Below, in pieces: positions 1-64,000 of a stretch of 64,000 nucleotides of DNA. The translations under genes and the position numbers were made by a program. Positions within the stretch are counted from its first letter, which is position 1. Each line of letters opens with the position of its first letter. The DNA comes from Acidimicrobiales bacterium (lineage in GTDB: Bacteria; Actinomycetota; Acidimicrobiia; Acidimicrobiales; JAVJTC01), in NCBI GenBank assembly GCA_040219085.1, contig JAVJTC010000009.1, positions 1-64,000 of the forward strand. The letters run 5' to 3'. Below the pieces are notes generated by a model. That model searched no databases, was not told the DNA's origin, and worked only from the letters and a program-made list of their open reading frames with translations.

Positions 1-127
1 CGACGGCACCGACCACGGCTCGCACCGCGAGCAGGCCTCAATGATCCGCCGCTACATCATCTGGCGGAACCGCAACGCTCAGGACCGAGCACTACGAGAA
101 CTCGTCAACCGCGCAAACGTTGCCTGA
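1..127 (+). CDS. Transposase C-terminal end (partial, enters from the left)
   Basis: Only the last 41 codons are in the window, in the frame starting at base 2 and ending at TGA 125-127. The tail contains MIRRYIIWRNRNAQD and ends in NRANVA, a pattern I associate with the end of IS630-type actinobacterial transposases; this is recall, not a search. The DDE catalytic residues would lie upstream and cannot be checked. I see no terminal inverted repeat in the 108 bases that follow. With the terminase pair next to it, the fragment marks the left edge as a mobile or decayed region. An unrelated DNA-binding protein remains possible. Confidence 0.5.
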   Translation, partial: DGTDHGSHREQASMIRRYIIWRNRNAQDRALRELVNRANVA

Positions 128-235
128 CACGGCACTAGCCCTAGGAATCTTCGAAGAGCTCCAGGGACACCAAGTGCTCACCGGCCAGCGGCCCGGCACC
201 AGCATCACCCAGTCGGCAACACCGGTCGAGTCCCA

Positions 236-1597
236 TTAGGTGACGCGGTGGGGGCTGGGCCGGGTGAACAGCTCGAGGGACAGGCCCGCGGCAAGTTCCA
301 CGTCGGAGGGAGCCTTGCTTGCGAGCCATCCGTAGGCGCCGGTGAGGGCATCGACCTGGTCGTCGTGCGCGCCGTCGGGGAACATGACGATCTCGTCGAG
401 GAACGCGTCGTTCCAGCCGCCGGCGACAATGCGCACCCGCCCGGTCTCGGCCGCGGACGCGACCGGGGCGGCCCGGACCGTCTTGGGGTCGGTCGGACGC
501 ACCGAGTGGACGGTGTAGCCGTCCACGACGTTGCGCTTGTAGTGATCGACGAGAGCCTTGCCCGCCGCAGGGCCTTCTTCGATGAGGATCGTCACGGCGC
601 GGCCATCGGCCTCAGCGATGCGAGCAACCCTGGCTTCGACTTCGGCGGGAGTCCCACGGAACCGGACGATGTTCTCGACGTGGTAGTCGCGACGAGACCG
701 GTCCAAGGCGACCAGACATCCCACGGTCCAGTCGGGGTCGGTCGTCGGCGTTGCCGGGGTCGCGGCGAGGTCCCAGAACCTGACCCGGCGGACGTCACCG
801 GGGACGTCGGTGGCGGCCACGGTGGTGAACCATTCGCGGCGGAAGAGGCGACCGTTTGGGGTGCTGTCCCAGTCGCCGTGGAGGAGCTGCGCGCGGTTGT
901 GGGAGTCGAGACACATCAGGGTCTCGCGGTAGGAGTGGGGGTCGAGGTGGGGGTTATCGTCGAGCCGCGCCGGGTAGAAGCGACGGCGGGGGTCGGCGCC
1001 GTCGTTGGTGATGAAGCGGTGCTTCACCCAGTCGTGGCCCTCACCGCCCGGGTTCGACGCTGCACGCATCCGCAACGGCACACGTTCAAGACCGCCGGGG
1101 GCCTGCGAGGGGCGGCGCAACCGCGAGAACAGGTACCGGTAGTGGTGTTCGGGAAACTGGGTGAGTTCGTCGAACGCGATGTACTGCCACTGCATCCCCT
1201 GGTAACGGTCGCGGCTGCGGTCGGACTCGAGGTAGCCGAAGGTGAGCGTCGCGCCGGTGGGAAACGTCCACGTGGCGGTATCAGAGTCCCAGCGCGCCCG
1301 CCCGCTCAACCACTGGTGCGCTAAATCCAACAGCCCGCCCGGCAGGGACTGATGGGTGAGCTGACGGCGGATGACCAGCGCGGAATAGCCCGGCGTGTCA
1401 ACGTACTGCAAAGCACCCATGAGGAGCGCGACCGACTTGCCACCACCAACTGCACCGCCGTAGAGGGCCTCGCGTTCGAAGTCCAACAAGAACTCGCCCT
1501 GAGTACCCGTGGGAGTCAGCGGACAGAAGGGGATGTCCAATAGCTCACGGGCAGGGAGAGTGAGATCGTCGACGTCTGCCTCGTCGGAGCCGGTCAC
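236..1597 (-). CDS. terL: Phage terminase large subunit (TerL-like)
   Basis: The 453-residue protein is the DNA-packaging motor of a tailed phage: an N-terminal ATPase translocates DNA and a C-terminal RNase-H-like nuclease cuts it. Visible motifs are a Walker A-like GGAVGGGKS (residues 47-55), a Walker B YIAFDE (139-144), a coupling-type SNPGG (about 181), a nuclease-type aspartate in RFWDLA (about 276) and HDDQVDA near the C-terminus. Length is normal. The GTG start at 1597 overlaps the terS stop by 4 bp (GTGA), so the two are translationally coupled. No portal, capsid or integrase gene is nearby in the window, so this is a phage remnant, a satellite or the edge of a prophage lying to the left. 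Confidence 0.88.
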   Translation of the reverse strand: MTGSDEADVDDLTLPARELLDIPFCPLTPTGTQGEFLLDFEREALYGGAVGGGKSVALLMGALQYVDTPGYSALVIRRQLTHQSLPGGLLDLAHQWLSGRARWDSDTATWTFPTGATLTFGYLESDRSRDRYQGMQWQYIAFDELTQFPEHHYRYLFSRLRRPSQAPGGLERVPLRMRAASNPGGEGHDWVKHRFITNDGADPRRRFYPARLDDNPHLDPHSYRETLMCLDSHNRAQLLHGDWDSTPNGRLFRREWFTTVAATDVPGDVRRVRFWDLAATPATPTTDPDWTVGCLVALDRSRRDYHVENIVRFRGTPAEVEARVARIAEADGRAVTILIEEGPAAGKALVDHYKRNVVDGYTVHSVRPTDPKTVRAAPVASAAETGRVRIVAGGWNDAFLDEIVMFPDGAHDDQVDALTGAYGWLASKAPSDVELAAGLSLELFTRPSPHRVT

Positions 1598-2136
1598 GAC
1601 GCGATCCCGCCGGCGAAGTCGTCACCGTCGTGGCCGACGCGGACGTTGAACGGCTCGGCACGGCCTGCGTCGAGCTGGGCGCGCTCGCGCTCGACCATCC
1701 CGACCACCGCGGCGCGCAGCGCGTCGGTCGCGTCGAGCTTCGCGGTGTTGACCGTCGCCGTCACCGCGACGCCGACCTGGTGCTTCGCAGGGGCGTACAG
1801 CCCGGTGATGCGTGCCCGGTAGTCCATCACCCGCATCGCCGAGTTCACCGCTGCCAAGTCCAGTGACTCGCGGTCGATGCGGGGCCACAGCCGGCGCAGC
1901 ATCGTCTCGGTGCGCTCCAACTCCAGGGCCCGCAGCTCCTCAGAGGCACCGGTGGACATCCACCGCGACAGACCCCGGGTGACCGCCTTGTGGGCGCCGC
2001 CCTTGTTCGCATAGCCCAACTGGTCGGCGATCTCGTCGTAGGTCAAACCCGCCCGGCGCATCTCCACCGCCTGGCGGTCACGGTCGGCCCGGGCAATCGC
2101 CTCGGGTGACGTCGAATTCCGCTTCTTCTTGCTCAT
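1594..2136 (-). CDS. terS: Phage terminase small subunit (TerS-like)
   Basis: The 180-residue protein begins MSKKKRN and carries an N-terminal helix-turn-helix (AGLTYDEIADQLGY, about residues 32-45) followed by a helical, charged middle part containing YRARITGLYAP, as in small terminases that recognise the packaging site and recruit TerL. I chose the ATG at 2136 because an AAAGGGG ribosome-binding site lies just upstream and because the longer reading starts with unrelated sequence. It overlaps terL by 4 bp. A generic HTH protein is the alternative, but its position directly before terL makes terS the best call. Confidence 0.75.
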   Translation of the reverse strand: MSKKKRNSTSPEAIARADRDRQAVEMRRAGLTYDEIADQLGYANKGGAHKAVTRGLSRWMSTGASEELRALELERTETMLRRLWPRIDRESLDLAAVNSAMRVMDYRARITGLYAPAKHQVGVAVTATVNTAKLDATDALRAAVVGMVERERAQLDAGRAEPFNVRVGHDGDDFAGGIAS

Positions 2137-2443
2137 CGAATGGCCCCTTTCGTGACCGTCTCGGAGTCCGGGCCCCACCTCGACGCGTCGATCTAGAAAG
2201 ATCGACAGCGGCGAGCCGGGCACTCACGGACACGAAGGTCACTCGGCCACTCAGAAACTCGAACGTCTGTTTGGTCGGACCGTAGCATCACCTTCGCCTG
2301 CTGGCGTGCCACTAGATTCCGGCGCTCCGAAGTAGGCCCACGCGCCGACGATCCGACCGCCTTCTTCACTACGCCGGCGGCCTGACCGGCCCGGCACCGG
2401 ATCGTGAGCAGATCCGGACGCGCACGTGCGTGATCGCGCGTGG
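2137..2443. other. Intergenic region without a supported gene
   Basis: About 300 bases between terS and the crotonase relic. Apart from the terS ribosome-binding site at the left end I see no coding sequence, tRNA, inverted repeat of note or terminator here. Confidence 0.5.
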
Positions 2444-2757
2444 CTACCGGTTCAGAAATCGCGGCGCTCGCCCTTCCACCTGGGCGGCAACGGCTTCTTT
2501 GAAGTCCGACGAGTACAGCGTCACGCGTTCCTTCTCGCCGGCGTACTCGAGTGTTCCCGCGCCGAGGAGTTCGGTGACCTTGCTGAGGATGCGCGTGGTG
2601 CTGCGGATGGCGAGGCCGGCGCCGTCAGCGAGTCGTCGAGCGAGCTGCATGGCGCGTGGCGCCCGCAGGTGGAGCTTCGTTGATGAGACCGGCCGCTGCG
2701 GAATCAGGAGCGGAGAGCTTCGCTCCTGTGAGCAGGTGGTACCTCGCCCCGGGGCAT
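2444..2757 (-). pseudogene. Truncated, frameshifted enoyl-CoA hydratase relic
   Basis: The last 68 codons match the C-terminus of the intact crotonase at 11185-11985 at 57 of 68 positions by my hand alignment, including LGAGTLEYAGEKERVTLYS. Upstream, homology continues at nucleotide level but the frame is broken twice: an 8-base deletion near 2665 and a 1-base insertion near 2750. Homology then stops around 2757, at a point equivalent to codon 158 or so of the intact gene and next to the stop codon of the GntR gene (2759). The first half of the gene is therefore missing. It is the leftover of a duplication or recombination event, not a functional enzyme. Confidence 0.9.
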
Positions 2758-2758
2758 G

Positions 2759-3535
2759 TCAAGTCTTGGCCGGAAAGTCTGTTGCGCCGTCGCTCCAGGC
2801 CACGGGCTTGTCGAAGAGGGTCCTGTCCAGCTTCTCGATGTGAGCGATGAATTCGTTTATGTCGCGTCGCATCACGTCTTCTGCCGCTGAGCCGTCAGCC
2901 TTCTTAAGGGCATCGAGAAGGTCTTGGTGTGTCGAGAGAACTTCGTCGATGCGGGTCGGGTCGTAGGCGACGAAGCGGTTGAGGTGGGCGCCGATGCGGT
3001 GGAGTGCTTGAGCTGTCACCACATGGACGGGGTGGCGTGTGGACGCTGCGACAAGTTGGTGGAAGCCTGATGCGTTCGGTACCAGGCTGAGCCCGGCAGT
3101 GACCGCCTGACGTGTCCTGTCGAGTTCCTGTTCGAGCCTCTCGATGTCGTCGTGGGTGATGCGGCTCGCGGCCGCGCGGGCGATCGTCGGCTCGAAGGCG
3201 AGTCGTCCGTCGATGACGTCGCGGTAGGTGGCTCTTTGGCGTTGTAGGAGCAGCGCCATGTTCATGGCCATGGCACGGGAGTCGACCGGCGCCACGATGG
3301 GGCCGCCGGCTGGCCCGGTGCGCATCACGACAACGCCCTGGGTCTCGAGGAGCCGCAGCGCTTCGCGCAGCGTCCCGAGGGACACGTTGTACTGCTCCAT
3401 GAGTGTGGCCTGGGGGGGCAGCCTGTCGCCGGGCGTGAGCTCCCGGTCGTTGATCCGGTCGACAATTGCCTGAGCGAGCCTCAGCGCCTTCTTTTCGGGG
3501 ACCCCTGCGGAGTCCCAGTTGCGGTCGTCGTCCAT
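2759..3535 (-). CDS. GntR/FadR-family transcriptional regulator
   Basis: The 258-residue protein has an N-terminal winged helix-turn-helix (typical SLGTLREALRLLETQGVV segment about residues 54-71) and an all-helical C-terminal ligand-sensing domain of the FCD type (DVIDGRLAFEP at its start; HQDLLDALKKAD late). Members usually repress catabolic operons and release DNA on binding an acidic or acyl-CoA ligand. I chose ATG 3535 (MDDDRNWDS) because the longer reading adds 65 residues of atypical sequence. It lies downstream of the amidohydrolase and livKHMGF genes on the same strand, so it probably regulates that block, possibly at the divergent livK/AKR region (9783-10034). Confidence 0.85.
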   Translation of the reverse strand: MDDDRNWDSAGVPEKKALRLAQAIVDRINDRELTPGDRLPPQATLMEQYNVSLGTLREALRLLETQGVVVMRTGPAGGPIVAPVDSRAMAMNMALLLQRQRATYRDVIDGRLAFEPTIARAAASRITHDDIERLEQELDRTRQAVTAGLSLVPNASGFHQLVAASTRHPVHVVTAQALHRIGAHLNRFVAYDPTRIDEVLSTHQDLLDALKKADGSAAEDVMRRDINEFIAHIEKLDRTLFDKPVAWSDGATDFPAKT

Positions 3536-3751
3536 CGGGTTAGTCGTCGCTGTGGAGGGCGTGAATATCAACAATCGTCGGCTCGGTCGGGCGCCGTGGA
3601 GTGTATTCGTGCGCTCACAGCACCGAGCCGCTCGGAGGTGATGTTCCCCAGCGAGCCGTATCGGCAGGCGGTGATCGACCGCTACGAAACAGCCCGGCGA
3701 GGCCAGCGGCGCAGCGAACATCGTGCGCACTGATCAGGTTCTGCCGCTTAC

Positions 3752-4891
3752 CTACTCTTCGGGGAATCCGAAGACCCTGACGGCGTTGTCGTCGAGGATT
3801 TGCTGTCGCTCCTGGTCGGGGACGTCCTCGAACATCTCGTCGAGGAACTCCATCGACTTGGGCCAGGTCGACTCGGAGTGGGGGTAGTCGTTGCCCCACA
3901 TGAGGTTGTCGATCCCGATCTCGTAGCGGAGCTTGAGAACTGCTGGGTCCTCTTGGAAGATGATGAACATGTTGCGCCGGAAGTAGTCGCTGGGAAGGAA
4001 TCCCTCGGCGGACTTGTAGTTCGCGTAGACGGGCCGGTCGGTGTAGGTGTAGTCCATCTGGCGCAGCCAGTGAGGCGCCCAGGAACCTTCGTTCTCGGTC
4101 GAGACGATCCGAAGGCCCGGGTAGCGTTCCAGTACGCCTGCGAAGATCATGTCGGTCATGGCGTACCGGACCCAGTAGTCCTGGGTGGGTCGGAGCCCGG
4201 CTGGTGTGTAGGTGCTGAAGTCGGTGGTGATCTCGCAGGCGGGCACGTTTGCTCGCTGGGTGGCGATGTGCATCATCAACACGGTGCCGGTCTGTTGAGC
4301 TGCGTCCCAGAACGGGTCGTAGATGGGGTCGCGGTAAGGCTGTCCGGGGGTCGGCGCGACGGGGATGAACGCGGCGCGGAGGCCGAGGTCGCTGCAGCGC
4401 TCGATCTCCTTCGCGGCTTCGCGCGGGTCGTCGACATTCAGCATCGCCACGCCGAGAAGCCGTTCGGGCTGCTTGGCGGAGAACTCGGCGATCCAGTTGT
4501 TGTACGCGAGGCAGATTCCGCTCAGCAGCTCGCTGTCGTCGAGGTGGTACCAGAACAGGCCCTGGCTGGGCTGTGCGAGCGCGCCCCACACGCCATCGAG
4601 CTCGAGATCTTCGAGCATCGCGTCGGGCTGGTAGGCACCTTCGCGGACGTCTTCCCAGACGCTGACGAAGTCGAGTTCTGACTTGTCGCCGAATCGGCGG
4701 CCTGCCTGAGTGACCGAGCCGAGGGTCACGACCTGCTCGTCTCCTAGAAACCAGGCGTCGGCTGGACGGCCGTCCTCGGTCTCGTAGCGTCTCATGTTGG
4801 GTGCCCGGTCGCGCACAGCGGCCGGCATGCCGTCCTCGTAGATGTCGGGCGGCTCGACGATGTGGGTGTCTGTCGAGATGACTCTGGTCAT
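3752..4891 (-). CDS. Metal-dependent amidohydrolase (amidohydrolase_2 family)
   Basis: A 379-residue TIM-barrel hydrolase or decarboxylase of the PF04909 type. The first strand carries the metal-binding D-T-H (residues 8-10), a later histidine lies in LMMHIATQ (about 207), and the conserved C-terminal aspartate is in MWGNDYPHSE (about 327). Enzymes of this family hydrolyse amide or lactone bonds or decarboxylate aromatic acids; the substrate cannot be read from sequence. ATG 4891 overlaps the end of livF by 4 bp, so it is co-transcribed with the ABC importer and probably acts on the imported compound in the cytoplasm. Confidence 0.85.
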   Translation of the reverse strand: MTRVISTDTHIVEPPDIYEDGMPAAVRDRAPNMRRYETEDGRPADAWFLGDEQVVTLGSVTQAGRRFGDKSELDFVSVWEDVREGAYQPDAMLEDLELDGVWGALAQPSQGLFWYHLDDSELLSGICLAYNNWIAEFSAKQPERLLGVAMLNVDDPREAAKEIERCSDLGLRAAFIPVAPTPGQPYRDPIYDPFWDAAQQTGTVLMMHIATQRANVPACEITTDFSTYTPAGLRPTQDYWVRYAMTDMIFAGVLERYPGLRIVSTENEGSWAPHWLRQMDYTYTDRPVYANYKSAEGFLPSDYFRRNMFIIFQEDPAVLKLRYEIGIDNLMWGNDYPHSESTWPKSMEFLDEMFEDVPDQERQQILDDNAVRVFGFPEE

Positions 4892-5643
4892 TGGCTGTGC
4901 CTTTCATGATGAGCGGGTGGGTCAGAAGAACGGTTCCCCAGGTAGGAGTCGACGAGGGTGTCGGGGTCGACGTCTCGTGAGTTCCCTTCGAAGATGCAGG
5001 TGCCGTTGCGGAGGATGTAGGTGCGGTCTGAGACGTTGAGGACGTCGCTGTTCTGCTCGACGAGCACGACGCTCATGCCGTTGGGGCGTGAGCCGGAGAG
5101 GACTTCGAAGAGCTGTTCGACGATCATCGGGGCGAGCCCGAAGGAGAGTTCGTCGATCAAGAGGAGTCGTGGCCTTGCGACGAGCGCCCGGGCGACGGCG
5201 AGAATCCCCTGTTGGCCGCCTGAGAGTTCCGACGCGCGTGACTGCAGCCTCTTCTTCAGAAGTGGGAACTGTTCGAGGGTTTCGTCGAATCGCTCGGACT
5301 GGTCGCTTCGGCTCCTCACGCCGACACCGAGCATCCCGAGGCGCAGGTTGTCGCGGACTGTCAGCGTGCCGAGGATTCCTCGACCCTCGGGGAGGTGTCC
5401 CAGGCCGAGGCGGGCGCGGGCCTCGGGGGTGCGACGGCCGATGGGCTTCCCGCCGAGTGTGATCGCTCCGCTCCACAGTGGGAGAAGCCCTGAGATCGCG
5501 CGGAGAAGCGTCGTCTTGCCTGCGCCGTTCGCGCCGAGGATCGACACGACCTCGTTGTCACCGACGGCCAACGAGACCCCTCGCAGGATCTGGAGGCGGC
5601 CGTAGCCGCTCTCCACGTCGCGGACCTCGAGCAGCGCCGTCAT
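4888..5643 (-). CDS. livF: Branched-chain-type ABC transporter ATP-binding protein (LivF-like)
   Basis: A 251-residue ATPase with Walker A GANGAGKTT (about 37-45), signature LSGGQQ, Walker B LLLIDE and the LivF-type VVLVEQN in place of the usual H-loop. The Walker B is followed by LSFGLAP, where most relatives have PSLGLAP. It pairs with LivG to power the LivHM channel. It overlaps livG and the amidohydrolase gene by 4 bp each (ATGA). The family also imports urea, short amides and aromatic acids, so the liv name indicates family, not substrate. Confidence 0.88.
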   Translation of the reverse strand: MTALLEVRDVESGYGRLQILRGVSLAVGDNEVVSILGANGAGKTTLLRAISGLLPLWSGAITLGGKPIGRRTPEARARLGLGHLPEGRGILGTLTVRDNLRLGMLGVGVRSRSDQSERFDETLEQFPLLKKRLQSRASELSGGQQGILAVARALVARPRLLLIDELSFGLAPMIVEQLFEVLSGSRPNGMSVVLVEQNSDVLNVSDRTYILRNGTCIFEGNSRDVDPDTLVDSYLGNRSSDPPAHHERHSQ

Positions 5644-6485
5644 GCTGTTCCTCCGTAGCGGAAGGTTCCACCGAGGTAGGCCTTGATGACGTCGGGGTTC
5701 TCGACGAGTCGTGCCCGGTCGTCATGGAAGATGATCTCTCCGAGGTGCAACACAGCAACGGTCGGGCAGAGGTCGAGGACGAGGTGGACGTTGTGTTCGA
5801 TGAACAGCACGCAGGTGTCGCCGGTTTCGATCAGCGACGCGAGACCTGCGATCAGGGTGTCTTGGTCTTTTGCGGAGAGACCCGCTCCGACCTCGTCGAG
5901 CAACATCACTGACGGTTCTGCGACGATGCAGCGGGCGACCTCGACGAGCTTTTGGCTTCCAAGTGGCAGCTCGTCGGCTCGTTCGTCTCGCCAGCGCGAG
6001 AGGTCGAAGGCCTCGAGCAGTTCGTCGACGCGGTCACCGAGCGCGCTCACGCGGCTGCGATAGGACCGTGTGCCGAGGAACTCTTGGAGGTGTCCTTCTC
6101 GTGTTCGTGTCACTGTGCCGAGAGCGACGTTGTCGCAGACGGTCAGTTCCGGAACGAGCCGGGGGGTCTGGAAGGTGCGGGCGACGTGGAGGTCGGCTGC
6201 GATTGTTGCTGGGCTCTTTGTGGTGATGTCGACTCCGCCGACGGTGACTTCGCCTTGGTGGGGCCGTACGAAGCCGCCGATCACGTTGAAGAGCGTCGTC
6301 TTGCCCGCTCCGTTCGGGCCGATGAGACCGTGAAAGCCCGTGCCGAACTCGGCCGAGCAGCCCTTCAGGACGGTGTTACCGCCGAAGCGCACTTCGAGGT
6401 TGCCGATGGAGACCTCGGGCAGCGGCGGAGCGAGCCAATCGGGGTCAGTGTCGCCGATGCTCTCCAGGGAGCGGCTAGTCGACAT
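5640..6485 (-). CDS. livG: Branched-chain-type ABC transporter ATP-binding protein (LivG-like)
   Basis: A 281-residue ATPase with Walker A GPNGAGKTT (about 57-65), a Q-loop region VARTFQTPRL typical of LivG, and Walker B VMLLDE followed by VGAGLS. The canonical LSGGQ signature is replaced by LPLGSQKLVEVAR, which is common in LivG proteins. An N-terminal extension of about 25 residues precedes the ATPase core. It overlaps livM by 11 bp and livF by 4 bp, placing it inside one polycistronic unit. Confidence 0.87.
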   Translation of the reverse strand: MSTSRSLESIGDTDPDWLAPPLPEVSIGNLEVRFGGNTVLKGCSAEFGTGFHGLIGPNGAGKTTLFNVIGGFVRPHQGEVTVGGVDITTKSPATIAADLHVARTFQTPRLVPELTVCDNVALGTVTRTREGHLQEFLGTRSYRSRVSALGDRVDELLEAFDLSRWRDERADELPLGSQKLVEVARCIVAEPSVMLLDEVGAGLSAKDQDTLIAGLASLIETGDTCVLFIEHNVHLVLDLCPTVAVLHLGEIIFHDDRARLVENPDVIKAYLGGTFRYGGTA

Positions 6486-7569
6486 CGTCGTCGCCCGAGA
6501 TCGTGAGCTGGCGCCACATGGTCAACGGGTGGATGAGCCGGTCGAGGCGAAGTCGCTTCAGTTGTGTAGGCAGGCTCGCGAGGCCGCCGGGCAGGACAAC
6601 GATGACGACGATGAGTGTCGTCGCATAGGCGAAGCGCTGGTACAGCGCGAGGGCCTGCAACCATTCGAGCAGGATGACGACGAATGCGGCCCCGATGAGC
6701 GAACCAACGATCGAGGCGCCGCCGATGATCATCATCACGAGCAACAAGACGAGGAAACCGAATCCGAAGGCGCTCGGCGTCAAGTACGTCTGCAGTTGAG
6801 CGAACAAGACGCCTGCGAGCGCGCCGATAGCTGCGGACCACCCGAAAGCCAGCATCTGGTAGCGCAGCGTCGAGATCCCCAAAGTGTCAGCCGTAGGCCC
6901 GAGGTGGCGCACGGTGAGGAGGATCTCTCCGAACCGGCCGCGCAACATCCGAGCTGACAGCGCATAGATCACGAAGAGGCTGCACATGGTCATCGCGTAG
7001 ACGCTCTCGGACTGGCCCCAGCCTCCGATGCGGATGAGCGGGACAGCCATTCCGGCTCCGCCGCCCGTCAGTCCGTCGAACTGGCTGAAGGACCGCACGA
7101 TCAGATCCCCGATGGCGAGCGTCGCCACGGCGAGGAAGAAGCCTCGTAGACGAACCGCGGGGAACGCGAGAAGCGAACCGGCGATGGCGGTGCCGACGAT
7201 TGCCAGAACGAGCGCCAACACGAACGGCAGTCCCCGGTCGACCATGATCGCGGAGCCGTAGGCGCCGAGACCCATGAACGCTGCGTGAGCGACGCCGAGC
7301 TGGCCAGTCCAGTTCACCAAGAGACTGAACCCCAGGGCGCTGATCGCGTAGACGCCGATGAGAGTGGCGATGAAGAGTTGATATGAATTCAGCTGGCTTG
7401 GAGCGATCGCGGCTGCAACCGCTGCGCCGGCGATCAGCAGCCACCGTGTGGCCCGCCGCCAGTTCGAGTCGCGGCCGTTGCGGAACGGACGCGGGCGGCG
7501 CGATCCGCCTCGTTCGGCCGACGTGATCGGAGCCGGTGTCGTCGACTCAGCTCGTGGGGTTGTTGCCAT
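6475..7569 (-). CDS. livM: Branched-chain-type ABC transporter permease (LivM-like)
   Basis: A 364-residue integral membrane protein with a charged cytoplasmic N-terminus of about 40 residues and eight to ten predicted membrane segments. It shows the LivM hallmark GQLGVAHAAFMGLGAY (about residues 92-107), which lines the translocation path. Together with LivH it forms the channel of the importer. It starts 6 bp after livH ends and overlaps livG by 11 bp. Confidence 0.87.
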   Translation of the reverse strand: MATTPRAESTTPAPITSAERGGSRRPRPFRNGRDSNWRRATRWLLIAGAAVAAAIAPSQLNSYQLFIATLIGVYAISALGFSLLVNWTGQLGVAHAAFMGLGAYGSAIMVDRGLPFVLALVLAIVGTAIAGSLLAFPAVRLRGFFLAVATLAIGDLIVRSFSQFDGLTGGGAGMAVPLIRIGGWGQSESVYAMTMCSLFVIYALSARMLRGRFGEILLTVRHLGPTADTLGISTLRYQMLAFGWSAAIGALAGVLFAQLQTYLTPSAFGFGFLVLLLVMMIIGGASIVGSLIGAAFVVILLEWLQALALYQRFAYATTLIVVIVVLPGGLASLPTQLKRLRLDRLIHPLTMWRQLTISGDDDVD

Positions 7570-7575
7570 GGCGGC

Positions 7576-8436
7576 TCAGAACTCCCGTTGTTCGCCGACA
7601 CCCGAGTAGCCCGCAGGGCGCGCGAGGAGGAACACGACGACGATCACGAGCGCGACCGATGCCTTCATCTGCGAGGAGATGAGCGCCCCCGCCAGGTTCT
7701 CGGCGACGCCGATGAGCAGGCCGGCGACGAATGCGACTGCCACAGATGACGCTCCCGCGATAATCGCCGCGACGAACGCCCTCAAGATGACGGTGTCGCC
7801 CGAGGCGTCGGAGAGCAGCGTTGACCATGTTTGAAGGGTCAACGCTGCGTACGCGATGACACCCCCGATGGCCCACGCGAGCATCGACGACCGGCCGACT
7901 CGGACCCCGAGAAGCCGTGCGATGTCACGACTCTCGGCCATTGCCCGCATCTGAGTACCCAGGTCGGTGCCGAAGAAGCCGCTCAACAAGACGATCACGA
8001 ACAGTGCCGCGCCGAGGGTCACCAACAGGTTTGTCGGGACGCGTTCGCCGAGCAGGGTCACGTTGTCCGTTGCCCATGAGCTCTCGAAACGTTCCGGGAA
8101 CGTTCCCCACGTGATCCCTATCAGCGACTTGATGGCCACCGACAGGCCGATCGTCGCGATAAGCAACGGGAAATGGGATCTGCCCTCCAGAGGCCGGATC
8201 ACGATGATCTCGATCAGCACCGCGAACACTGCCGCGACAACGCCTCCGAGCAGAACGGCGGGCCAAAATGCCATGCCCTCCTCGGTGAACTGCCACGCCA
8301 CATAGACCGGGAAAAGGCCCATCTCGGCGATCGCGAAGTTCGGGACGTCGGTGAGCCGCCAGATCACGACGATCGCGACTGCGACCAGCCCGTACCAACT
8401 GCCGGACTCGAGTCCGCTGATGACCTGACGCAACAT
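7576..8436 (-). CDS. livH: Branched-chain-type ABC transporter permease (LivH-like)
   Basis: A 286-residue membrane protein of the LivH type beginning MLRQVISGLESGSWYGLVAV, with about eight hydrophobic segments and a C-terminal GVGEQREF tail. The GRS-LAW-IGGVIAY region (about 200) is the conserved cytoplasmic coupling segment. It is separated from livK by 59 bp and from livM by 6 bp, the expected gene order K-H-M-G-F. Confidence 0.87.
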   Translation of the reverse strand: MLRQVISGLESGSWYGLVAVAIVVIWRLTDVPNFAIAEMGLFPVYVAWQFTEEGMAFWPAVLLGGVVAAVFAVLIEIIVIRPLEGRSHFPLLIATIGLSVAIKSLIGITWGTFPERFESSWATDNVTLLGERVPTNLLVTLGAALFVIVLLSGFFGTDLGTQMRAMAESRDIARLLGVRVGRSSMLAWAIGGVIAYAALTLQTWSTLLSDASGDTVILRAFVAAIIAGASSVAVAFVAGLLIGVAENLAGALISSQMKASVALVIVVVFLLARPAGYSGVGEQREF

Positions 8437-8495
8437 CGACGTCGAGTCTCCTCAGCGGTTCCGAACAGAGGTACCGGCTGGTCGCAGCGGTGACA

Positions 8496-9782
8496 TCACG
8501 ACGGGTCGGTGAACTCGCGGACGATCACCCAGTCCGTGCCATCCCACATGGCGACAGCGGCACCCGTGTTACCTGAATGGCCGCCGGGCAGCGGGCCGAA
8601 GGTGACAGCGGGCAGCAGTCCGTTCTCGTAGCCCGACATTGCCTCGGCGGTCGCGTGGAAGTTCTCCCAGGTGAGGTCGTCACCCATGCGTTCGATGACT
8701 TCGAAGAAGACATCCGCGATCGCGTACGCATAAAGCGCGAAGCCGTCGTCGACGCTTCCGGGCGCGTACTCCTCCATCACCGCCCGGTAATCGGCGACCG
8801 CGTCCGAGTCGAGTGTGGTGAAGGACCGGTTCGTGGTCCCGTACAGGCCGACTGCAGCATCGCCGGCCGGCTCGACAGTGTCCATAGCGCCGGTGCTGGC
8901 TGACGATGTGTCCCCGATGAAGATGGGCTCCCATCCCTGGCTTGTCGCTTCTCGCAAGATGAGCGCTGCCTGGACCTGGTTCGTGGCCATGACAACAGCA
9001 TCGGGATTCGCGTCGCGCACGTTGTTGAGCGCGCCTTCGACCTCGTTGGTCTCGGCGTCGAGGCTCAGCTCGGTGATGACGAGTTCTTGGCCGTTCTTGG
9101 GGAGCTGTTCCTCGAGGCCTGCGAGCATCGACTGGCCCAAGTCGTTGTTCTGGCCGATCAGCCCGACGGTGACTGCTCCCTGTTCGAGTAGGAAGTCCGA
9201 CATCACCCTGGCCTGGTCAGAACGCCCGGTGCCGATGATGTACACCTGCTGCATGTCGGGGTCCGGCGGCAACACCGGTCCGAACAAAGGCAGACCGGAC
9301 TCTTCGATAAACGGATATGCGCTGGGTATCTGGGCTGAGCCCGCCGGCGAGATAACCGAAAACACGTTGTCCTGGTCGCCGAGACGTCGGAAGTTCGCCT
9401 GGACCCGGGCCGGCTCGAGGCCGTCGTCGTAGATCGAGATCTCGACGGAGCGGCCGTTCACGCCGCCCTGCGCGTTCAGATTCGAGACGAAAGCCTCGAG
9501 CGCCTCGCGCATCGCTGTGCCGGTTCCAGCTGCGGGGCCTGTGATCGGCAACGAGCTGCCGATCTTGATCGTGTCATCGGACGCGCCCTGTGAGTATTCG
9601 ACAGGATCCTCACCATCCGACGGTGCCGCGGAATCATCGGACGAACCGTCGCCGGCGCCGTCGTCGGATGCGGTTCCATCCCCATCGCTCGCGCTCGTGT
9701 CGTCATCGTCGTCGCCGCATGCGGCAGCGATGAGTGTCAACACGAGCAGGATCGCTATTACGCGACTCCATCTCGACTTCAT
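8496..9782 (-). CDS. livK: Branched-chain-type ABC transporter substrate-binding lipoprotein (LivK-like)
   Basis: A 428-residue periplasmic-binding lipoprotein. I place the start at ATG 9782 because GGGGAGGA lies 5-12 bases upstream and the protein then opens with a textbook signal peptide and lipobox (LIAAACG). A spacer rich in Asp, Ser and Gly (about residues 25-65) tethers the type-I binding fold (IKIGSSLPITGPAAGTG at its start). Such proteins bind amino acids, amides or aromatic acids. It is the first gene of the leftward operon. The Asp-run after the lipid cysteine recurs in three other lipoproteins of this window. Confidence 0.88.
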   Translation of the reverse strand: MKSRWSRVIAILLVLTLIAAACGDDDDDTSASDGDGTASDDGAGDGSSDDSAAPSDGEDPVEYSQGASDDTIKIGSSLPITGPAAGTGTAMREALEAFVSNLNAQGGVNGRSVEISIYDDGLEPARVQANFRRLGDQDNVFSVISPAGSAQIPSAYPFIEESGLPLFGPVLPPDPDMQQVYIIGTGRSDQARVMSDFLLEQGAVTVGLIGQNNDLGQSMLAGLEEQLPKNGQELVITELSLDAETNEVEGALNNVRDANPDAVVMATNQVQAALILREATSQGWEPIFIGDTSSASTGAMDTVEPAGDAAVGLYGTTNRSFTTLDSDAVADYRAVMEEYAPGSVDDGFALYAYAIADVFFEVIERMGDDLTWENFHATAEAMSGYENGLLPAVTFGPLPGGHSGNTGAAVAMWDGTDWVIVREFTDPS

Positions 9783-9942
9783 GTGGTCCTCCCCAGATTC
9801 CAAGTCATCGGTGTGGTGGAGGCCGAATCGCGACCAGCACCACCCGACAGGGCCCTGCGGAGACCCTCTCGACAGGCTGACTCGTCGGCCTACCGGAGCG
9901 GCCGGGGGGTTGCCGCACGGTGAGAGCGACAGATCGACACGC

Positions 9943-9972
9943 AATTACAGTATTTGATACATTTAATCGATG
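9943..9972. promoter_or_regulatory. AT-rich divergent promoter/operator candidate between livK and the aldo-keto reductase
   Basis: This AT-rich patch in an otherwise GC-rich 252-bp divergent spacer contains the perfect short inverted repeat GTAT-TTG-ATAC (9950-9960) followed by ATTTAATCGA. It could hold promoter elements for livK (leftward), for the reductase (rightward), or an operator for the GntR regulator encoded at 2759-3535. I cannot assign -35 and -10 boxes with confidence. Confidence 0.35.
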
Positions 9973-10034
9973 GAGTTCTTGGTGTCAACTGGCGCAACTG
10001 GAATTCAGCGCCGCTTTCCTCCCCTGAGGTGACA

Positions 10035-11117
10035 ATGAAACTCACCCTTCTCGGCCGAACGGGCATACGGGTCTCTGAGCTGTGCCTCGGGACGATGACC
10101 TTCGGAACCGAGTTCGGGTGGGGCGCTGACGAGGCGACCAGTCGTGCGATGTTCGATGCGTTCGTCGAAGCGGGGGGGAACTTCTTCGATACGGCCAACA
10201 GCTACACGCGCGGTTCAAGCGAACGGCTCCTCGGCAGCTTCATCAAGGGTGACAGAGACCGCTTCGTTGTCGCGACCAAGTACACGATCTCGCCGGATCA
10301 CAGCGACCCGAACGCCGGCGGAAACCACAAGAAGAACCTCGTCCGCTCACTCGACGACAGCCTGAGACGACTCGGCACGGACTACGTAGACCTCTACTGG
10401 GTGCACGTGTGGGACGCCCTCACCCCAATCGAAGAGACCATCCAGGCGCTGCACGACGTCGTTCGCGCCGGCAAGGTCCTCCATGTCGGCTTCTCGGACT
10501 TCCCCGCCTGGCTCGTCGCCCGAGCCGACGCGATCGCGGAACTCGGTCGAACAACTCGTCCAGTGGCAATTCAAGTTGAGTACAACCTTGCGCAACGCGA
10601 AGCCGAACGAGAGCTGGCTCCGATGGCAGAGGCGCTCGGGATGAGCGTCCTCGCATGGTCCCCGCTCGGCGGCGGCGCCCTATCGGGAAAGCTGCTTCGC
10701 CCGTCGAACGACGAGAGCTACGAGGGCCGAGTCGAATCCAGTGCCGTTCCCCGCGCGTTCGACAAGTACAAGAGCGACCGCGCCACATCCATCACCCGCG
10801 AACTCATCCAGGTTGCCGACGAGACCGGATACAGGCCATCGCAACTCGCGATCGCCTGGATTAGGAAGCAATCAGCGCTCAACATCCCGATCGTTGGCGC
10901 CCGGACGTTGTCCCACCTGAAGGAAAATCTCGGCGCCACCGACGTCGAAGTGACCGACGAGATGCACGAACGTCTCAACACTGCGAGTCGAATCGAGCTC
11001 GGGTTCCCACATGACTTCATCCGAGGCGGGTGGGGAGACTGGTTCGGGACGACACCCGAGCTCATCGACCCGCGACGCCTCGGACCAGCCAGGCGAACCC
11101 TGGGCCTCGACCCTTAG
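10035..11117 (+). CDS. Aldo/keto reductase
   Basis: A 360-residue NADPH-dependent TIM-barrel oxidoreductase of the AKR superfamily. The catalytic tetrad is visible: Asp52 and Tyr57 in FFDTANSYTRG, Lys82 in VVATKYT and His in DLYWVHVWD. It probably reduces an aldehyde or ketone linked to the neighbouring importer and amidohydrolase. I chose ATG 10035 because it begins the conserved MKLTLLGRTGIRVSELCLG and follows a GAGGTGAC ribosome-binding site. It is divergent from livK and convergent with the crotonase gene. Confidence 0.9.
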   Translation: MKLTLLGRTGIRVSELCLGTMTFGTEFGWGADEATSRAMFDAFVEAGGNFFDTANSYTRGSSERLLGSFIKGDRDRFVVATKYTISPDHSDPNAGGNHKKNLVRSLDDSLRRLGTDYVDLYWVHVWDALTPIEETIQALHDVVRAGKVLHVGFSDFPAWLVARADAIAELGRTTRPVAIQVEYNLAQREAERELAPMAEALGMSVLAWSPLGGGALSGKLLRPSNDESYEGRVESSAVPRAFDKYKSDRATSITRELIQVADETGYRPSQLAIAWIRKQSALNIPIVGARTLSHLKENLGATDVEVTDEMHERLNTASRIELGFPHDFIRGGWGDWFGTTPELIDPRRLGPARRTLGLDP

Positions 11118-11184
11118 GCCACGCCACCGGTTCACACCAAGACAGCGACGGGGCGCACCGTTGCGGCGCCACGGCCCTCAGCGG

Positions 11185-11985
11185 TCACCGGTTCTCGAAC
11201 GTCGGGGACCGTCCCTCGACCTGGGCGGTGACCGCTTCTTTGAAGTCGGCCGAGTAGAGGGTCACGCGTTCCTTCTCGCCGGCGTACTCGAGTGTTCCCG
11301 CGCCGAGGAGTTCGATGACCTTGTTGAGGATTCTCTTGGTGCTGCGGATGGCGAGGCCGGGACCATCAGCGAGTTGTCGGGCGAGTCCCATGGCCCGTGG
11401 CAGGACCTCGCCGGCGGGGAGGGCTTCGTTTATGAGGCCTGCGGCCGCGGCATCAGGAGCGGAGAGCCTCGCTCCAGTGAGGAGGTGGTACTTCGCCCTC
11501 GGCATCCCGAGCTGCATCGCCCACATCAAGAACCCGCCGTCCCCCGCCGCGATGCCCTCTTTGGTGACATGCGGGTCATAGATCGAAGCGGTATCCGAGG
11601 CGATGATGAGGTCGCAGTACAGGGCGATCGTGGCACCCACTCCGACGGCGTCGCCGTTGAGTGCTGCGATAACGGGCTGGTCAACTTCGAGTAGTGCTGT
11701 CACGAGGCGTCGCATCTTCTGCATCCACTCGTAGTTGAAGTCGCCTGGCTCGGCGAGGATCAGGTCGTTGGCGTTGCCGCCGCTACAGAACGTGTCGCCC
11801 GCGCCGGTCAACACGATCGCCGAGACGGCCTCGTCCACGGACAGCTCATAGAAGACGTCTCCGATCTCACCATGGAGAGTCTCGTTGACCGCATTGCCGA
11901 CATCAGGCCGGTCGAGCGTGACGACCGCAATCTGATCGGCGATGTCGACTCGCAGCGCTTCGTAGTCGTAGCTCCCCATGGCCAT
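11185..11985 (-). CDS. Crotonase-fold protein (enoyl-CoA hydratase/isomerase family)
   Basis: A 266-residue crotonase. The oxyanion-hole segments TFCSGGNAND (about 65-74) and GDAVGVGATIAL (about 109-120) are present. The two glutamates used by classical hydratases are not: the first position is Thr in GVGATIAL and the second is His in YDPHVTKEG, followed by AAGDGG. This HV...AGDGG pattern occurs in a common actinobacterial subfamily, so the protein probably acts on an acyl-CoA by a different reaction (isomerisation, hydrolysis or C-C cleavage). Its 3' half is duplicated as a relic at 2444-2757. Confidence 0.85.
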   Translation of the reverse strand: MAMGSYDYEALRVDIADQIAVVTLDRPDVGNAVNETLHGEIGDVFYELSVDEAVSAIVLTGAGDTFCSGGNANDLILAEPGDFNYEWMQKMRRLVTALLEVDQPVIAALNGDAVGVGATIALYCDLIIASDTASIYDPHVTKEGIAAGDGGFLMWAMQLGMPRAKYHLLTGARLSAPDAAAAGLINEALPAGEVLPRAMGLARQLADGPGLAIRSTKRILNKVIELLGAGTLEYAGEKERVTLYSADFKEAVTAQVEGRSPTFENR

Positions 11986-12144
11986 GCCCCCTGCCGGTCA
12001 GTCCTGACGACGCGTGTCGCTCACCCGTCGTCGCACCCATCCACGATCTGACCCTACCGGGGGCGCTCCGACCGAGGCGGATGCGAGGCCCGACCAGCCT
12101 GACCCGGCCTCACTGCCGTGCCGCAACAGTGTCGTCAGCCGGTC
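11986..12144. other. Intergenic region between the crotonase and the first ridA relic
   Basis: Includes the upstream region of the crotonase gene. No gene is supported. Together with the relic at 12145-12262 and a further 229 bases up to 12491 (also without a supported gene), this forms a 506-bp non-coding stretch. Confidence 0.45.
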
Positions 12145-12262
12145 TCAGGGCCCTTTTGGTGCGTCGACCACCGCCGTGCATCGGATCTCCACGAGGATCC
12201 CGGGCACGGCAAGCGAGGTGACGCCCACGGCCGTTCACGCCGGATAGGGCTCCGAGGTGACG
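12145..12262 (-). pseudogene. RidA (YjgF/L-PSP) C-terminal relic, copy 1
   Basis: Read leftward, the segment encodes SEPYPA, an in-frame TGA (12235-12237) where copy 2 has TGG (Trp), then TAVGVTSLAVPGILVEIRC and a stop at 12145-12147. The pattern A-V-P-G-x-LVEI is the C-terminal signature of the RidA family of enamine/imine deaminases. Only about 37 codons remain of a protein that should have about 130, and it is interrupted, so it is dead. It is in the same orientation as copy 2 (15134-15256) and the two copies bracket the helicase/CBS-HEPN pair. Confidence 0.8.
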
Positions 12263-12491
12263 GCGGTGCTCTCCACCGAAGCGGCTCCGCCCCCGGAGTG
12301 GGTCGACATCTGCCGACACGTCGATGTTGTTCTGACATGGCCGCCCACATGGCACCGTCTCGACGAACTACTCCGACCGTGAACCCACAGACCTCCGCCG
12401 CGGTCGACGCTACGTGGTCCGCCGCTGCCTGCCGGACGGCTAGCACCTGCGCGTGGGTGAACGTCTGGACAGTGCCGACCCTGGTCGGGTG

Positions 12492-13802
12492 CTATGGATC
12501 GGCCGGAATGTCGCTGGTTTCGACACGTCGGCCGGCAATGGACTTCCAGAGATCGCGGCTCACAGGATCGCGAATCACCCAGGACGATCTCAGCCTGCCC
12601 GATTCAGCTGTCGATTCGCGCCGTCGCGTGTTCCGCACGGAGAAGGCCGCCTCAGATGCCGGGGGATCGTAGTGGACGATCTCGGCAATCGAAGGGAACT
12701 CGATGCCCTGCACCCCGGCATCGGTGGCGACAACGATCGTCCCCGAGGCGGCGGTCCGAGAAGGATCGTCGACGTTGTGACTAGGCGTCGAGCCGGTCAG
12801 CACGATTGGCTCGACGTCGAAGCGGTCCCGGATCGCGGCAGCGAGATAGCCGGCTGTGCGAGCGAACCCGGAGAAGACGACGACCGGTCCCCCAGCCGCC
12901 TCTGTCCGGTCTGCGACCAGTGCCAACAGAGCCTCCATCTTAGCGTCGGATTCGAGGTCGCTGGCTAGGTCTGCGATCTCGTCCAGCTCGTGCGCGACTG
13001 CTGAGTCGGACAGCTCTCGTCGACCCGGCCGGTCATCCAGGCTCCCCTGGAATGCCTCTTCGGGTCTCTGCGAAGTGATCATCGGAAGGGAGCTCGCAGC
13101 GACGCGGCCGAGAAGTTGACCTGCGACGCGCTCCCACCCGTCAACGTGCGAAGTATCAGCTTCGAAGGCCGCGACACGGTCGGCGACTGCTTGTTCGTCG
13201 GGGCTGAACTCCACATCGACGAATTCGAGGCCGGGCCAGGCATCGACTTGATACTTGAGCATCGAAGGAGGTGGGTTCTTGGGCCAGGAGACGCCGGCGG
13301 TCGGGACTGTCATGGCGACAAGAACCCGGACCGAGTCCGCGACCCAGAGCCGTTCTAGGACTTCGCGTCGAAGACCTGGCCAGCTGAAGACGTCGTCGAA
13401 GACCACGAGGTCCCAGGCCACCTGCAAGAGCTCATCGAGCCTGCCGGGTCGCTTGATGAAGTCGACCGACGTCACGACGAGCGTCGAAGTCGACCAGGGG
13501 CTCTCGCCCGGCGGGACGTCGAGTTCCATCTCCCGGTACTCGGGCCCATCGACCACCGTCGAACGGAGTCCGAGGTCCTGCAGGACTGCCTGCCACTGCG
13601 CGCTGAGCGTCCGGTGAGCGATGACAACGACGACTCGACCGTCGGGGCTTTTGCGGAGAACCTCTGCGATAGCGGCTGCCCCAGCGCTGACCTTCCCCAC
13701 CCCCGGCGGGGCCGAGACAACGAGGCGGGTCTGTGAGGGAGCCAATATGACGCGCTCAACAAGGTCGACTCTGAGGCGCTCGCCGGGGTTCCGGTCAGCC
13801 AT
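12492..13802 (-). CDS. SF2 helicase-like protein with degenerate ATPase motifs
   Basis: The 436-residue protein has the layout of a superfamily-2 (SNF2/RapA-like) helicase: motif I SAPPGVGKV (30-38), motif Ia VVVVIAHRTLSAQW (57-70), motif II VVFDDVF (133-139), a motif III-like VLVAMTVP, then in the second RecA-like lobe VVVFSGFARTAGYLA (motif IV), VVATDAGVQGIEFPS (motif V) and FSVRNTRRRES (motif VI). Two key positions deviate: the Walker lysine is followed by Val instead of Thr/Ser, and DExH is DDVF. ATP hydrolysis may be weak or lost. Its start overlaps the CBS-HEPN stop by 8 bp, so the two are translationally coupled. Confidence 0.75.
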   Translation of the reverse strand: MADRNPGERLRVDLVERVILAPSQTRLVVSAPPGVGKVSAGAAAIAEVLRKSPDGRVVVVIAHRTLSAQWQAVLQDLGLRSTVVDGPEYREMELDVPPGESPWSTSTLVVTSVDFIKRPGRLDELLQVAWDLVVFDDVFSWPGLRREVLERLWVADSVRVLVAMTVPTAGVSWPKNPPPSMLKYQVDAWPGLEFVDVEFSPDEQAVADRVAAFEADTSHVDGWERVAGQLLGRVAASSLPMITSQRPEEAFQGSLDDRPGRRELSDSAVAHELDEIADLASDLESDAKMEALLALVADRTEAAGGPVVVFSGFARTAGYLAAAIRDRFDVEPIVLTGSTPSHNVDDPSRTAASGTIVVATDAGVQGIEFPSIAEIVHYDPPASEAAFSVRNTRRRESTAESGRLRSSWVIRDPVSRDLWKSIAGRRVETSDIPADP

Positions 13803-14589
13803 CGTCGACCTCCCTCATTCGAGCGAGCCGCTGAACGACCCATTCCCGGTCAGCTGCGAGGCGCTCGACGTCGCGAGGCTCCGCCTCGCCTCGAAAGTGG
13901 AAGACGTCGTTACGGATGTCGCGGATGGCTTGAAGGCGACCGTCGACGACGGTCTTCATCCGGCCGAGCAGTCCCTCGAAGTGGGGCCATCCCACGCGGC
14001 TGCAGATGATCTGCCGGAGTTCGTCGAAACTCAACTCCTCAACTGTCGCCGGCAGCCGTCCATCGGCGTACCGGCGTCCGAGATTCGCCTCAATGCAAGC
14101 TGACAGCTCGTCGTCATCCATCGATCCCACGACCAGTTGGCGTAGCCCTTGTTCGATCTCTCCGAGGAGGATGAACGGGCGGGCCTGTGCGTAGTAGTAG
14201 TCGAGGACATCCCATGGCGTCACTATCGCCTGAGGGCCACGAGGTGACACGACGAGCACCGCTTCGGTCCGGTCGAGCATCTCGAGAACCGGCTCAAGGG
14301 GATCTCGGACAGTGACCTTGGGTATCTGGGTGAGGACGTCGTCGACGACGAGATCTTCGATCTTGAGACCTGGCTGGGACTCGAGGAGACGGGCTAGTGA
14401 CCATAGCGAGAAGACCCCCTGCAGTCGGCCGTTGACATCCTCGACCGTGAGCTGTGAAAACCGCTTCTCCAACATCAGGCGTAACGCGTCGACCACGGGG
14501 GTTTCGGCGTCCACACCCACGGGCGGCACAACTTCGTCAGCCGGGAACAGCTTCCCGACTGTGTGGAACGGGTTCGGTGAACTCTCCAC
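13795..14589 (-). CDS. CBS-HEPN protein (tandem CBS domains plus putative HEPN ribonuclease)
   Basis: A 264-residue protein. Residues about 18-70 and 80-132 form a CBS pair (DALRLMLEKRFSQLTVED; VLDRTEA-like second repeat, PWDVLDYY), a fold that binds adenine nucleotides. Residues about 136-260 are all-helical and contain IRNDVFHFRG, in which R226-x4-H231 is the RNA-cleavage motif of HEPN domains (Swt1-like arrangement). I chose GTG 14589 because AGAGGAGAA lies about 9 bases upstream; the longer reading to 14916 is arginine-rich nonsense. The first gene of a coupled pair with the helicase-like protein. The likely model is nucleotide-controlled RNA cleavage, for defence or stress; this is inference. 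Confidence 0.75.
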   Translation of the reverse strand: MESSPNPFHTVGKLFPADEVVPPVGVDAETPVVDALRLMLEKRFSQLTVEDVNGRLQGVFSLWSLARLLESQPGLKIEDLVVDDVLTQIPKVTVRDPLEPVLEMLDRTEAVLVVSPRGPQAIVTPWDVLDYYYAQARPFILLGEIEQGLRQLVVGSMDDDELSACIEANLGRRYADGRLPATVEELSFDELRQIICSRVGWPHFEGLLGRMKTVVDGRLQAIRDIRNDVFHFRGEAEPRDVERLAADREWVVQRLARMREVDDG

Positions 14590-15133
14590 CGTCGGGGTTC
14601 TCCTCTGGCCTCGGCTACCCGACGCCGATCCTACGCTCCGATGCCGACGAAGGCAGTAGCTGGGTTCAGCAGTGGGCCCCGGCTCTCGCGAGCCAACGCT
14701 CAGGAGTCGCATCGTCGGCCAGTCCGAGGACTCATTCACTACCAACCAGGGCGTCACACTAGGAGATCCCCTTCTCGAGGTCTCCTTATGAGCACGGAGC
14801 TCCCGCGCTTCCCGCCGGTCGGAGTTGCCAGCGCAGCGGGCGCCCCGCCCCGCACTAGAATGGCGATATGTCTCTAGAGTGGTTCTACTATTCTCTGGAG
14901 GCGGTTTCCGCCGCATGGGTTTCCCGAAACCGGCGCGTTCCTATATCGAGGAAATGCGTTCCGCGCCACATCGCGCACGAGGCCGTGACCAGCATGAACG
15001 CGGTTTCCTACCGGCCCGACGTGGGCGGGGACGGGCGAATCGGTGGCGCGAAACCCCGGCGGACGAAGTCTAGGGGTGTGGCCGGGGAGGCCTGGGAGCG
15101 AGGCGGATGTGCGAGCAGTGCGATCTGCAGGTC
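14590..15133. other. Intergenic region upstream of the CBS-HEPN gene
   Basis: About 540 bases. It should hold the leftward promoter of the CBS-HEPN operon. I see short inverted repeats (AGGAGA...TCTCCT at about 14761-14788 and GGCGG-TTT-CCGCC near 14902) but no convincing gene; rightward reading frames here lack a ribosome-binding site and any recognisable motif. Confidence 0.4.
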
Positions 15134-15256
15134 TCACGGCGCTCCGGACGGGTCGATCACCGCGATGCAGCGGATTTCCACGAGGATTCCGGGGACGGCG
15201 AGAGCGGTGACGCCCACCGCCGTCCACGCCGGGTATGGCTCCGATGTGAAGACGGG
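15134..15256 (-). pseudogene. RidA (YjgF/L-PSP) C-terminal relic, copy 2
   Basis: Leftward translation gives PVFTSEPYPAWTAVGVTALA, then VPGILVEIRCIAV and a stop at 15134-15136. This is the conserved C-terminus of RidA-family deaminases (PAxTxVxV...PGxLVEIxxIAV). There are only 40 codons; upstream the similarity to RidA ends, so the first two thirds are missing. It is highly similar to copy 1 (12145-12262) but keeps the Trp codon. The two copies are direct repeats flanking the CBS-HEPN/helicase pair. Confidence 0.8.
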
Positions 15257-15363
15257 TATCGCCTGTGGACCTCAGCCCAGCGGGCCGGCGATCCCGGGGC
15301 AATCGACGGTCCGCCCGCTCCCGACCGAGCCGGTGCGCTACACCGGACAACCGGGAGGACACC

Positions 15364-16332
15364 ATGCGGATCATCGTGCACGGCATCGGCGCGGTCGGCG
15401 GCACCGTCGCGGCGACGCTGACGTTCGCCGGTCATGAGGTCGTGGGCATCGCCCGTGGCGACCACCTCGACGCGGTCCGGACCAGCGGGCTGAAGATGCG
15501 CACGCCCGGCGGCGACCGCGTGGCCCGGTTCGAATGCGTCGGCTCGCCCTCGCAGATCGCGTTGCGCCCCGACGACCACGTGGTCCTTGCGATGAAGTCC
15601 CAGCACACCGCCCGGGCGCTCGAACAGCTCGCAGCGGCGGGTCTGAGCGACCAACCGGTCTTCTGCGCCCAGAACGGCGTCGAGAACGAGCGGCTGACGC
15701 TGCGCCGATTCCCGAACGTCCACGGCATCACCGTGATCCTGCCCGCCGATTTCGTCACCCCGGGCGAGATCGTCGCGTACGGTGTCCCCCGTCACGGCAT
15801 CTTCGACATCGGCCGCTACCCCGCCGGGTGCGACGATGCCGACACCGCACTCGCCGAGGCCGCCACATCGGCGGAAATCGAGAGCTTCGTCCAGCCCGAT
15901 GTGATGCGCAGCAAGTACGGCAAGCTCCTCGTGAACCTCACGAACATCGTCGAAGCCGCTCTCGGCCCCGACGCGGACACCCGCGCCGTGGAGCAGGCGC
16001 TGCGAGCGGAGGGCGAGTCGGCATTGACAGCCGCGGGGATCGCCTGGCATGACGTCGGGCCAGCCGACCCCCGGCGCAAACGACTCATGGAAATCCACCC
16101 GGTCGAAGGCGTCGAACGGTGCGGGAACTCCTCGACGCAGAGCCTCACCCGCTCGACGGGATCGATCGAGTCCGACCACCTGAACGGCGAGATCGTCCTG
16201 CTCGGTCGACTCCACGACGTCCCCACCCCCGTCAACGCCTGGTTCACGGCACTCGCTGCGCGTATGGCCAGGCAGGGTTCGCCGCCCGGGTCCGTCACCC
16301 GCGGCGAAGTGCGGGACGCGCTCGGCATCTGA
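15364..16332 (+). CDS. Ketopantoate reductase family protein (PanE/ApbA-like)
   Basis: The 322-residue protein opens with a Rossmann motif GIGAVGG (residues 7-13) that binds NADP, followed by a conserved KSQHT segment (about 80) and a helical C-terminal domain with SKYGKLLVNLTN (about 182), containing the lysine used by PanE-type reductases. PanE reduces 2-dehydropantoate to pantoate for CoA synthesis, but actinobacteria carry many paralogues acting on other 2-oxo acids. ATG 15364 begins the Rossmann strand and sits behind GGGAGGACACC. The isochorismatase-family gene follows 46 bp later on the same strand. Confidence 0.82.
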   Translation: MRIIVHGIGAVGGTVAATLTFAGHEVVGIARGDHLDAVRTSGLKMRTPGGDRVARFECVGSPSQIALRPDDHVVLAMKSQHTARALEQLAAAGLSDQPVFCAQNGVENERLTLRRFPNVHGITVILPADFVTPGEIVAYGVPRHGIFDIGRYPAGCDDADTALAEAATSAEIESFVQPDVMRSKYGKLLVNLTNIVEAALGPDADTRAVEQALRAEGESALTAAGIAWHDVGPADPRRKRLMEIHPVEGVERCGNSSTQSLTRSTGSIESDHLNGEIVLLGRLHDVPTPVNAWFTALAARMARQGSPPGSVTRGEVRDALGI

Positions 16333-16378
16333 TCGCCCGCGTGTGGTCACACGGAGACGGCTCTGCCAGGCTGTGTCG

Positions 16379-17053
16379 ATGTCCGAGAAGGTGTCCGCCG
16401 AGCCGTACCCGTGGCCCATCATCGGCCCCTTCGACATCGGTCGCTGCGCGCTCATGAGCATCGACTGGCAGGTCGACTACTGCGCCGCGGACGGGTTCTT
16501 CGCCGACATCGGTCTGGACACGGCCCACATCCGCGCCGCGCTGGGTCCCGTCGCCGAGGTCCTCGCGGCGGCGCGAGCGGCGGGGATGTTGATCGTGCAC
16601 ACACGCGAGGGCTACCTCCCGGACCTGTCCGACTGCCCCCCGACGAAGATGGCCCGCGCCGCCGGGCGCGGCCACCCGGTGGGCCGGGAGGGCCGCTACG
16701 GATGCCTCCAGATCCGGGGAGAGCCGGGTTGGCAGATCACCGACGAGGTGGCGCCCCTGCCCGGAGAGTGGATCGTCGACAAGCCGGGCCACGGAGCGTT
16801 CCATCCCACCGACCTCGATCAGCGGCTCCGCATCGCCGGGGTGGATCTCCTGGTGATCACGGGGACCACCGCGGACTGCTGTGTGAGCGCGACCGTCCGG
16901 GAGGCCAACGACCGGGGCTACGACTGTCTCGTGCTGACCGACTGCATCGCCGACGTGTCCGAGGCGCGGACGGCTGCGACCGTCGAGTCGTTCCGGATCA
17001 ACCCACTCGGCGCCACGGCGGAACGCTCGGCGTTCCTGGATGCCCTCGGGTAG
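16379..17053 (+). CDS. Cysteine hydrolase (isochorismatase family)
   Basis: A 224-residue hydrolase with the family's triad: Asp in MSIDWQVDYC (about 28), Lys in VDKPGHGAF (about 126) and nucleophile Cys in TADCCVSATVREANDRGYD (about 158-159). This version resembles amidases for biuret- or ureidoacrylate-like substrates rather than true isochorismatases. ATG 16379 (MSEKVS) was preferred over an upstream GTG because the extra residues are arginine-rich. It is probably co-transcribed with the reductase upstream. Confidence 0.85.
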   Translation: MSEKVSAEPYPWPIIGPFDIGRCALMSIDWQVDYCAADGFFADIGLDTAHIRAALGPVAEVLAAARAAGMLIVHTREGYLPDLSDCPPTKMARAAGRGHPVGREGRYGCLQIRGEPGWQITDEVAPLPGEWIVDKPGHGAFHPTDLDQRLRIAGVDLLVITGTTADCCVSATVREANDRGYDCLVLTDCIADVSEARTAATVESFRINPLGATAERSAFLDALG

Positions 17054-17073
17054 ACGGGCCCCGTCCGGCCGGC

Positions 17074-17958
17074 TCAGCTCACCGCCGTGATGACGGGGAG
17101 ACTGACCTCGTCTGAGTCGGAGAGGATCTCGTCCCAGCTGATGACGAAACGCCCCGAGGCGACCTCGACCCCGTCGAGATCGAAGACGGCGACCGTGAAG
17201 GCCAGCGAGCCCTGCGCCGGCGGTATCTCACGGTCCGCAGCCACCGAGTAGGACCGGGGCCCGACGGCGCCACGGTCGACGCGGGCGCTCGGCGCGAAGA
17301 TCCGCAGGAGCCGGCGGGATCCGTGCTGGTAGCAGGCCGCGACCCGCAGATCCCGACGGGCGCCGCGGCGGATCTCCACCGAGGTCCCGGCCTCGTCGGC
17401 CCAGGCGACTTCGAACCCGTCGCCCACCTCGGCCGCGGGGGTGGGCGCGCCGAGGGGCCGCAGGCGGGCACGGAACCTCGACTTCGGCCCGTCGTTGACG
17501 ACCGGCACCGTGAACAGCACACCCTCAGCCGGACCGAATGCCCCGTTGGGGTACACACGCACCATCTCCGGGGGCAGGTACACGGACTGCGCAGTGCCGA
17601 GCTGTACGGCCGGGGCGAGGGGGTCGGCCACCTCTCCCCTCCGGCGGGATCCGCCGGGTCCGGCCCACCCTGACCCGCGGGTGGCGGCCACCGACCGCTT
17701 CGGGACATCAGGGAGCCGGTGTCGCACGGCGACGCCGGTGACGACCGCACACAGCCCGGCGAGAAGCACGACGAGGCCCCACGCGACACCGCCGACCACA
17801 GCGACGACGACGACGAGCCCCACCGAGGCCGACGCCGCGATGGCCCGGTCACGGGCGCGGGCGTGCTCACCGGTCCTCACGGCATCGCGGAAGACGTCCG
17901 CGAGCGCGCCCATCGTCGTCGTGGTCTGCAACGTCGGTCCTCCCCTGCGAAGACCCAC
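17074..17958 (-). CDS. Hypothetical membrane-anchored protein
   Basis: I do not recognise the family. The protein has one long or two adjacent hydrophobic segments (about residues 43-80, SASVGLVVVVAVVGGVAWG onward), a basic loop, then a soluble, beta-rich domain of about 175 residues starting at SVYLPPEMVRVYPNGAFGP and ending in ISWDEIL. The C-terminal part would lie outside or inside depending on whether one or two helices cross the membrane. An internal ATG at 17913 (MGALADVF) is an equally plausible start. Convergent with the cysteine hydrolase, 20 bp apart. Confidence 0.6.
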   Translation of the reverse strand: MGLRRGGPTLQTTTTMGALADVFRDAVRTGEHARARDRAIAASASVGLVVVVAVVGGVAWGLVVLLAGLCAVVTGVAVRHRLPDVPKRSVAATRGSGWAGPGGSRRRGEVADPLAPAVQLGTAQSVYLPPEMVRVYPNGAFGPAEGVLFTVPVVNDGPKSRFRARLRPLGAPTPAAEVGDGFEVAWADEAGTSVEIRRGARRDLRVAACYQHGSRRLLRIFAPSARVDRGAVGPRSYSVAADREIPPAQGSLAFTVAVFDLDGVEVASGRFVISWDEILSDSDEVSLPVITAVS

Positions 17959-18173
17959 CTACCCCTGCGCTCTCACCATCGGCACCAACCCGCCTCCACC
18001 GCAGCGAAATGGCCCGTCCGACCCAGATCTCACGCCCACGGGCGTGACCGGGGTGGCCGGGACGGCTTCGCACGTCCACGGCCCGCCCGCGTTCCCCGAG
18101 CACGGGACCCCACGACCTGCAAGTGTGGGAGCCCGTCGAGACCACTCGATCGGAACCACCACCGGGGATCGAC

Positions 18174-18809
18174 ATGTTCATCTTTCAGCGCTTTCTGACA
18201 CTGCAGGGTTCACCACACGCACGCATGGCGTGGGCGATGGCCGTGGCCGAGTTCGTGAATGCCAACACCGACCGCGACTTCTCGCTGTGGCACGGGAACT
18301 TCGGGTATCCGCTCGGCACCGTCGCATGGACCACCCGTGCGGAGTCCCGCGCAGAGGTCTCCGCCACGATGGGATCGCTCATGGCGAACGATTCCTACCA
18401 TGAGCTCGTCGCCAGCGGCATGGAGTTCGTGGCCACTCCGGGAAGTGACCACATGCTCCAACTGATCCACCCCGAGTCGATGCCCGACTCGCCCCCGCCG
18501 GTCGGCGCGGCCGTCGAGGTGATCTCGGCGCAACCCGCCAACGGTCACATGATGGACGTCATCGGCTGGGGCATCGAGATCGCCGGTATGCACGCGGAGC
18601 TCACCGGCTCCCACGTCGGCTTCTACTCGGACGCCTACGGCGACTACGGCCGGGTGACCTGGATCGCGACCTACACCGACGTCGCTGCCGTCGACACCGC
18701 GAATTCCGTCCTGCGTGCGAACTCGGAGTACCTGGCATCGATCGACGGCTCGGGGCAACTGTTCTCGACCGAAGCCGGGTCGAGAGCGCTGGCCACTCGT
18801 ATCGCCTGA
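18174..18809 (+). CDS. Hypothetical protein with internally duplicated alpha/beta repeat
   Basis: The 211-residue protein has no family I recognise. Its two halves share one plan: strand (MFIFQRF / AAVEVIS), long helix (HARMAWAMAVAEFVN / HMMDVIGWGIEIAG), hairpin with an aromatic run (GNFGYPLGTVAWTT / SDAYGDYGRVTWIAT), helix (SLMANDSYHELVASG / SVLRANSEYLASIDG). This matches a tandem of ferredoxin-like dimeric alpha-beta barrels, as in NIPSNAP or EthD-like proteins. ATG 18174 follows GGGGATCG. The lipoprotein gene follows 3 bp later, so they form an operon. Confidence 0.6.
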   Translation: MFIFQRFLTLQGSPHARMAWAMAVAEFVNANTDRDFSLWHGNFGYPLGTVAWTTRAESRAEVSATMGSLMANDSYHELVASGMEFVATPGSDHMLQLIHPESMPDSPPPVGAAVEVISAQPANGHMMDVIGWGIEIAGMHAELTGSHVGFYSDAYGDYGRVTWIATYTDVAAVDTANSVLRANSEYLASIDGSGQLFSTEAGSRALATRIA

Positions 18810-18812
18810 GCG

Positions 18813-19829
18813 ATGGGGAGCGGGCCCCGGTCGACGTCCCTCGCCGTCGTCGTGTGCCTCCTGTTCGCGCCGTTGGTCGTCCTCTCAGGGTGCGCCGGAG
18901 GGGACGACGACGGGGCGGAACCCATCGACGACGCCACCGGGCACACCGCCACCTTGCGCGGGGTCGCGCTGACCCCCCGATCGTTCGGCGAGGCCGACGT
19001 GGCGACGTTCCTCGATCTCGCCGACAGAGCCGGGGACGTCCTCATGCACGCGGGCGACTGGGCGGACCTGGCGACAGCGGGCAACGCGTTCGAAGTGGTC
19101 GAGGTGATCGGCCCCGAGCACGGAATGGTGCCCCTCGTCGTCGTGAGTGCATCGAGCGCCGGGCAACTACTCGCCCCACTCGACGCCGGAACGGTCGACG
19201 CCCGCCTCGGCGACCTCGCCGCGTTCGTCACGGCGCACGAGCCGCCCTGGTTGGGGATCGGCAACGAGGTGAACATGCTGGCCGACGAGAACCCCGGCGG
19301 CTACGCGGAATGGCTCGAGGTCTGGGAGCGTGCCGTCGACATCGTCGCCACGGCGTCGCCCGGGACGACCGTCTTCCCTGTTCTCCAGTACGAGTGGCTC
19401 CTTGGACGCCGCGGCGGCCTCTTCGGGGGAACGCCCGGGGAACCCCGCTGGGAACTACTCGACGGCTTCGACGGAGCCGACGCGATCGGGTTCACGTCCT
19501 ATCCCGGCCTGGTCGTGGACTCTCCTGACGAGCTACCCCCGGACTACTACGAGCAGATCTCACTACACAGCGACCTGCCCGTCGTCTTCACCGAGATCGG
19601 CTGGCAGAGCGACCCCGGGCTCGCGCTGAACCCCGGCTCCGAGGCCGAACAGGCCGATTTCGTCGACCGCTTCTTCGACCTCACCCGGACGCTGCGCCCG
19701 GTCATCACCATCTGGCCGTTCGTGCACGCCGAGAGCGTGGAGGCCGAGGCGTTCTCATCGATGGGACTCCGGCGACCCGACGGATCGGCCCGACCGGCCT
19801 GGGACCGCTGGCTCGCCGCACCGCGCTGA
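18813..19829 (+). CDS. Lipoprotein with glycoside-hydrolase clan A-like TIM barrel
   Basis: The 338-residue protein has a signal peptide with lipobox LSGC (about residue 29) and an acidic linker. The catalytic-type features of clan GH-A are visible: GIGNEVN (about 150, acid/base Glu after Asn) and VFTEIGWQSD (about 261, nucleophile Glu). The family (GH5/GH53-like) cleaves beta-linked polysaccharides, here at the outer face of the membrane. Substrate unknown. It is translationally close (3 bp) to the duplicated-repeat protein, and its stop codon lies in a hairpin shared with the convergent cfa-like gene. Confidence 0.68.
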   Translation: MGSGPRSTSLAVVVCLLFAPLVVLSGCAGGDDDGAEPIDDATGHTATLRGVALTPRSFGEADVATFLDLADRAGDVLMHAGDWADLATAGNAFEVVEVIGPEHGMVPLVVVSASSAGQLLAPLDAGTVDARLGDLAAFVTAHEPPWLGIGNEVNMLADENPGGYAEWLEVWERAVDIVATASPGTTVFPVLQYEWLLGRRGGLFGGTPGEPRWELLDGFDGADAIGFTSYPGLVVDSPDELPPDYYEQISLHSDLPVVFTEIGWQSDPGLALNPGSEAEQADFVDRFFDLTRTLRPVITIWPFVHAESVEAEAFSSMGLRRPDGSARPAWDRWLAAPR

Positions 19830-19869
19830 GCGACGTCGAGCCGTGCCGCAGGGACCCGGCGTCGCTCAG
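19826..19869. terminator. Bidirectional hairpin covering both stop codons
   Basis: A perfect 10-bp inverted repeat, CTGAGCGACG (19826-19835) and CGTCGCTCAG (19860-19869), with a 24-base loop. The TGA of the rightward lipoprotein gene is in the left arm and the TGA of the leftward cfa-like gene is in the right arm. No U-tract follows on either side, so it may act as a factor-dependent or collision-type terminator. Confidence 0.45.
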
Positions 19870-21071
19870 ACCGGGCGTGTCCCCACGGTGCCGGGTCGCC
19901 AGCCGTCGCGGGCGAAGACCGCCTGGACGACGCTGACGTGGCGCTCCGCGAAGGCCGCCTCGCAGTAGGCGAGGTAGAACTCGAAGCGGCGAAGCAGCCC
20001 GCTGGGCAGGCCGAGATCGGCGACCTCGTCGGCGCGTGCGAGCAGACGGTCGCGCCAACGGGCGAGCGTCTCCGCGTAGTGACCGCCCAGGTCCTCGAGA
20101 TCCACCAGCCGCAGACCGGCCGAGGCGGCACTCACCGTCATCGACGACACCGACGCCAGACATCCCCCGGGGAAGATCCTGCGCTTGATGAAGTCGTGGG
20201 TGACCTTGGCGCGTTCGAAGCGGTCGTCGGCGATCACGATGGCCTGGATACCGACCAGACCTTCCGGCTTCACCAATCGCGCGCAGGTGGTGAAGAAGGC
20301 GTCGTGATCGCGCCAGTCGACGGCCTCGATCATCTCGACGCTGACGAGCTTGTCGTGGATACCGGTCAGGTTCCGCCAGTCGACCTCGATCAGGTCGATC
20401 CTCTCGGTCAGCCCGCGGGCGGCGATGCGCTTGCGCGCGAGGTCCGCCTGTTCACGCGAGATCGTCGTCGTCGTCACGCGGGCGTCGGTGGTCTCGACCG
20501 CGCGGATGGACAACCCACCCCACCCCGTCCCGATCTCGAGGAGGTGGTCGTCGGCTCCGACGTCGAGCTTGGCCAGCAGCCGGTCGATCTTGTGTTCCTG
20601 CGCCGCGCGCAGCGACACCTCGGGCGAGGCGAAGACACCCGCCGAGTAGGTCATCGTCTCGTCGAGGAAGAGAGAGAAGAAGTCGTTGGAGAGGTCGTAG
20701 TGGGCTGCGATGTTCTGTCGGTCACGCCGCGGGTCGGTTCTGCGGACACGGCGGATCGCATCACCGACCGGTCCGCTCATCGAATGGATCCGGTTGCGGA
20801 GGTCGTCGAGGGGCGCCGTGCTCGCGACGAGAACTCTCAGCAGACCGACGAGATCGTCGGTCGTCCACCACCCGGCCTCGTACCCGTCACCCAACCCGGT
20901 GCTGCCGTCGCGCAGGGTCGCCCGCCACGCGCGCGGATCGACGACATCGACCGCCACTTCGCGCGACGGGTCGCTGCCGAACGTCTCGACGTCGCCGTCC
21001 TCGCTGACGACGACGGTTCCGCCGCGGATGCGTCGGGCGAGGGCCGTGACGACGGTACGGGCGGGATTCAC
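19866..21071 (-). CDS. Cyclopropane-fatty-acyl-phospholipid synthase family methyltransferase
   Basis: The 401-residue SAM-dependent enzyme has a helical N-terminal domain, the start-of-core segment QNIAAHYDLSNDFFSLFLD (about 117-135), YSAGVF, the SAM-binding LLEIGTGWGG (about 178-187) and VSVEMIEAV (about 247). The family adds a methylene or methyl group across the double bond of membrane fatty acids. GTG 21071 overlaps the DUF1365 stop by 4 bp. As third gene after an FAD oxidoreductase and a DUF1365 protein it belongs to a widely conserved lipid-modification cluster; in some bacteria relatives make furan or cyclopropane fatty acids. Confidence 0.88.
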   Translation of the reverse strand: MNPARTVVTALARRIRGGTVVVSEDGDVETFGSDPSREVAVDVVDPRAWRATLRDGSTGLGDGYEAGWWTTDDLVGLLRVLVASTAPLDDLRNRIHSMSGPVGDAIRRVRRTDPRRDRQNIAAHYDLSNDFFSLFLDETMTYSAGVFASPEVSLRAAQEHKIDRLLAKLDVGADDHLLEIGTGWGGLSIRAVETTDARVTTTTISREQADLARKRIAARGLTERIDLIEVDWRNLTGIHDKLVSVEMIEAVDWRDHDAFFTTCARLVKPEGLVGIQAIVIADDRFERAKVTHDFIKRRIFPGGCLASVSSMTVSAASAGLRLVDLEDLGGHYAETLARWRDRLLARADEVADLGLPSGLLRRFEFYLAYCEAAFAERHVSVVQAVFARDGWRPGTVGTRPV

Positions 21072-21919
21072 GTCGACCTCCTCGATCGCAGACGCAGCGG
21101 TGCTCCGTCAGGATGGTCCACCACCGGGACCCGCTTTCGCCATAGCTTCGCCGCCTGGAGATGGATCGCGGTCGACACCCGGTGGGTCATCAGGGGATGG
21201 CCGGTGACGAGCCTCGTGATCGCGCCGCGATCGAGATCCCGTCGTGTGGCCACGAGTGAGGCGGTGAACACGGGCCTGCCCGACCGCGCCGCGTCCAGCG
21301 AGACCGAGACCCGTCGACCCGGGGTGGTCGAGGTCAGGTGGTACTCCAGGTCCATGGGCATGAACGGTGAAACGTGCAGCTTTTTGTCGAAGTGGGCTTC
21401 CCAACGCCCACCGTTGCGACCCGGACCACCGGGATCGATGACGTAGGCGTGACGCTGTTTCCACGGGGTGTTCATGACGGACAGGACCTGTGCGACGACG
21501 ACGTCCGTGTCGCGTTCGTCGTGGCACCAGTAGATGGCGATGGGGTTGAAGCACCACCCCCAGGTCCGAAGGTGGGCGAGGACCGTGACGGGCCCGGCGG
21601 GTCGGAACCCGAGCCGGTCCTCCACGAGTGAGCGGATCGTCTCCGCGAGCGGCACGGAGGGGTCGCCCAGGTGGTCACGACGATCGAACCGGACCGGCCT
21701 CAGCGGCCCCTGCGACGCCAACGGTGAGACGGCGAGAGCCTCGTCCACGCGCTCGACGTCGAGGTGCACCATCGCCACCCGGTAGGAGAAGGCGTGTTCG
21801 ACGGGCTCGATACGCCGATGTCTGACGGTTCCCTCGTACAGACCCGCCGGAACCGCCTGCGCCACGCCGGCCGCCCGGCCAACCAACGGCTCTGCGGCGA
21901 GGGCAGCGGCCGCACTCAT
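21068..21919 (-). CDS. DUF1365 family protein
   Basis: A 283-residue protein with the DUF1365 hallmarks: GTVRHRRIEPVEHAFSYRV (about 33-51), RTWGWCFNPIAIYWCHD (about 132-148) and KKLHVSPFMPMDLEYH (about 195-210). The biochemical role is not known to me beyond its tight linkage with an FAD oxidoreductase and a Cfa-type methyltransferase. ATG 21919 overlaps the oxidoreductase stop by 4 bp and gives the normal length; an upstream extension is arginine-rich and unlikely. Confidence 0.87.
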   Translation of the reverse strand: MSAAAALAAEPLVGRAAGVAQAVPAGLYEGTVRHRRIEPVEHAFSYRVAMVHLDVERVDEALAVSPLASQGPLRPVRFDRRDHLGDPSVPLAETIRSLVEDRLGFRPAGPVTVLAHLRTWGWCFNPIAIYWCHDERDTDVVVAQVLSVMNTPWKQRHAYVIDPGGPGRNGGRWEAHFDKKLHVSPFMPMDLEYHLTSTTPGRRVSVSLDAARSGRPVFTASLVATRRDLDRGAITRLVTGHPLMTHRVSTAIHLQAAKLWRKRVPVVDHPDGAPLRLRSRRST

Positions 21920-23169
21920 GCGACGGTGGCCGTCCGGATCGACCTGACGGCCTCGTGCGCGCTGCGGGCGCCGTCCTCGTGGAAGCCGTAGCCGAGCCAC
22001 GCACCCGCATACCAGGTCCTACGGACACCCTGTATCCGCTCACGTTGCCGCTGCGCATCCATGGCGGCCACGTCGAACACGGGATGGGAGTACCGGAAGC
22101 GACCGAGGACTGTCTCGGGATCGACGAGGTCCGTGGCGTTGAGGGTCACGCAGATCTCGTGACGGCTCTCGATCCGCTGGAGACGGTTCATGTGATAGGT
22201 GACGGCCACCCGGCCACGGTCCACCCCGTCGACCAGTACGTTCCACGATGCCCAGGCCCGTCGGGCCCTCGGCAGCACCGATTCATCGGTGTGGAGCACC
22301 GCGTCGTTGTCCTGATAGCGGACTGCGCCGAGAATCTCGTCCTCCGCCGGAGTCGGGTCCCCGAGCATCGCCAGCGCCTGGTCGCTGTGGACTGCGACGA
22401 CGACACCGTCGAAGCGGTCCGTTCCCCGGTCGGTCGTCACATCGACCCCGGCGGGATCCCGCAGGATCCGGCGCACCGGTGTGGCGGTGTGGATCCGGTC
22501 GGCGAACGGCGCTGTCGCCGCGTCCACCCAACGGCGGGCACCGCCGGTGATCGTGCGCCACTGCGGGCGCCCGGTCAGCTCCAAGAGGCCGTGGTGGTCG
22601 AGAAAGGAGAGCAGAGCCCGGGCCGGGAACCGATCGAACGAGGCCGGATCCGCGGACCACACGGCGGCGCCGAGCGGGATCAGATAGTGGTCCCTGAACC
22701 GGTCCGACCAGGTTCCGCGTGCGAGCAGCTCCGCAAGGGTGGTGGTGTCGTCCGCCGGGTGCTCCGCCAGCCATGTGCGGGCAGCGCGGTTGAAACGGAC
22801 GATGTCAGCGAGCATCCGCAGATGACCGGCGTCGACAAGGCGCCGCGCCTGCGGGAAGACCCCGGTCCGCGTTCCGCCCGCCCACTCCACACCACGGCCG
22901 GGATCCGTGACGCTGAAACTCATCTCGCTGGGCTGGGTCGCCACACCGAGTTCTTCGAAGAGCGCGGTCAGTATCGGGTAGTTGCGGTCGTTGTGGACGA
23001 TGAACCCCGTGTCGACGGCGAAGTCACCGTCGTCGAGCTCGACGTCCACGGTGTTCACGTGCCCGCCGATGCGTCCCGCCGCCTCGAAGACGGTGATCTC
23101 GTGGTCGGTCGACAACTCGCGCGCCGCAACGACACCGGCGACACCCGTTCCGATGATCGCGATCCGCAT
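21916..23169 (-). CDS. FAD-dependent amine-oxidase-fold oxidoreductase
   Basis: The 417-residue protein begins with the dinucleotide-binding motif IIGTGVAGVVAARELS (5-20), E in TVFEAAGRIGGHVNT (ribose-binding Glu and GG motif), DTGFIVHNDRNYP (about 52-64), and ends with a flavin-contact segment WYAGAWLGYGFHEDG (about 391-405). Relatives in this cluster act as desaturases or isomerases on fatty acyl chains. ATG 23169 lies behind a strong GGGGGGAAC site. It is first gene of the leftward lipid-modification operon and is divergent from the MscS channel gene. Confidence 0.87.
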   Translation of the reverse strand: MRIAIIGTGVAGVVAARELSTDHEITVFEAAGRIGGHVNTVDVELDDGDFAVDTGFIVHNDRNYPILTALFEELGVATQPSEMSFSVTDPGRGVEWAGGTRTGVFPQARRLVDAGHLRMLADIVRFNRAARTWLAEHPADDTTTLAELLARGTWSDRFRDHYLIPLGAAVWSADPASFDRFPARALLSFLDHHGLLELTGRPQWRTITGGARRWVDAATAPFADRIHTATPVRRILRDPAGVDVTTDRGTDRFDGVVVAVHSDQALAMLGDPTPAEDEILGAVRYQDNDAVLHTDESVLPRARRAWASWNVLVDGVDRGRVAVTYHMNRLQRIESRHEICVTLNATDLVDPETVLGRFRYSHPVFDVAAMDAQRQRERIQGVRRTWYAGAWLGYGFHEDGARSAHEAVRSIRTATVA

Positions 23170-23260
23170 GTTCCCCCCTACGATCGGGCGACGTCTCCGG
23201 ATGCGGTCGCCGAGAGCCTAGGCGGCCGCCCGCCGATGCCCGCAGCCCGCAGGAACCCGC

Positions 23261-24151
23261 ATGCGAACCATCGCAGCCATACTCGAGAGAGCCCAGGACG
23301 TCGTCGACGTCGATTCGCTGGGCGACGCCATCGACACCGACGGCCTCACCGCCTGGGACTGGGGCACCGCCGGGATCATCATGGCGGTCGCGATCGTTCT
23401 GTCTCCGATCGTGCGACGCATCGTGGTCTCCGTCTTCGAGCGCTCCGGAAGCGACCCGCTGATCGCGAACCTGGTAGGGCGCCTGTCCGTCTACACGACG
23501 ATCCTCGTCGGACTCGTGTACGCCCTCGAGGAACTCGGCGTGGCCATCGGACCGGTCCTCGGCGCACTCGGCATCGCCGGTATCGCGGTCGCGTTCGCTC
23601 TCCAGGACATCCTCGCCAACTTCGTCGGCGGTGTGATCATCCAGCTCCGGCGGCCCTTCACAACCGGCGACGAGATCTCCTCCGGCGGGCACATCGGCAC
23701 CGTCGTGTCGGTCGACGCCCGTTCGGTGATGATCCGCACACTCGACGGCGAGATCGTCCACATCCCGAGCTCCATGGTCATCAAGGAGCCGCTCGTCAAC
23801 TACACCGCCGAGTCGCAGCGTCGCACGACTCTGATGGTCGGTGTGGCCTACGACACCGACCTGACCCGGGCCGAGGAGGTCCTCCTCGAGGCCACCACGT
23901 CGGTCGCGGGGGTACGCAACCGGCCCGCCCCCCAGGCTCTCGTCGAACAGTTCGGCGAGTCGAGCATCGACTTCGCCGTGCGCTTCTGGCACGACGCGCA
24001 CATCGGCGACATGTGGAAGATCCGTCACGAGGTCGCGACCGCGGTGAAGCGCGGACTCGACGACGCCGCGATCACGATCCCGTTTCCTCAGCGTGTCCAC
24101 TGGTTCGGCGCGGAGTCGGCCGATCGCGGGGACGAGGCGGATTCCCCGTAG
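23261..24151 (+). CDS. Small-conductance mechanosensitive ion channel (MscS family)
   Basis: A 296-residue channel with an amphipathic N-terminus, three hydrophobic segments, and the pore-lining TM3 plus beta-domain junction ALGIAGIAVAFALQDILANF (about 101-120). The beta domain (GTVVSVDARSVMIRTLDG) and a C-terminal alpha/beta domain (PFPQRVHWFG) follow. Such channels release solutes during hypo-osmotic shock. Divergent from the lipid-modification operon; ends 5 bp from the convergent CopC-like gene. Confidence 0.9.
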   Translation: MRTIAAILERAQDVVDVDSLGDAIDTDGLTAWDWGTAGIIMAVAIVLSPIVRRIVVSVFERSGSDPLIANLVGRLSVYTTILVGLVYALEELGVAIGPVLGALGIAGIAVAFALQDILANFVGGVIIQLRRPFTTGDEISSGGHIGTVVSVDARSVMIRTLDGEIVHIPSSMVIKEPLVNYTAESQRRTTLMVGVAYDTDLTRAEEVLLEATTSVAGVRNRPAPQALVEQFGESSIDFAVRFWHDAHIGDMWKIRHEVATAVKRGLDDAAITIPFPQRVHWFGAESADRGDEADSP

Positions 24152-24156
24152 TCGGT

Positions 24157-24657
24157 TCAGGCCCTGCGACGCCGGCCGGTACGGCGCATGAGGGCGAGGA
24201 AGCCGGCGCCGCCGACACCCACGATGCCGACGGCGATCACCGCCGTGAGCCAGCCCGGCGCGCCGGATCCGCCGTCGTCGAGCGGCGGCGCGTCCGGGTC
24301 GAAGGTGAAGGCGTAGGCCGCCTCCTGGCCGTCACCGTCGAACGACCGGACCCGCCAGGTGACGACGTGCTCGCCCGGTTGGTCCAGCGCCGCCATGTCG
24401 AAACGGACCAGCAGGTCGTCGACGATCTCGGTGGTGCCGGAGATGCTCGATCCGTCCGGCGACTCGACGGAGACGACCGCGGCGGACACCGGCGTGAGGA
24501 AACGGATCTCCACGCGGTCCACGACGCCGCCGACGTCCTGACCGGGCGCGGGTGAGAACTCATCGACCTCGGAATGAGCGGCGGCGGGCGCGACGAACAC
24601 CATGACCACGAGGCCGAGAGCCCCGAGTGCGCTCGCCACGACCCGTCGCCACGTCAT
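24157..24657 (-). CDS. CopC-domain membrane-anchored protein
   Basis: The 166-residue protein has a signal peptide ending in VAPAAAHS, a CopC/YobA-type beta-sandwich (AHSEVDEFSPAPGQDV at the mature N-terminus, FLTPVSAAVVSVESPDG, GEHVVTWRVRSFDGDG) and a C-terminal membrane helix followed by RRTGRRRR. In copper-binding CopC proteins the N-terminal His of the mature protein binds Cu(II); here the His in AAAHSE could play that role. I chose ATG 24657 (MTWRRV) since it gives a clean signal peptide. It follows the SOD-like lipoprotein gene by 7 bp, which supports a copper role. Confidence 0.8.
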   Translation of the reverse strand: MTWRRVVASALGALGLVVMVFVAPAAAHSEVDEFSPAPGQDVGGVVDRVEIRFLTPVSAAVVSVESPDGSSISGTTEIVDDLLVRFDMAALDQPGEHVVTWRVRSFDGDGQEAAYAFTFDPDAPPLDDGGSGAPGWLTAVIAVGIVGVGGAGFLALMRRTGRRRRA

Positions 24658-24664
24658 CGCACGA

Positions 24665-25339
24665 TCACCCGAAGTCCACGCAGGCGATCTTGTTGTCGAG
24701 GAGGTCGACGGGGTGGACCACGAACGCCACGGCGTCGTCACCGGCCACCATGTCGTTCTCGGCGGTCATGAAGCCGCGCCCTTCCTCGTCGGCAGTGAAG
24801 GCCAGGTGGATCTCGTTGGGCGGCATGTCGCTGCCGTCGGGATCGAACCTGTAGTGCGGCCCGCCGTTGTCCGCACAGGGCTCCGCGTGGACGTGGGAGA
24901 TGTAGTCCTCACCGGGGATCAGGCCGAAGACCTCGGTGGTGACGGTCGTTCCGCCGTCGTGGCGGGCCAGCTGAGCCGTCCCGGTCACGTCGTCGTAGCC
25001 GTCCGGTCGGGTGTCGAGCAGGACGAAAGAGCCCTCGACGACCTCCGCTCCGGCGACCTCACTCGCGGGCGTGGCGTCAGGATCTCCCATGTTCATGTCC
25101 ATGCCGTCGCCCATGTCCATGTCGTCGCCGCCTTCGGCGGACCCACCATCATCCATCGCCATGTCGCCGTCGTCGGCGGACCCACCATCATCCATCGCCA
25201 TGTCGCCGCCGTCGGCTGACCCACCATCTTCGGATGTGCCCACCTCGTCGTCATCGTCGCCGCACGCGGCGGCGATCAGGGCGAACGCGAAGAGCACGGC
25301 CAGGACGCGCGCCAGGCGCGCCGGTTTCTTCGATCTCAT
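24665..25339 (-). CDS. Cu/Zn superoxide dismutase-like lipoprotein with Met/Asp-rich tether
   Basis: The 224-residue protein has lipobox IAAACG, then about 75 residues of Asp, Gly, Met and Ser including two copies of a 13-residue repeat (core GGSADDGDMAMDD) and a Met-rich end (MDMGDGMDMNMGD). The C-terminal 120 residues match the SOD_Cu layout: HVHAEPC (His-x-His and Cys), GPHYRFDPDG, NEIHLAF, AFVVHPVD and a closing KIACVDFG (second Cys). Some metal ligands cannot be assigned by eye, so catalysis is unproven. ATG 25339 follows GAGAGGAAAAC. Co-transcribed with the CopC-like gene. Confidence 0.72.
   Translation of the reverse strand: MRSKKPARLARVLAVLFAFALIAAACGDDDDEVGTSEDGGSADGGDMAMDDGGSADDGDMAMDDGGSAEGGDDMDMGDGMDMNMGDPDATPASEVAGAEVVEGSFVLLDTRPDGYDDVTGTAQLARHDGGTTVTTEVFGLIPGEDYISHVHAEPCADNGGPHYRFDPDGSDMPPNEIHLAFTADEEGRGFMTAENDMVAGDDAVAFVVHPVDLLDNKIACVDFG
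25141..25218. repeat. Two 39-bp tandem repeats inside the SOD-like lipoprotein gene
   Basis: Units 25141-25179 and 25180-25218 differ at only a few bases and a third partial unit follows. They are in frame (13 codons) and encode the Met/Asp tether, so length variation between strains would change tether length without a frameshift. Confidence 0.8.
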
Positions 25340-25392
25340 CTGTTTTCCTCTCCATCGTCGTCTCGGGCATCGCGGCGTCCGCCGCGATCTGC

Positions 25393-25962
25393 TCACACCA
25401 CGACGATGCGGGGCGGACCACGGGGCGGGCCGGGGCGGGCCACCAGCCGCGCGATCGGGCGCAGCGACACGACCGGCGGAGGCGACGCGGCGCAGACCGG
25501 TGCACGGAACCGTCGTCGGGCCAGACGGGCGACGACCACCTCCGCCAGACGGAAGAGGCGGGCGAGAAGCCACGCCACCGGCAACTGCGCGGCCAGTCCG
25601 AGCAGCACCGCCGGTGAGGCGAGGCCGCCCGGGTCCAAAGCACCGAGAGTGTGCTCGGTGACCTCGATCAGCGTGTAGATGACCACCTGCGCGACTGCGA
25701 GTCCCGCCAGGGTGGGGTGCTGACCGCTCCGGCGCAGTGAGCTGACGGCACCGACGGCGAGCGCTCCACCTGCGAGAAGCGTCGCCAGCGGCGCGACGAC
25801 AGCCATATAGGTGTGACCGACCGGCGTAACGGCGCCGTAGCCGAGACCGTGGCCGATGATCGCGCCTGCGCCGGCGAGTGGAAGTACGAGCGCGAGGTTC
25901 CCGCGTCGCTTCGGGGTCGCCATACGTCGCGATGATGTCACGCCAGTCCGGCTGTGGGTCAT
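25393..25962 (-). CDS. Hypothetical integral membrane protein
   Basis: A 189-residue protein with about four or five hydrophobic segments (LALVLPLAGAGAIIGHGLGY, YMAVVAPLATLLAGGALAV, LAGLAVAQVVIYTLIEV, VLLGLAAQLPVAWLLARLF) and a basic proline-rich C-terminal tail. Several histidines sit in or near the membrane segments (GHGLGY, VGHTY, TEHTLG). I do not recognise the family. It precedes the SOD-like lipoprotein and CopC-like genes on the same strand, so a role in metal handling is possible. A second start at 25923 (MATPKRRG) is equally likely. Confidence 0.62.
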   Translation of the reverse strand: MTHSRTGVTSSRRMATPKRRGNLALVLPLAGAGAIIGHGLGYGAVTPVGHTYMAVVAPLATLLAGGALAVGAVSSLRRSGQHPTLAGLAVAQVVIYTLIEVTEHTLGALDPGGLASPAVLLGLAAQLPVAWLLARLFRLAEVVVARLARRRFRAPVCAASPPPVVSLRPIARLVARPGPPRGPPRIVVV

Positions 25963-25980
25963 CGCGCCCGCACGGCCCGC

Positions 25981-27492
25981 TCAGACCTCGATGCCGTAGA
26001 CCGCGGTCACCCGGGCCCGCAGATGCCCCACCAGGTCGTCGGCAGCGAGCTCGCGGCCGGTGGCCCGGACCATCAGGTCGCTCGCGTCGACCAGCGATGC
26101 CGAGGAGTGCACGTTCTCCCGCAACCACCCCAGAAGAGGCGCGAAGTCCCCCGACGCGAACATCTCGTCGACGTCGCCGATCGCGCGTCGAGCGGCTTCG
26201 AACAGTTGAGCCGCCGCCAGGTTGCCGAGCGTGTAGGTGGGGAAGTAGCCGAACGCCCCCATGGACCAGTGGATGTCCTGAAGGACGCCGTCGGCCACAT
26301 CCGGGGACCGGATGCCGAGCATCTCGTCGTACATGTCGTCCCATGCGCCGGGAAGGTCGTCGACAGCGAGGTCACCCGACATCAACGCCCGTTCCAACTC
26401 GAAGCGGGCCATGATGTGGAGGTTGTAGGTGGCCTCGTCGGCCTCGACGCGGATCAGGCTCGGCTTCACCACGTTCAGAGCCCGCCAGAGGTCCTCGGCG
26501 GAGTGGCCGGCGGCATCGGGGAATGCGACCACGAAACGGGGATGCATCCATCGCACCGTGCTCAGACGTCTCCCCACGAGGTTCTCCCAGAGCCTGGACT
26601 GGGACTCGTGGATGCCCAGCGACACGGCGCTGCCGGCGGGTGTGCCCTCGAGGTCCTCGGGCAGTCCCATCTCGTAGAGGGCGTGGCCCGCCTCATGGAT
26701 GGCCGAATAGATGGCCATCCGGACGTCGTCGGGCGCGGCCCTCCACGTCACGCGCACGTCGCGGGTGCCGAAGCTGATGGAGAAGGGATGGGCCGCCGGG
26801 TCGAGGCGACCGCGCGAGAACTCGTATCCCAGGCCGGCGATCACATCCTCTGCGAGGGCCTTCTGGGCGTCGACGTCGAAACCACCCGTGACGGGCGACA
26901 GGTCGATCTCGACGCCCGAGTCGGCGACAGCAGCCACGATCGGAACCAGTTGCTCGCGCAGCGCTGCGAAGACGGGTGCGATGTCGGCCTCGGTGGCGCC
27001 CGGTTCGTAGAGGTCGATCAGGGCGTCGTAGCGCCGCAGGGCGAGGCCCGCGGCGACGTAGGCGTCGGCCACGTCGGTGGCGACGGCGAGACTCTCGACC
27101 AACTCGTCGCGGAAGACCGAGAAGTCATTTTCGGCCCGGGCCTTCTGCCACGCGGCCTGCGCCCGACTCTGGACCTCGGCCTGACGACGTGCCAGATCCC
27201 CGGGCACCGCGCGGGCCCGGTCGATCTCGCGTCGGACGAGGCGCACCTGAGCGCCCATGACCGGGTCGGAACCCACGGCGTCCGCGGCTACCTCCAGCGC
27301 GTCGGACAAGGCCGGGTCGGTCATCCGCTCGTGGTGCATGCCGGCCAGCGCCGACAGGACCCGACCCCGGGCGGGCTGACCCTCCGGCGGCATCATCGTC
27401 TCCTGATCCCACGACAGCACCGCCGTGGCCGTGCCGAGGGCCGAGATGTCCCGCCAGCGCTCGAGGAGATCGGCACCCGTCGCGGTCGCCAT
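25981..27492 (-). CDS. Carboxypeptidase Taq (M32) family metallopeptidase
   Basis: A 503-residue zinc carboxypeptidase. The zinc motif HEAGH is in YSAIHEAGHALYEMG (about 257-271), followed by GIHESQSRLWEN (about 288-299, third ligand) and IHWSMGAFGYFPTYTLGN (about 421-438), all M32 hallmarks, and length is typical. It trims C-terminal residues in the cytoplasm. I chose ATG 27492 (MATATGADLLERW); an ATG nine codons upstream is an alternative. Divergent from cysS. Confidence 0.92.
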   Translation of the reverse strand: MATATGADLLERWRDISALGTATAVLSWDQETMMPPEGQPARGRVLSALAGMHHERMTDPALSDALEVAADAVGSDPVMGAQVRLVRREIDRARAVPGDLARRQAEVQSRAQAAWQKARAENDFSVFRDELVESLAVATDVADAYVAAGLALRRYDALIDLYEPGATEADIAPVFAALREQLVPIVAAVADSGVEIDLSPVTGGFDVDAQKALAEDVIAGLGYEFSRGRLDPAAHPFSISFGTRDVRVTWRAAPDDVRMAIYSAIHEAGHALYEMGLPEDLEGTPAGSAVSLGIHESQSRLWENLVGRRLSTVRWMHPRFVVAFPDAAGHSAEDLWRALNVVKPSLIRVEADEATYNLHIMARFELERALMSGDLAVDDLPGAWDDMYDEMLGIRSPDVADGVLQDIHWSMGAFGYFPTYTLGNLAAAQLFEAARRAIGDVDEMFASGDFAPLLGWLRENVHSSASLVDASDLMVRATGRELAADDLVGHLRARVTAVYGIEV

Positions 27493-27592
27493 GAGATCCA
27501 ACGCTAGCGGCCGGGCCATCCGGCGACGCCGCCGGAACCGACACCACGACCTCGTTCCGCGGACGGCGGGCGGCTCACTAGGGTTGTCGCCC

Positions 27593-28966
27593 ATGCTGAG
27601 GTTCACCGACACCCTGTCGGGACGCGTCGTCGAGTTCGAACCCGCGGTCGCCGGCCGCGTGTCGATCTACGCATGTGGCCCGACCGTCTACGACGTCCCC
27701 CACCTCGGCCACGCGCGCACCGCTCTCACCTACGACGTCGTCGCCCGGTACCTGCGTTGGCGTGGCTACGAGGTCACTCTCGTCGCCAACGTCACCGACA
27801 TCGACGACAAGATCATCGCCCGGGCCCACGCCGAGGGCACGACCGAGGCCGACGTCGCCCGCCGTTACGAGGACGTCTACATCGCCGAGATGCGCCGCCT
27901 GGGGATCGCCGACCCCGACCACCGGCCCCACGCCACCGACTACGTCGACGAGATGATCGCCTTCGTCGAGAAACTCGTCGACGCAGGCGCCGCCTACGTC
28001 ATCGAAGACGCGGGTGTCTACTTCGACGTCTCGGCCTACCCGGACTACGGACTCCTCGTCCACCGCAGCGCGGATGACCTGCGGGAAGGAGCGGGGGCCC
28101 GGGTCGACGTCGACGAGCACAAAAACAACCCACTCGACTTCGCACTCTGGAAGGCCGCCAAGCCCGGCGAACCCGCCTGGGACTCGCCGTGGATGCCGGG
28201 CCGGCCCGGATGGCACATCGAGTGCGTCGCCATGTCACTCGGCCTCCTCGGCGACGGTTTCGACATCCACGGCGGCGGCTCGGACCTGGTGTTCCCCCAC
28301 CACGAGAACGAACGGGCGGAGTCCGAGGCCGCGGGTCACTCCTTCGCCCGCCACTGGCTGCACTCGGCGATGGTCAACATCGAGGGCGAGAAGATGGCCA
28401 AGTCGGCCGGGAACTTCGTCACGTTGGGCGACGTCCTCGACACCCACGACCCCCGGGCGCTGCGCGTCGCGATGCTCCAGACCCACTACCGCTCCACGAT
28501 GGAGATCTCCGAGGCCGTGATGGCGTCGGCCACCGCGGCCGTCGAGCGACTCGACGCGTTCGAGCGCCGCCTCGGCGGCCTCTCTGCGGGGGCAGCCGGC
28601 GCCGACGACGAGGTGACCGCCCGCTTCACCGCGGCGATGGACGAGGACTTCGCCACACCCGCCGCTCTCGCCATCGTGTTCGAGACGGTCCGTGCCGGCC
28701 ACAGCGCTCTCGACAGCGAGGACCGGGACGCAGCGGCCACCGCGCTCGCGACCGTCCGCGAGTTGTCGGGCGTTCTCGGCATCGAAGGCGGCTCCGGTGG
28801 AGCCGGGGGGGACGAGGAGGAGATCGAGGAGCTCGTCGCCGCCCGCCAGAAGGCCCGCGTCGAACGCGACTTCGCCGAGGCCGACCGGATCCGTGACGAA
28901 CTCCACACCCGCGGCATCGAGGTCGAGGACACCCCCGACGGCTCCGTGTGGCACCGCACCGGTTGA
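27593..28966 (+). CDS. cysS: Cysteinyl-tRNA synthetase
   Basis: The 457-residue class I synthetase charges tRNA-Cys. Seen: zinc ligand and class motif in YACGPTVYD (about 26-34), the HIGH-like HLGHARTAL (36-44), WHIECVAM with a zinc-binding Cys (about 205), [11 protein letters not shown] (about 236-246) and the KMSKS loop as KMAKS (about 267). The PTVYD sequence separates it from the mycothiol ligase MshC, which has TPYD. ATG 27593 begins the conserved [10 protein letters not shown]. The downstream phosphotransferase gene overlaps its stop by 4 bp. Confidence 0.95.
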
Positions 28967-30042
28967 CCCACCGCCCACCGGCACTGCCCCGCTCCACCGG
29001 GGACGTGGACGCCACGTTCCTCTCCCGGGTCCTCGCTACGGGCCCCGATGCGCGGATCGACATCCATGGGACCGAGAACGGCACGACAGGACGGGTCCGT
29101 GCCACCGTGCGGGCTCCAGGGACCGAACCAACCGACGTGTTCGTGAAGGTTCCCTCCGGGCGTCGGCGGGCGCGCATGCTCGCCGAGATCCCCGCGTTGA
29201 CCGCCGCCGAGGCGCGCTTCTACTCCCAACTCGGCGACGAGGTCCCCGACGCTCCCGCGCACCACTACGCCGCTCACGCCCGGGGCCGCTTCGCCATCGT
29301 GCTCGAAGATCTGACCGGCCGGTGCACGCTTCACGACGGCGGCCATCCCTGCACGCCGGCCGAGGCCGCGGCGGTCGTCGACGTCCTCGCGAGACTCCAC
29401 GGGACGTTCTGGGACGATCCACGGCTCGAGTCACAGGGCTCCCTCGGCTGGCTCGGAAGCCTCCGTAGACGCGAGACGCGTCTGGGAGACCTCCTCGCGG
29501 TACCCCTGACCGAGCTCGGGCTCCGCCGCGCCGCGAACCTCATCCCACCGGAGCTTCGGTCGCCAGCCCGCCGCCACGCCCGACGCCGCCGGTCCCACAT
29601 GGAGGTGCTCGCCGCCGGCCCGACAACTCTGGTCCACGCCGACTGCCATCCGGGGAACATCGCCTTCACCCGGCAGAGTCCTCCCGGAGCGGTGCTGTGC
29701 GACTGGCAGATGGTGAGAACGGGGTCGTGGGCCCGCGACGTCGCCTACTTCCTGGCGACGGGGCTCGACGCACGCGTACGCCGCTCCCACGGCATCGATC
29801 TGTTCGAGCGCTACCTGGAGGGCCTCGCCGCGGCCGGTGGCCCGGCTCTCGACCCGGCGCAGGCCGACATCGTGAGGCGCGCCCACACCGTCGTGGCGTT
29901 CGAGGCGATGGTGGTCACCATCGGCGTTGGAGGTCTCATGGGTGCCGAGGTGATCGAGGCCCTGGTGGCGCGCACGGCCCGGGCGGTCATCGACGACGAC
30001 GCCTTCACAGCACTGTCCACGCTCGTGACGCACTGTAGGTAG
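28963..30042 (+). CDS. Phosphotransferase (aminoglycoside/ecdysteroid kinase-like fold)
   Basis: About 359 residues with a protein-kinase-like fold: LVHADCHPGNIAF (catalytic loop, HxDxxxxN) and VLCDWQMV (metal-binding Asp) around residues 222-253, and an N-lobe lysine in DVFVKVPSGRRRARM. Small-molecule kinases of this type phosphorylate hydroxyl groups. A TTG at 28963 overlaps the cysS stop (TTGA) and is my preferred start; GTG 28948 is the alternative. Overlap with cysS suggests co-expression, but no functional link to aminoacylation is known to me. Confidence 0.78.
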   Translation: MTHRPPALPRSTGDVDATFLSRVLATGPDARIDIHGTENGTTGRVRATVRAPGTEPTDVFVKVPSGRRRARMLAEIPALTAAEARFYSQLGDEVPDAPAHHYAAHARGRFAIVLEDLTGRCTLHDGGHPCTPAEAAAVVDVLARLHGTFWDDPRLESQGSLGWLGSLRRRETRLGDLLAVPLTELGLRRAANLIPPELRSPARRHARRRRSHMEVLAAGPTTLVHADCHPGNIAFTRQSPPGAVLCDWQMVRTGSWARDVAYFLATGLDARVRRSHGIDLFERYLEGLAAAGGPALDPAQADIVRRAHTVVAFEAMVVTIGVGGLMGAEVIEALVARTARAVIDDDAFTALSTLVTHCR

Positions 30043-30081
30043 CCTCGGCGCACCCGGTCCCCAACCCCCACGGACGAGCCC

Positions 30082-32181
30082 GTGCCCGACACCGTCGACG
30101 ACCTCCCCCGTCGCCACGCCCGCAGCCAGCGATTCACCCTCGGGCGACCGCGGACCTTTCGAGTTGCCGCGGACGGGTCACGGGTGAGCTTTCTGCGGTC
30201 GAGCGCCGGCGACGATCCCGTGAACCGGCTGTGGGTGCTCGACGTGGACTCCGCCACCGAACGCGAGGTGGTCGACCCCGCGGGCCTCGGGACCGGTGAC
30301 AGGGAGATCGCAGAGGCGGAACTGGCACGCCGTGAACGCGCCCGGGAATCCGCCGGCGGGATCGTCGGCTACGACACCGATCGTGACCTGTCGATCGCCG
30401 TGTTCGTGGCCGACGGCGCCATCCACCTCGCCGACCTCACCGACCAGGGGCGGCCGACCCGCCGCCTCGACACGATCGGTGCTCCCTTCGACCCGCGCCT
30501 GTCCCCGGATGGGAGCCGTGTGGCCTATGCCACGGGCAGCGATCTTGGTGTGACCACCACCGCCGGCAATTCGGCCTCCACGGTCGTCGCCAGGGCCGAG
30601 GATCCCGATGTCACCTGGGGCCGGGCCGAGTTCATCGCAGCGGAGGAGATGCGCCGTTTCCGCGGGTTCTGGTGGGCGCCGGACGGGTCATCGCTGCTCG
30701 CAACCCGAGTCGACACCACCGACGTCGCCCGATGGTGGATCTCATCGCCGGTCGAACCCTGGTCGGAGCCCCGTCCGGTCGCCTACCCCGCGGCCGGGAC
30801 GGCCAACGCGCGCGTCGAACTCGTCGTCCTTCCCGTCCGACGAGGTGGATCCCCCGTCACCGTGGACTGGTCGGCCGGTGGCACCTGGGAGTACCTCGCC
30901 GACGTCTCGTGGACCGCCGGGTCCCTCCCGTTCGTCGTCGTGCAGTCGCGGGACCAGCGGACGCTCGCCGTCCTCGAGTTCGACGCCGAAACCGGCGCCA
31001 CGCACGAGATCCACCGCCAACACGACGAGCACTGGGTGGAGATCGTCCCCGGGGCACCGTGCAGAGTCGGTGACCGCCTGGTGACCGTCGCCGACCGCGA
31101 CGGCGCTCGCCGTATCCTGATCGACGGCGTGCCTGCGACACCCCCGGACCTCCAGGTCAGCGGGATCGTCGACGTCGACACGGACCGGATCCTCCTCACG
31201 GCGACCACCGACGCCACCGAGAGTCAGCTGTGGCGACTGGATGCGGACGGGTCCCTGCGTGAGCTCACCCAGGAGCCCGGGATCCACACCGCGGTCGCCC
31301 GGAGCACGATCTCGGTGGTCTCCGCCGCGTCGCTGGACCACGACGGTGCTGTGACCACGGTGTTCCGCGGCGAGGACGCCGTTGCGACGCTGCATGACCA
31401 CTCGTGGTCACCCGGCGAACCGCCGTCCGTGACCCTGCTGCGGGTCGGGGAACGGGCCGTCAACACCGCTCTCGTGTTGCCGCGCGGTCACGACGGCACG
31501 ACCAGGCTGCCCGTGCTCCTCGATCCCTACGGCGGGCCGCACGCCCTGCGGGTCCAGAAGGCCCGCGGCGCCTACACCGTCCCGCAGTGGTTCGCTGACC
31601 AGGGTTTCGCCGTCGTGATCGCCGACGGTCGCGGGACACCCGGTCGGGGGCCGGAGTTCGAGCGGGCGGTGCGCGGCGACCTCGCGGGGCCCGTCCTCGA
31701 GGACCAGGTGACGGCACTCCACGGAGTCGCCGAAGAGCACCCGTTCCTCGACCTGACCCGCGTGGCCATCCGCGGCTGGTCCTTCGGTGGGTACCTGGCA
31801 GCCCTGGCGGTGATCCGCAGGCCCGATGTGTTCCGGGCGGCCATCGCCGGCGCCCCCGTCACCGACTGGCGCCTCTATGACACCCACTACACCGAGCGCT
31901 ATCTGGGCCACCCCGGAACCGAACCTCAGAACTACGCGCGGACCGACCTGTGCGCGGAGGCGGCGGGGCTGACACGGCCGCTGATGCTCGTGCACGGCCT
32001 CGCGGACGACAACGTCGTGGCGGCCCACACTCTCGCCCTGTCCCGCGCTCTGCTCGAGGCAGGTCGCCCCCACGAGGTACTCCCGCTGTCGGGCGTGACC
32101 CACATGACGCCCCAGGAGACCGTGGCGGAGAACCTGCTGCGGCTGCAGGTGGACTTCCTGCGGCGACACCTCGGCGGCTGA
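30082..32181 (+). CDS. Prolyl oligopeptidase family serine peptidase (DPP IV-like, S9)
   Basis: The 699-residue protein has an N-terminal beta-propeller of about 420 residues (DPP IV-type: RFRGFWWAPDG, TRVDTTDV) and a C-terminal alpha/beta-hydrolase domain. The triad is visible in the expected order: Ser in GWSFGGYLA (about 572), Asp in HGLADDNVV (about 649) and His in SGVTHMT (about 677-683). A Glu in AEFIAAEEMRRF matches the double-Glu that binds the peptide N-terminus in DPP IV. It removes dipeptides from peptide N-termini, probably in the cytoplasm because no signal peptide is seen. GTG start. Confidence 0.9.
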   Translation: MPDTVDDLPRRHARSQRFTLGRPRTFRVAADGSRVSFLRSSAGDDPVNRLWVLDVDSATEREVVDPAGLGTGDREIAEAELARRERARESAGGIVGYDTDRDLSIAVFVADGAIHLADLTDQGRPTRRLDTIGAPFDPRLSPDGSRVAYATGSDLGVTTTAGNSASTVVARAEDPDVTWGRAEFIAAEEMRRFRGFWWAPDGSSLLATRVDTTDVARWWISSPVEPWSEPRPVAYPAAGTANARVELVVLPVRRGGSPVTVDWSAGGTWEYLADVSWTAGSLPFVVVQSRDQRTLAVLEFDAETGATHEIHRQHDEHWVEIVPGAPCRVGDRLVTVADRDGARRILIDGVPATPPDLQVSGIVDVDTDRILLTATTDATESQLWRLDADGSLRELTQEPGIHTAVARSTISVVSAASLDHDGAVTTVFRGEDAVATLHDHSWSPGEPPSVTLLRVGERAVNTALVLPRGHDGTTRLPVLLDPYGGPHALRVQKARGAYTVPQWFADQGFAVVIADGRGTPGRGPEFERAVRGDLAGPVLEDQVTALHGVAEEHPFLDLTRVAIRGWSFGGYLAALAVIRRPDVFRAAIAGAPVTDWRLYDTHYTERYLGHPGTEPQNYARTDLCAEAAGLTRPLMLVHGLADDNVVAAHTLALSRALLEAGRPHEVLPLSGVTHMTPQETVAENLLRLQVDFLRRHLGG

Positions 32182-32274
32182 GTCCCGGCCCCGACGGCGC
32201 CTCGTGGGCTCAACACGACCCTGCCGGGATGGGTGCACTTCGGGCTCGGTGGCGCGTGAGGGTGAGTTTGAGTG

Positions 32275-32323
32275 AGTTTGGCGGAAATGGCCTCTGGCGG
32301 AATCCGCCAAACTCCGCCAAACT
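32275..32323 (+). promoter_or_regulatory. Operator-like array upstream of the AlbA_2 gene
   Basis: TCCGCCAAACT occurs twice in tandem at a 10-bp period (32303-32313 and 32313-32323), and its exact reverse complement AGTTTGGCGGA lies at 32275-32285. A further half-site TGGCGGA at 32295-32301 makes a perfect palindrome with the first copy (TGGCGGA-A-TCCGCCA, 32295-32309). The array ends 6 bases before the GTG start of the downstream gene, leaving no room for a ribosome-binding site, which implies a leaderless transcript or repression at the start itself. Confidence 0.7.
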
Positions 32324-32329
32324 GTCGCA

Positions 32330-34093
32330 GTGCCCCTCTCCGCAACAGAACTTGACCGGGTCCTGGATCGCATTGCCGAAGGTGCTGTTCCCGCCACACT
32401 CGAGTCGAAGGAGCTCGACTTCAAGCGCCAGCCGGACAGCCGAGGCGATGCCATCAAGACGCTGGCGGACGCCGCGGCGTGCTTCGCGAACGCCGACGGT
32501 GGGACGGTCGTCATGGGGATCGCGAACTCCACGGCCGGTGTCGAGGCCTTCCGCGGGTGCGACTTGGACCCGCAGGTGTGCCAAAGAAGGATCTACGAGC
32601 TGACCGACCCGCCCCTGATGGTTGGTGCCAGGACGGTCCAGCGATCCGACGTCACGTTGCTGGTAGTCGATGTGCTGCGCAGCTTCGAGATCCACGCCGA
32701 CAAGCAGGGCCGGTCCAGTCATCGGGTTGGTACCGACTGTCTCCCACTCTCGCCCCAGGAACATCGTCGGCTTCGTGAAGAACGTCTCGGGGTCGACTGG
32801 TCTGCACAGCCGTCCGAACTCCGAGTCGCCGACATCGCGCCTCGTGCACTCGAGTCGGCTCGGGAGGCGCTGCAGCGCTTCCCAGACGATCGGCGGCCGC
32901 TGGCGGCGCTCTCCGACGACGACCTCCTGAGCGCGCTCGGCGTGGTCGACTCGGATGGCCACCTCCTCCGGGCTGGTGAGGTCTTGTTCTGCGAACCGCC
33001 GGCCGACGAGTCGGTTGTCGTGTACCAGCACCGTCCGACACCTGGTGGCGAAACAGCACTGGTCGAGCGGATCAGTCTCCCCACGGTGCTCGCCTTCGAA
33101 CGCACGATGGAGCTGGTGTGGGCGCGTCGCAACGTGACGCCGCTCAACCTCCCAGCCGGTCAGCAGCTCGAGATCAGCGACTTCCCCGAGGCCGCGGTCA
33201 GGGAGGCGCTGTCGAACGCCCTCTTGCATCGCGACTACCGATTGCCGGGCCCGGTCAACATCGAGCACTCGCCCACGTCATTCGTGGTCATCTCGCCGGG
33301 ACCGCTCGTTGGCAGCGTGACGCCTGAGAACATCCTCACCCACGCATCGACGCCCCGGAATCCGGCGTTGGCGAAGGCCTCGCGACTGCTTCGGCTTGCG
33401 GAAGAGACGGGTCGGGGCGTCGACCGAATGGTTCGGGAGATGATTCGGATCGGGCACGACCCGCCAGTGATCGAAGAGGGGATCGACTTCGTACGAGTGG
33501 CGCTCTCCGGTGGCGCACCGCGAAGTTCCATCGTCAGGTACGTCGCGGACCTCGGCCCTGAGGAGCGCGACGACACCGACGCGATGCTGATCCTCTTCAC
33601 CCTCTGCCAACAGAGAACGATCACGGCTGAGCAGATCGCGCCGGTGCTGCAGAAGGCTGAGCCGGAAGCCGAGAACATCCTTCGGCGGCTGTCCCAAGAG
33701 CGCTCAGGGATGATCGAGCCAACTCGTGAATCGGGCTCGCGCCGCAAGGGCCAGTACCGCCTCCGGGCGGATGCGCTGAAGGCGCTTGGCACCGCTGTTC
33801 GCTACCACCGGCGGACGGTCGACGAGATCGACCGCAAGGTGATTGCCCATCTGCACGAATACGGGAAGATCACCAACCGGACTCTGCAGAACCTGTTCGA
33901 CATCGACGTCTATCGGGCTCGGGACATCCTTGCCGACCTCCAACAGCGTGAGATGATCGTCCGGGTGTCGGAGGCGAAGCGAGGGCCCAGCGTCGAGTAC
34001 GGGCCAGGGCCGAAGCTTCCCCGAAGACGCAGGAGCCGGTCGGGCACCGACAGCTCCAAGCCGGCCAGTCCCGACGACGAGCGGCTCTTCTAG
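32330..34093 (+). CDS. AlbA_2 (Schlafen-type) DNA/RNA-binding ATPase-like protein
   Basis: The 587-residue protein starts with an AlbA_2 domain (ESKELDFKRQ about 25-34, ADAAACFANADGGTVVMGI about 46-64), then a HATPase_c_4-like region (DFPEAAVREALSNALLHRDY about 285-304, EETGRGVDRMVREMI about 360-374) and one or two C-terminal winged helices (HEYGKITNRTLQNLFDIDVYRARD). This set is typical of standalone regulators and of some anti-phage proteins. GTG 32330 is the only start in frame after an upstream TGA at 32273. The preceding palindromic array probably serves autoregulation. Codon use looks less GC-biased than neighbouring genes. Confidence 0.8.
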   Translation: MPLSATELDRVLDRIAEGAVPATLESKELDFKRQPDSRGDAIKTLADAAACFANADGGTVVMGIANSTAGVEAFRGCDLDPQVCQRRIYELTDPPLMVGARTVQRSDVTLLVVDVLRSFEIHADKQGRSSHRVGTDCLPLSPQEHRRLREERLGVDWSAQPSELRVADIAPRALESAREALQRFPDDRRPLAALSDDDLLSALGVVDSDGHLLRAGEVLFCEPPADESVVVYQHRPTPGGETALVERISLPTVLAFERTMELVWARRNVTPLNLPAGQQLEISDFPEAAVREALSNALLHRDYRLPGPVNIEHSPTSFVVISPGPLVGSVTPENILTHASTPRNPALAKASRLLRLAEETGRGVDRMVREMIRIGHDPPVIEEGIDFVRVALSGGAPRSSIVRYVADLGPEERDDTDAMLILFTLCQQRTITAEQIAPVLQKAEPEAENILRRLSQERSGMIEPTRESGSRRKGQYRLRADALKALGTAVRYHRRTVDEIDRKVIAHLHEYGKITNRTLQNLFDIDVYRARDILADLQQREMIVRVSEAKRGPSVEYGPGPKLPRRRRSRSGTDSSKPASPDDERLF

Positions 34094-34308
34094 GCCGAGC
34101 TCACGCCTGCTCCGATCTGGGAAACCGACCCGATCTCGGCGTCGGATCTGGGGGATCGCCGACGATCTGTACGTCGACATCGCCTTCATGCCGCTGTGCG
34201 ATGGCGCCGGCGAGCCGTCACCAAGCAGTCACCCCCGGACACCGATTTGTGAAGGTCAGACCTCAGTTTCGCGCGAAACCGCAGGTCCGCCAGACCGCTG
34301 GGACAGAT

Positions 34309-35268
34309 CTACTGCTGCTGCTGCTGTTGCTGCTGCTGCTCGTAGCGTTCGCGGAAGCGAGCCTGGGCCGCCGTCTCCTCACGCCGACTGGCCGCCGAGT
34401 GGGCGATGAACTCCCGGGCGCTGCGACGGATCTCGACCCCGGCCGTCACATCGGAGTCCACGTCCCCGGCGTACACGCCCCGCATCGGAGGGACGTCGTC
34501 ATAGTCGCGTCCGTGGCCGATCTTCACATGACGGGCGCCGACGTCGAGCCCGTTGGTCGGATCCAGAGCCAACCACCCCGAACCCGGCACGGCCGCCTCG
34601 AACCACGCATGCGTCTCGACCACCACGGTCATGTCGGTCGTGTCCTCACCGGTCGAGTCATCCGCGGTGAACAGGTAGCCCGAGACGTAGCGCGCGGGGA
34701 TTCCCGCACGACGACAGGCCGCAACCGCCAGGTGGGCGTAGTCCTGACAGACGCCCTGCCCCCGTTCCAGAACCTCGTCGAGGTCGATGCCCACGTGGGT
34801 GGTACCCGATGCGTACTCGATGGCGGCGTGCGTGGAGTCCGATACCGAACGCACATGGCTGACCACGTCGCCACCACCGAGACCGTCGGCAAAATCGGCG
34901 AGCCTCGACCCGCCCTCGGTGTGGGGTGAGACGTCGAGGTAGTCGAGGTGTTCCTCGACGAAGACCTCGTCGGTCAACGCGCTCAACGGCACCGCGGGCG
35001 GGCGGTCGACCGGCCGGTCACTGGTGATGACCGTCGCTTCCGCGATGATGTCGAGGCGCTCGTGCGGTGGGCGGACACCGAACGTGTCGACCCGGGTCCC
35101 CCAGTAGTCGAAGTGGTGCGCGCTGCGTGAACCCGGCACCGATGACAGCCGGAAAGCGATCACCTGCTGATACTCGTCGTTCGCGGGACAGGCCCGCAGC
35201 TCGTTGTAGGACTCCCTCACGACGTCCGCGTAGACGAGGGTCGTGTGGAAGACGATGTCGAAACGCAT
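34309..35268 (-). CDS. Transglutaminase-like cysteine protease-fold protein with polyglutamine tail
   Basis: The 319-residue protein has a bacterial transglutaminase N-terminal beta domain and the papain-like core: Cys in RGQGVCQDYAHLA (about 169-181), His in VVETHAWFEA (about 223) and Asp in ALDPTNGLDV (about 242). In bacteria such proteins usually act as peptidases or amide-bond enzymes. The C-terminus ends in nine glutamines after RERYE. ATG 35268 lies 1 bp after the alpha-E stop. It is third gene of the ATP-grasp/alpha-E/transglutaminase operon, a conserved set predicted to make or trim a peptide-like product. Confidence 0.88.
   Translation of the reverse strand: MRFDIVFHTTLVYADVVRESYNELRACPANDEYQQVIAFRLSSVPGSRSAHHFDYWGTRVDTFGVRPPHERLDIIAEATVITSDRPVDRPPAVPLSALTDEVFVEEHLDYLDVSPHTEGGSRLADFADGLGGGDVVSHVRSVSDSTHAAIEYASGTTHVGIDLDEVLERGQGVCQDYAHLAVAACRRAGIPARYVSGYLFTADDSTGEDTTDMTVVVETHAWFEAAVPGSGWLALDPTNGLDVGARHVKIGHGRDYDDVPPMRGVYAGDVDSDVTAGVEIRRSAREFIAHSAASRREETAAQARFRERYEQQQQQQQQQ
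34312..34338 (-). repeat. CAG trinucleotide run coding nine glutamines
   Basis: Nine glutamine codons (eight CAG and one CAA) directly before the TAG stop of the transglutaminase-like gene. Being a triplet repeat at the end of a gene it could vary in length without a frameshift. Confidence 0.9.
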
Positions 35269-35269
35269 G

Positions 35270-36235
35270 TCAGCGCCCTCCCGGGAAGACCTGCTGTGCG
35301 TGGAGCGGTTCGCCCCCGGCGAGCAGGAAGAACTCCGCGGCGATCGCCGCGGTGGCGTCACGTATCTGGTCCTCGATCTGGTCGAGGTTGGCTGGCAGGT
35401 CCCGACAGATCTCGGCCGAATCGCCCCAGGCGAGGCCCGAACCGAGTTGACCGAGAACTCTCTGTGAGCGCAGCGGTCCCGCTGACCCGGGTCGCTGCGC
35501 GAGGGTCGCCAACTGCTCCGCGGCGTGCTCGATGCAGAACCGGACGCTCCGCGGGAAGTCGGCCGACTGCAACAGGAACGTCGCGAGGTCATCGACGTCA
35601 GAGGAGAAGTGGTGGACCCGGCGGAATGCCTGGAGCCCGGAGGCCGCCCGCAGGATCAGGCCGATATCGCCGAAACCGCCGACGACGCTGCGCTCGTGGA
35701 CCGACATCAGTCGACACGACATGAGTGCCCGTTCCAACCAGGCACCGACGAGGAAGAACCGGTGGCCCTCGTCGCGCAACATGGCGTCGTGGACGATTCC
35801 CGAGAGCGTCTGGATCCGGGTGCGGACGAGGGCATAGAGCTCGAAGGGCCGTAGGCGCAGATCCTTGGCCAGATCCCGGTTGGCGAGCTCGAGATAGAAG
35901 GCGTTGGCGCTGCGCCACAGCTCGAGGGGAAGCTGCTCCCGTACGGCCCGGAAGTTCTCGCGCACGGATCCGACCGCATAGACGATCGAGCCCGGGTTCG
36001 TCTCACCCCACACGAGGAACGCCGGGACCGTCGTCGCGTCGGCCCGCTCGCCGGTCTCGGCGAAGGCGTCCTCCAGGTGCAGGACGTCGAGAAGGCCGCC
36101 CCACAGCGTGGCGGATGTCCCGGCGCGGGCCTGCAGTGACCACTGGTAGCTGACATCGAGGATCCGGGCGGTGTCTTCGGCCCGCACGGAGTAGCGGCCG
36201 GCCCAGAACAGGTTCTCCGCGTGACGCGACAGCAT
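35270..36235 (-). CDS. Alpha-E domain protein (DUF403)
   Basis: The 321-residue, all-helical protein begins MLSRHAENLFWAGRYSVRAE, the alpha-E hallmark (SR-AENLFW-GRY-R-E), and keeps DVLHLEDAFAETGER and SVHERSVVGGFGDIGLIL. Its chemistry is unknown; it always travels with circularly permuted ATP-grasp ligases and transglutaminase-like proteins. The start overlaps the ATP-grasp stop by 1 bp (TGATG). Confidence 0.9.
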   Translation of the reverse strand: MLSRHAENLFWAGRYSVRAEDTARILDVSYQWSLQARAGTSATLWGGLLDVLHLEDAFAETGERADATTVPAFLVWGETNPGSIVYAVGSVRENFRAVREQLPLELWRSANAFYLELANRDLAKDLRLRPFELYALVRTRIQTLSGIVHDAMLRDEGHRFFLVGAWLERALMSCRLMSVHERSVVGGFGDIGLILRAASGLQAFRRVHHFSSDVDDLATFLLQSADFPRSVRFCIEHAAEQLATLAQRPGSAGPLRSQRVLGQLGSGLAWGDSAEICRDLPANLDQIEDQIRDATAAIAAEFFLLAGGEPLHAQQVFPGGR

Positions 36236-37725
36236 CAGCGCCTCGCCTTCTCGTCGGCACGAAGGTCTGCGATCTCCGCATCGGACATGAGTACCCAGGT
36301 GTCCTTGGACCCTCCGCCCTGGGAGGAGTTCACCACCAGTGAGCCCTCCGGGAGCGCGACCCGCGTGAGCCCGCCCGGAACCACCTCCACCTTGTCACCC
36401 GTGAGGATGAAGGGCCGCAGGTCGAGATGGCGGCCGGCGCAACCACCGTCGACGAGCGTGGGGGACCGCGACAGGGAGACGACCTCCTGGGCTATCCAGT
36501 TGCGGGGATCGGCGGTGATGTCGGCGGCCGCCTTGGCCAGTTCGGCGTCGCTGGCCTGTGGGCCGATCACGATGCCGTAACCGCCCGACTCGGCGACCGG
36601 CTTGACGACCAGTTCGTCCAGTCTGGCGAGCACGGCCTCACGCTGGTCTTCGTCCCAGAGGAGATAGGTGTCGACGTTGGCGATCACCGGCTCTTCGTCG
36701 AGGTAGTAGCGGATCAGGTCCGGAACGAAGGGATAGACGGCCTTGTCGTCGGCGACTCCGTTGCCGACCGCGTTCGCAAGGGTGACGTTTCCGGCGCGTG
36801 CCGCGCTCATGATCCCCGGGACGCCGAGCATCGACGACTTCTCGAAGACCACCGGGTCGAGGAACTCGTCGTCGATCCGGCGGTAGACGACATCGACGCG
36901 TTCGAGACCGGAGGTCGTGCGCATCGCCACGACGTGGTCGTCGACGATGAGGTCCCGCCCTTCGACGAGCTGCACCCCCATCTGCTGCGCGAGGAAGGCG
37001 TGCTCGAAGTAGGCCGAGTTGTACACCCCGGGGGTGAGCACGACGACGGTGGGCGAGTCGCCTGCCGATGGCGGTGCGACGCTGCGCAGCGAGTCGAGCA
37101 GCATCCGGCCGTAGTCGTCGACGGGTCGCACGTCGTGGCGGGCGAAGACACCCGGGATCACCTTCGTCATGACCGCACGGTTCTCCAGAACGTAGGAGAT
37201 ACCGCTTGGGTTCCGGACGTTGTCCTCGAGAACGCGGAACTCGCCGGCACCGTCGCGGACGATGTCGACGCCCGAGACGAGACAGCGGGCGCCGAGTGGG
37301 GCGGCCAGGCCCATGGCCTCACGGCGGAACCCGTCCGACGACATCACGAGCCACCGTGGGACGATCCCGTCGTTGACGGCAGCCTGCTCGCCCACGTAGA
37401 GGTCCTCGAGGAACCGGTTGAGAGCCGTGACCCTTTGAGCGAGACCCCGTTCGAGGACGTCCCACTCCGACGCGGTGATGATCCGCGGGATCAGGTCCAT
37501 CGGCCATGTGCGCTCTATCCCGGACTGTTCGCCGTAGACGGTGAAGGTGATGCCCTGGGTGCGGAAGAAGTCGTCACGAGACCGCGAACGCCGTCCGAGC
37601 TCGGCATCGCTCAGCTGCGAGAACCATCGGACCAGCGCCTCGTAGGTCGGGCGGACGACCCCGTCCGCGGAGAACGCCTCGTCGAAGAATCCATCACAGC
37701 GGTAGTCGTCGAAGAGCGTGGTCAT
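36235..37725 (-). CDS. Circularly permuted ATP-grasp type 2 ligase-like protein (DUF404/DUF407)
   Basis: The 496-residue protein carries family hallmarks: FFRTQGITFTVYG (about 48-60), RFLEDLYVGEQ (about 105-115), EFRVLEDNVRNPSGISYVLENR (about 161; catalytic-type E-D-N), and VKPVAESGGYGIVIGP (about 371). ATP-grasp enzymes activate a carboxylate with ATP and join it to an amine, so this member is expected to form an amide bond, perhaps a peptide. First gene of the three-gene operon. No partner peptide gene is evident next to it. Confidence 0.9.
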   Translation of the reverse strand: MTTLFDDYRCDGFFDEAFSADGVVRPTYEALVRWFSQLSDAELGRRSRSRDDFFRTQGITFTVYGEQSGIERTWPMDLIPRIITASEWDVLERGLAQRVTALNRFLEDLYVGEQAAVNDGIVPRWLVMSSDGFRREAMGLAAPLGARCLVSGVDIVRDGAGEFRVLEDNVRNPSGISYVLENRAVMTKVIPGVFARHDVRPVDDYGRMLLDSLRSVAPPSAGDSPTVVVLTPGVYNSAYFEHAFLAQQMGVQLVEGRDLIVDDHVVAMRTTSGLERVDVVYRRIDDEFLDPVVFEKSSMLGVPGIMSAARAGNVTLANAVGNGVADDKAVYPFVPDLIRYYLDEEPVIANVDTYLLWDEDQREAVLARLDELVVKPVAESGGYGIVIGPQASDAELAKAAADITADPRNWIAQEVVSLSRSPTLVDGGCAGRHLDLRPFILTGDKVEVVPGGLTRVALPEGSLVVNSSQGGGSKDTWVLMSDAEIADLRADEKARR

Positions 37726-37751
37726 GTCGACCCGACCCTACCGGCGCGACC

Positions 37752-37781
37752 GGGGCGGGGCCGAAAGTTCGGCCCCGCCCC
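37752..37781 (-). terminator. Strong hairpin downstream of the betaine-type binding protein gene
   Basis: A perfect 14-bp inverted repeat, GGGGCGGGGCCGAA (37752-37765) and TTCGGCCCCGCCCC (37768-37781), with a 2-base centre (so a 4-base loop in practice). It lies 46 bp past the stop of the Opu binding protein and 26 bp before the ATP-grasp start. No T-run follows, so it may need a factor or act as an RNA stabiliser. Confidence 0.6.
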
Positions 37782-37827
37782 GTCAGATCGGCGTCAGCTT
37801 CGCAGCGGATCGCCACGAAGCGTCGGA

Positions 37828-38847
37828 TCAGTTGAAGGTCAGCCCGTAGACGTCGGTGAGGCCGATGAGGCAGAACTCGCGCTCGGGGCATTCGGGCGGC
37901 CCGCCGAACACGAGAACGTCGGAGACACCCGCGAGGTCAGACGTGGTCGAGAGCCCGTAGGTCTGTGCGGTCTCCGCGGTCACGACGATGCCGTTGCGGT
38001 CCTCCGCGGGAGCCGGATCCAGCACGGTCACGCCCGAGCCCTCGATGATGGTGCGCAACTGCGCGGCGGCCTCGGCGGCGTCGGCCGGGACCGTCGCTTC
38101 GGCGTCGTTGAAGATCGTGTACGTCCCGACGTACTCGGGATAGAGGTCGATCTCACCGGAGGTGAGGGCGGGCGCCACGACCTCGCGGGCACCCATCTGG
38201 AAGGTGCGGGAGATGTCGGCTCCGGCGGACTCGAGAGCCTGGGCGTAGAGCTCGGCCACGATCTCCTGCTCGAAGAAGTTGGTCGAACCGACGTTCAGCG
38301 ATGCATCGACGGGGTCACCGCTCCAGGGGACGATGCCGTTGTCGGCGAGCCATGTGGCGGCGGCCTCGTCGGGGTCGATCAGGTCCTGGGTGACCTGGCG
38401 GTTCAGCTCGGTGAGCTCGGCTGTGGTCAGCGGGGCCGAGACCGCGTTGAGCACGGCTGCGACCTCGGGGGTCACCGCGTCGGTGCGAATCGCCGGGATG
38501 AGATTCTCGATCTGCTGGAGGCCGAGATCGTCGTCGAGCAGGACCCAGCCGTTGGCTGCGATGTCCGCGTCCGAGGTGAACAGGAGCGCGACGTCGATGT
38601 CGCCGTCGGCGAGCGCCTGCTTGGTGATGGGTCCGCCCACGTCGAGCGGGACGAACTCCAACACTCCGGTCACTTCGGCTGCACCATCATCCGCGGCAGC
38701 ACCATCATCCGCGGCAGCACCGTCATCGAAGGCAGCACCATCATCCGCGGCAGCCGTGTCGTCATCGTCGTCACCGCATGCGGCTGCGATGAGGGCCAAC
38801 GTCAGCACGAGCGCGAGCAACTTGGTGAACTTGGGGATTCGCGTCAT
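37828..38847 (-). CDS. Glycine betaine-type ABC transporter binding lipoprotein, circularly permuted
   Basis: The 339-residue lipoprotein (lipid Cys24 in LIAAACG, acidic repeat tether 25-58) belongs to the OpuAC/OpuBC family that binds glycine betaine, choline or carnitine. The two halves are in unusual order. Residues 61-172 (LDVGGPITKQALADGDIDVA, ALLFTSD, NAVSAPLTTAELTELN, AATWLADNGI) are what normally forms the second half, and residues 183-339 (NVGSTNFFEQEIVAELYAQA, GEIDLYPEYVGT, FGGPPECPEREFCLIGL, ending VYGLTFN) are what normally comes first. The fold should still close, because the family's ends lie near each other. First... last gene in transcription order of the Opu operon, overlapping the permease gene by 4 bp at its start (the permease stop lies at 38844). 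Confidence 0.85.
   Translation of the reverse strand: MTRIPKFTKLLALVLTLALIAAACGDDDDDTAAADDGAAFDDGAAADDGAAADDGAAEVTGVLEFVPLDVGGPITKQALADGDIDVALLFTSDADIAANGWVLLDDDLGLQQIENLIPAIRTDAVTPEVAAVLNAVSAPLTTAELTELNRQVTQDLIDPDEAAATWLADNGIVPWSGDPVDASLNVGSTNFFEQEIVAELYAQALESAGADISRTFQMGAREVVAPALTSGEIDLYPEYVGTYTIFNDAEATVPADAAEAAAQLRTIIEGSGVTVLDPAPAEDRNGIVVTAETAQTYGLSTTSDLAGVSDVLVFGGPPECPEREFCLIGLTDVYGLTFN
38681..38752. repeat. Four 18-bp tandem repeats inside the Opu binding protein gene
   Basis: Units begin at 38681, 38699, 38717 and 38735; units 1, 2 and 4 are identical (GCACCATCATCCGCGGCA) and unit 3 is a variant. They are in frame (six codons, AADDGA-type) and encode the tether after the lipid cysteine. 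Confidence 0.85.
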
Positions 38848-39650
38848 TGGGGGTTCCTCTCCTTGTGCGCGGCCTTCATGGGTATCGGGTCCGGAGCGAT
38901 TTCCGACGCTCGGTCTTCGCTCTGCGTCGAGGCGCGACGCCGTCGCGGCCCACCGCTGCGACGCACACCCGCAGGCACCAACAGGCGCCCTGCGGCGGCG
39001 AAGAACACCTCTGCGGCGATGACGAGGACCGCGAGCACGAGCGCCCCGGCCACCAACTCGCCGTCGTCCTGTTGCGCGAGCCCGTCGACGACCAGGCGGC
39101 CGAGACCGCCGAAACCGAAGACGGCGACGAACGCAGCGGTGGCGAGAACCTGCACCACGGCGATCCTCAGGCCGCTGATCACGAGCGGCAACGCCACGGG
39201 GAACTCGACGCGCAGAGCGCGGTCACGACCCCTGTAGCCCATTCCGCGGGCCGCATCCCGCACGCCGTCGGGCACCTCGGCCATCCCCGTGTAGGTGTTG
39301 ATCAGGATCGGCGGGATCGCCAGGGCCACGAGCGCGACCAGGCCCACCACCGGCCCGACGACGGGCAGTTCGTCACGCCCCCAGAGCTGTTGCGCCAGAG
39401 CCATCAGACCGAACGTCGGCACGGCCCGCCCGATGTTGCCCACATTGATCGCGGCGGTTCCGAACCGGCGGAGGTGGCCGAGCCAGATTCCGAGCGGCAG
39501 CGCCACGATCGTGGCGATGACCACCGCGCCGAGGGAGTAGCGGAGGTGCTCGGCGACGCGCGCGAGGATTCCGAGCCGACCCCACCAGTTGTCGGCCGTC
39601 GTGAGGAAGTCGAACGTGTCGGACACGAACGCGAGCGTGGGAGCGGTCAC
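38844..39650 (-). CDS. Glycine betaine-type ABC transporter permease (OpuBB/BD-like)
   Basis: A 268-residue permease with about six membrane segments and the family segment RAVPTFGLMALAQQLWG, the coupling loop DGVRDAARGMGYRGRDRALR (about 135-154) and LPLVISGLRIAVVQVLATA. The C-terminal 30 residues are basic and hydrophilic. GTG 39650 overlaps the upstream permease stop by 4 bp. It dimerises with the other permease to form the channel. Confidence 0.87.
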   Translation of the reverse strand: MTAPTLAFVSDTFDFLTTADNWWGRLGILARVAEHLRYSLGAVVIATIVALPLGIWLGHLRRFGTAAINVGNIGRAVPTFGLMALAQQLWGRDELPVVGPVVGLVALVALAIPPILINTYTGMAEVPDGVRDAARGMGYRGRDRALRVEFPVALPLVISGLRIAVVQVLATAAFVAVFGFGGLGRLVVDGLAQQDDGELVAGALVLAVLVIAAEVFFAAAGRLLVPAGVRRSGGPRRRRASTQSEDRASEIAPDPIPMKAAHKERNPQ

Positions 39651-40336
39651 GGAGCGGCCCTCCGCCTCGTCCAGGGCGTGACGAGACGCTGGAAGAGTGC
39701 GAGGAGGAGATCGGCCACGATCGCCAGCGCGACGGACCCGATCACTCCCACCATGATCTGGGTCCGGAAGCCGCCGAGCGTGCGACCGAGCCCGCGGATG
39801 ATGAGCTGACCGAAGCTGTCGAGTCCGATGATCGCAGTCACCGTCACGAGACCGACCGTGGTGACGGTCGCGATGCGCACGCCTGAGATGATGGCCGGCA
39901 GGGCGAGCGGCAGTTCGACGCGCCACCTTCGCATACGAGGCGTGTAGCCCATTCCGTCCGCGGCTTCGCGGACATGGTCCGGCACGGCGTCGAGGCCGTC
40001 GACGATGTTGCGGATGAGGATCAGCAGCGTGTAGCTGACCAGGGGGATGAGCGCGGTCGTGCGGTTGACGCCGGTGATCGGCACGAGAAAGGCGAGCAGC
40101 GCCAGCGAGGGGATGGTGTAGAGGAAGCCCGCGACGCCCAGCACTGGCGGCAGCAGCCACCGCCGTTCCACCGCGAAGAGCGCCACCGGCAGCGACACGA
40201 GCAGTCCGAGCCCCACCGCCAGCACGGTGAGGATCACGTGCTCACGCGCTGCGCTGTAGATGACGTCGGTGTTGTCGCCGACCCAGGACCAGTCCATCCA
40301 CGAGTCGACGTCGTAGCGGGGTTGGGCGAGGATCAC
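39647..40336 (-). CDS. Glycine betaine-type ABC transporter permease (second subunit)
   Basis: A 229-residue permease with five or six membrane segments and the coupling loop DHVREAADGMGYTPRMRRWR (about 117-136), FLYTIPSLALLAFLVP and LPLALPAIISGVRIATVTT, as in OpuBB/OpuCB. GTG 40336 overlaps the ATPase stop by 4 bp (GTGA) and its own stop overlaps the next permease by 4 bp. Confidence 0.87.
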   Translation of the reverse strand: MILAQPRYDVDSWMDWSWVGDNTDVIYSAAREHVILTVLAVGLGLLVSLPVALFAVERRWLLPPVLGVAGFLYTIPSLALLAFLVPITGVNRTTALIPLVSYTLLILIRNIVDGLDAVPDHVREAADGMGYTPRMRRWRVELPLALPAIISGVRIATVTTVGLVTVTAIIGLDSFGQLIIRGLGRTLGGFRTQIMVGVIGSVALAIVADLLLALFQRLVTPWTRRRAAP

Positions 40337-41481
40337 GAAAGCGCGCCCACCCGGACGCTCTCGAGGGTGAGCATGCCGACATAGCGGCCGGCGTCGATGA
40401 CGACGGCGACCTCGATGTGCGACGACACGATCGCGTCGAGTGCGTCCCGCAATGTTGTCGAGCCGTCGATCACGGAGCGGAACTCCCGGGCATCGGCGTC
40501 GCCGGCGCGTGCGCAGCCGTTCAAATCGGCCGCGCCGACCCAGCCGAGGATCCGCTCACCGGACAGGACGCCGACCCAGTCCGTGCGATGTTCGGCCATC
40601 ACGGCGCGCGCCCGGTCCACGGACGCGCCCTCGTCGACGACGGGGCCGCGGCCCACCTCGATGTCGTCCACGATGACGAGAGACAGACGCTTCAGCGCCC
40701 GGTCCTGACCCAGGAAGTCCTCGACGAAGGCGTTGGCGGGATTCCTCAGCATCTCGGCCGGTGGGGCGTACTGCTCGAGCACGCCCCCGACGTTCAACAA
40801 GGCGATGCGGTCGCCCACCTTGATCGCCTCGTCGATGTCGTGGGTCACGAGAACGATGGTCTTGCCGACCCGGGACTGCAGATCCAACAGCTCGTCCTGG
40901 AGTCGTGTCCTCACGATGGGGTCCACGGCGCTGTAGGGCTCGTCCATCAACAGGACCGGGGGATCCGCAGCGAGCGCCCGGGCGACGCCGACGCGCTGCT
41001 GTTGCCCACCTGACAGCTCCGGCGGGTACCGCCCCAACAGCTCGCTGTCGAGCCCGACGACCTCGACCAGTTCCTCGACGCGGTCCCGGATCTGTTCCTT
41101 CGACCAGCCGAGCAGGCGCGGAACCGTCGCGATGTTCGCTGCAATGGTCAAGTGCGGGAACAGCCCGGTCTGTTGGATCACGTATCCGATGTGGCGACGC
41201 AGCTCGTGAGCGGGCAGGGAGCGCGCATCGACGCCGCCGATGGTGATCGTGCCCGCCGACGGCTCCACGAGGCGGTTGATCATCTTGAGCGTCGTCGTCT
41301 TCCCACAGCCGGAGGGACCCACGAGCACGACGATCGATCCGGGAGTCACCTCGAGATCCAGAGACGACACCGCGGGCGAGGACGAGCCCGGGAACGTCTT
41401 CGACAGTCCGGTGAGCTCGATACCCACAGCGGACGAGTCGAACAGAGAGCGGGTTGGGGCGTTGGCCCGTTCACGTCGCAT
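40333..41481 (-). CDS. Glycine betaine-type ABC transporter ATP-binding protein with CBS pair
   Basis: A 382-residue ATPase: Walker A GPSGCGKTT (about 55-63), Q-loop VIQQTGLFPH, signature LSGGQQQRVGVARAL (about 158-172), Walker B VLLMDEPYSAVDP, H-loop VTHD. Residues about 270-375 form a CBS pair (RARAVMAEHRTDWVGVLSG; LRDALDAIVSSHIEVAVVID), which in OpuA-type importers senses ionic strength or cyclic dinucleotides. First gene of the Opu operon. Confidence 0.9.
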   Translation of the reverse strand: MRRERANAPTRSLFDSSAVGIELTGLSKTFPGSSSPAVSSLDLEVTPGSIVVLVGPSGCGKTTTLKMINRLVEPSAGTITIGGVDARSLPAHELRRHIGYVIQQTGLFPHLTIAANIATVPRLLGWSKEQIRDRVEELVEVVGLDSELLGRYPPELSGGQQQRVGVARALAADPPVLLMDEPYSAVDPIVRTRLQDELLDLQSRVGKTIVLVTHDIDEAIKVGDRIALLNVGGVLEQYAPPAEMLRNPANAFVEDFLGQDRALKRLSLVIVDDIEVGRGPVVDEGASVDRARAVMAEHRTDWVGVLSGERILGWVGAADLNGCARAGDADAREFRSVIDGSTTLRDALDAIVSSHIEVAVVIDAGRYVGMLTLESVRVGALS

Positions 41482-41574
41482 CGGATCCCACCTCCTCGGT
41501 GGACTGCCGAGGGTAGTCGGCGGTCGGGCCAGGACGCGGGGTCGTCCGCGACCGGGCCCCGATGCCGGACGCGT

Positions 41575-42750
41575 TCACCCCGAGGTTGCGACGGCGGTCA
41601 CACTTCCCGGAGAACCCGACGGCCGCGCGAGCAACAGCCCGGCTGCAGCAGCCACGGCTGCCACGACGACCGCGGAGACGATGAAGACGGGTCGGGCCCC
41701 CCCTGCGGCGTAGGCCGGAGCCGCGAGCGCTCCGGCGAGTCCCGCCACTGCGAGCGAGACACCGCCGACGAGCCCCTGGCCGGCCACCTGGTCCTCGTCG
41801 GGGGCGGCGCGTGCGACTGCGGCGGCGACGGCCGGGAAGCCGACGGCTGTCATCGCCGCCTCCCCGACTCCGAGTGCGACGAGGATCCACGGCTCACGCA
41901 CGAGGCCGTACAGAAGGAGCATCGGGGTGGTCGCGGCGGCTGCGACGAGCGCGGCGCGATCCGGGCCGAATCGGTCGGCGAGACGTCCGCCGAAGGGGGC
42001 GAGGACCATGAAGGGTGCCGCGTAGACGGCCAACGAGACCCCGATGAACGTCGTCGACACGCCGAGATCCGTGAGGTACCGGGCCCAGAGAGCGTCGTAG
42101 ATCCCCTCGGGAGCGAAGAGGGCGACACCGAGGAGCGTCGCGACGATGAGCGGGCGACGGCGCACGAGGCGGCGCACCTGGCCGCGGGCCACGACCGCCG
42201 CCTCGGCCTCGGGTACCGGAACGACGAGGACGAACGGGATGACTGCGACGACGGCCACCGCGACGATCGCGAAGGCGGCGTTCAGGGAGCCGGCGTCGGC
42301 GAGAAGCCCGCCGACCAGAGGTCCGACGACGACCCCGGCGAGCTGCGCACTCGTGAGCAGGCCCACCGTGGCGCCCGCCCGTTCCCGCCCGGCACGGCCT
42401 GCGAGTCCCTTCACGATCGGATCCCACACACCGAAGGCGAGGCCGCCCAGGACCCGCGCCGCGATCATCTGGGCGAGTCCGTCGCCGTAGGCGAACCAGA
42501 CGAGGGATCCCGTCGACGCGAGCAACGCCCCCACCAACAGGTGCTTGGCCTGACCGCGATCGGCGTGGCGGGCGAGGCCGAGTTGGCCCACCAGAGCCGC
42601 GACGAAGAACGAACCGGCGACGAGACCCAGGGAGCTCGTCGGGAGGCCGCGCTCGTCCTGGAGCTCGGCGAGGAGCGTGAACACCATGGATCCGCCGACG
42701 CCGAGCACGAACGAGCCGGCACCGAGCACCGTGAGGAGTCGTCGGTTCAC
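41575..42750 (-). CDS. Major facilitator superfamily transporter
   Basis: A 391-residue protein with about twelve membrane helices. The loop between helices 2 and 3 carries a family-like motif (LARHADRGQAKHLLVG), and the mirrored loop 8-9 has GGRLADRFGPDRAAL, the classic GxLaDRxGxxR. The substrate is unknown; drug or metabolite efflux is most usual. Last gene of a leftward set with the TauE-like and YczE-like genes. Confidence 0.87.
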   Translation of the reverse strand: MNRRLLTVLGAGSFVLGVGGSMVFTLLAELQDERGLPTSSLGLVAGSFFVAALVGQLGLARHADRGQAKHLLVGALLASTGSLVWFAYGDGLAQMIAARVLGGLAFGVWDPIVKGLAGRAGRERAGATVGLLTSAQLAGVVVGPLVGGLLADAGSLNAAFAIVAVAVVAVIPFVLVVPVPEAEAAVVARGQVRRLVRRRPLIVATLLGVALFAPEGIYDALWARYLTDLGVSTTFIGVSLAVYAAPFMVLAPFGGRLADRFGPDRAALVAAAATTPMLLLYGLVREPWILVALGVGEAAMTAVGFPAVAAAVARAAPDEDQVAGQGLVGGVSLAVAGLAGALAAPAYAAGGARPVFIVSAVVVAAVAAAAGLLLARPSGSPGSVTAVATSG

Positions 42751-42816
42751 CGGGCCAGTCTGGCCGTACCGGGTTCTGCCGCGCCCGTGGTTTGCGACAT
42801 CACCGCCCGCCGCGCC

Positions 42817-43536
42817 TCAATCCACCAGGACCCGGACCAACAAGATGGTCGCGGCGAGCGCTGACACGGCGAGCACGGCGGGACGGGTATGACCCCTGTC
42901 GATCAAGGGCCGCAACGGGCCGGAGAGGGCGAAGCCGGCCACCGCGGCGGGGACCACGAAGACGGCGAGTTCGAGATCCCGCGTTCCGAACTCGCCGGTC
43001 AGCGCCAACGTCGTCAACGACATCACCACGCCGATCACGAAGATGGCACCGAGAGTCGACCGCAGCTCGGGCCCGGAGCGGCCCTGCAGCACCAGGGCGA
43101 TCGGCGGCCCGCCCACCGACGTGGTTGTCGACGAGAACCCGGCGACCGCACCGGCCCCGAACATGGTCCCCCGGTTCTCGACGATCGAGACTCCCGACGC
43201 CGACGCGACGACCGCGCTCAACACGATCGCGGCGAGGGCCAGCGACAGACCGCGGGTGGACAACACGGCGACGGCGAGCGCTCCGAGCACGGAACCCGGT
43301 ACCCGACCCACGACGATCCAGCCGGCGCCGGAGATGTCGAGGGTGGTCCGCTCACGGATGGCTGCGAAGAGGGTGAGGAAGAACGCGGCGAGCAGCAACG
43401 GCCCCGGGACGAGGTCTGGCTCGAGTTGGATGACGACCGGAGCCGACACGACGTTCATCCCGAACCCGACCGACCCCTGCAGAACCGCCCCGACGAGGAC
43501 GACCGCCATGACGGCGACCAACTCGCCGGTCGACAT
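42817..43536 (-). CDS. TauE/SafE family sulfite/sulfonate exporter-like permease
   Basis: A 239-residue membrane protein with about eight helices in two similar halves. The family's GSVGFGMNVVSAPVV (about 21-35) and the second-half counterpart GFSSTTTSVGGPPIALVLQG (about 134-153) are present. Members export sulfite, sulfoacetate or related organosulfur anions. Its start lies 3 bp after the YczE-like stop, so the two are co-translated. Confidence 0.87.
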   Translation of the reverse strand: MSTGELVAVMAVVLVGAVLQGSVGFGMNVVSAPVVIQLEPDLVPGPLLLAAFFLTLFAAIRERTTLDISGAGWIVVGRVPGSVLGALAVAVLSTRGLSLALAAIVLSAVVASASGVSIVENRGTMFGAGAVAGFSSTTTSVGGPPIALVLQGRSGPELRSTLGAIFVIGVVMSLTTLALTGEFGTRDLELAVFVVPAAVAGFALSGPLRPLIDRGHTRPAVLAVSALAATILLVRVLVD

Positions 43537-43539
43537 GGG

Positions 43540-44268
43540 TCAGGCTCGCCCGATCCGGGACTCCCGGCCGCTGCGCAGGTCGTCGAATCCCTGCAGGGTC
43601 ACGCCGAGCACGGGCCCCATGACGAAGGGGTAGACGAGCGAGGCGAAGCCGTAGGGGCCGGCGAGTGCGACGCCGGCGGTGACGACCCCCACGTCGAGGG
43701 CCACGCGCGTCGCGACCCGTGACCGACCCCGGTCCCCCATCGCCGCCATGATCAACTCGTAGGGCCCGCCCGAGTCCGTCGCCTGGACGAACGCCGCGAT
43801 CCCCGCTGCGATCGCCACGATTCCCACTGTCATGAACGCGACCTCAGCCGCAATGGAATCGGCGTCGTTGAGGAGATGCGTGAACAGGTCCACGGTGAGA
43901 CCGTTGGCGATCACCCACGCGAGCGCAACCGGACCCGGCCGTCGACCGAGCGCGGCAGCGACGACGAAGAGCGCGCCTCCTACGATCCATCCCGCCTGGC
44001 CGTGGCTGACGTCGATCCGCTCCGAGAGTCCCAACAGCAGGACGTCGTAGGGCGGAACACCCCGGCCGGCCTTCACGAATGCAACGGCCCCGAGACCGAC
44101 GAAGATCGCAGCGATCGCGGTCGCGGCGATCTGGCGGAGCGGAGAGACGACACGGCGACCGGCGGGCGCCACGGTGATGGCGGCCTGGCGGGTGATGACG
44201 ACGAAGTCGGTCCAGCGGCGACGCGTCGGCCTGTCGAGGCCGGCTCGTTCTCGGCGGCGGGTACCCAT
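43540..44268 (-). CDS. YczE/YitT-like integral membrane protein
   Basis: A 242-residue protein with a basic N-terminus and about five or six membrane helices. The segments GLGAVAFVKAGRGVPPYDVL (about 58-77) and AGIAAFVQATDSGGPYELIM (about 156-175) are similar to each other, showing an internal repeat typical of the YczE family. Function unknown. ATG 44268 (MGTRRRERAG) gives the usual length; upstream extension is arginine-rich. Divergent from the EamA transporter gene. Confidence 0.75.
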   Translation of the reverse strand: MGTRRRERAGLDRPTRRRWTDFVVITRQAAITVAPAGRRVVSPLRQIAATAIAAIFVGLGAVAFVKAGRGVPPYDVLLLGLSERIDVSHGQAGWIVGGALFVVAAALGRRPGPVALAWVIANGLTVDLFTHLLNDADSIAAEVAFMTVGIVAIAAGIAAFVQATDSGGPYELIMAAMGDRGRSRVATRVALDVGVVTAGVALAGPYGFASLVYPFVMGPVLGVTLQGFDDLRSGRESRIGRA

Positions 44269-44391
44269 CACAGTGCCGAGTATGCCGTCTGTCCCGGCGG
44301 CGACAACGTCGACCGGACGCGCAGCGGGGCCTCTCCACGACCACCTGGTGCACTCGGCCCGTAGGGTGATCGCGACGATCCGGAGACTGCC

Positions 44392-45321
44392 GTGAGCACC
44401 CCAGCCGACAGTGCCGCGCAACGCGGAACGACGACCCCCGGTGAGAGGTCCCGCCGCACCGGCGGCACCGCTCTCGGCGCGGCCGTCGCCGGTGTGGTCC
44501 TGTTCTCGACGGGCCCCGTGATCGTCGCCGACGCCGACCTCGAGGGGCTGGCCTTCGCCTTCTGGCGCCTGTGGACGGCGACCGTCGTCATGAACCTGAT
44601 CCTCCTGGCCCGGAGGCGGCGCCTGGACCGGGCCGTGCTGGTGGCCACCGCCCCCGCCGGCCTGGCACTCGGGGTCAACATGGCCCTGTTCTTCTCCGCG
44701 GTCCAACAGACGAGCGTTGCGAACGCGACCCTCATCTCGGTGCTGTCGCCGATACCCCTGCTGATCGCGGGGCGCTTCGTCTTCGGCGAATCAGCCACCG
44801 GCCGTGACGTCGCGTGGATCCTCCTCGCCATCGCCGGGGCCGCGCTCGTGCTGCGCTCGTCCAACACAGAGGGGACCGGCGACCTCGGCGGCGACCTCCT
44901 CGCTCTCGGTTCGATGGTGGCTCTCGCCGTGTACTTCGCGGCCGGCAAGCGCGCCCGTCACACGGTGGACACCCTCGGGTTCATGGCAGGGCTGTTCGCG
45001 TGGGGGGCGATCATCATCACCCCCATCGCCGTGCTGTCCGGGCAGGCGCTCATCCCCGACGGCACCGGAGGCGAGACCTGGCTGCGGGTCGCGCTCGTCG
45101 TCGCACTCCCCGGCACCGGCCATGTTCTGACGAACTTCGCCCACAACGGCGTACCTCTCTCCGTCGTCGGGATCCTCCAGTTGGCCAATCCCGTGGGCGC
45201 CGCCCTGCTCGCATTCTGGCTACTCGACCAGCAGGTGGCCGCCCTGCAGGTGGTCGGCATGGTCATCGTGATCGGCGCCCTCGGCGTGTACACGTACCAG
45301 CGATCCGAGCGGGGCGCCTGA
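44392..45321 (+). CDS. EamA-family (DMT) transporter
   Basis: A 309-residue protein with ten predicted membrane helices in two EamA repeats (first about 22-150: GVVLFSTGPVIVADADLEGL, ALFFSAVQQTSVANATLIS; second about 165-300: ALGSMVALAVYFAAGKRARH, NLANPVG-like VGILQLANPVGAALLAFWLL). Members export amino acids or other metabolites. GTG start at 44392. The LLM oxidoreductase follows 75 bp later on the same strand. Confidence 0.88.
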   Translation: MSTPADSAAQRGTTTPGERSRRTGGTALGAAVAGVVLFSTGPVIVADADLEGLAFAFWRLWTATVVMNLILLARRRRLDRAVLVATAPAGLALGVNMALFFSAVQQTSVANATLISVLSPIPLLIAGRFVFGESATGRDVAWILLAIAGAALVLRSSNTEGTGDLGGDLLALGSMVALAVYFAAGKRARHTVDTLGFMAGLFAWGAIIITPIAVLSGQALIPDGTGGETWLRVALVVALPGTGHVLTNFAHNGVPLSVVGILQLANPVGAALLAFWLLDQQVAALQVVGMVIVIGALGVYTYQRSERGA

Positions 45322-45396
45322 GCCGGCGACCGACATGAGATGATCGCCCCGGCTCCGGCGACGGTACGTCGGACGGAATCGGAGGAGTCGACCGCG

Positions 45397-46296
45397 ATGA
45401 CAGCGCTGATCGGTGCCGGAAAATGGGGAGTGTGGTTCGGCGGCTTCGACGCGCACCCGGCCACGACGTTGCGGTCGACCGCGCAGGAGCTCGAGAGGGC
45501 CGGCTGGGGCTGCCTGTGGATCCCCGAGTCCTCGGGGCGCGACGCCATGGTCACGGCCGCGATCCTGCTCGAGGCGACGTCGCAGCTCACCGTCGCGACG
45601 GGCATCGCCCAGATCCAGGCGCGACACCCGCTCACCACGGTTGCGGCCCAGCAGACACTCGCTGAGGCATCCGGCGGGCGGTTCCTGCTCGGCCTCGGCG
45701 TCAGCCATGCGCCGCTGGTCACCGGGGCGAGGTCCCTCCCCTACGACAAGCCCCTCGCGACGATGACGGCCTACCTCGAGGCGATGGAACAGGCGCCCTA
45801 TCGCGGACCGAGGCCGGCGGCACCGAGCCCGCTCGTCCTCGCCGCCCTCGGACCTCGCATGGTGGAGCTCGCCGCGTCGCACGCCGACGGCGCCCACCCT
45901 TACCTCGTCACGCCGGACCACACCGCGAGCGCCCGGGAGATGCTGGGCCCCGGGCCGCTGCTCGCTCCCGAACAGACGGTGGTCATCGACGGCGATGCCC
46001 GCCACGCCCGTGACCTGGCCCGGCGTTGGCTGAGCACCTACCTCGGCCTACCCAACTACGCCAGGAACATCGTGCGCATGGGGTTCGGGGAGTCCGACCT
46101 GTCCGGTCCCAGCGACCGCCTCGTCGATGCCCTCGTCGCCCACGGCGACGTGGAGACGGTTGCCGCCCGCTGCCGCGCCCACCTCGAAGCGGGTGCCGAT
46201 CACGTCGCCATCCAGGTCCTCGCGGACGCCGACCGCACGACGATCCCGGCTGAAGCCTGGAGCGCCCTGGCGACGACGCTCGACCTCGACACGTGA
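45397..46296 (+). CDS. LLM-class F420-dependent oxidoreductase
   Basis: A 299-residue TIM-barrel enzyme of the luciferase-like family using coenzyme F420. Seen: GKWGVWFGG at the start, ELERAGWGCLWIPES (about 34-48), VATGIAQIQARHPLTTV (about 67-83), LAEASGGRFLLGLGVSHAP (about 90-108) and AARCRAHLEAGADHVAIQV near the end. The hydride-transfer substrate is unknown. ATG 45397 follows GGAGGA at 45381-45386. Confidence 0.87.
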   Translation: MTALIGAGKWGVWFGGFDAHPATTLRSTAQELERAGWGCLWIPESSGRDAMVTAAILLEATSQLTVATGIAQIQARHPLTTVAAQQTLAEASGGRFLLGLGVSHAPLVTGARSLPYDKPLATMTAYLEAMEQAPYRGPRPAAPSPLVLAALGPRMVELAASHADGAHPYLVTPDHTASAREMLGPGPLLAPEQTVVIDGDARHARDLARRWLSTYLGLPNYARNIVRMGFGESDLSGPSDRLVDALVAHGDVETVAARCRAHLEAGADHVAIQVLADADRTTIPAEAWSALATTLDLDT

Positions 46297-46338
46297 CGAA
46301 CGGGTCCGCGCACGTCAGCGGCTAGCCTCCGTGCGGAG

Positions 46339-49236
46339 ATGTTCGGCGAGCGCGGTTCCACGCGCAACGGGGTGATGGTCATGGCTTGCAGACGCTGGTT
46401 CCGAGGCGCCGTCGCGGCAGCCGCAGTTGTCGCGGTCCTGGCTACGGCCACCTTCACCGCGGCCGGACCGGCGGCCGCCGACGACCCACCGACGTCGACG
46501 AGTGACTTCGTCCCCCTCGCCATCGAGGGCTTCGAACAGACCGTGGCGGGCCCCGGTGGACTCGTCCCGAATCCGGACGGAAGCTCGCTCAACGACTACA
46601 TCTGGTCCTCGGCCGAGTTCGACGGGGCCCTCGTTGTCGGCACGGTCCGCGGCGTGCTCGATCTCTTCGACGACGACGGCCGCGGCGACCTCACCCGGTT
46701 CCGCGCGGAGATCTGGCGCTACGAGTGGGCCGGAAACGGCGGCGCAGAGGGGACCTGGACGAAGGTCCACGAGTCGCCGCTGCTCGCCGGGGCCATCCCG
46801 CGCGACTTCGGCTACCGCAACATGACCTCGTGTGGAGGCCGGCTCTACGTGGCGACCATCGGGGTCGCGCCCCGGATCCTCATGTCGAACGACGGCATCA
46901 CGTTCGTCGAGGCGAGCCGTCGCGGCCTTCCGAGCGGCGACCTCGGCTTCCGCGGCCTCACCTGTCTGAACGGGTGGCTCATGACCTCCCCGCTCGGAAC
47001 GACCGCCGACCCCGACATCGCCGCCAATCCGGTGATGCTCGCCAACCGGTTCCCGACGTTCGGCACCTGGCAGGAGATCAGCCTCCCCGGATTCGGCAAC
47101 CCCGACAACCTCGGCGTGTTCGCCACGACCCTGTGGGACCGTGACGGCGACGGCCGCGACGACACCATCGTCGCCGGCACGATCAACCGCACCACCGGCG
47201 CGGAGGTGTGGGTCAACACGAGGCCGTGCGGCTTCTTCAGGTGCACCGGTGCCGTCGGAAGCTGGGAGAAGCTCCTCGACTACGGCGGCGGTCGACCCTT
47301 CGACCCGCCATGGTTGCGCAACGACGGGGAGTGGGGACCGGCCAACGCCGGCGTGGCCTGGATGGTCGAGTTCCAGGGCGACATCTACATGGGCATGGCC
47401 GAGTCCGGATTCTCCCCGACCGGCCTGAGCCTCGCGGAGATCATCGTCCTGCACCGCGACGGCACCTGGAACGTCGTGGCGGGTTACCCCCGCGCCGGAT
47501 GGGAGGGAGTCACCAGCCCGGCGGACTTCTCGGCCTTCGCGACGTTCGGAGGCACGGCGTCGAGCTATGTGAACCTCCTGTCACTGGGCGGGGTACCGCA
47601 GTTCCTCACCGTGGGTCCGTCGGAGGCGATCCCCTATCCCCTCGTCGGCAACTCGTGCGACCCCGACGTCGACCCGGACAACCCCGACTGCCTTCCGACC
47701 AGCGACCGCGGTCCCGGCATGCTCCCCTTCTCCGACCCGGGCGGGCCGCCACCGTTCTTCGCCACCGGCGCCTACGACGGGACCATCGCAGGGCTCTACG
47801 GACTCTTCCTCGGGACATTCGGGGTGGACCTCGGTACCCCACCGACGAGCGGCGACGGCTGGGACGCCATCCACCCGCTGGCGCGGTCGATCGTGATGAT
47901 CGAACTCATCTTGGACCAGCAGATCGCCAACTACATCTGGCAACTGGAGGCGCACGAAGACCGCCTCTACGTCACCTCGCTCGACACCTTCGTCGGCGAC
48001 GGCTTCGAGATGTACTCCACCACCGGCGGCACCAGCCCGACATGGGACGTCGTGTTCACCGACGGCCTGGGTACCGGGGCCAACTACGGCGGTCGCAGTC
48101 TCCTCTCCACCGACTACGGGCTCGTCGTCGGTACGGCGAACCCATTCGGCGGCGAGGGACCCCGCGGCGGAGCAGAGGTGTGGCTCGGCACCTGCGCCGT
48201 CGACTCACCTCCCCTGGCGGACGCGGGTCCCGACCAGCAGTTCCCCGACGAGACGCAAGGGGCGCCTGTCAGCTTCGACCTGGCAGGCAGCGCAAGCGAC
48301 GGGTTCTGCGGCTCGGTCGAAACCACCACGTGGTACGAGGGCGACTGTGCAGGCAGTCTCGACACCACCGTCGCCACGGACCTCGAGCCCACCGGCCTCG
48401 AGCGGACCGCCGGTGACCCGGTGGCGAGCTACGACTTCGCTCTCGTCGTCACCGACGACGAGTCCAACACGACCTGTGACGACATGACCGTCGCAATCGG
48501 CACGGCCTCGTTGCCGACGGTCACAATCGACGGGATCGCCGGCGGCAGCGGATGCGGCCTCGAGGCCTTCACGGGTGGCCAGATCCCCGCGCAGTGCGAC
48601 GACGGACTACCCGAGTTCGCCGACTCCGACCTGGACAACGTGGTCGCGACAACACTGACCGCCGTGTGCGAAGACGGCGATGGCGGCGCAATCGCCTGCG
48701 TGTTCGACGAGACCGACCCGAACACCGAGATCGCCGCGACCTCAGGGACGCCGGTCGATTCGGCCGACATCGTCATCGACAACGTCGCCACCGCCCAGCC
48801 GCGCCCCGTGATCACGGTGACGACCACCGATCCGGTGACCGGATTCACCGCTTCGACGTCGCTTCAGATCGACACCGACAGGGTGAACGCGGAGCTCGGG
48901 GTCGTCGCCGAGATGACCGGAACGTCGGTACGTAGCGGCCTGTTCCGCTGGCGCGGCCAGGTCTCGGTGCTCATCGAAGACCGCGACGGCACACCGGTTT
49001 CGGGCGTCGAGGTCACCGTGGTCCAGGACGGGCTCTTCCAGACGGTCGACGCGACGGTGTGCACAACCGGATTCGATGGCCGGTGCTCGGTTGTCGTCGG
49101 TCCGTTCCTGGGCTCGACCGCATCCTTCACCGTCGGCGATCTGACCCTGCCGGGGTCCGCCGGTTTCCACCTCGATGGCATCGACGACACGGTGATCCTC
49201 GAACGTCCGCCGGGCCTCAGCGGGCTGTTCTCGTGA
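46339..49236 (+). CDS. Large secreted propeller/PKD-like protein
   Basis: Up to 965 residues. A signal peptide (basic MACRRWFRG, hydrophobic run, cleavage near AAADDPP) leads to about 600 residues of repeated beta structure with YVATIGVAPRILMSNDG, TTGAEVWVNTRPCG and GGAEVWLGTCA; the recurring GAEVW-x-x-T unit suggests a beta-propeller. Then comes a PKD-like domain (PLADAGPDQQFPDETQGAPV, about 628) and two Ig-like domains rich in paired cysteines. No catalytic motif or sortase anchor is visible, so it is released or wall-associated. The start may be ATG 46375 or 46381 rather than 46339, because GGAG sits too close to the first ATG. Function unknown. Confidence 0.72.
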   Translation: MFGERGSTRNGVMVMACRRWFRGAVAAAAVVAVLATATFTAAGPAAADDPPTSTSDFVPLAIEGFEQTVAGPGGLVPNPDGSSLNDYIWSSAEFDGALVVGTVRGVLDLFDDDGRGDLTRFRAEIWRYEWAGNGGAEGTWTKVHESPLLAGAIPRDFGYRNMTSCGGRLYVATIGVAPRILMSNDGITFVEASRRGLPSGDLGFRGLTCLNGWLMTSPLGTTADPDIAANPVMLANRFPTFGTWQEISLPGFGNPDNLGVFATTLWDRDGDGRDDTIVAGTINRTTGAEVWVNTRPCGFFRCTGAVGSWEKLLDYGGGRPFDPPWLRNDGEWGPANAGVAWMVEFQGDIYMGMAESGFSPTGLSLAEIIVLHRDGTWNVVAGYPRAGWEGVTSPADFSAFATFGGTASSYVNLLSLGGVPQFLTVGPSEAIPYPLVGNSCDPDVDPDNPDCLPTSDRGPGMLPFSDPGGPPPFFATGAYDGTIAGLYGLFLGTFGVDLGTPPTSGDGWDAIHPLARSIVMIELILDQQIANYIWQLEAHEDRLYVTSLDTFVGDGFEMYSTTGGTSPTWDVVFTDGLGTGANYGGRSLLSTDYGLVVGTANPFGGEGPRGGAEVWLGTCAVDSPPLADAGPDQQFPDETQGAPVSFDLAGSASDGFCGSVETTTWYEGDCAGSLDTTVATDLEPTGLERTAGDPVASYDFALVVTDDESNTTCDDMTVAIGTASLPTVTIDGIAGGSGCGLEAFTGGQIPAQCDDGLPEFADSDLDNVVATTLTAVCEDGDGGAIACVFDETDPNTEIAATSGTPVDSADIVIDNVATAQPRPVITVTTTDPVTGFTASTSLQIDTDRVNAELGVVAEMTGTSVRSGLFRWRGQVSVLIEDRDGTPVSGVEVTVVQDGLFQTVDATVCTTGFDGRCSVVVGPFLGSTASFTVGDLTLPGSAGFHLDGIDDTVILERPPGLSGLFS

Positions 49237-49326
49237 GTTGAAGGCACGCACCCCGGCAGGTCCCGGCACGGGACAGACCTGAGGGGGCGCGGCCTCATCG
49301 CGGGGAATTCAAACTAGCGTTTGGCT

Positions 49327-49375
49327 GGCTCAGGACGATTCTGAGCCTCTACAGTCTCTGAAGCTGTTTCACAGC
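49327..49375 (+). promoter_or_regulatory. Two inverted repeats upstream of the sugar binding protein gene
   Basis: GGCTCAG-7 nt-CTGAGCC (49327-49347) and GCTGT-TTC-ACAGC (49363-49375), both perfect, lie 27-75 bases upstream of ATG 49402. The first could be a weak terminator for the upstream gene or an operator; the second resembles a LacI/ROK-type half-symmetric site. No regulator gene for the sugar operon is in the window. Confidence 0.4.
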
Positions 49376-49401
49376 ATCCACCTAGGAGGGGGAATACCTC
49401 G

Positions 49402-50625
49402 ATGAAGTCACGAACGCGTTCGCGCCTTTGGCGTCTGCTCGCACTACTACTGGTCTTCACAATGATCGCCGCTGCCTGCGGCGATGATGACGACGACACG
49501 TCCGCATCGGGCGACGACGGCACCTCATCGGATGACGGCGCATCGGGCGACGACGGCGCATCGGGCGACGACGGCGACATGATGGAGGCACCGGGCACCA
49601 CGTTCGGTGACGACCAGACCCTCATCGATGCCGCTCTCAGCGCCACCGGCGAGGTCACCGAGGCCCCCAGCATCACCGTGGGCTACCTCCAGTGGGTGTA
49701 CGCCGACGAAGCCGGCAAGCGCATCGAGGACGCCGCCAAGGACGCCGTCGACTTCTTCGGATGGGGCTTCGAGACCTGCGACGCAGGTGGCGACCCCGCT
49801 CAGATGCCCATCTGCGGAAACCAGCTGCTGGACAAGGGCATCGACGTGATGCTCACCGACGGCATCCCCGAGGCCTTCATCACCGACATCATCGAGCGGG
49901 CCGAATCCGAAGGTGTCCCCATCTTCTCGGCCGGCGGCGAGGTCGACCCCCGTGACAACTACCTGCAGGGTCTTGCCTCCGACGACACCGACCTGGGACG
50001 CCAGCTGGCGCTGTGGGTCGCCGAGGAGTTCCCCGACGGGGCTCGCATGCTCGTGCAGACCTTCCCGGCCGCGTGGAGCGACAAGCGCATCAACGGCCTC
50101 AACGAGGCCATCGACAACGGTGCGAACATCGAGATCGTCGACACCTGGGAAGCCGACCCGACCAACATGGTCGACGGCACCGCCCAGGACGTGACGAACA
50201 AGATCACCCAGTTCGGCGACATCGACGTCGTGTGGATCAACTTCTCCGTGGCCTCCATCGGCGCCGCCCAGGCGATCGGCGCCATCGACGAGGCGGACCG
50301 TCCCGCTCTGGTGACGTTCTACGCCAACCCCGGCACCCTCACCGACATCCGTGAGGGTCGTCTGACCGCGGCGGTCGACGAGAAGCTCGAGTGGCAGAGC
50401 TGGGGCAACGTGGACGCCGTCGCACAGCTCCTCGCCCGCGACGAGCAGCCTTCCCAGGAGCGGGCACCGGACTACGGCGGGCTGAACTTCTCGTCCCGTC
50501 AGGTCATCACGGCCGACAACCTCCCGCCCGAGGGCGAGATCGTCCCGGCGCCGCCGCCAGGCAGCTACGAGGACTTCTTCAAGACCAAATGGTGCAACGA
50601 GTTCACCGGCGTCGCCGGTTGCTGA
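49402..50625 (+). CDS. Sugar-type ABC transporter substrate-binding lipoprotein
   Basis: A 407-residue type-I periplasmic-binding protein of the ribose/galactose group. Lipobox MIAAACG, acidic Asp/Gly/Ser tether with 18-bp coding repeats (GASGDD units, about 49543-49578), then ITVGYLQWVYADEAGKRIED, LLDKGIDVMLTDGIPEAFIT (about 150) and GVPIFSAGGEVDPRDNYLQG (about 177). It hands a sugar or sugar-like ligand to the permease encoded downstream. GGAGGGGG lies 8-16 bases before ATG 49402. Separated from the permease gene by a strong terminator, so it can be made in excess. Confidence 0.87.
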   Translation: MKSRTRSRLWRLLALLLVFTMIAAACGDDDDDTSASGDDGTSSDDGASGDDGASGDDGDMMEAPGTTFGDDQTLIDAALSATGEVTEAPSITVGYLQWVYADEAGKRIEDAAKDAVDFFGWGFETCDAGGDPAQMPICGNQLLDKGIDVMLTDGIPEAFITDIIERAESEGVPIFSAGGEVDPRDNYLQGLASDDTDLGRQLALWVAEEFPDGARMLVQTFPAAWSDKRINGLNEAIDNGANIEIVDTWEADPTNMVDGTAQDVTNKITQFGDIDVVWINFSVASIGAAQAIGAIDEADRPALVTFYANPGTLTDIREGRLTAAVDEKLEWQSWGNVDAVAQLLARDEQPSQERAPDYGGLNFSSRQVITADNLPPEGEIVPAPPPGSYEDFFKTKWCNEFTGVAGC

Positions 50626-50662
50626 TCGGAGTCCCGAAGGACAGCGGACTCTGAGCTTCTGA

Positions 50663-50703
50663 GGGCCGGCGGTGGCGGATGCCACTGCCGGCCCTTTTCT
50701 TCT
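50663..50703 (+). terminator. Intrinsic terminator between binding protein and permease genes
   Basis: GGGCCGGCGGTGGC (50663-50676) pairs with GCCACTGCCGGCCC (50681-50694), a 14-bp stem with one G-U pair and a GGAT loop, followed by TTTTCTTCT. Partial read-through would set a high ratio of binding protein to permease. Confidence 0.9.
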
Positions 50704-50743
50704 GTAACCTCATGCCGCCACAAGGGGTGGCACTGGAGGGGGA

Positions 50744-51751
50744 ATGAGCGACATCTCGGCAGACGCGCCGTCCAACGTGCAGGCGACGCGCGCCCGATTC
50801 GACCTGATCGACTTCATGTCACGCTTCGGGGTGATCGTCACGCTGCTCGGCTGCGTGGTCTTCTTCTCGACGCAGGACGACCGGTTCCTGTCGATGGCGA
50901 ACATGCGGACGACACTCGCCATCGGTTCACCGTTGCTGATCCTGGCCCTGGGGCTCACGGTCGTTCTTGCGATGGGCGACTTCGACCTGTCCATCGCGGG
51001 TATGTCGTCGGCGGCGGGAGCAACCGTCGTCGTGCTCATCGTCAACCACGGCTGGGGGTGGGGCTGGGCGGTGCTGGTCGCGGTCGGATTCGGCATCATC
51101 GCCGGAGCCATCAACGGCTACCTCGTGGCGTACATAGGCACCCCGTCGTTCATCACGACACTGGCGACGGGAATCGTTCTGGCCGGTATCCAGGTGACGC
51201 TCACCGACAACCGCTTCATCACCGGCGCGGGCGAGATGGCCGACTCGTACCGTGATCTCGGTGTCGGCAAGCCGGAACCGCTGACGGAGTTCTCCTCGCC
51301 CGTATGGATAGCCGCCGGGCTCGCGATCATCTTGTGGCTGTTCCTCGCCAAGACCGAGGTCGGCCGCTACATGTACGCGATCGGCGGCAACCAGGAGGCG
51401 GCCCGCCTGGCCGGCATCCGGGTGAAGCTGCTCCGGGCCGCCGGCTTCGTCGTAGTGAGCCTCACCGCGGTCATCGCCGCCGTCGTCGAGACGGCCCGGA
51501 CCGCATCGACCATCCCGAACTCGGCCGACTCGCTGTTGCTACCCGCCTTCGCAGCAGCCTTTCTCGGCGCAGCAGCGTCGCGGCGCGGGCAGTTCAACGT
51601 CTGGGGCACGGTCCTCGGCGTGATCTTCCTGAAGGTCGTCGACTCGGGACTCACGTTCATGGGATACGAGCAGGACATCCAGAACATCGCGCAGGGATCC
51701 ATCCTCGTCGGCGCCATGTTGCTGAGCCGGCTGGGGGCCAGCCGCCGATGA
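50744..51751 (+). CDS. Sugar ABC transporter permease (RbsC-like)
   Basis: A 335-residue membrane protein with about eight to ten helices. Hallmarks: LILALGLTVVLAMGDFDLSI (about 65-84), GIIAGAINGYLVAYIGTPSF (about 112-131, the family's N-G-x-L-V...P-x-F-I-x-T-L) and MYAIGGNQEAARLAGIRV (about 211-228, cytoplasmic coupling loop). ATG 50744 follows GGAGGGGG. Its stop overlaps the ATPase start (ATGA). Confidence 0.9.
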   Translation: MSDISADAPSNVQATRARFDLIDFMSRFGVIVTLLGCVVFFSTQDDRFLSMANMRTTLAIGSPLLILALGLTVVLAMGDFDLSIAGMSSAAGATVVVLIVNHGWGWGWAVLVAVGFGIIAGAINGYLVAYIGTPSFITTLATGIVLAGIQVTLTDNRFITGAGEMADSYRDLGVGKPEPLTEFSSPVWIAAGLAIILWLFLAKTEVGRYMYAIGGNQEAARLAGIRVKLLRAAGFVVVSLTAVIAAVVETARTASTIPNSADSLLLPAFAAAFLGAAASRRGQFNVWGTVLGVIFLKVVDSGLTFMGYEQDIQNIAQGSILVGAMLLSRLGASRR

Positions 51752-53316
51752 CGACGGTGGAGGAGTCGCCCGCGGCGTCGCAACACGGCACGCCGTTCCT
51801 CGAGATCGCCGGACTCTCGAAGTCATACCCCGGTGTGAAGGCCGTCCAGAACGTGGACCTGACCTTCGTCACCGGGGAGACCGTCGGCCTGGTCGGCAAG
51901 AACGGCGCCGGCAAGAGCACGCTCATCAAGATGATCGCCGCGGCGGTGCGCCCCGACGAGGGGACCATGCACCTCGACGGCAAGGTCCTCGACCTCCACC
52001 AGCCCGTGCAGGCAACGCGTGCCGGCCTCGCATTCGTACACCAGGACCTCTACGACGTGCCCGACCTGTCGGTCGCGGAGAACGTCATGCTCGGTCTGGG
52101 ATTCCCCCGCCGCTTCGGTGGCCTCATCGACTGGCCCGAGCTCTACAGCCAGGCCCGGGCGGTGATCAACGACCTCGAGGTCGATATCGACCCGAAGACG
52201 GCCGTCGGGAGCCTCTCGGTCGCGCAGCAACGCCTCGTGATGATCGCCCGTGGGCTGGCTCAGAAGGCCCGCCTTCTCGTTCTCGACGAGCCCAGCGCCT
52301 CGCTCACCGACGAGGAGATCGACCATCTCTTCGCCGTCGTACGCCGCCTCCGAGAGCGCGGGATCGCCGTCATCTACGTGTCGCACCGACTCGAGGAGAT
52401 CTTCGAACTCACCGAGCGGGTCGTCGTCATGCGGGACGGCAGGGTTGTCGCCGACGAACGGACCGAGGATCTCGACCGCCGCAGCCTCATCACCCACATC
52501 ACGGGCCAGGAGAACGCCCAGTCGGCGCGTGAGCGGCGTGAGAGCCGTGGTATCGGCGGGCGGCCTGACACCAAGGTCGTCCTCGAGGTGACCGACATCG
52601 CCACCAACACAGGGGTCGAGGGGTGCTCGTTCGACCTGCGCGCGGGAGAGATCCTGGGGATCGGGGGCCTGGTGGGCGCAGGGCGCACGGAGCTGGTCCG
52701 GGCGATCTTCGGCGCCGACCGTCACACTCGCGGCACCATCGCCGTGCACGGTCGCCAGGTGAAGATCACCAGCCCGGTGGATGCGATGCACGCCGGGTTG
52801 GCGCTTCTGCCTGAGGATCGCAAGACCCAGGGAAACGTGATGGACTTCTCGATCCGCCACAACATCACTCTGGCGTCACTCCCCAAGCACCGGCTCATGC
52901 CCAACGTCGCCGCCCCCTCACCGGCGTCCGAGCGCAAGGAGGCGCGCAGGATCATCGAGCGCCTCGACGTCGCCACCCCCACGGACACCAAAGAGGTCCG
53001 GCTCCTGTCCGGCGGCAACCAGCAGAAGGTCGTCATCGGCCGCTGGATGTCCCAGGGAGCCGACATCTTGATCTTCGACGAGCCCACCCACGGCGTAGAC
53101 GTCGGCGGCAAGGACGAGATCTACGAGGTGATCGAGGAACTCGCCACGCAGGGCAAGGCGATCATCCTGATCTCATCGGAGTTCAACGAGCTGGTCGGCA
53201 TCTGCCACCGCGTCATCGCCATGCACGAGGGCCGTTTCGTCGGCGAGGTCGAAGGCGACGCCGTCACCGAACAGGCCATCATCGAGCTCTGCTACGGACA
53301 CACCGACGACGCCTGA
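51748..53316 (+). CDS. Sugar ABC transporter ATP-binding protein with two nucleotide-binding domains (RbsA-like)
   Basis: The 522-residue protein holds two ATPase domains. Domain 1: Walker A GKNGAGKST (about 51-59), signature replaced by LSVAQQRLVMIARGL, Walker B LLVLDEPSASL. Domain 2: the family's degenerate P-loop GLVGAGRTE (about 310), signature LLSGGNQQKVVIGRWM (about 420) and Walker B ILIFDEPTHGVDVG. This asymmetry (one weak P-loop) is usual for RbsA/MglA. ATG 51748 overlaps the permease stop by 4 bp. Confidence 0.92.
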   Translation: MTTVEESPAASQHGTPFLEIAGLSKSYPGVKAVQNVDLTFVTGETVGLVGKNGAGKSTLIKMIAAAVRPDEGTMHLDGKVLDLHQPVQATRAGLAFVHQDLYDVPDLSVAENVMLGLGFPRRFGGLIDWPELYSQARAVINDLEVDIDPKTAVGSLSVAQQRLVMIARGLAQKARLLVLDEPSASLTDEEIDHLFAVVRRLRERGIAVIYVSHRLEEIFELTERVVVMRDGRVVADERTEDLDRRSLITHITGQENAQSARERRESRGIGGRPDTKVVLEVTDIATNTGVEGCSFDLRAGEILGIGGLVGAGRTELVRAIFGADRHTRGTIAVHGRQVKITSPVDAMHAGLALLPEDRKTQGNVMDFSIRHNITLASLPKHRLMPNVAAPSPASERKEARRIIERLDVATPTDTKEVRLLSGGNQQKVVIGRWMSQGADILIFDEPTHGVDVGGKDEIYEVIEELATQGKAIILISSEFNELVGICHRVIAMHEGRFVGEVEGDAVTEQAIIELCYGHTDDA

Positions 53317-53352
53317 GCGCTCGGCACGCCCATCCTCGCAAGCCTGTGGAAG

Positions 53353-53745
53353 TCAGGTCATCTGGACGACGGCGGTGCCGGCGACGACGGGATGATCGCC
53401 ATCTCGGGCGAGCCAGACGTCGCAGGTGACGAGGTCTCCCTCGACGGCGGTGACCTTGCCGCCGGCTACCACGCGGTCACCCGCGAAGACGTTGTCGAGG
53501 AACCGCACCTTCATGTTGCGGACCTTGTCGTCACCACCGGCCCATGCGGCGAGCATCGAACCGATGTAGGCCCAGTTGTTCGGACCCTGGTTGACGGCCT
53601 TGTCTCCCATACCGAGCTTCTTCACGACCTCGACGTCCCAGTGGATGGGATTCGGGTCCTGCAGCAGAGCGGCCATCGTCTTCATCTTCTCGGTGTCGAC
53701 CGGGTCGATCACCAGCTCCGGGATCTCATCACCGACAGCGACCAT
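53353..53745 (-). CDS. MaoC-like hot-dog fold protein
   Basis: A 130-residue single hot-dog protein. DPNPIHWDVEVVKKLGMGDK (about 31-50) resembles the hydratase motif of MaoC proteins (D-x-N-P-x-H), with Asp and His of the catalytic dyad present, and NQGPNNWAYIGSML follows. It likely hydrates or dehydrates an enoyl-CoA. ATG 53745 overlaps the upstream hot-dog gene by 1 bp (TGATG); the two probably form a heterodimeric hydratase, as known for split MaoC pairs in steroid-type pathways. Confidence 0.82.
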   Translation of the reverse strand: MVAVGDEIPELVIDPVDTEKMKTMAALLQDPNPIHWDVEVVKKLGMGDKAVNQGPNNWAYIGSMLAAWAGGDDKVRNMKVRFLDNVFAGDRVVAGGKVTAVEGDLVTCDVWLARDGDHPVVAGTAVVQMT

Positions 53746-54191
53746 CAGTCGTCCCTCCTCGGGAACACGAACGCGTTTGTTGACACACCGGCCACCTCAC
53801 CCGACGAGTCGACGACATCGAGCACGAAGGTGACGATGTCGAAGACGCCGGCCTTACGGCCCTCCTTGCGCTTGATCTCGGTGATCCTCCCCTTGACCGA
53901 GTAGGTCTCGCCGAGGCGGAAGGGCTTGCGGATGTCGATCTCGGCCTCGCCGAACATCACACCACTGTCAGCGGTGGCATCGACGAGTTGAAACAGGCCG
54001 TCGATGCTGACTCCCATGCCGGCGATGGCCGCGTAGTAGCAGAACATCGGCAGCGCCACGCCGTCGACGGCCGGCGTGGCACCCACGACGTCGCGGGTCA
54101 GCCAGTCCTTGTAGTCCTCGAGCTCGTAGGTGCCGCCGGGTAGCTCATGGCCCACCATCGTGTTGAGCTCGTCGAGGTCGGGTATGGGCAC
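53745..54191 (-). CDS. Hot-dog fold dehydratase-like partner protein (FAS1-type N-terminal half)
   Basis: A 148-residue hot-dog protein without the catalytic D-x-N-P-x-H motif, beginning VPIPDLDELNTMVG; residues about 92-140 (EIDIRKPFRLGETYSVKGRI) form the sheet core. It is the expected non-catalytic partner of the MaoC-like protein. GTG 54191 follows GAGAGGACAC, which is why I prefer it to longer readings. Co-translated with the next gene. Confidence 0.75.
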   Translation of the reverse strand: MPIPDLDELNTMVGHELPGGTYELEDYKDWLTRDVVGATPAVDGVALPMFCYYAAIAGMGVSIDGLFQLVDATADSGVMFGEAEIDIRKPFRLGETYSVKGRITEIKRKEGRKAGVFDIVTFVLDVVDSSGEVAGVSTNAFVFPRRDD

Positions 54192-54256
54192 GTGTGGTGT
54201 CCTCTCTCGTCTTCGTGTCTGGTCAGTGGCTGATCGGATCGCACCGCCGGGAGGCG

Positions 54257-55339
54257 CTACCAGCGACACGCCTCGGGGATCGCCGGATGCGTCGGGGCCG
54301 GGTACTTGGCGTGCAGCGGCTGCACGACCTCCTCGCCGAAGCGGAGGATCTGCTCGCGGGTGGCCTCGAACGACGGTCCGGACACCATCCGGAAACGGAT
54401 CGTGAAGTAATCCACGCCGAGCTCGGTGTGATACTGCTCGAGCCGCTCACGACACTGCTCGGGCGTGCCGACGATGATGTGCGGACGAGCCGAGTCCGCA
54501 GTGATCTTCTCGGGCGAGTCGAACTCGGGGTGATGGGCCAGGATCCCCTGCCGGCAGTAGAAACGCATCTCGTCCACGTAGTGCGTGCCGAACTGGGCGG
54601 CCGCGTCCTCGAAGGAGTCCGCCACCCAGCCGTTGCGCATGAGGACGATGAAAGGCTCCTTGCCCTCCTCCTGCGCTGTGCGGCGGTAGGCCCCGGCCTG
54701 CTCCTCCCACACCGCGGGCAGGATCGGGAAGTCGTCGCAGGTCCAGGACTCCGCGTAGCGGCCGCAGCGGGCGATGGACTTCGGGAACTGACCGCCACCC
54801 CAGAACGGGAAGCGGGGCTGCTGATAGGAGTTGGGCGTCAGCAACCCGTCGCGGACCTCGTGGAAGTCCGAACTCCAGTCGAAGCGCTCACCCTTGGACG
54901 CGAGCGCCTTCTCGATGAGCTCGACACCGTCGAGAAAGCGGCCGAGCATCCGTTCGGAGGGCACACCGAACTGGCCCCAGTAGCCGTCGTGGTAGCCCCG
55001 GCCCCAGGTCATGTAGAGGCGGCCCTTGGAGATGTTGTCGATCAGCGCACACTGCTCGGCCACGTGCATGGGGTGGTAGAGCGTGTTCACGAGGCAGTAC
55101 GAACCGAGTGCGACCCGTTCGGTCTCGTGGGCGAGGATCATCAAGAGGTTGAGGGGCGAACCGAAGTACGACTCGGTACGTCCGTGACGGTCCGGGACCT
55201 GGATCGAGTGGAACCCGGCCTGTTCGGCCAGGATCCCCTCGGTGATCATCGCGTCGAGAGTCGCAGAGGCGTTCTCGGGCGTCGGCAGGGGCTGGTCGTA
55301 CCCACCGGCGTTCGTGTCGATGAGGTAGCCGATGCGCAT
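54257..55339 (-). CDS. LLM-class F420-dependent oxidoreductase
   Basis: A 360-residue luciferase-like TIM-barrel enzyme: EQAGFHSIQVPDRHGR (about 38-53), LGSYCLVNTLYHPMHVAEQC (about 77-96), WGRGYHDGYWGQFGVPSERM (about 111-130) and PFWGGGQFPKSIARCGRYAE (about 172-191), plus VGTPEQCRERLEQYHTELGV late. F420 or FMN dependence cannot be separated by eye. It lies in the P450/acyl-CoA ligase operon, with 13 bp to the ligase gene, so it probably reduces or oxygenates the pathway intermediate. Confidence 0.87.
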   Translation of the reverse strand: MRIGYLIDTNAGGYDQPLPTPENASATLDAMITEGILAEQAGFHSIQVPDRHGRTESYFGSPLNLLMILAHETERVALGSYCLVNTLYHPMHVAEQCALIDNISKGRLYMTWGRGYHDGYWGQFGVPSERMLGRFLDGVELIEKALASKGERFDWSSDFHEVRDGLLTPNSYQQPRFPFWGGGQFPKSIARCGRYAESWTCDDFPILPAVWEEQAGAYRRTAQEEGKEPFIVLMRNGWVADSFEDAAAQFGTHYVDEMRFYCRQGILAHHPEFDSPEKITADSARPHIIVGTPEQCRERLEQYHTELGVDYFTIRFRMVSGPSFEATREQILRFGEEVVQPLHAKYPAPTHPAIPEACRW

Positions 55340-55352
55340 GCGACAGCCCCTC

Positions 55353-56912
55353 TCAGACCTGTCGCTCGTTGTCTTCCCAGTACGGCGCCCGCAGATCCCG
55401 CTTGAGGATCTTGCCGGTGGGCGCCTTGGGGAGCGAGTCGATGAACTCGACGGAGCGGGGCTTCTGGTACGACGCGAGGTTCTCGCGGGCCGTGTCGATG
55501 ATCTCCTGCTCGGTCGCCTCGGTCCCCGGCTTCAACACGACGTAGGCCTTGACCGACTCACCCCACTCGTCGTCGGGGATCCCGATGACGGCCACCTCGA
55601 GGACATTGGGATGCTTCGAGATGGCCTCCTCGACCTGCACGGAGTAGATGTTCTCGCCCCCGGAGATGATCATGTCCTTGGCCCGGTCCACGATGAAGAC
55701 GTAACGCTCCTCGTCCATGGTGGCCATGTCCCCCGTCCACATCCAGCCGTCCTTGATCGTCTCGGCCGTGAGGTCCGGGCGGCGGAAGTAACCGACCATG
55801 TTGGCCTCGGACTTCACGATGATCTCGCCGGCCGTCTCGCCGTCGCAGGGGACGTCGTTGCCCTCGGGGTCCACGACGCGCACCGAGCTTATGAAGCCCT
55901 CCCGGCCACACGACTTGAGGCGCTCGGGGTGGTAGTCGTCGCCGATCGCCCGGATGTGGTCCTCCTGGGACAGGAAGCACATGGTCGTGCCCTCGGTCTG
56001 GCCGTAGCCCTGGATGAGGGTGCACGGGAACTTGTCCAACGCCTCGGCGATCACCCGCGACGGCATCGGCCCACCGCCGTACTGGATGTTGCGCAGGCTC
56101 GAGATGTCGTAGTCGTCGAAGTTCTCGACGGCCATCATCCAGTTGAGCATCGTCGTCACACCCAGGAACGCGGAGACCTTCTCCTTCTCGATGAGCTCCA
56201 TCGCGAGCTTCGCGTCGAAGTTCATGAGCACGAGCGGGCAGCCGTGCGCGAGGTAGTTGATGGCCAACACGACCGGGATGTGGAACATCTGGCCGGTCAA
56301 CATGTAGACGTCGCTGGGGACGATCCGTTCGGCCACGGTCTGGTTGAGCATGCCGTGGAACACCGAGTTGTGCGTGTGCAGCGCGCCCTTGGACTCGCCG
56401 GTCGTGCCGCCGGTGTACAAGATGAACAGCGGGTCGTCGCCACCGAGCTCGGCGGAGCCGGCGGGCTCCGCGTCGGAGGCCCGTTCGATCATGGCCTCGT
56501 AGCTGCCGTCGCCACCTTCGCCGTAGCTGATCCAGTGCTCGACGCACTCCACCTGGGTCATGATCTCGTCGGCCACCCCGACGAACTGCCCCTGGGTGAT
56601 GAAGACCTTCGGCTCGGCGCCGTTGATGATCCTCGCGAGCTCGGGCGCGGAGAGCCGCCAGTTCAGCGGCTGGGTGATGAGCCCGCACCGTCCGGCGGCG
56701 AAGTACAGGGCCGCGTACTCCACGGAGTTCTGGCTCAGGATGCCGACGCGGTCACCACGCTCGAGGCCGAGCGCCATGAGCCCGTTGGCCAGACGACGCA
56801 CGTGCTCGTCGAGCTGCGCGAAAGTCACCCGGGTCCCGGTGGTCGCGTCGATGATCGCCTCGTTGTCCGGCGTCTGGCGGGCCCACTTGGCCGGGATCAT
56901 CCCGATGTTCAT
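55353..56912 (-). CDS. Acyl-CoA synthetase (AMP-binding family)
   Basis: A 519-residue ligase that activates a carboxylic acid to its CoA thioester through an acyl-AMP. Seen: P-loop LYTGGTTGESKGALHTH (about 155-171), GYGQTEGTT (about 293), IVDRAKDMIISGGENIY (about 405-421; hinge) and the catalytic lysine in PTGKILKRDLR near the C-terminus. The broad family covers fatty, aromatic and steroid-side-chain acids. ATG 56912 follows AGGAGA. Member of the seven-gene leftward operon. Confidence 0.92.
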   Translation of the reverse strand: MNIGMIPAKWARQTPDNEAIIDATTGTRVTFAQLDEHVRRLANGLMALGLERGDRVGILSQNSVEYAALYFAAGRCGLITQPLNWRLSAPELARIINGAEPKVFITQGQFVGVADEIMTQVECVEHWISYGEGGDGSYEAMIERASDAEPAGSAELGGDDPLFILYTGGTTGESKGALHTHNSVFHGMLNQTVAERIVPSDVYMLTGQMFHIPVVLAINYLAHGCPLVLMNFDAKLAMELIEKEKVSAFLGVTTMLNWMMAVENFDDYDISSLRNIQYGGGPMPSRVIAEALDKFPCTLIQGYGQTEGTTMCFLSQEDHIRAIGDDYHPERLKSCGREGFISSVRVVDPEGNDVPCDGETAGEIIVKSEANMVGYFRRPDLTAETIKDGWMWTGDMATMDEERYVFIVDRAKDMIISGGENIYSVQVEEAISKHPNVLEVAVIGIPDDEWGESVKAYVVLKPGTEATEQEIIDTARENLASYQKPRSVEFIDSLPKAPTGKILKRDLRAPYWEDNERQV

Positions 56913-57003
56913 CCTGAGTCTCCTGTCGTGTCGTACGGGGAACACGCGGCGGGGCGGCGTGACCTGGAGGCCACGACCACCCCGGCACGGGGTCGGGCCT
57001 GTC

Positions 57004-57408
57004 TCAGTAGGGGAGATCGAGAAGCAGGTGACGCTTCTTGAGCTTCCACTCGCCGTCGACGAGGACGACGTCGTCGGTGTATACGCCGCTCGAGATGACG
57101 GTGAGTGCACCGTCCTTGACCGTGATGAGGGTGAGATACGAGACGGTCGTCGCAGATGTCTCGGTCTCGTTCTGGAAGAAGATGTTGGTGACGACGTGAC
57201 GACGCTGGTCGTCCTGGTCCTCGAGCGAACCCTCGAAGAGACCGTTGATGGTCTCGCGGCCCTCGAAGATCATCGGATCGTTGCCCGTGATCACGAGCTC
57301 GAAGACGCCGTCGTCCACGAACATGTTCAGCAGGAAGTCGAGGTCGGGCGTGTCGTACGCGACCCCGGCACGGTTGAGAAGTTCGGTGATGGCTTGCTTG
57401 TCGGCCAT
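57004..57408 (-). CDS. SnoaL/NTF2-like fold protein
   Basis: A 134-residue cone-fold (NTF2-like) protein: N-terminal helices KQAITELLNRAGVAYDTPDL, then LLNMFVDDGVFELVI and RETINGLFEG, and a C-terminal strand run ending LKKRHLLLDLPY. Such proteins act as isomerases, hydratases or simply ligand carriers in steroid and polyketide pathways; a Tyr (17) and Asp (18, 21) lie where the active site usually is. ATG 57408 follows AGGAGACAC. Part of the P450 operon. Confidence 0.8.
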   Translation of the reverse strand: MADKQAITELLNRAGVAYDTPDLDFLLNMFVDDGVFELVITGNDPMIFEGRETINGLFEGSLEDQDDQRRHVVTNIFFQNETETSATTVSYLTLITVKDGALTVISSGVYTDDVVLVDGEWKLKKRHLLLDLPY

Positions 57409-57464
57409 TGTGATGTGTCTCCTGTCGGAAGGGCTTGCTGGTGGACCTGATGGGTGAAGGTGGC

Positions 57465-58277
57465 TCAGATGATGCCGAGGTCGCTCGCCTGGCCACGCCA
57501 TGCGAGTGAGCCACCGTCGATGAGGTAGTAGGCGCCGTTGATGAAGCTCGCCTCGGGGCTGGCCAGGAAGCAGACGAGTTCTGCGACCTCCTCAGGCCTG
57601 CCCAGGCGGGGGATCAAGGCGGTCCCGATGAGCGCCTTCTCGAACGCTTCGGGATCGTCGGACTGCTTGACGAACTCGGTGACCATCTCCGTGGCGATCG
57701 CCGTGGGCCCGTAGCAGTTGACGCGGATGCCGTACTTCGCCAGATCCACCGCGGCGTTCTGGGTCTGGAGGCGGATCCCGCCCTTGGAGGTGCCGTAGGC
57801 CGAGTTCATCGGGTAGCCGGACTGCGCACCGGTCGACGCCGCGTTGACGACGGCCGCGTTGTCACTCTCCTTGAGATAGGGCACCGCGAACTTCGTGCAG
57901 ACCCAGGGGGCGATGGCGTTGATCTCGACGACCTTGCGGAACACGTCGATCGGCATGTTCTCGACATCGCACTGATCGGGCGGCGCGAACATCGTCTCGT
58001 GCACGCCGGCGTTGTTGTGCAGGACGTCGATACCGCCGAAGGCATCCGCGGCGGCGGCCATCAGCGCCTCCACCTGGGTGGCGTCGGTCACGTCGCAGTG
58101 CTGGTACACGGCTTCACCGCCGGCCTCGCGGATCGACGCCGCGACACCCTCGCCCTTGTCGTCGTTCAGGTCTGAGACGACGACCTTGGCACCCTTGGCC
58201 GCGGCGACGCGGGCGGTGGCCTCTCCGATTCCCGTCGCGCTGCCGGTGATGACGAAGCGCAGTCCTTCAACGCCCAT
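57465..58277 (-). CDS. Short-chain dehydrogenase/reductase
   Basis: A 270-residue classical SDR: cofactor motif TGSATGIG (11-18), VVSDLND (Asp after the second strand, hence NAD preference), NNAG (about 88-91), catalytic Ser in VNAASTGAQ and Tyr-x3-Lys in SAYGTSKGG (about 160-168). It oxidises a hydroxyl or reduces a ketone in the pathway. ATG 58277 follows an AGGGAGAG site. It sits between the P450 and SnoaL-like genes. Confidence 0.92.
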   Translation of the reverse strand: MGVEGLRFVITGSATGIGEATARVAAAKGAKVVVSDLNDDKGEGVAASIREAGGEAVYQHCDVTDATQVEALMAAAADAFGGIDVLHNNAGVHETMFAPPDQCDVENMPIDVFRKVVEINAIAPWVCTKFAVPYLKESDNAAVVNAASTGAQSGYPMNSAYGTSKGGIRLQTQNAAVDLAKYGIRVNCYGPTAIATEMVTEFVKQSDDPEAFEKALIGTALIPRLGRPEEVAELVCFLASPEASFINGAYYLIDGGSLAWRGQASDLGII

Positions 58278-58356
58278 GGTTCTCTCCCTGTGGTCGGCGA
58301 TCTGATCGTTGGTTCCCCAGCGGTCGCATTGTGACGGCGCGCCGGGCCCCGATGGG

Positions 58357-58380
58357 CTTCACGCCGATGCGGGCGTGAAG
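58357..58380. other. Inverted repeat across the P450 stop codon
   Basis: CTTCACGCC (58357-58365) and GGCGTGAAG (58372-58380) form a perfect 9-bp stem with a 6-base loop. The P450 stop (58359-58361) is inside the left arm. It lies between the P450 and SDR genes of one operon, so an mRNA-stabilising or translation-tuning role is more likely than termination. Confidence 0.35.
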
Positions 58381-59570
58381 GTGAGCGGCATCGACACCGG
58401 CGCGCGGGTAAAGACCCCCACGGGCGTCGGCGGTCCGCCGGCGAAGGCGATGTTCTCCATCGCGTCGAGCAGCCGGTTGGTGCCGATCTCGACCTCGGTC
58501 TTCGACAACATCGCGCCGATGCAGAAGTGGCGGCCGAGCGCGAAGGCCGTGTGGTTGGCGGCGGCGGAGAAGGCCTTGGCGACGTCGAGGTCGTCGCGGT
58601 GGATGTCGAAACGGTCGGGGTCGGTGTACACGTCGGGGTCCCGGTTGGCGGCTGCGATGAGGCTGGTGATCGTCGAGCCCTCCGCAATGGTCACGCCGCC
58701 GATCTCGACGTCTTCAGCCGCCTGGCGCATGATCATCTGGACCGGCGGTGAGTGTCGCAGCGTCTCGGCGAACGCCGCCTCGATCAGCGACCGGTCCTCC
58801 CGCACCGCGGCGAGCTGGTCAGGGTTGGCGACGAGGTTCATGAACATGTTCGCCATGGCCTTGTCGGTGGTCTCGCCCCCGGCCACCAGCAACAACGAGA
58901 CGAAGGCCTTGATGTCGACGTCGGACAGCTGCTCACCGTCGACCTCGGCGGTGCACAGCGTGGAGAGGAGATCGTCGCCGGGGTTCTCACGCCGCTGCGC
59001 GATGATCGGCAACATGTAGTCCTGGAGTTCCTCCTTCGTGGCCAGGCCCTGCGCCGTCACGTCGGGGTCCTGGGTCAGGTTGGACAGGAACGCCATGATC
59101 GAGTGGTACCAACGGTTGAATCGGTCGTGGTCGGACTTGTCGAGGCCCAACATGTCGACGATCACGTTGATGGGGAACCGGACCGTGAACTGGTCGACGA
59201 GGTCGACCTTCCCGTCCATGGCGAACCCTTCGATCAGATCCACGGCGTTCTTGTCGATCACCGGTACGAAGTGATCCCGCAGCTCCCCACCGCGGAACGC
59301 GGGGGCGATGAGGTTGCGGGTGACCGAGTGCTCGCGACCCTCCATCTGCAGGATGGTCCGACCGTGCACCGGCTCGAGCTGCCACGCGTAGTTGTCGGAG
59401 TTGAACTCCTTCGTCTTGAAGGAGCGGGCGACGTCGTCGAAGCGCGACAGAATCCAGCACTGCATGCCTTCGTGCCAGGTGACCGGATGGTTGCGCCGAA
59501 GCTCGTGGAGCAGCGGGTTCGGATCGGCCGCGAACGCGGGCGACAAGATGTCCGGCGCAACGTCTGCCAT
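58359..59570 (-). CDS. Cytochrome P450
   Basis: A 403-residue P450. Heme-binding loop FALGRHFCIGAMLSK with the axial Cys (about 347-350), I-helix LLVAGGETTDKAM (about 235-247), K-helix ETLR (about 282) and the meander. The I-helix has AGGETT, close to the oxygen-activation motif. It hydroxylates a hydrophobic substrate and needs a ferredoxin and reductase, neither of which is in this operon. ATG 59570 (MADVAPD) was preferred to longer readings. First gene of the seven-gene operon; divergent from the ABC exporter genes. Confidence 0.93.
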   Translation of the reverse strand: MADVAPDILSPAFAADPNPLLHELRRNHPVTWHEGMQCWILSRFDDVARSFKTKEFNSDNYAWQLEPVHGRTILQMEGREHSVTRNLIAPAFRGGELRDHFVPVIDKNAVDLIEGFAMDGKVDLVDQFTVRFPINVIVDMLGLDKSDHDRFNRWYHSIMAFLSNLTQDPDVTAQGLATKEELQDYMLPIIAQRRENPGDDLLSTLCTAEVDGEQLSDVDIKAFVSLLLVAGGETTDKAMANMFMNLVANPDQLAAVREDRSLIEAAFAETLRHSPPVQMIMRQAAEDVEIGGVTIAEGSTITSLIAAANRDPDVYTDPDRFDIHRDDLDVAKAFSAAANHTAFALGRHFCIGAMLSKTEVEIGTNRLLDAMENIAFAGGPPTPVGVFTRAPVSMPLTFTPASA

Positions 59571-59606
59571 GTGGTGTGACCCCCCGTCACCAACCGGTCG
59601 TTTGGT

Positions 59607-59620
59607 GTACCGGACGGTAC
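59607..59620. promoter_or_regulatory. Palindromic operator candidate between the P450 operon and the ABC exporter
   Basis: GTACCG-GA-CGGTAC is a perfect 14-bp inverted repeat 37 bases upstream of the P450 start, in a 184-bp divergent spacer. GTACCGNNCGGTAC-type sites are typical of TetR-family repressors of lipid and steroid catabolism. No TetR gene is in the window. Confidence 0.55.
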
Positions 59621-59754
59621 CAGTCGCCTCCGACCCCCTCAAGGTCGTGCCGCTCGGCTCGCCGGCCGCCCGCACCGCTTGGTATTCTGAGCGGTGAAGA
59701 CGACCGCGCCCCGCGGCGGCGACCCGAGCCCCCACCCCCACGGATCCTCGACCG

Positions 59755-60885
59755 ATGTTCCTCGCGCTGAGAGAGATGGCACGGGCCAAGGTCCGGTTCG
59801 GACTCCTCGTGGCGGCCCTCGGACTGCTCGTGTTCCTCATCCTGTTCCAGCAGTCGCTGCGCGACGGGCTGATCTCGTCGTTCATCGGCGCTGTCGAGAA
59901 CCAGAATGCCCCGGTTCTCGTGTATTCGCTGGACGGACAGCGCGTCATCCAGGGCAGCGTCATGACGGCCGAGTTGGAGTCCCTCGTCGAGACGACCCCG
60001 GGCGTCGGCGCGGCCGCACGGGTCGGCCAGGGGACCTTCACCGGCGTTCCCGACGGCGGCGACGAGCGCTTCGACACCACGATCATCGGCTACGAGGCCT
60101 CCGTTGGGCTCGGTGCCCCCGAGACGCTCGTCACGGGCCGCCTCCCCGCCGCGCCGGGTGAGGCCGTGGCGAGCGAGGCCTCCGCGCCCGACGGCTTCGA
60201 CGTCGGTGACAGCGTGACGATCCTGCCCGGCGGCACCCGCGTGACGATCGTGGGGCTCGCACGCAACGCACAGCTCAACGCCTCGCCGACACTGTTCACC
60301 CACTACGACACGTGGGTCGACGTCACCACCTCGGTCAATCCCGACGCAGGCACCCCGGTGCCCAACATCATGGCCGTCTCCCCCGCCGAGGGGGTGAGTC
60401 CCGACGCCCTCGTCGAGGCGATCAACGAGCGTTCGCCGGACCTCGACGCCCTCACGCGGTCCGATGCAGCAGCCGAGACCCCGGGCGTGTCGCAGGTCCA
60501 GCAGTCCTTCTCGATCATCTTCGGGCTCTACGGACTCGTCGTACCGTGCATCACCGGGCTGTTCTTCCTCATCGTCACCTTCCAGAAAGCCGGCGCCCTG
60601 ACCCTTCTGCGGGCGATCGGCGCACCGGCCCACCGCCTGGTCACGTCGCTGTTGATCCAGGTCACGATCATCGTCGTGAGCGGCTACGCGCTCGGCACGC
60701 TCCTCTACACGCCACTGTCGAGGCGGCGCATCGGCGGGATACAGCTGTCCTTCGAAACCGCGGCGGTGGTCGGCTGGGCGATAGCTCTGACCGTCCTGGC
60801 CCTCGTCAGCGCGGCGTTCGCAGCCCGGCGGGTCCTGCGGATAGACCCGATCGAGGCCACCACCGGCGCGGGAGTCGGGACATGA
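59755..60885 (+). CDS. ABC transporter permease (MacB/FtsX type), subunit 1
   Basis: A 376-residue permease with one N-terminal helix (FGLLVAALGLLVFLILFQQS), an extracellular domain of about 220 residues, and three C-terminal helices (FSIIFGLYGLVVPCITGLFF; TLLRAIGAPAHRLVTSLLIQ; VVGWAIALTVLALVSAAFAA), the FtsX/LolC layout. Two such subunits with an ATPase form an exporter or membrane mechanotransmitter; DevBC/LolCDE are the nearest known types. ATG 59755 begins MFLALREMARAK. Its stop overlaps the next gene by 4 bp. Confidence 0.85.
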   Translation: MFLALREMARAKVRFGLLVAALGLLVFLILFQQSLRDGLISSFIGAVENQNAPVLVYSLDGQRVIQGSVMTAELESLVETTPGVGAAARVGQGTFTGVPDGGDERFDTTIIGYEASVGLGAPETLVTGRLPAAPGEAVASEASAPDGFDVGDSVTILPGGTRVTIVGLARNAQLNASPTLFTHYDTWVDVTTSVNPDAGTPVPNIMAVSPAEGVSPDALVEAINERSPDLDALTRSDAAAETPGVSQVQQSFSIIFGLYGLVVPCITGLFFLIVTFQKAGALTLLRAIGAPAHRLVTSLLIQVTIIVVSGYALGTLLYTPLSRRRIGGIQLSFETAAVVGWAIALTVLALVSAAFAARRVLRIDPIEATTGAGVGT

Positions 60886-61982
60886 AGCTCGCACTGCGAG
60901 AACTCGTCCGCCGTCCCGGGCGTTTCGTGACCGCCACGGTCGTTCTGACCCTCGTCGCCATGTTGCTGGTCTTCCTCGGCGGTCTGCTCGACGGTCTGCT
61001 CCGATCGTCCACCGGCGCGCTACGCGCCCAGGACGCCGACGCGATCGTCTACTCCGACGCGGCGGAGGCGTCCCTGGTGCGCAGTCGCGTGGACCCCGGC
61101 ATCCGCCTGCTGGTGGAGGAGCTCGACGGCGTCACCGAGGTGGGCGGACTCGGCCTCGTTCAACTCGGGGCCCGCGTCCCCGGCAACGGTCCCCGTGATC
61201 TCGCCGACGTCGCCCTGTTCGGCTACGAACTGCAACCCGACGGAGTCCCACCCGCCCCGGCCGAAGGGCAGGCGTGGGCCGACGAGATCCTGCAGGCCGA
61301 CGGCGTCGAGGTGGGGATGACGCTGCTGCTCGGCCCGGCCCGGTCGCCCGTGGAGGTGATCGGCTTCGTGTCCGACACCAGCTTCAGCGGACAGGGCGGC
61401 CTGTGGGCCTCACCGTCGACGTGGCGGTCGATCCTGGCCGACAACCGCCCCGACGCGCAGTTGGCCGAGGGCGTCTACCAGGCCCTGGTGGTCCGTGGAG
61501 AGGGCGACCTGCCCACGCTCATCGACGAGATGACGGCAGGCGCCACCGACAGCTACACGATCGCCGACGCGGTCAACGCGATTCCCGGTGTGAGTGAACA
61601 GAGGTCGGTCTTCAACCAGATCATCGGCGTCACCGTCGTGATCGCCCTCGTGGTGATCGCGCTGTTCTTCGCGCTCCTCACCGTCGAACGCACGGCCCTG
61701 TACGGGGTTCTCAAGGCGCTGGGGGCGCGTTCATCGACCATCTTCGCGGGCCTGGTGATCCAGGCCCTGGCCGTCACCCTGGTCGCCGCGACGGTGGCCG
61801 GCGCGGCCGCCCTGGCACTCGATGCCGCCATCGGACCGGGCTCCATTCCCCTCGACGTCACCGTCTCGCGACTGGTGACGAGCATCGTCCTTCTCGTCAT
61901 CGCCGCCGTCGCCGGGTGCGGGTTCTCCCTGCGCCGCGTGCTGCGCGTCGACCCCGCCTCAGCGATCGGAACGACATCGTGA
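60882..61982 (+). CDS. ABC transporter permease (MacB/FtsX type), subunit 2
   Basis: A 366-residue permease with the same layout as its neighbour: N-terminal helix FVTATVVLTLVAMLLVFLGG, large extracellular domain, and three C-terminal helices (IIGVTVVIALVVIALFFALL; YGVLKALGARSSTIFAGLVI; RLVTSIVLLVIAAVAGCGFS). ATG 60882 overlaps the upstream stop (ATGA) and the ATPase start overlaps its own stop (GTGA). Forms a heterodimer with subunit 1. Confidence 0.86.
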   Translation: MKLALRELVRRPGRFVTATVVLTLVAMLLVFLGGLLDGLLRSSTGALRAQDADAIVYSDAAEASLVRSRVDPGIRLLVEELDGVTEVGGLGLVQLGARVPGNGPRDLADVALFGYELQPDGVPPAPAEGQAWADEILQADGVEVGMTLLLGPARSPVEVIGFVSDTSFSGQGGLWASPSTWRSILADNRPDAQLAEGVYQALVVRGEGDLPTLIDEMTAGATDSYTIADAVNAIPGVSEQRSVFNQIIGVTVVIALVVIALFFALLTVERTALYGVLKALGARSSTIFAGLVIQALAVTLVAATVAGAAALALDAAIGPGSIPLDVTVSRLVTSIVLLVIAAVAGCGFSLRRVLRVDPASAIGTTS

Positions 61983-62668
61983 CCACCTCCGCGGCTCCCG
62001 CCCTGCGTCTCAGCGACGTGCGCAAGACCTACCCGATGGGTGACGGCTCCGAGGTGGTCGCCCTCGACCACGCCACGCTGACGGTGGCCGCGGACGAGAT
62101 GGTCGCGCTCGTCGGGCCCTCGGGTTCGGGAAAGACGACGTTGTGTTCGATCGCCGGGGGCATCCTCTCCCCCACCGAAGGCAGCGTCGAGGTCGCCGGC
62201 GAGGACATCTCCGGATACGGGGACCGCGCGCTGACCCGCTTCCGGCAGGAATCGGTCGGCTTCGTATTCCAGTCTGTGAATCTCGTCCCATTCCTCAACG
62301 CCCGCGAGAACCTCCTCGTCGTCGACGAACTCGGCCGCCGCACCGGTCGTGCGGCGCGCGAACGGGCCGATCAACTCCTCGAGGAACTCGGGCTCAGCGA
62401 CCGGGCACGCAACCTGCCCTCACAGCTGTCCGGCGGGCAACGTCAGCGGGTGGCCATCGGGCGGGCCCTGATGAACGACCCCAGCCTCGTTCTCTTCGAC
62501 GAACCGACGTCCTCGCTCGACACCAGCCTCGGCGAGCAGGTCATGGAACTGATCCGCGACGAGATGCGCAGCCGTGGCATCGCCGCCATCGTGGTGACCC
62601 ATGACGAGCGCATCACCGGTTACTGCGACCGCACCGTGAACATCGTCGACGGTCGTCTCGCCGCCTGA
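61979..62668 (+). CDS. ABC transporter ATP-binding protein (LolD/MacB-like)
   Basis: A 229-residue ATPase: Walker A GPSGSGKTT (about 43-51), Q-loop FVFQSVNLVPFLNARENLLV, signature LSGGQRQRVAIGRAL (about 145-159), Walker B LVLFDEPTSSLD, H-loop VVTHDERI. It powers the two FtsX-type permeases encoded upstream. GTG 61979. No periplasmic adaptor gene follows, so export may be direct, as expected in a Gram-positive-type envelope. Confidence 0.92.
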   Translation: MTTSAAPALRLSDVRKTYPMGDGSEVVALDHATLTVAADEMVALVGPSGSGKTTLCSIAGGILSPTEGSVEVAGEDISGYGDRALTRFRQESVGFVFQSVNLVPFLNARENLLVVDELGRRTGRAARERADQLLEELGLSDRARNLPSQLSGGQRQRVAIGRALMNDPSLVLFDEPTSSLDTSLGEQVMELIRDEMRSRGIAAIVVTHDERITGYCDRTVNIVDGRLAA

Positions 62669-62719
62669 GATCCCCAGATCACCTCGGCTGACCCGATCCC
62701 CAAGGACTACGGTCGATTC

Positions 62720-63226
62720 ATGGAGGTCGTCGACTGGGGCGCACTGGCTGCCCATCTCGGAGCACAGCGGACAGTTTCGAGCGAGGACGCCCGCCGGGCA
62801 CTGTCCTTGATCGTCGGAGTTGATGCGATCAGGTCAGCTGTGGACGAGTACCTCGCCCACGGACCCGGCAGTGAACTTGCTCGCACAACGCTGCGCCTCC
62901 TGCGCTCCCCCGAGGCTTCCGAGTACTGCATGGAGCAGTACCGGGCGGCTGCGCACAGCGAGCGGCGGCTCGATGCCGTGGAACTCCTCCGGGGTACCTG
63001 TGGTCCGGAGGGGTTGAGCTGTCTCGAGGAGCTTCTCCGAGACGAGTCCGATGAGGTTGCCTATTGGGCCGCGCACATCATCACCGAGCTGGCGTGGGGC
63101 GGATGGCACGACAGCGACGAGTACTCAGACGCGCTCTCCAGTGCCGAGCGCCACCCGTCCGAGAGGGTGCGAGAAGTTGCACGTGATGCCCGCAAGGCGA
63201 TCGAGCGGATGGAGGGACCACTGTGA
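62720..63226 (+). CDS. HEAT-like repeat protein
   Basis: A 168-residue, all-helical acidic protein. The segments RRLDAVELLRGTCGPEGLSC, DEVAYWAAHIITELAW and SERVREVARDARKAIERM have the length and pattern of HEAT repeats, which bind proteins. I do not recognise a family. It lies 51 bp after the ABC ATPase and 64 bp before the MntA-HepT pair; it could be an immunity- or regulator-type protein, but no evidence beyond position supports this. Confidence 0.65.
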   Translation: MEVVDWGALAAHLGAQRTVSSEDARRALSLIVGVDAIRSAVDEYLAHGPGSELARTTLRLLRSPEASEYCMEQYRAAAHSERRLDAVELLRGTCGPEGLSCLEELLRDESDEVAYWAAHIITELAWGGWHDSDEYSDALSSAERHPSERVREVARDARKAIERMEGPL

Positions 63227-63290
63227 AACGGGCGCCTCGGGACTCGTCCGTCGGCCCGATCACGAGCCCGCACTGCCGTAGGCTTGAGCC

Positions 63291-63590
63291 GTGACCTCTA
63301 CGGGCCTCGACGTCGACCTCGACCTGGTCGCAGGGATCTGCCAGCGCTTCGGTTTGGCGCGTTTGGAGGTCTTCGGATCAGTCAGTCGAGGGGAGGATCG
63401 CCCGGGCAGCGACATCGACCTGCTCTATGACCTGGCTCCTGGCGCTCGACTCGGTTGGGATATCGAGACTCTCGCTGACGAGCTGACTGAGGCTCTTGGG
63501 CGGCCGGTCGACCTGGTATCTCGCAAGGCATTGCATGAACGGCTGCGTGACGCGGTGCTGGCCGAGGCCCAGACCCTGTATGCGGCGTGA
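63291..63590 (+). CDS. mntA: MntA-like nucleotidyltransferase antitoxin
   Basis: A 99-residue minimal nucleotidyltransferase. The active-site motif GS-x10-DxD is intact: G29-S30 in EVFGSVSRGE and D41-I-D43 in GSDIDLLYD. In the studied MntA-HepT systems this enzyme AMPylates the toxin and so inactivates it. GTG start at 63291. It overlaps hepT by 11 bp, which couples antitoxin and toxin synthesis. Confidence 0.88.
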   Translation: MTSTGLDVDLDLVAGICQRFGLARLEVFGSVSRGEDRPGSDIDLLYDLAPGARLGWDIETLADELTEALGRPVDLVSRKALHERLRDAVLAEAQTLYAA

Positions 63591-63951
63591 GCTCCTCCTT
63601 CTCGGCGAGATGATCGAGGCGGCCGAACAGGCGCAGGCCCTCGTCTCGGGCTTCGACCTCGAAGAGTTCAGCTCGGATCGCCAACGACGAGATGCGCTGC
63701 TCTGGAACTTCACCGTCCTGGGTGAGGCGGCGGCGCAGCTCGACCAGTCGGTGAAAGAACGATTCCCTGAGATCCCGTGGACACGGCCCGCCCGACTCCG
63801 CAACAGGATCATCCACGGCTATTGGTCGATCGACCTCGAGATTCTTCACACAACCGCCACCGACGTGCTCCCGGAGCTCGTCGATCAGCTGCGGACCGCG
63901 CTTGGCGTCCTCGAGGCCGATCCGGATCCCGACGACGCAGCTGCCCCATAG
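63580..63951 (+). CDS. hepT: HepT-like HEPN ribonuclease toxin
   Basis: A 123-residue helical HEPN protein (DUF86 type). The catalytic/AMPylation motif R-x4-H-x-Y is intact as RNRIIHGY (R74, H79, Y81). HepT cleaves RNA or tRNA ends when not modified by MntA on the motif tyrosine. I chose ATG 63580 (MRRELLLLGEM) because longer readings duplicate the mntA frame region and lack helix 1. The last 49 bases of the window after it hold no recognisable gene. Confidence 0.9.
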   Translation: MRRELLLLGEMIEAAEQAQALVSGFDLEEFSSDRQRRDALLWNFTVLGEAAAQLDQSVKERFPEIPWTRPARLRNRIIHGYWSIDLEILHTTATDVLPELVDQLRTALGVLEADPDPDDAAAP

Positions 63952-64000
63952 CTGCTGAGGTCGGCGGTGGCACTGGGGCGAATGAGACGCTTTCACTGCG

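Follow-up and report, generated by a model that had tools for sequence, protein, structure and literature searches.

On the minus strand of the 64,000-nucleotide stretch of Acidimicrobiales DNA analysed here, which we call the window, two overlapping genes encode a protein with a CBS pair and a HEPN domain (gene 1) and a SNF2/RapA-like protein with degenerate helicase motifs (gene 2). The features of the locus are the following.

13795..14589, minus strand: gene 1, a CBS pair (about residues 22-130) with a C-terminal HEPN domain (about residues 136-263), from the open reading frame and its translation, Pfam CBS and an AlphaFold2 model
14458..14460, minus strand: F44 of gene 1, the equivalent of Y157 in the published defence protein DS-11, from the alignment column
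14140..14154, minus strand: second HEPN motif, E146-x3-R150 (codons 146-150), from conservation
13894..13914, minus strand: HEPN catalytic-type motif, R226-N-D-V-F-H231-F (codons 226-232), from conservation and the model
13795..13802, minus strand: overlap of gene 1 and gene 2, exactly 8 bp, from the sequence
12492..13802, minus strand: gene 2, a SNF2/RapA-like protein with altered motifs I, II, III, V and VI, from Pfam, matches to RapA and DpdE/HmaA/DrmD, and a motif table
12127-12266 and 15116-15255, read on the minus strand: a 140-bp direct repeat (79% identity) flanking the pair

Gene 1 encodes 264 amino acids from a GTG at 14589 to a TGA at 13795, with AGGAG at 14600-14604, 10 nt 5' of the start codon. 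A longer version of 373 amino acids, starting from an ATG at 14916 in the same frame, was discarded in view of codon-position GC content, which is coding-like from 14589 onwards (0.74/0.38/0.73) versus 0.60/0.68/0.63 in the extension between 14916 and 14589; we place the start at the GTG because the coding-like pattern begins only there. Gene 2 encodes 436 amino acids from an ATG at 13802 to a TGA at 12492, its frame is intact over all 436 codons, and its codon-position GC (0.71/0.49/0.74) is also coding-like. The SD sequence of gene 2, AGGGAGG at 13809-13815, lies inside gene 1, 6 nt 5' of the ATG. The open reading frames confirm that two minus-strand genes share 8 bp, as an earlier note on this DNA had claimed, and the overlap with its internal SD sequence argues for coupled expression of the two genes, the translation of gene 2 being probably coupled to that of gene 1.

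The pair sits between an enoyl-CoA hydratase-like gene (named by eye) and a PanE/ApbA-like gene, in a region of metabolic genes, and scans of the window proteins recognised no other defence gene near it. Both copies of the flanking repeat read as a RidA-like C-terminal end (PAWTAVGVTALAVPGILVEI; the RidA name was again given by eye), one of them with an internal stop. These remnants suggest a site of insertion or rearrangement, and the flanking repeat together with the lack of relatives in the order points to horizontal acquisition of the pair. Elsewhere in the window, positions 32330-34093 encode a protein with Schlafen AlbA_2 and RecG-C-terminal-like HATPase_c_4 domains, a kind of protein frequently associated with defence or regulation. 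At positions 63291-63951 a short ORF looks like a minimal nucleotidyltransferase (GSVSRGEDRPGSDIDLL); another small ORF comes after it, and the two are possibly an MNT-HEPN pair.

The CBS pair and HEPN domain of gene 1

Pfam CBS matches gene 1 at 5.6e-11, the T-x-x-D signature of the second CBS is conserved, and we regard the identity of the C-terminal domain as HEPN as established. The earlier note had read it in this way from R226-x4-H231 in IRNDVFHFRG, and the reading holds. In an alignment of 48 sequences, composed of the window protein and 47 relatives from a scan of genome_contigs with the bacterial subfamily, R226, N227, H231, F232, E146 and R150 are invariant (48/48). The RNxxxHF residues are also kept in haloarchaeal and enterobacterial relatives, and because R, N, H and F remain invariant across all of these sequences, R226-x4-H231 is no chance motif. 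The passages on HEPN signatures in the 2013 account by Anantharaman give Rx4-6H with a polar residue after the arginine, plus Ex3[KR], and place the motif at the end of a helix that is followed by a further helix (PMC3710099). Gene 1 carries both signatures, as R226-N-D-V-F-H231 and E146-x3-R150. In its AlphaFold2 model (mean pLDDT 90.4, pTM 0.79) the C-terminal helices span residues 125-156, 159-170, 188-195, 212-233 and 238-263, and residues 226-231 stand at the end of helix 3 (212-233), ahead of helix 238-263.

As further checks the earlier note had named an HMM search against HEPN families and structure prediction for both proteins. No HEPN profile, those of Pfam included, is matched significantly by gene 1, whereas HEPN_Swt1 matches the C-terminal domains of 22 of the 53 relatives scanned singly (best 4.3e-5), and those of a few relatives weakly match HEPN_RiboL-PSP, HEPN_Cthe2314, HEPN_STY4199 or DUF4145. 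The structure prediction is confident for gene 1 but poor for gene 2 (pLDDT 51). Against PDB profiles gene 1 shows a weak match to Csm6 (E 0.46), and among the matches listed by Foldseek for the whole gene 1 model against the PDB, all are to the CBS part. The two invariant motifs, their position on helix 3 in the case of R226-x4-H231, and the HEPN_Swt1 matches of the relatives carry the assignment, and gene 1 is predicted to have RNase activity.

Proteins of this architecture have been described. CBS-HEPN fusions were noted in 2013, and ligand-regulated RNA stability was proposed for them in the passages that treat these fusions (PMC3710099). DS-11 (DefensePredictor, Science 2026) is a CBS-HEPN phage-defence system of a single protein that protects E. 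coli from phages (PMC13092281). Its defence is abolished by Y157A in the CBS part, Y157 being an adenine contact in the first CBS, and likewise by mutation of the HEPN catalytic residues; the authors propose regulation of the nuclease by an adenine derivative that the CBS part binds, and they state that the ligand controlling DS-11 is unknown (PMC13092281). The suggestion of the earlier note that the module was undescribed is not supported in view of these two reports. Publications already back its core inference, namely that a ligand of the CBS pair gates the HEPN nuclease, and that inference is hence not new; by analogy with the CBS and HEPN mutants of DS-11 and with its phage protection, both ligand gating and an anti-phage role are likely for gene 1.

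An E. coli relative of gene 1 (365 aa, 26% identical) has its HEPN pair at R330/H335, and at position 157, within the first CBS, it has the Y of HDYSQLP; from this agreement in positions we infer that DS-11 belongs to the same protein family as the E. coli relative and gene 1. The corresponding residue of gene 1 is F44, in whose column the 48 sequences have F in 28 cases, Y in 17, L in 2 and C in 1, so that 45/48 carry an aromatic F or Y. F44 would occupy the aromatic adenine-contact position, but F is not Y and the ligand contact is putative. We consider gene 1 likely to be a HEPN RNase of the DS-11 kind, gated by a ligand.

Gene 2 as a degenerate SNF2-type helicase

The SF2 helicase layout of gene 2 is supported by Pfam Helicase_C (1.7e-7, over the cut-off) and by sequence matches to RapA (3.2e-7), to DpdE (7e-10) and to the DpdE/HmaA/DrmD set (1e-8 to 1e-10), with ResIII just under the cut-off (1.5e-4). 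Identity to the nearest SNF2 kin is 20-27%. The degeneracy that had been noticed before is confirmed against seven comparators: motif I reads GVGKV versus GxGKT and motif II reads DDVF versus DEAH (GKT and DEAH are present in 7/7 comparators), while motif V reads GVQGIE versus xxEGxN and motif VI reads VRNTRRR versus QRxGRxxR. The T of motif I, the E and H of motif II, the E of motif V and the Q of motif VI have been replaced; what remains is the lysine of motif I, the leading aspartate of motif II and two arginines in motif VI. The protein ends soon after motif VI, whereas its relatives run on for several hundred residues. Given these changes in motifs I, II, V and VI, ATP hydrolysis is unlikely and gene 2 is probably ATPase-dead. 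An intact frame with coding-like GC, despite such low identity to its kin, argues for selection on gene 2 as a non-catalytic protein rather than for decay.

Relatives and genomic neighbourhoods

A tblastn search in plasmids found CBS-domain relatives in haloarchaea, E. coli, Rhizobium and Methylobacterium, with 82-98% of the gene 1 length aligned. Neither genome_contigs nor viral_contigs yielded a relative in pattern scans that used the CBS-HEPN protein of the window, and a scan of genome_contigs with the bacterial subfamily gave 222 related stretches from many phyla; within the order, class and phylum of the window genome, CBS-HEPN relatives occur only in scattered genomes. The E. coli protein and most bacterial relatives carry an N-terminal extension of about 110 aa that is absent in gene 1. 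In a maximum-likelihood tree of 88 sequences, gene 1 falls together with six short proteins from haloarchaea (support 99/99), a placement that we treat as tentative because the branch is very long, and gene 1 is a divergent relative of the DS-11-type proteins. A DS-11-type CBS-HEPN gene is also present on 8 predicted viral or prophage contigs (L129-L136 in viral_contigs).

Two distant relatives of gene 1 from the same class or phylum have further N-terminal modules. Mrr_N is fused to CBS-HEPN in genome G608 (L123, 1474-2847) and occurs as a separate frame in genome G317, and RAMA is fused to CBS-HEPN in genome G344 (L024, 10141-12423); neither module is present in the window gene 1. Both modules are known from restriction systems, and the fusions point to a possible link between CBS-HEPN nucleases and the recognition of DNA.

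The earlier note had made its reading depend on conserved pairing of the two genes in other genomes, and for this exact pair no such conservation was seen: among the genomes surveyed, 397 from the order, 395 from the class and 397 from the phylum, neither an ortholog of gene 2 nor another copy of the pair turned up, and a pattern scan found no gene 2 relatives in viral contigs or plasmids. All-against-all comparison in 92 CBS-HEPN loci revealed no conserved neighbour, most relatives having no recurrent partner and several having only housekeeping neighbours. A RapA/SNF2-type helicase lies within 10 kb of the CBS-HEPN gene in 5 of the 92 loci by raw count. In Haloferax larsenii the helicase is BrxHII-like and immediately upstream, and it has a cytosine methyltransferase as neighbour. 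The Roseovarius locus combines a DpdE/DrmD-like helicase with an HNH protein and a methylase resembling DrmMI. HKD-SNF2 lies nearby in three planctomycetes loci, and the two of these that were checked also contain a methylase (type ISP or IIG-type). The helicases of these five loci are full-length and belong to restriction- or DISARM-like sets, with adjoining methyltransferases in the loci checked. In G317, drmA lies a few kb upstream of CBS-HEPN. In nine other short-type loci of haloarchaeal plasmids, by annotation, no such helicase lies beside the gene; in one of them, that of Natronococcus, a PDDEXK nuclease takes its place. Pfam comparison of 146 nearest with 115 distant neighbours gave no more than a weak, indicative excess of R-M, HNH and TIR families among the top 25 families listed. 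A looser link of CBS-HEPN genes to defence islands containing SNF2 proteins and methylases appears to be visible in these neighbourhoods. Downstream of CBS-HEPN, over about 0.5 to 11 kb, two rhizobial loci (L020 from Rhizobium and L090 from a Rhizobiales contig) share a gene set consisting of a PIN-like protein, two ATP-binding proteins, a radical SAM protein, a DGQHR-domain protein, a ParB-like protein and a DEAD helicase, which is possibly a separate defence island.

Interpretation and comparison with known systems

The locus is real and probably functional, and the explanation that we favour, with a probability of about 0.5, is a small defence-type operon of a DS-11-like effector and a pseudo-helicase partner. 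The CBS pair of gene 1 would bind an adenine-containing nucleotide, and the bound nucleotide would control a HEPN RNase, dimeric and independent of metal, that cuts RNA upon infection of the cell. Gene 2 would keep the two-lobe SNF2/RapA scaffold with its ATPase residues lost, and would bind nucleic acid without catalysis and either trigger or restrain the RNase, standing in for modules (the DS-11-type extension, Mrr_N or RAMA) that are found at the N-terminus within the chain of other CBS-HEPN proteins and are missing from gene 1. A defence role is favoured because of the DS-11 precedent and because relatives occur in islands with DrmA, DrmD/DpdE, HKD-SNF2/ISP or PDDEXK and on the eight viral contigs. 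Whether gene 2 is a partner of gene 1 we judge to be evenly balanced: the evidence for it consists of the gene overlap, the integrity of gene 2 and the missing N-terminal modules, and against it stand the single occurrence of the pair in all genomes searched, the normal helicases, rather than pseudo-helicases, near the relatives, the lack of a recurrent partner in most relatives, and the action of DS-11 as one protein. Against the favoured explanation as a whole also count the missing significant HEPN profile match of gene 1 itself, the lack of another recognised defence gene close to the pair, and the poor model of gene 2. More tentatively, and with the odds somewhat against it, the pair may be a two-gene variant of the DS-11 kind whose SNF2-like second protein, dead as an ATPase and produced in step with the nuclease, takes over from the fused N-terminal module as the nucleic-acid sensor or restraint by which the nuclease is set off.

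It is rather unlikely, though the best of the alternatives, that gene 1 acts alone exactly like DS-11 and that gene 2, a helicase fragment either unrelated or in decay, lies downstream on the same transcript by chance. The one-protein nature of DS-11, the relatives without a constant partner, and the loss of motifs I, II, V and VI in a protein ending soon after motif VI would all agree with this, but free decay should leave stops or frameshifts, and gene 2 is intact and coding-like despite extreme divergence, with a good SD sequence and an overlap with gene 1. Considerably less probable is a module of the toxin-antitoxin type, with the HEPN protein as toxin and the pseudo-helicase as protein antitoxin or restraint; overlapping co-directional genes are typical of such modules, and HEPN RNases are the toxins in many of them according to the relevant passages of PMC3710099. 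The intramolecular CBS pair, however, is already a control, and DS-11 relatives persist without gene 2. We also know of no antitoxin that is SNF2-like. Least probable of all is a stress- or nucleotide-responsive regulator of RNA turnover unrelated to phage, in which the CBS pair senses AMP/ATP or a dinucleotide and the HEPN domain trims RNA: the 2013 proposal for CBS-HEPN fusions (in the passages of PMC3710099 noted above), the metabolic genes around the pair and the relatives with housekeeping neighbours would suit it, but DS-11 protects against phage, and a patchy distribution with mobile-element and R-M neighbours points to conflict.

If the favoured reading of an operon with a pseudo-helicase partner is right, gene 2 would be a dead SNF2 ATPase serving as the sensor subunit of an RNase. 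As a short divergent member from an actinobacterium-type genome and kin of haloarchaeal plasmid proteins, gene 1 narrows the conserved core to the CBS pair and HEPN domain, and it offers a small protein for work on the ligand and the RNA target. The links of the family to Mrr_N, RAMA, R-M and DISARM islands suggest a possible source of the CBS-HEPN trigger, and the coupled dead helicase makes the locus worth a bench test.

Gene 1 resembles DS-11 in having a CBS pair and a C-terminal HEPN domain in one chain, the invariant R, N and H of the HEPN motif, and an aromatic F44 at the position of Y157. It differs from the DS-11-type E. coli relative in having no extension before the CBS pair, and from the one-protein DS-11 in its overlapping pseudo-helicase gene. 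With the CBS-HEPN fusions of the Swt1/Abi2 HEPN group it shares the same two domains and an active-type Rx4-6H, whereas the examples in the corresponding passages of PMC3710099 include HD domains and are described there without a helicase partner. Gene 2 has the two RecA-like lobes and recognisable motifs of the RapA, DrmD, DpdE and BrxHII SNF2-type helicases, but at 436 aa it is about half as long as these proteins (about 900-1200 aa). Among the 40 window proteins compared with PADLOC, the only DISARM- or Dpd-type matches were weak helicase ones, including gene 2; membership in DISARM or BREX was rejected since the partner genes are absent. In contrast to these islands and to those of the Dpd type, none of the genes beside the pair was recognised as a methyltransferase, DrmA/B, Pgl or Dpd gene. 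The likeness to these islands lies in the CBS-HEPN relatives, some of which are found in or next to them, and the pair is a variant with a coupled dead helicase rather than a new class.
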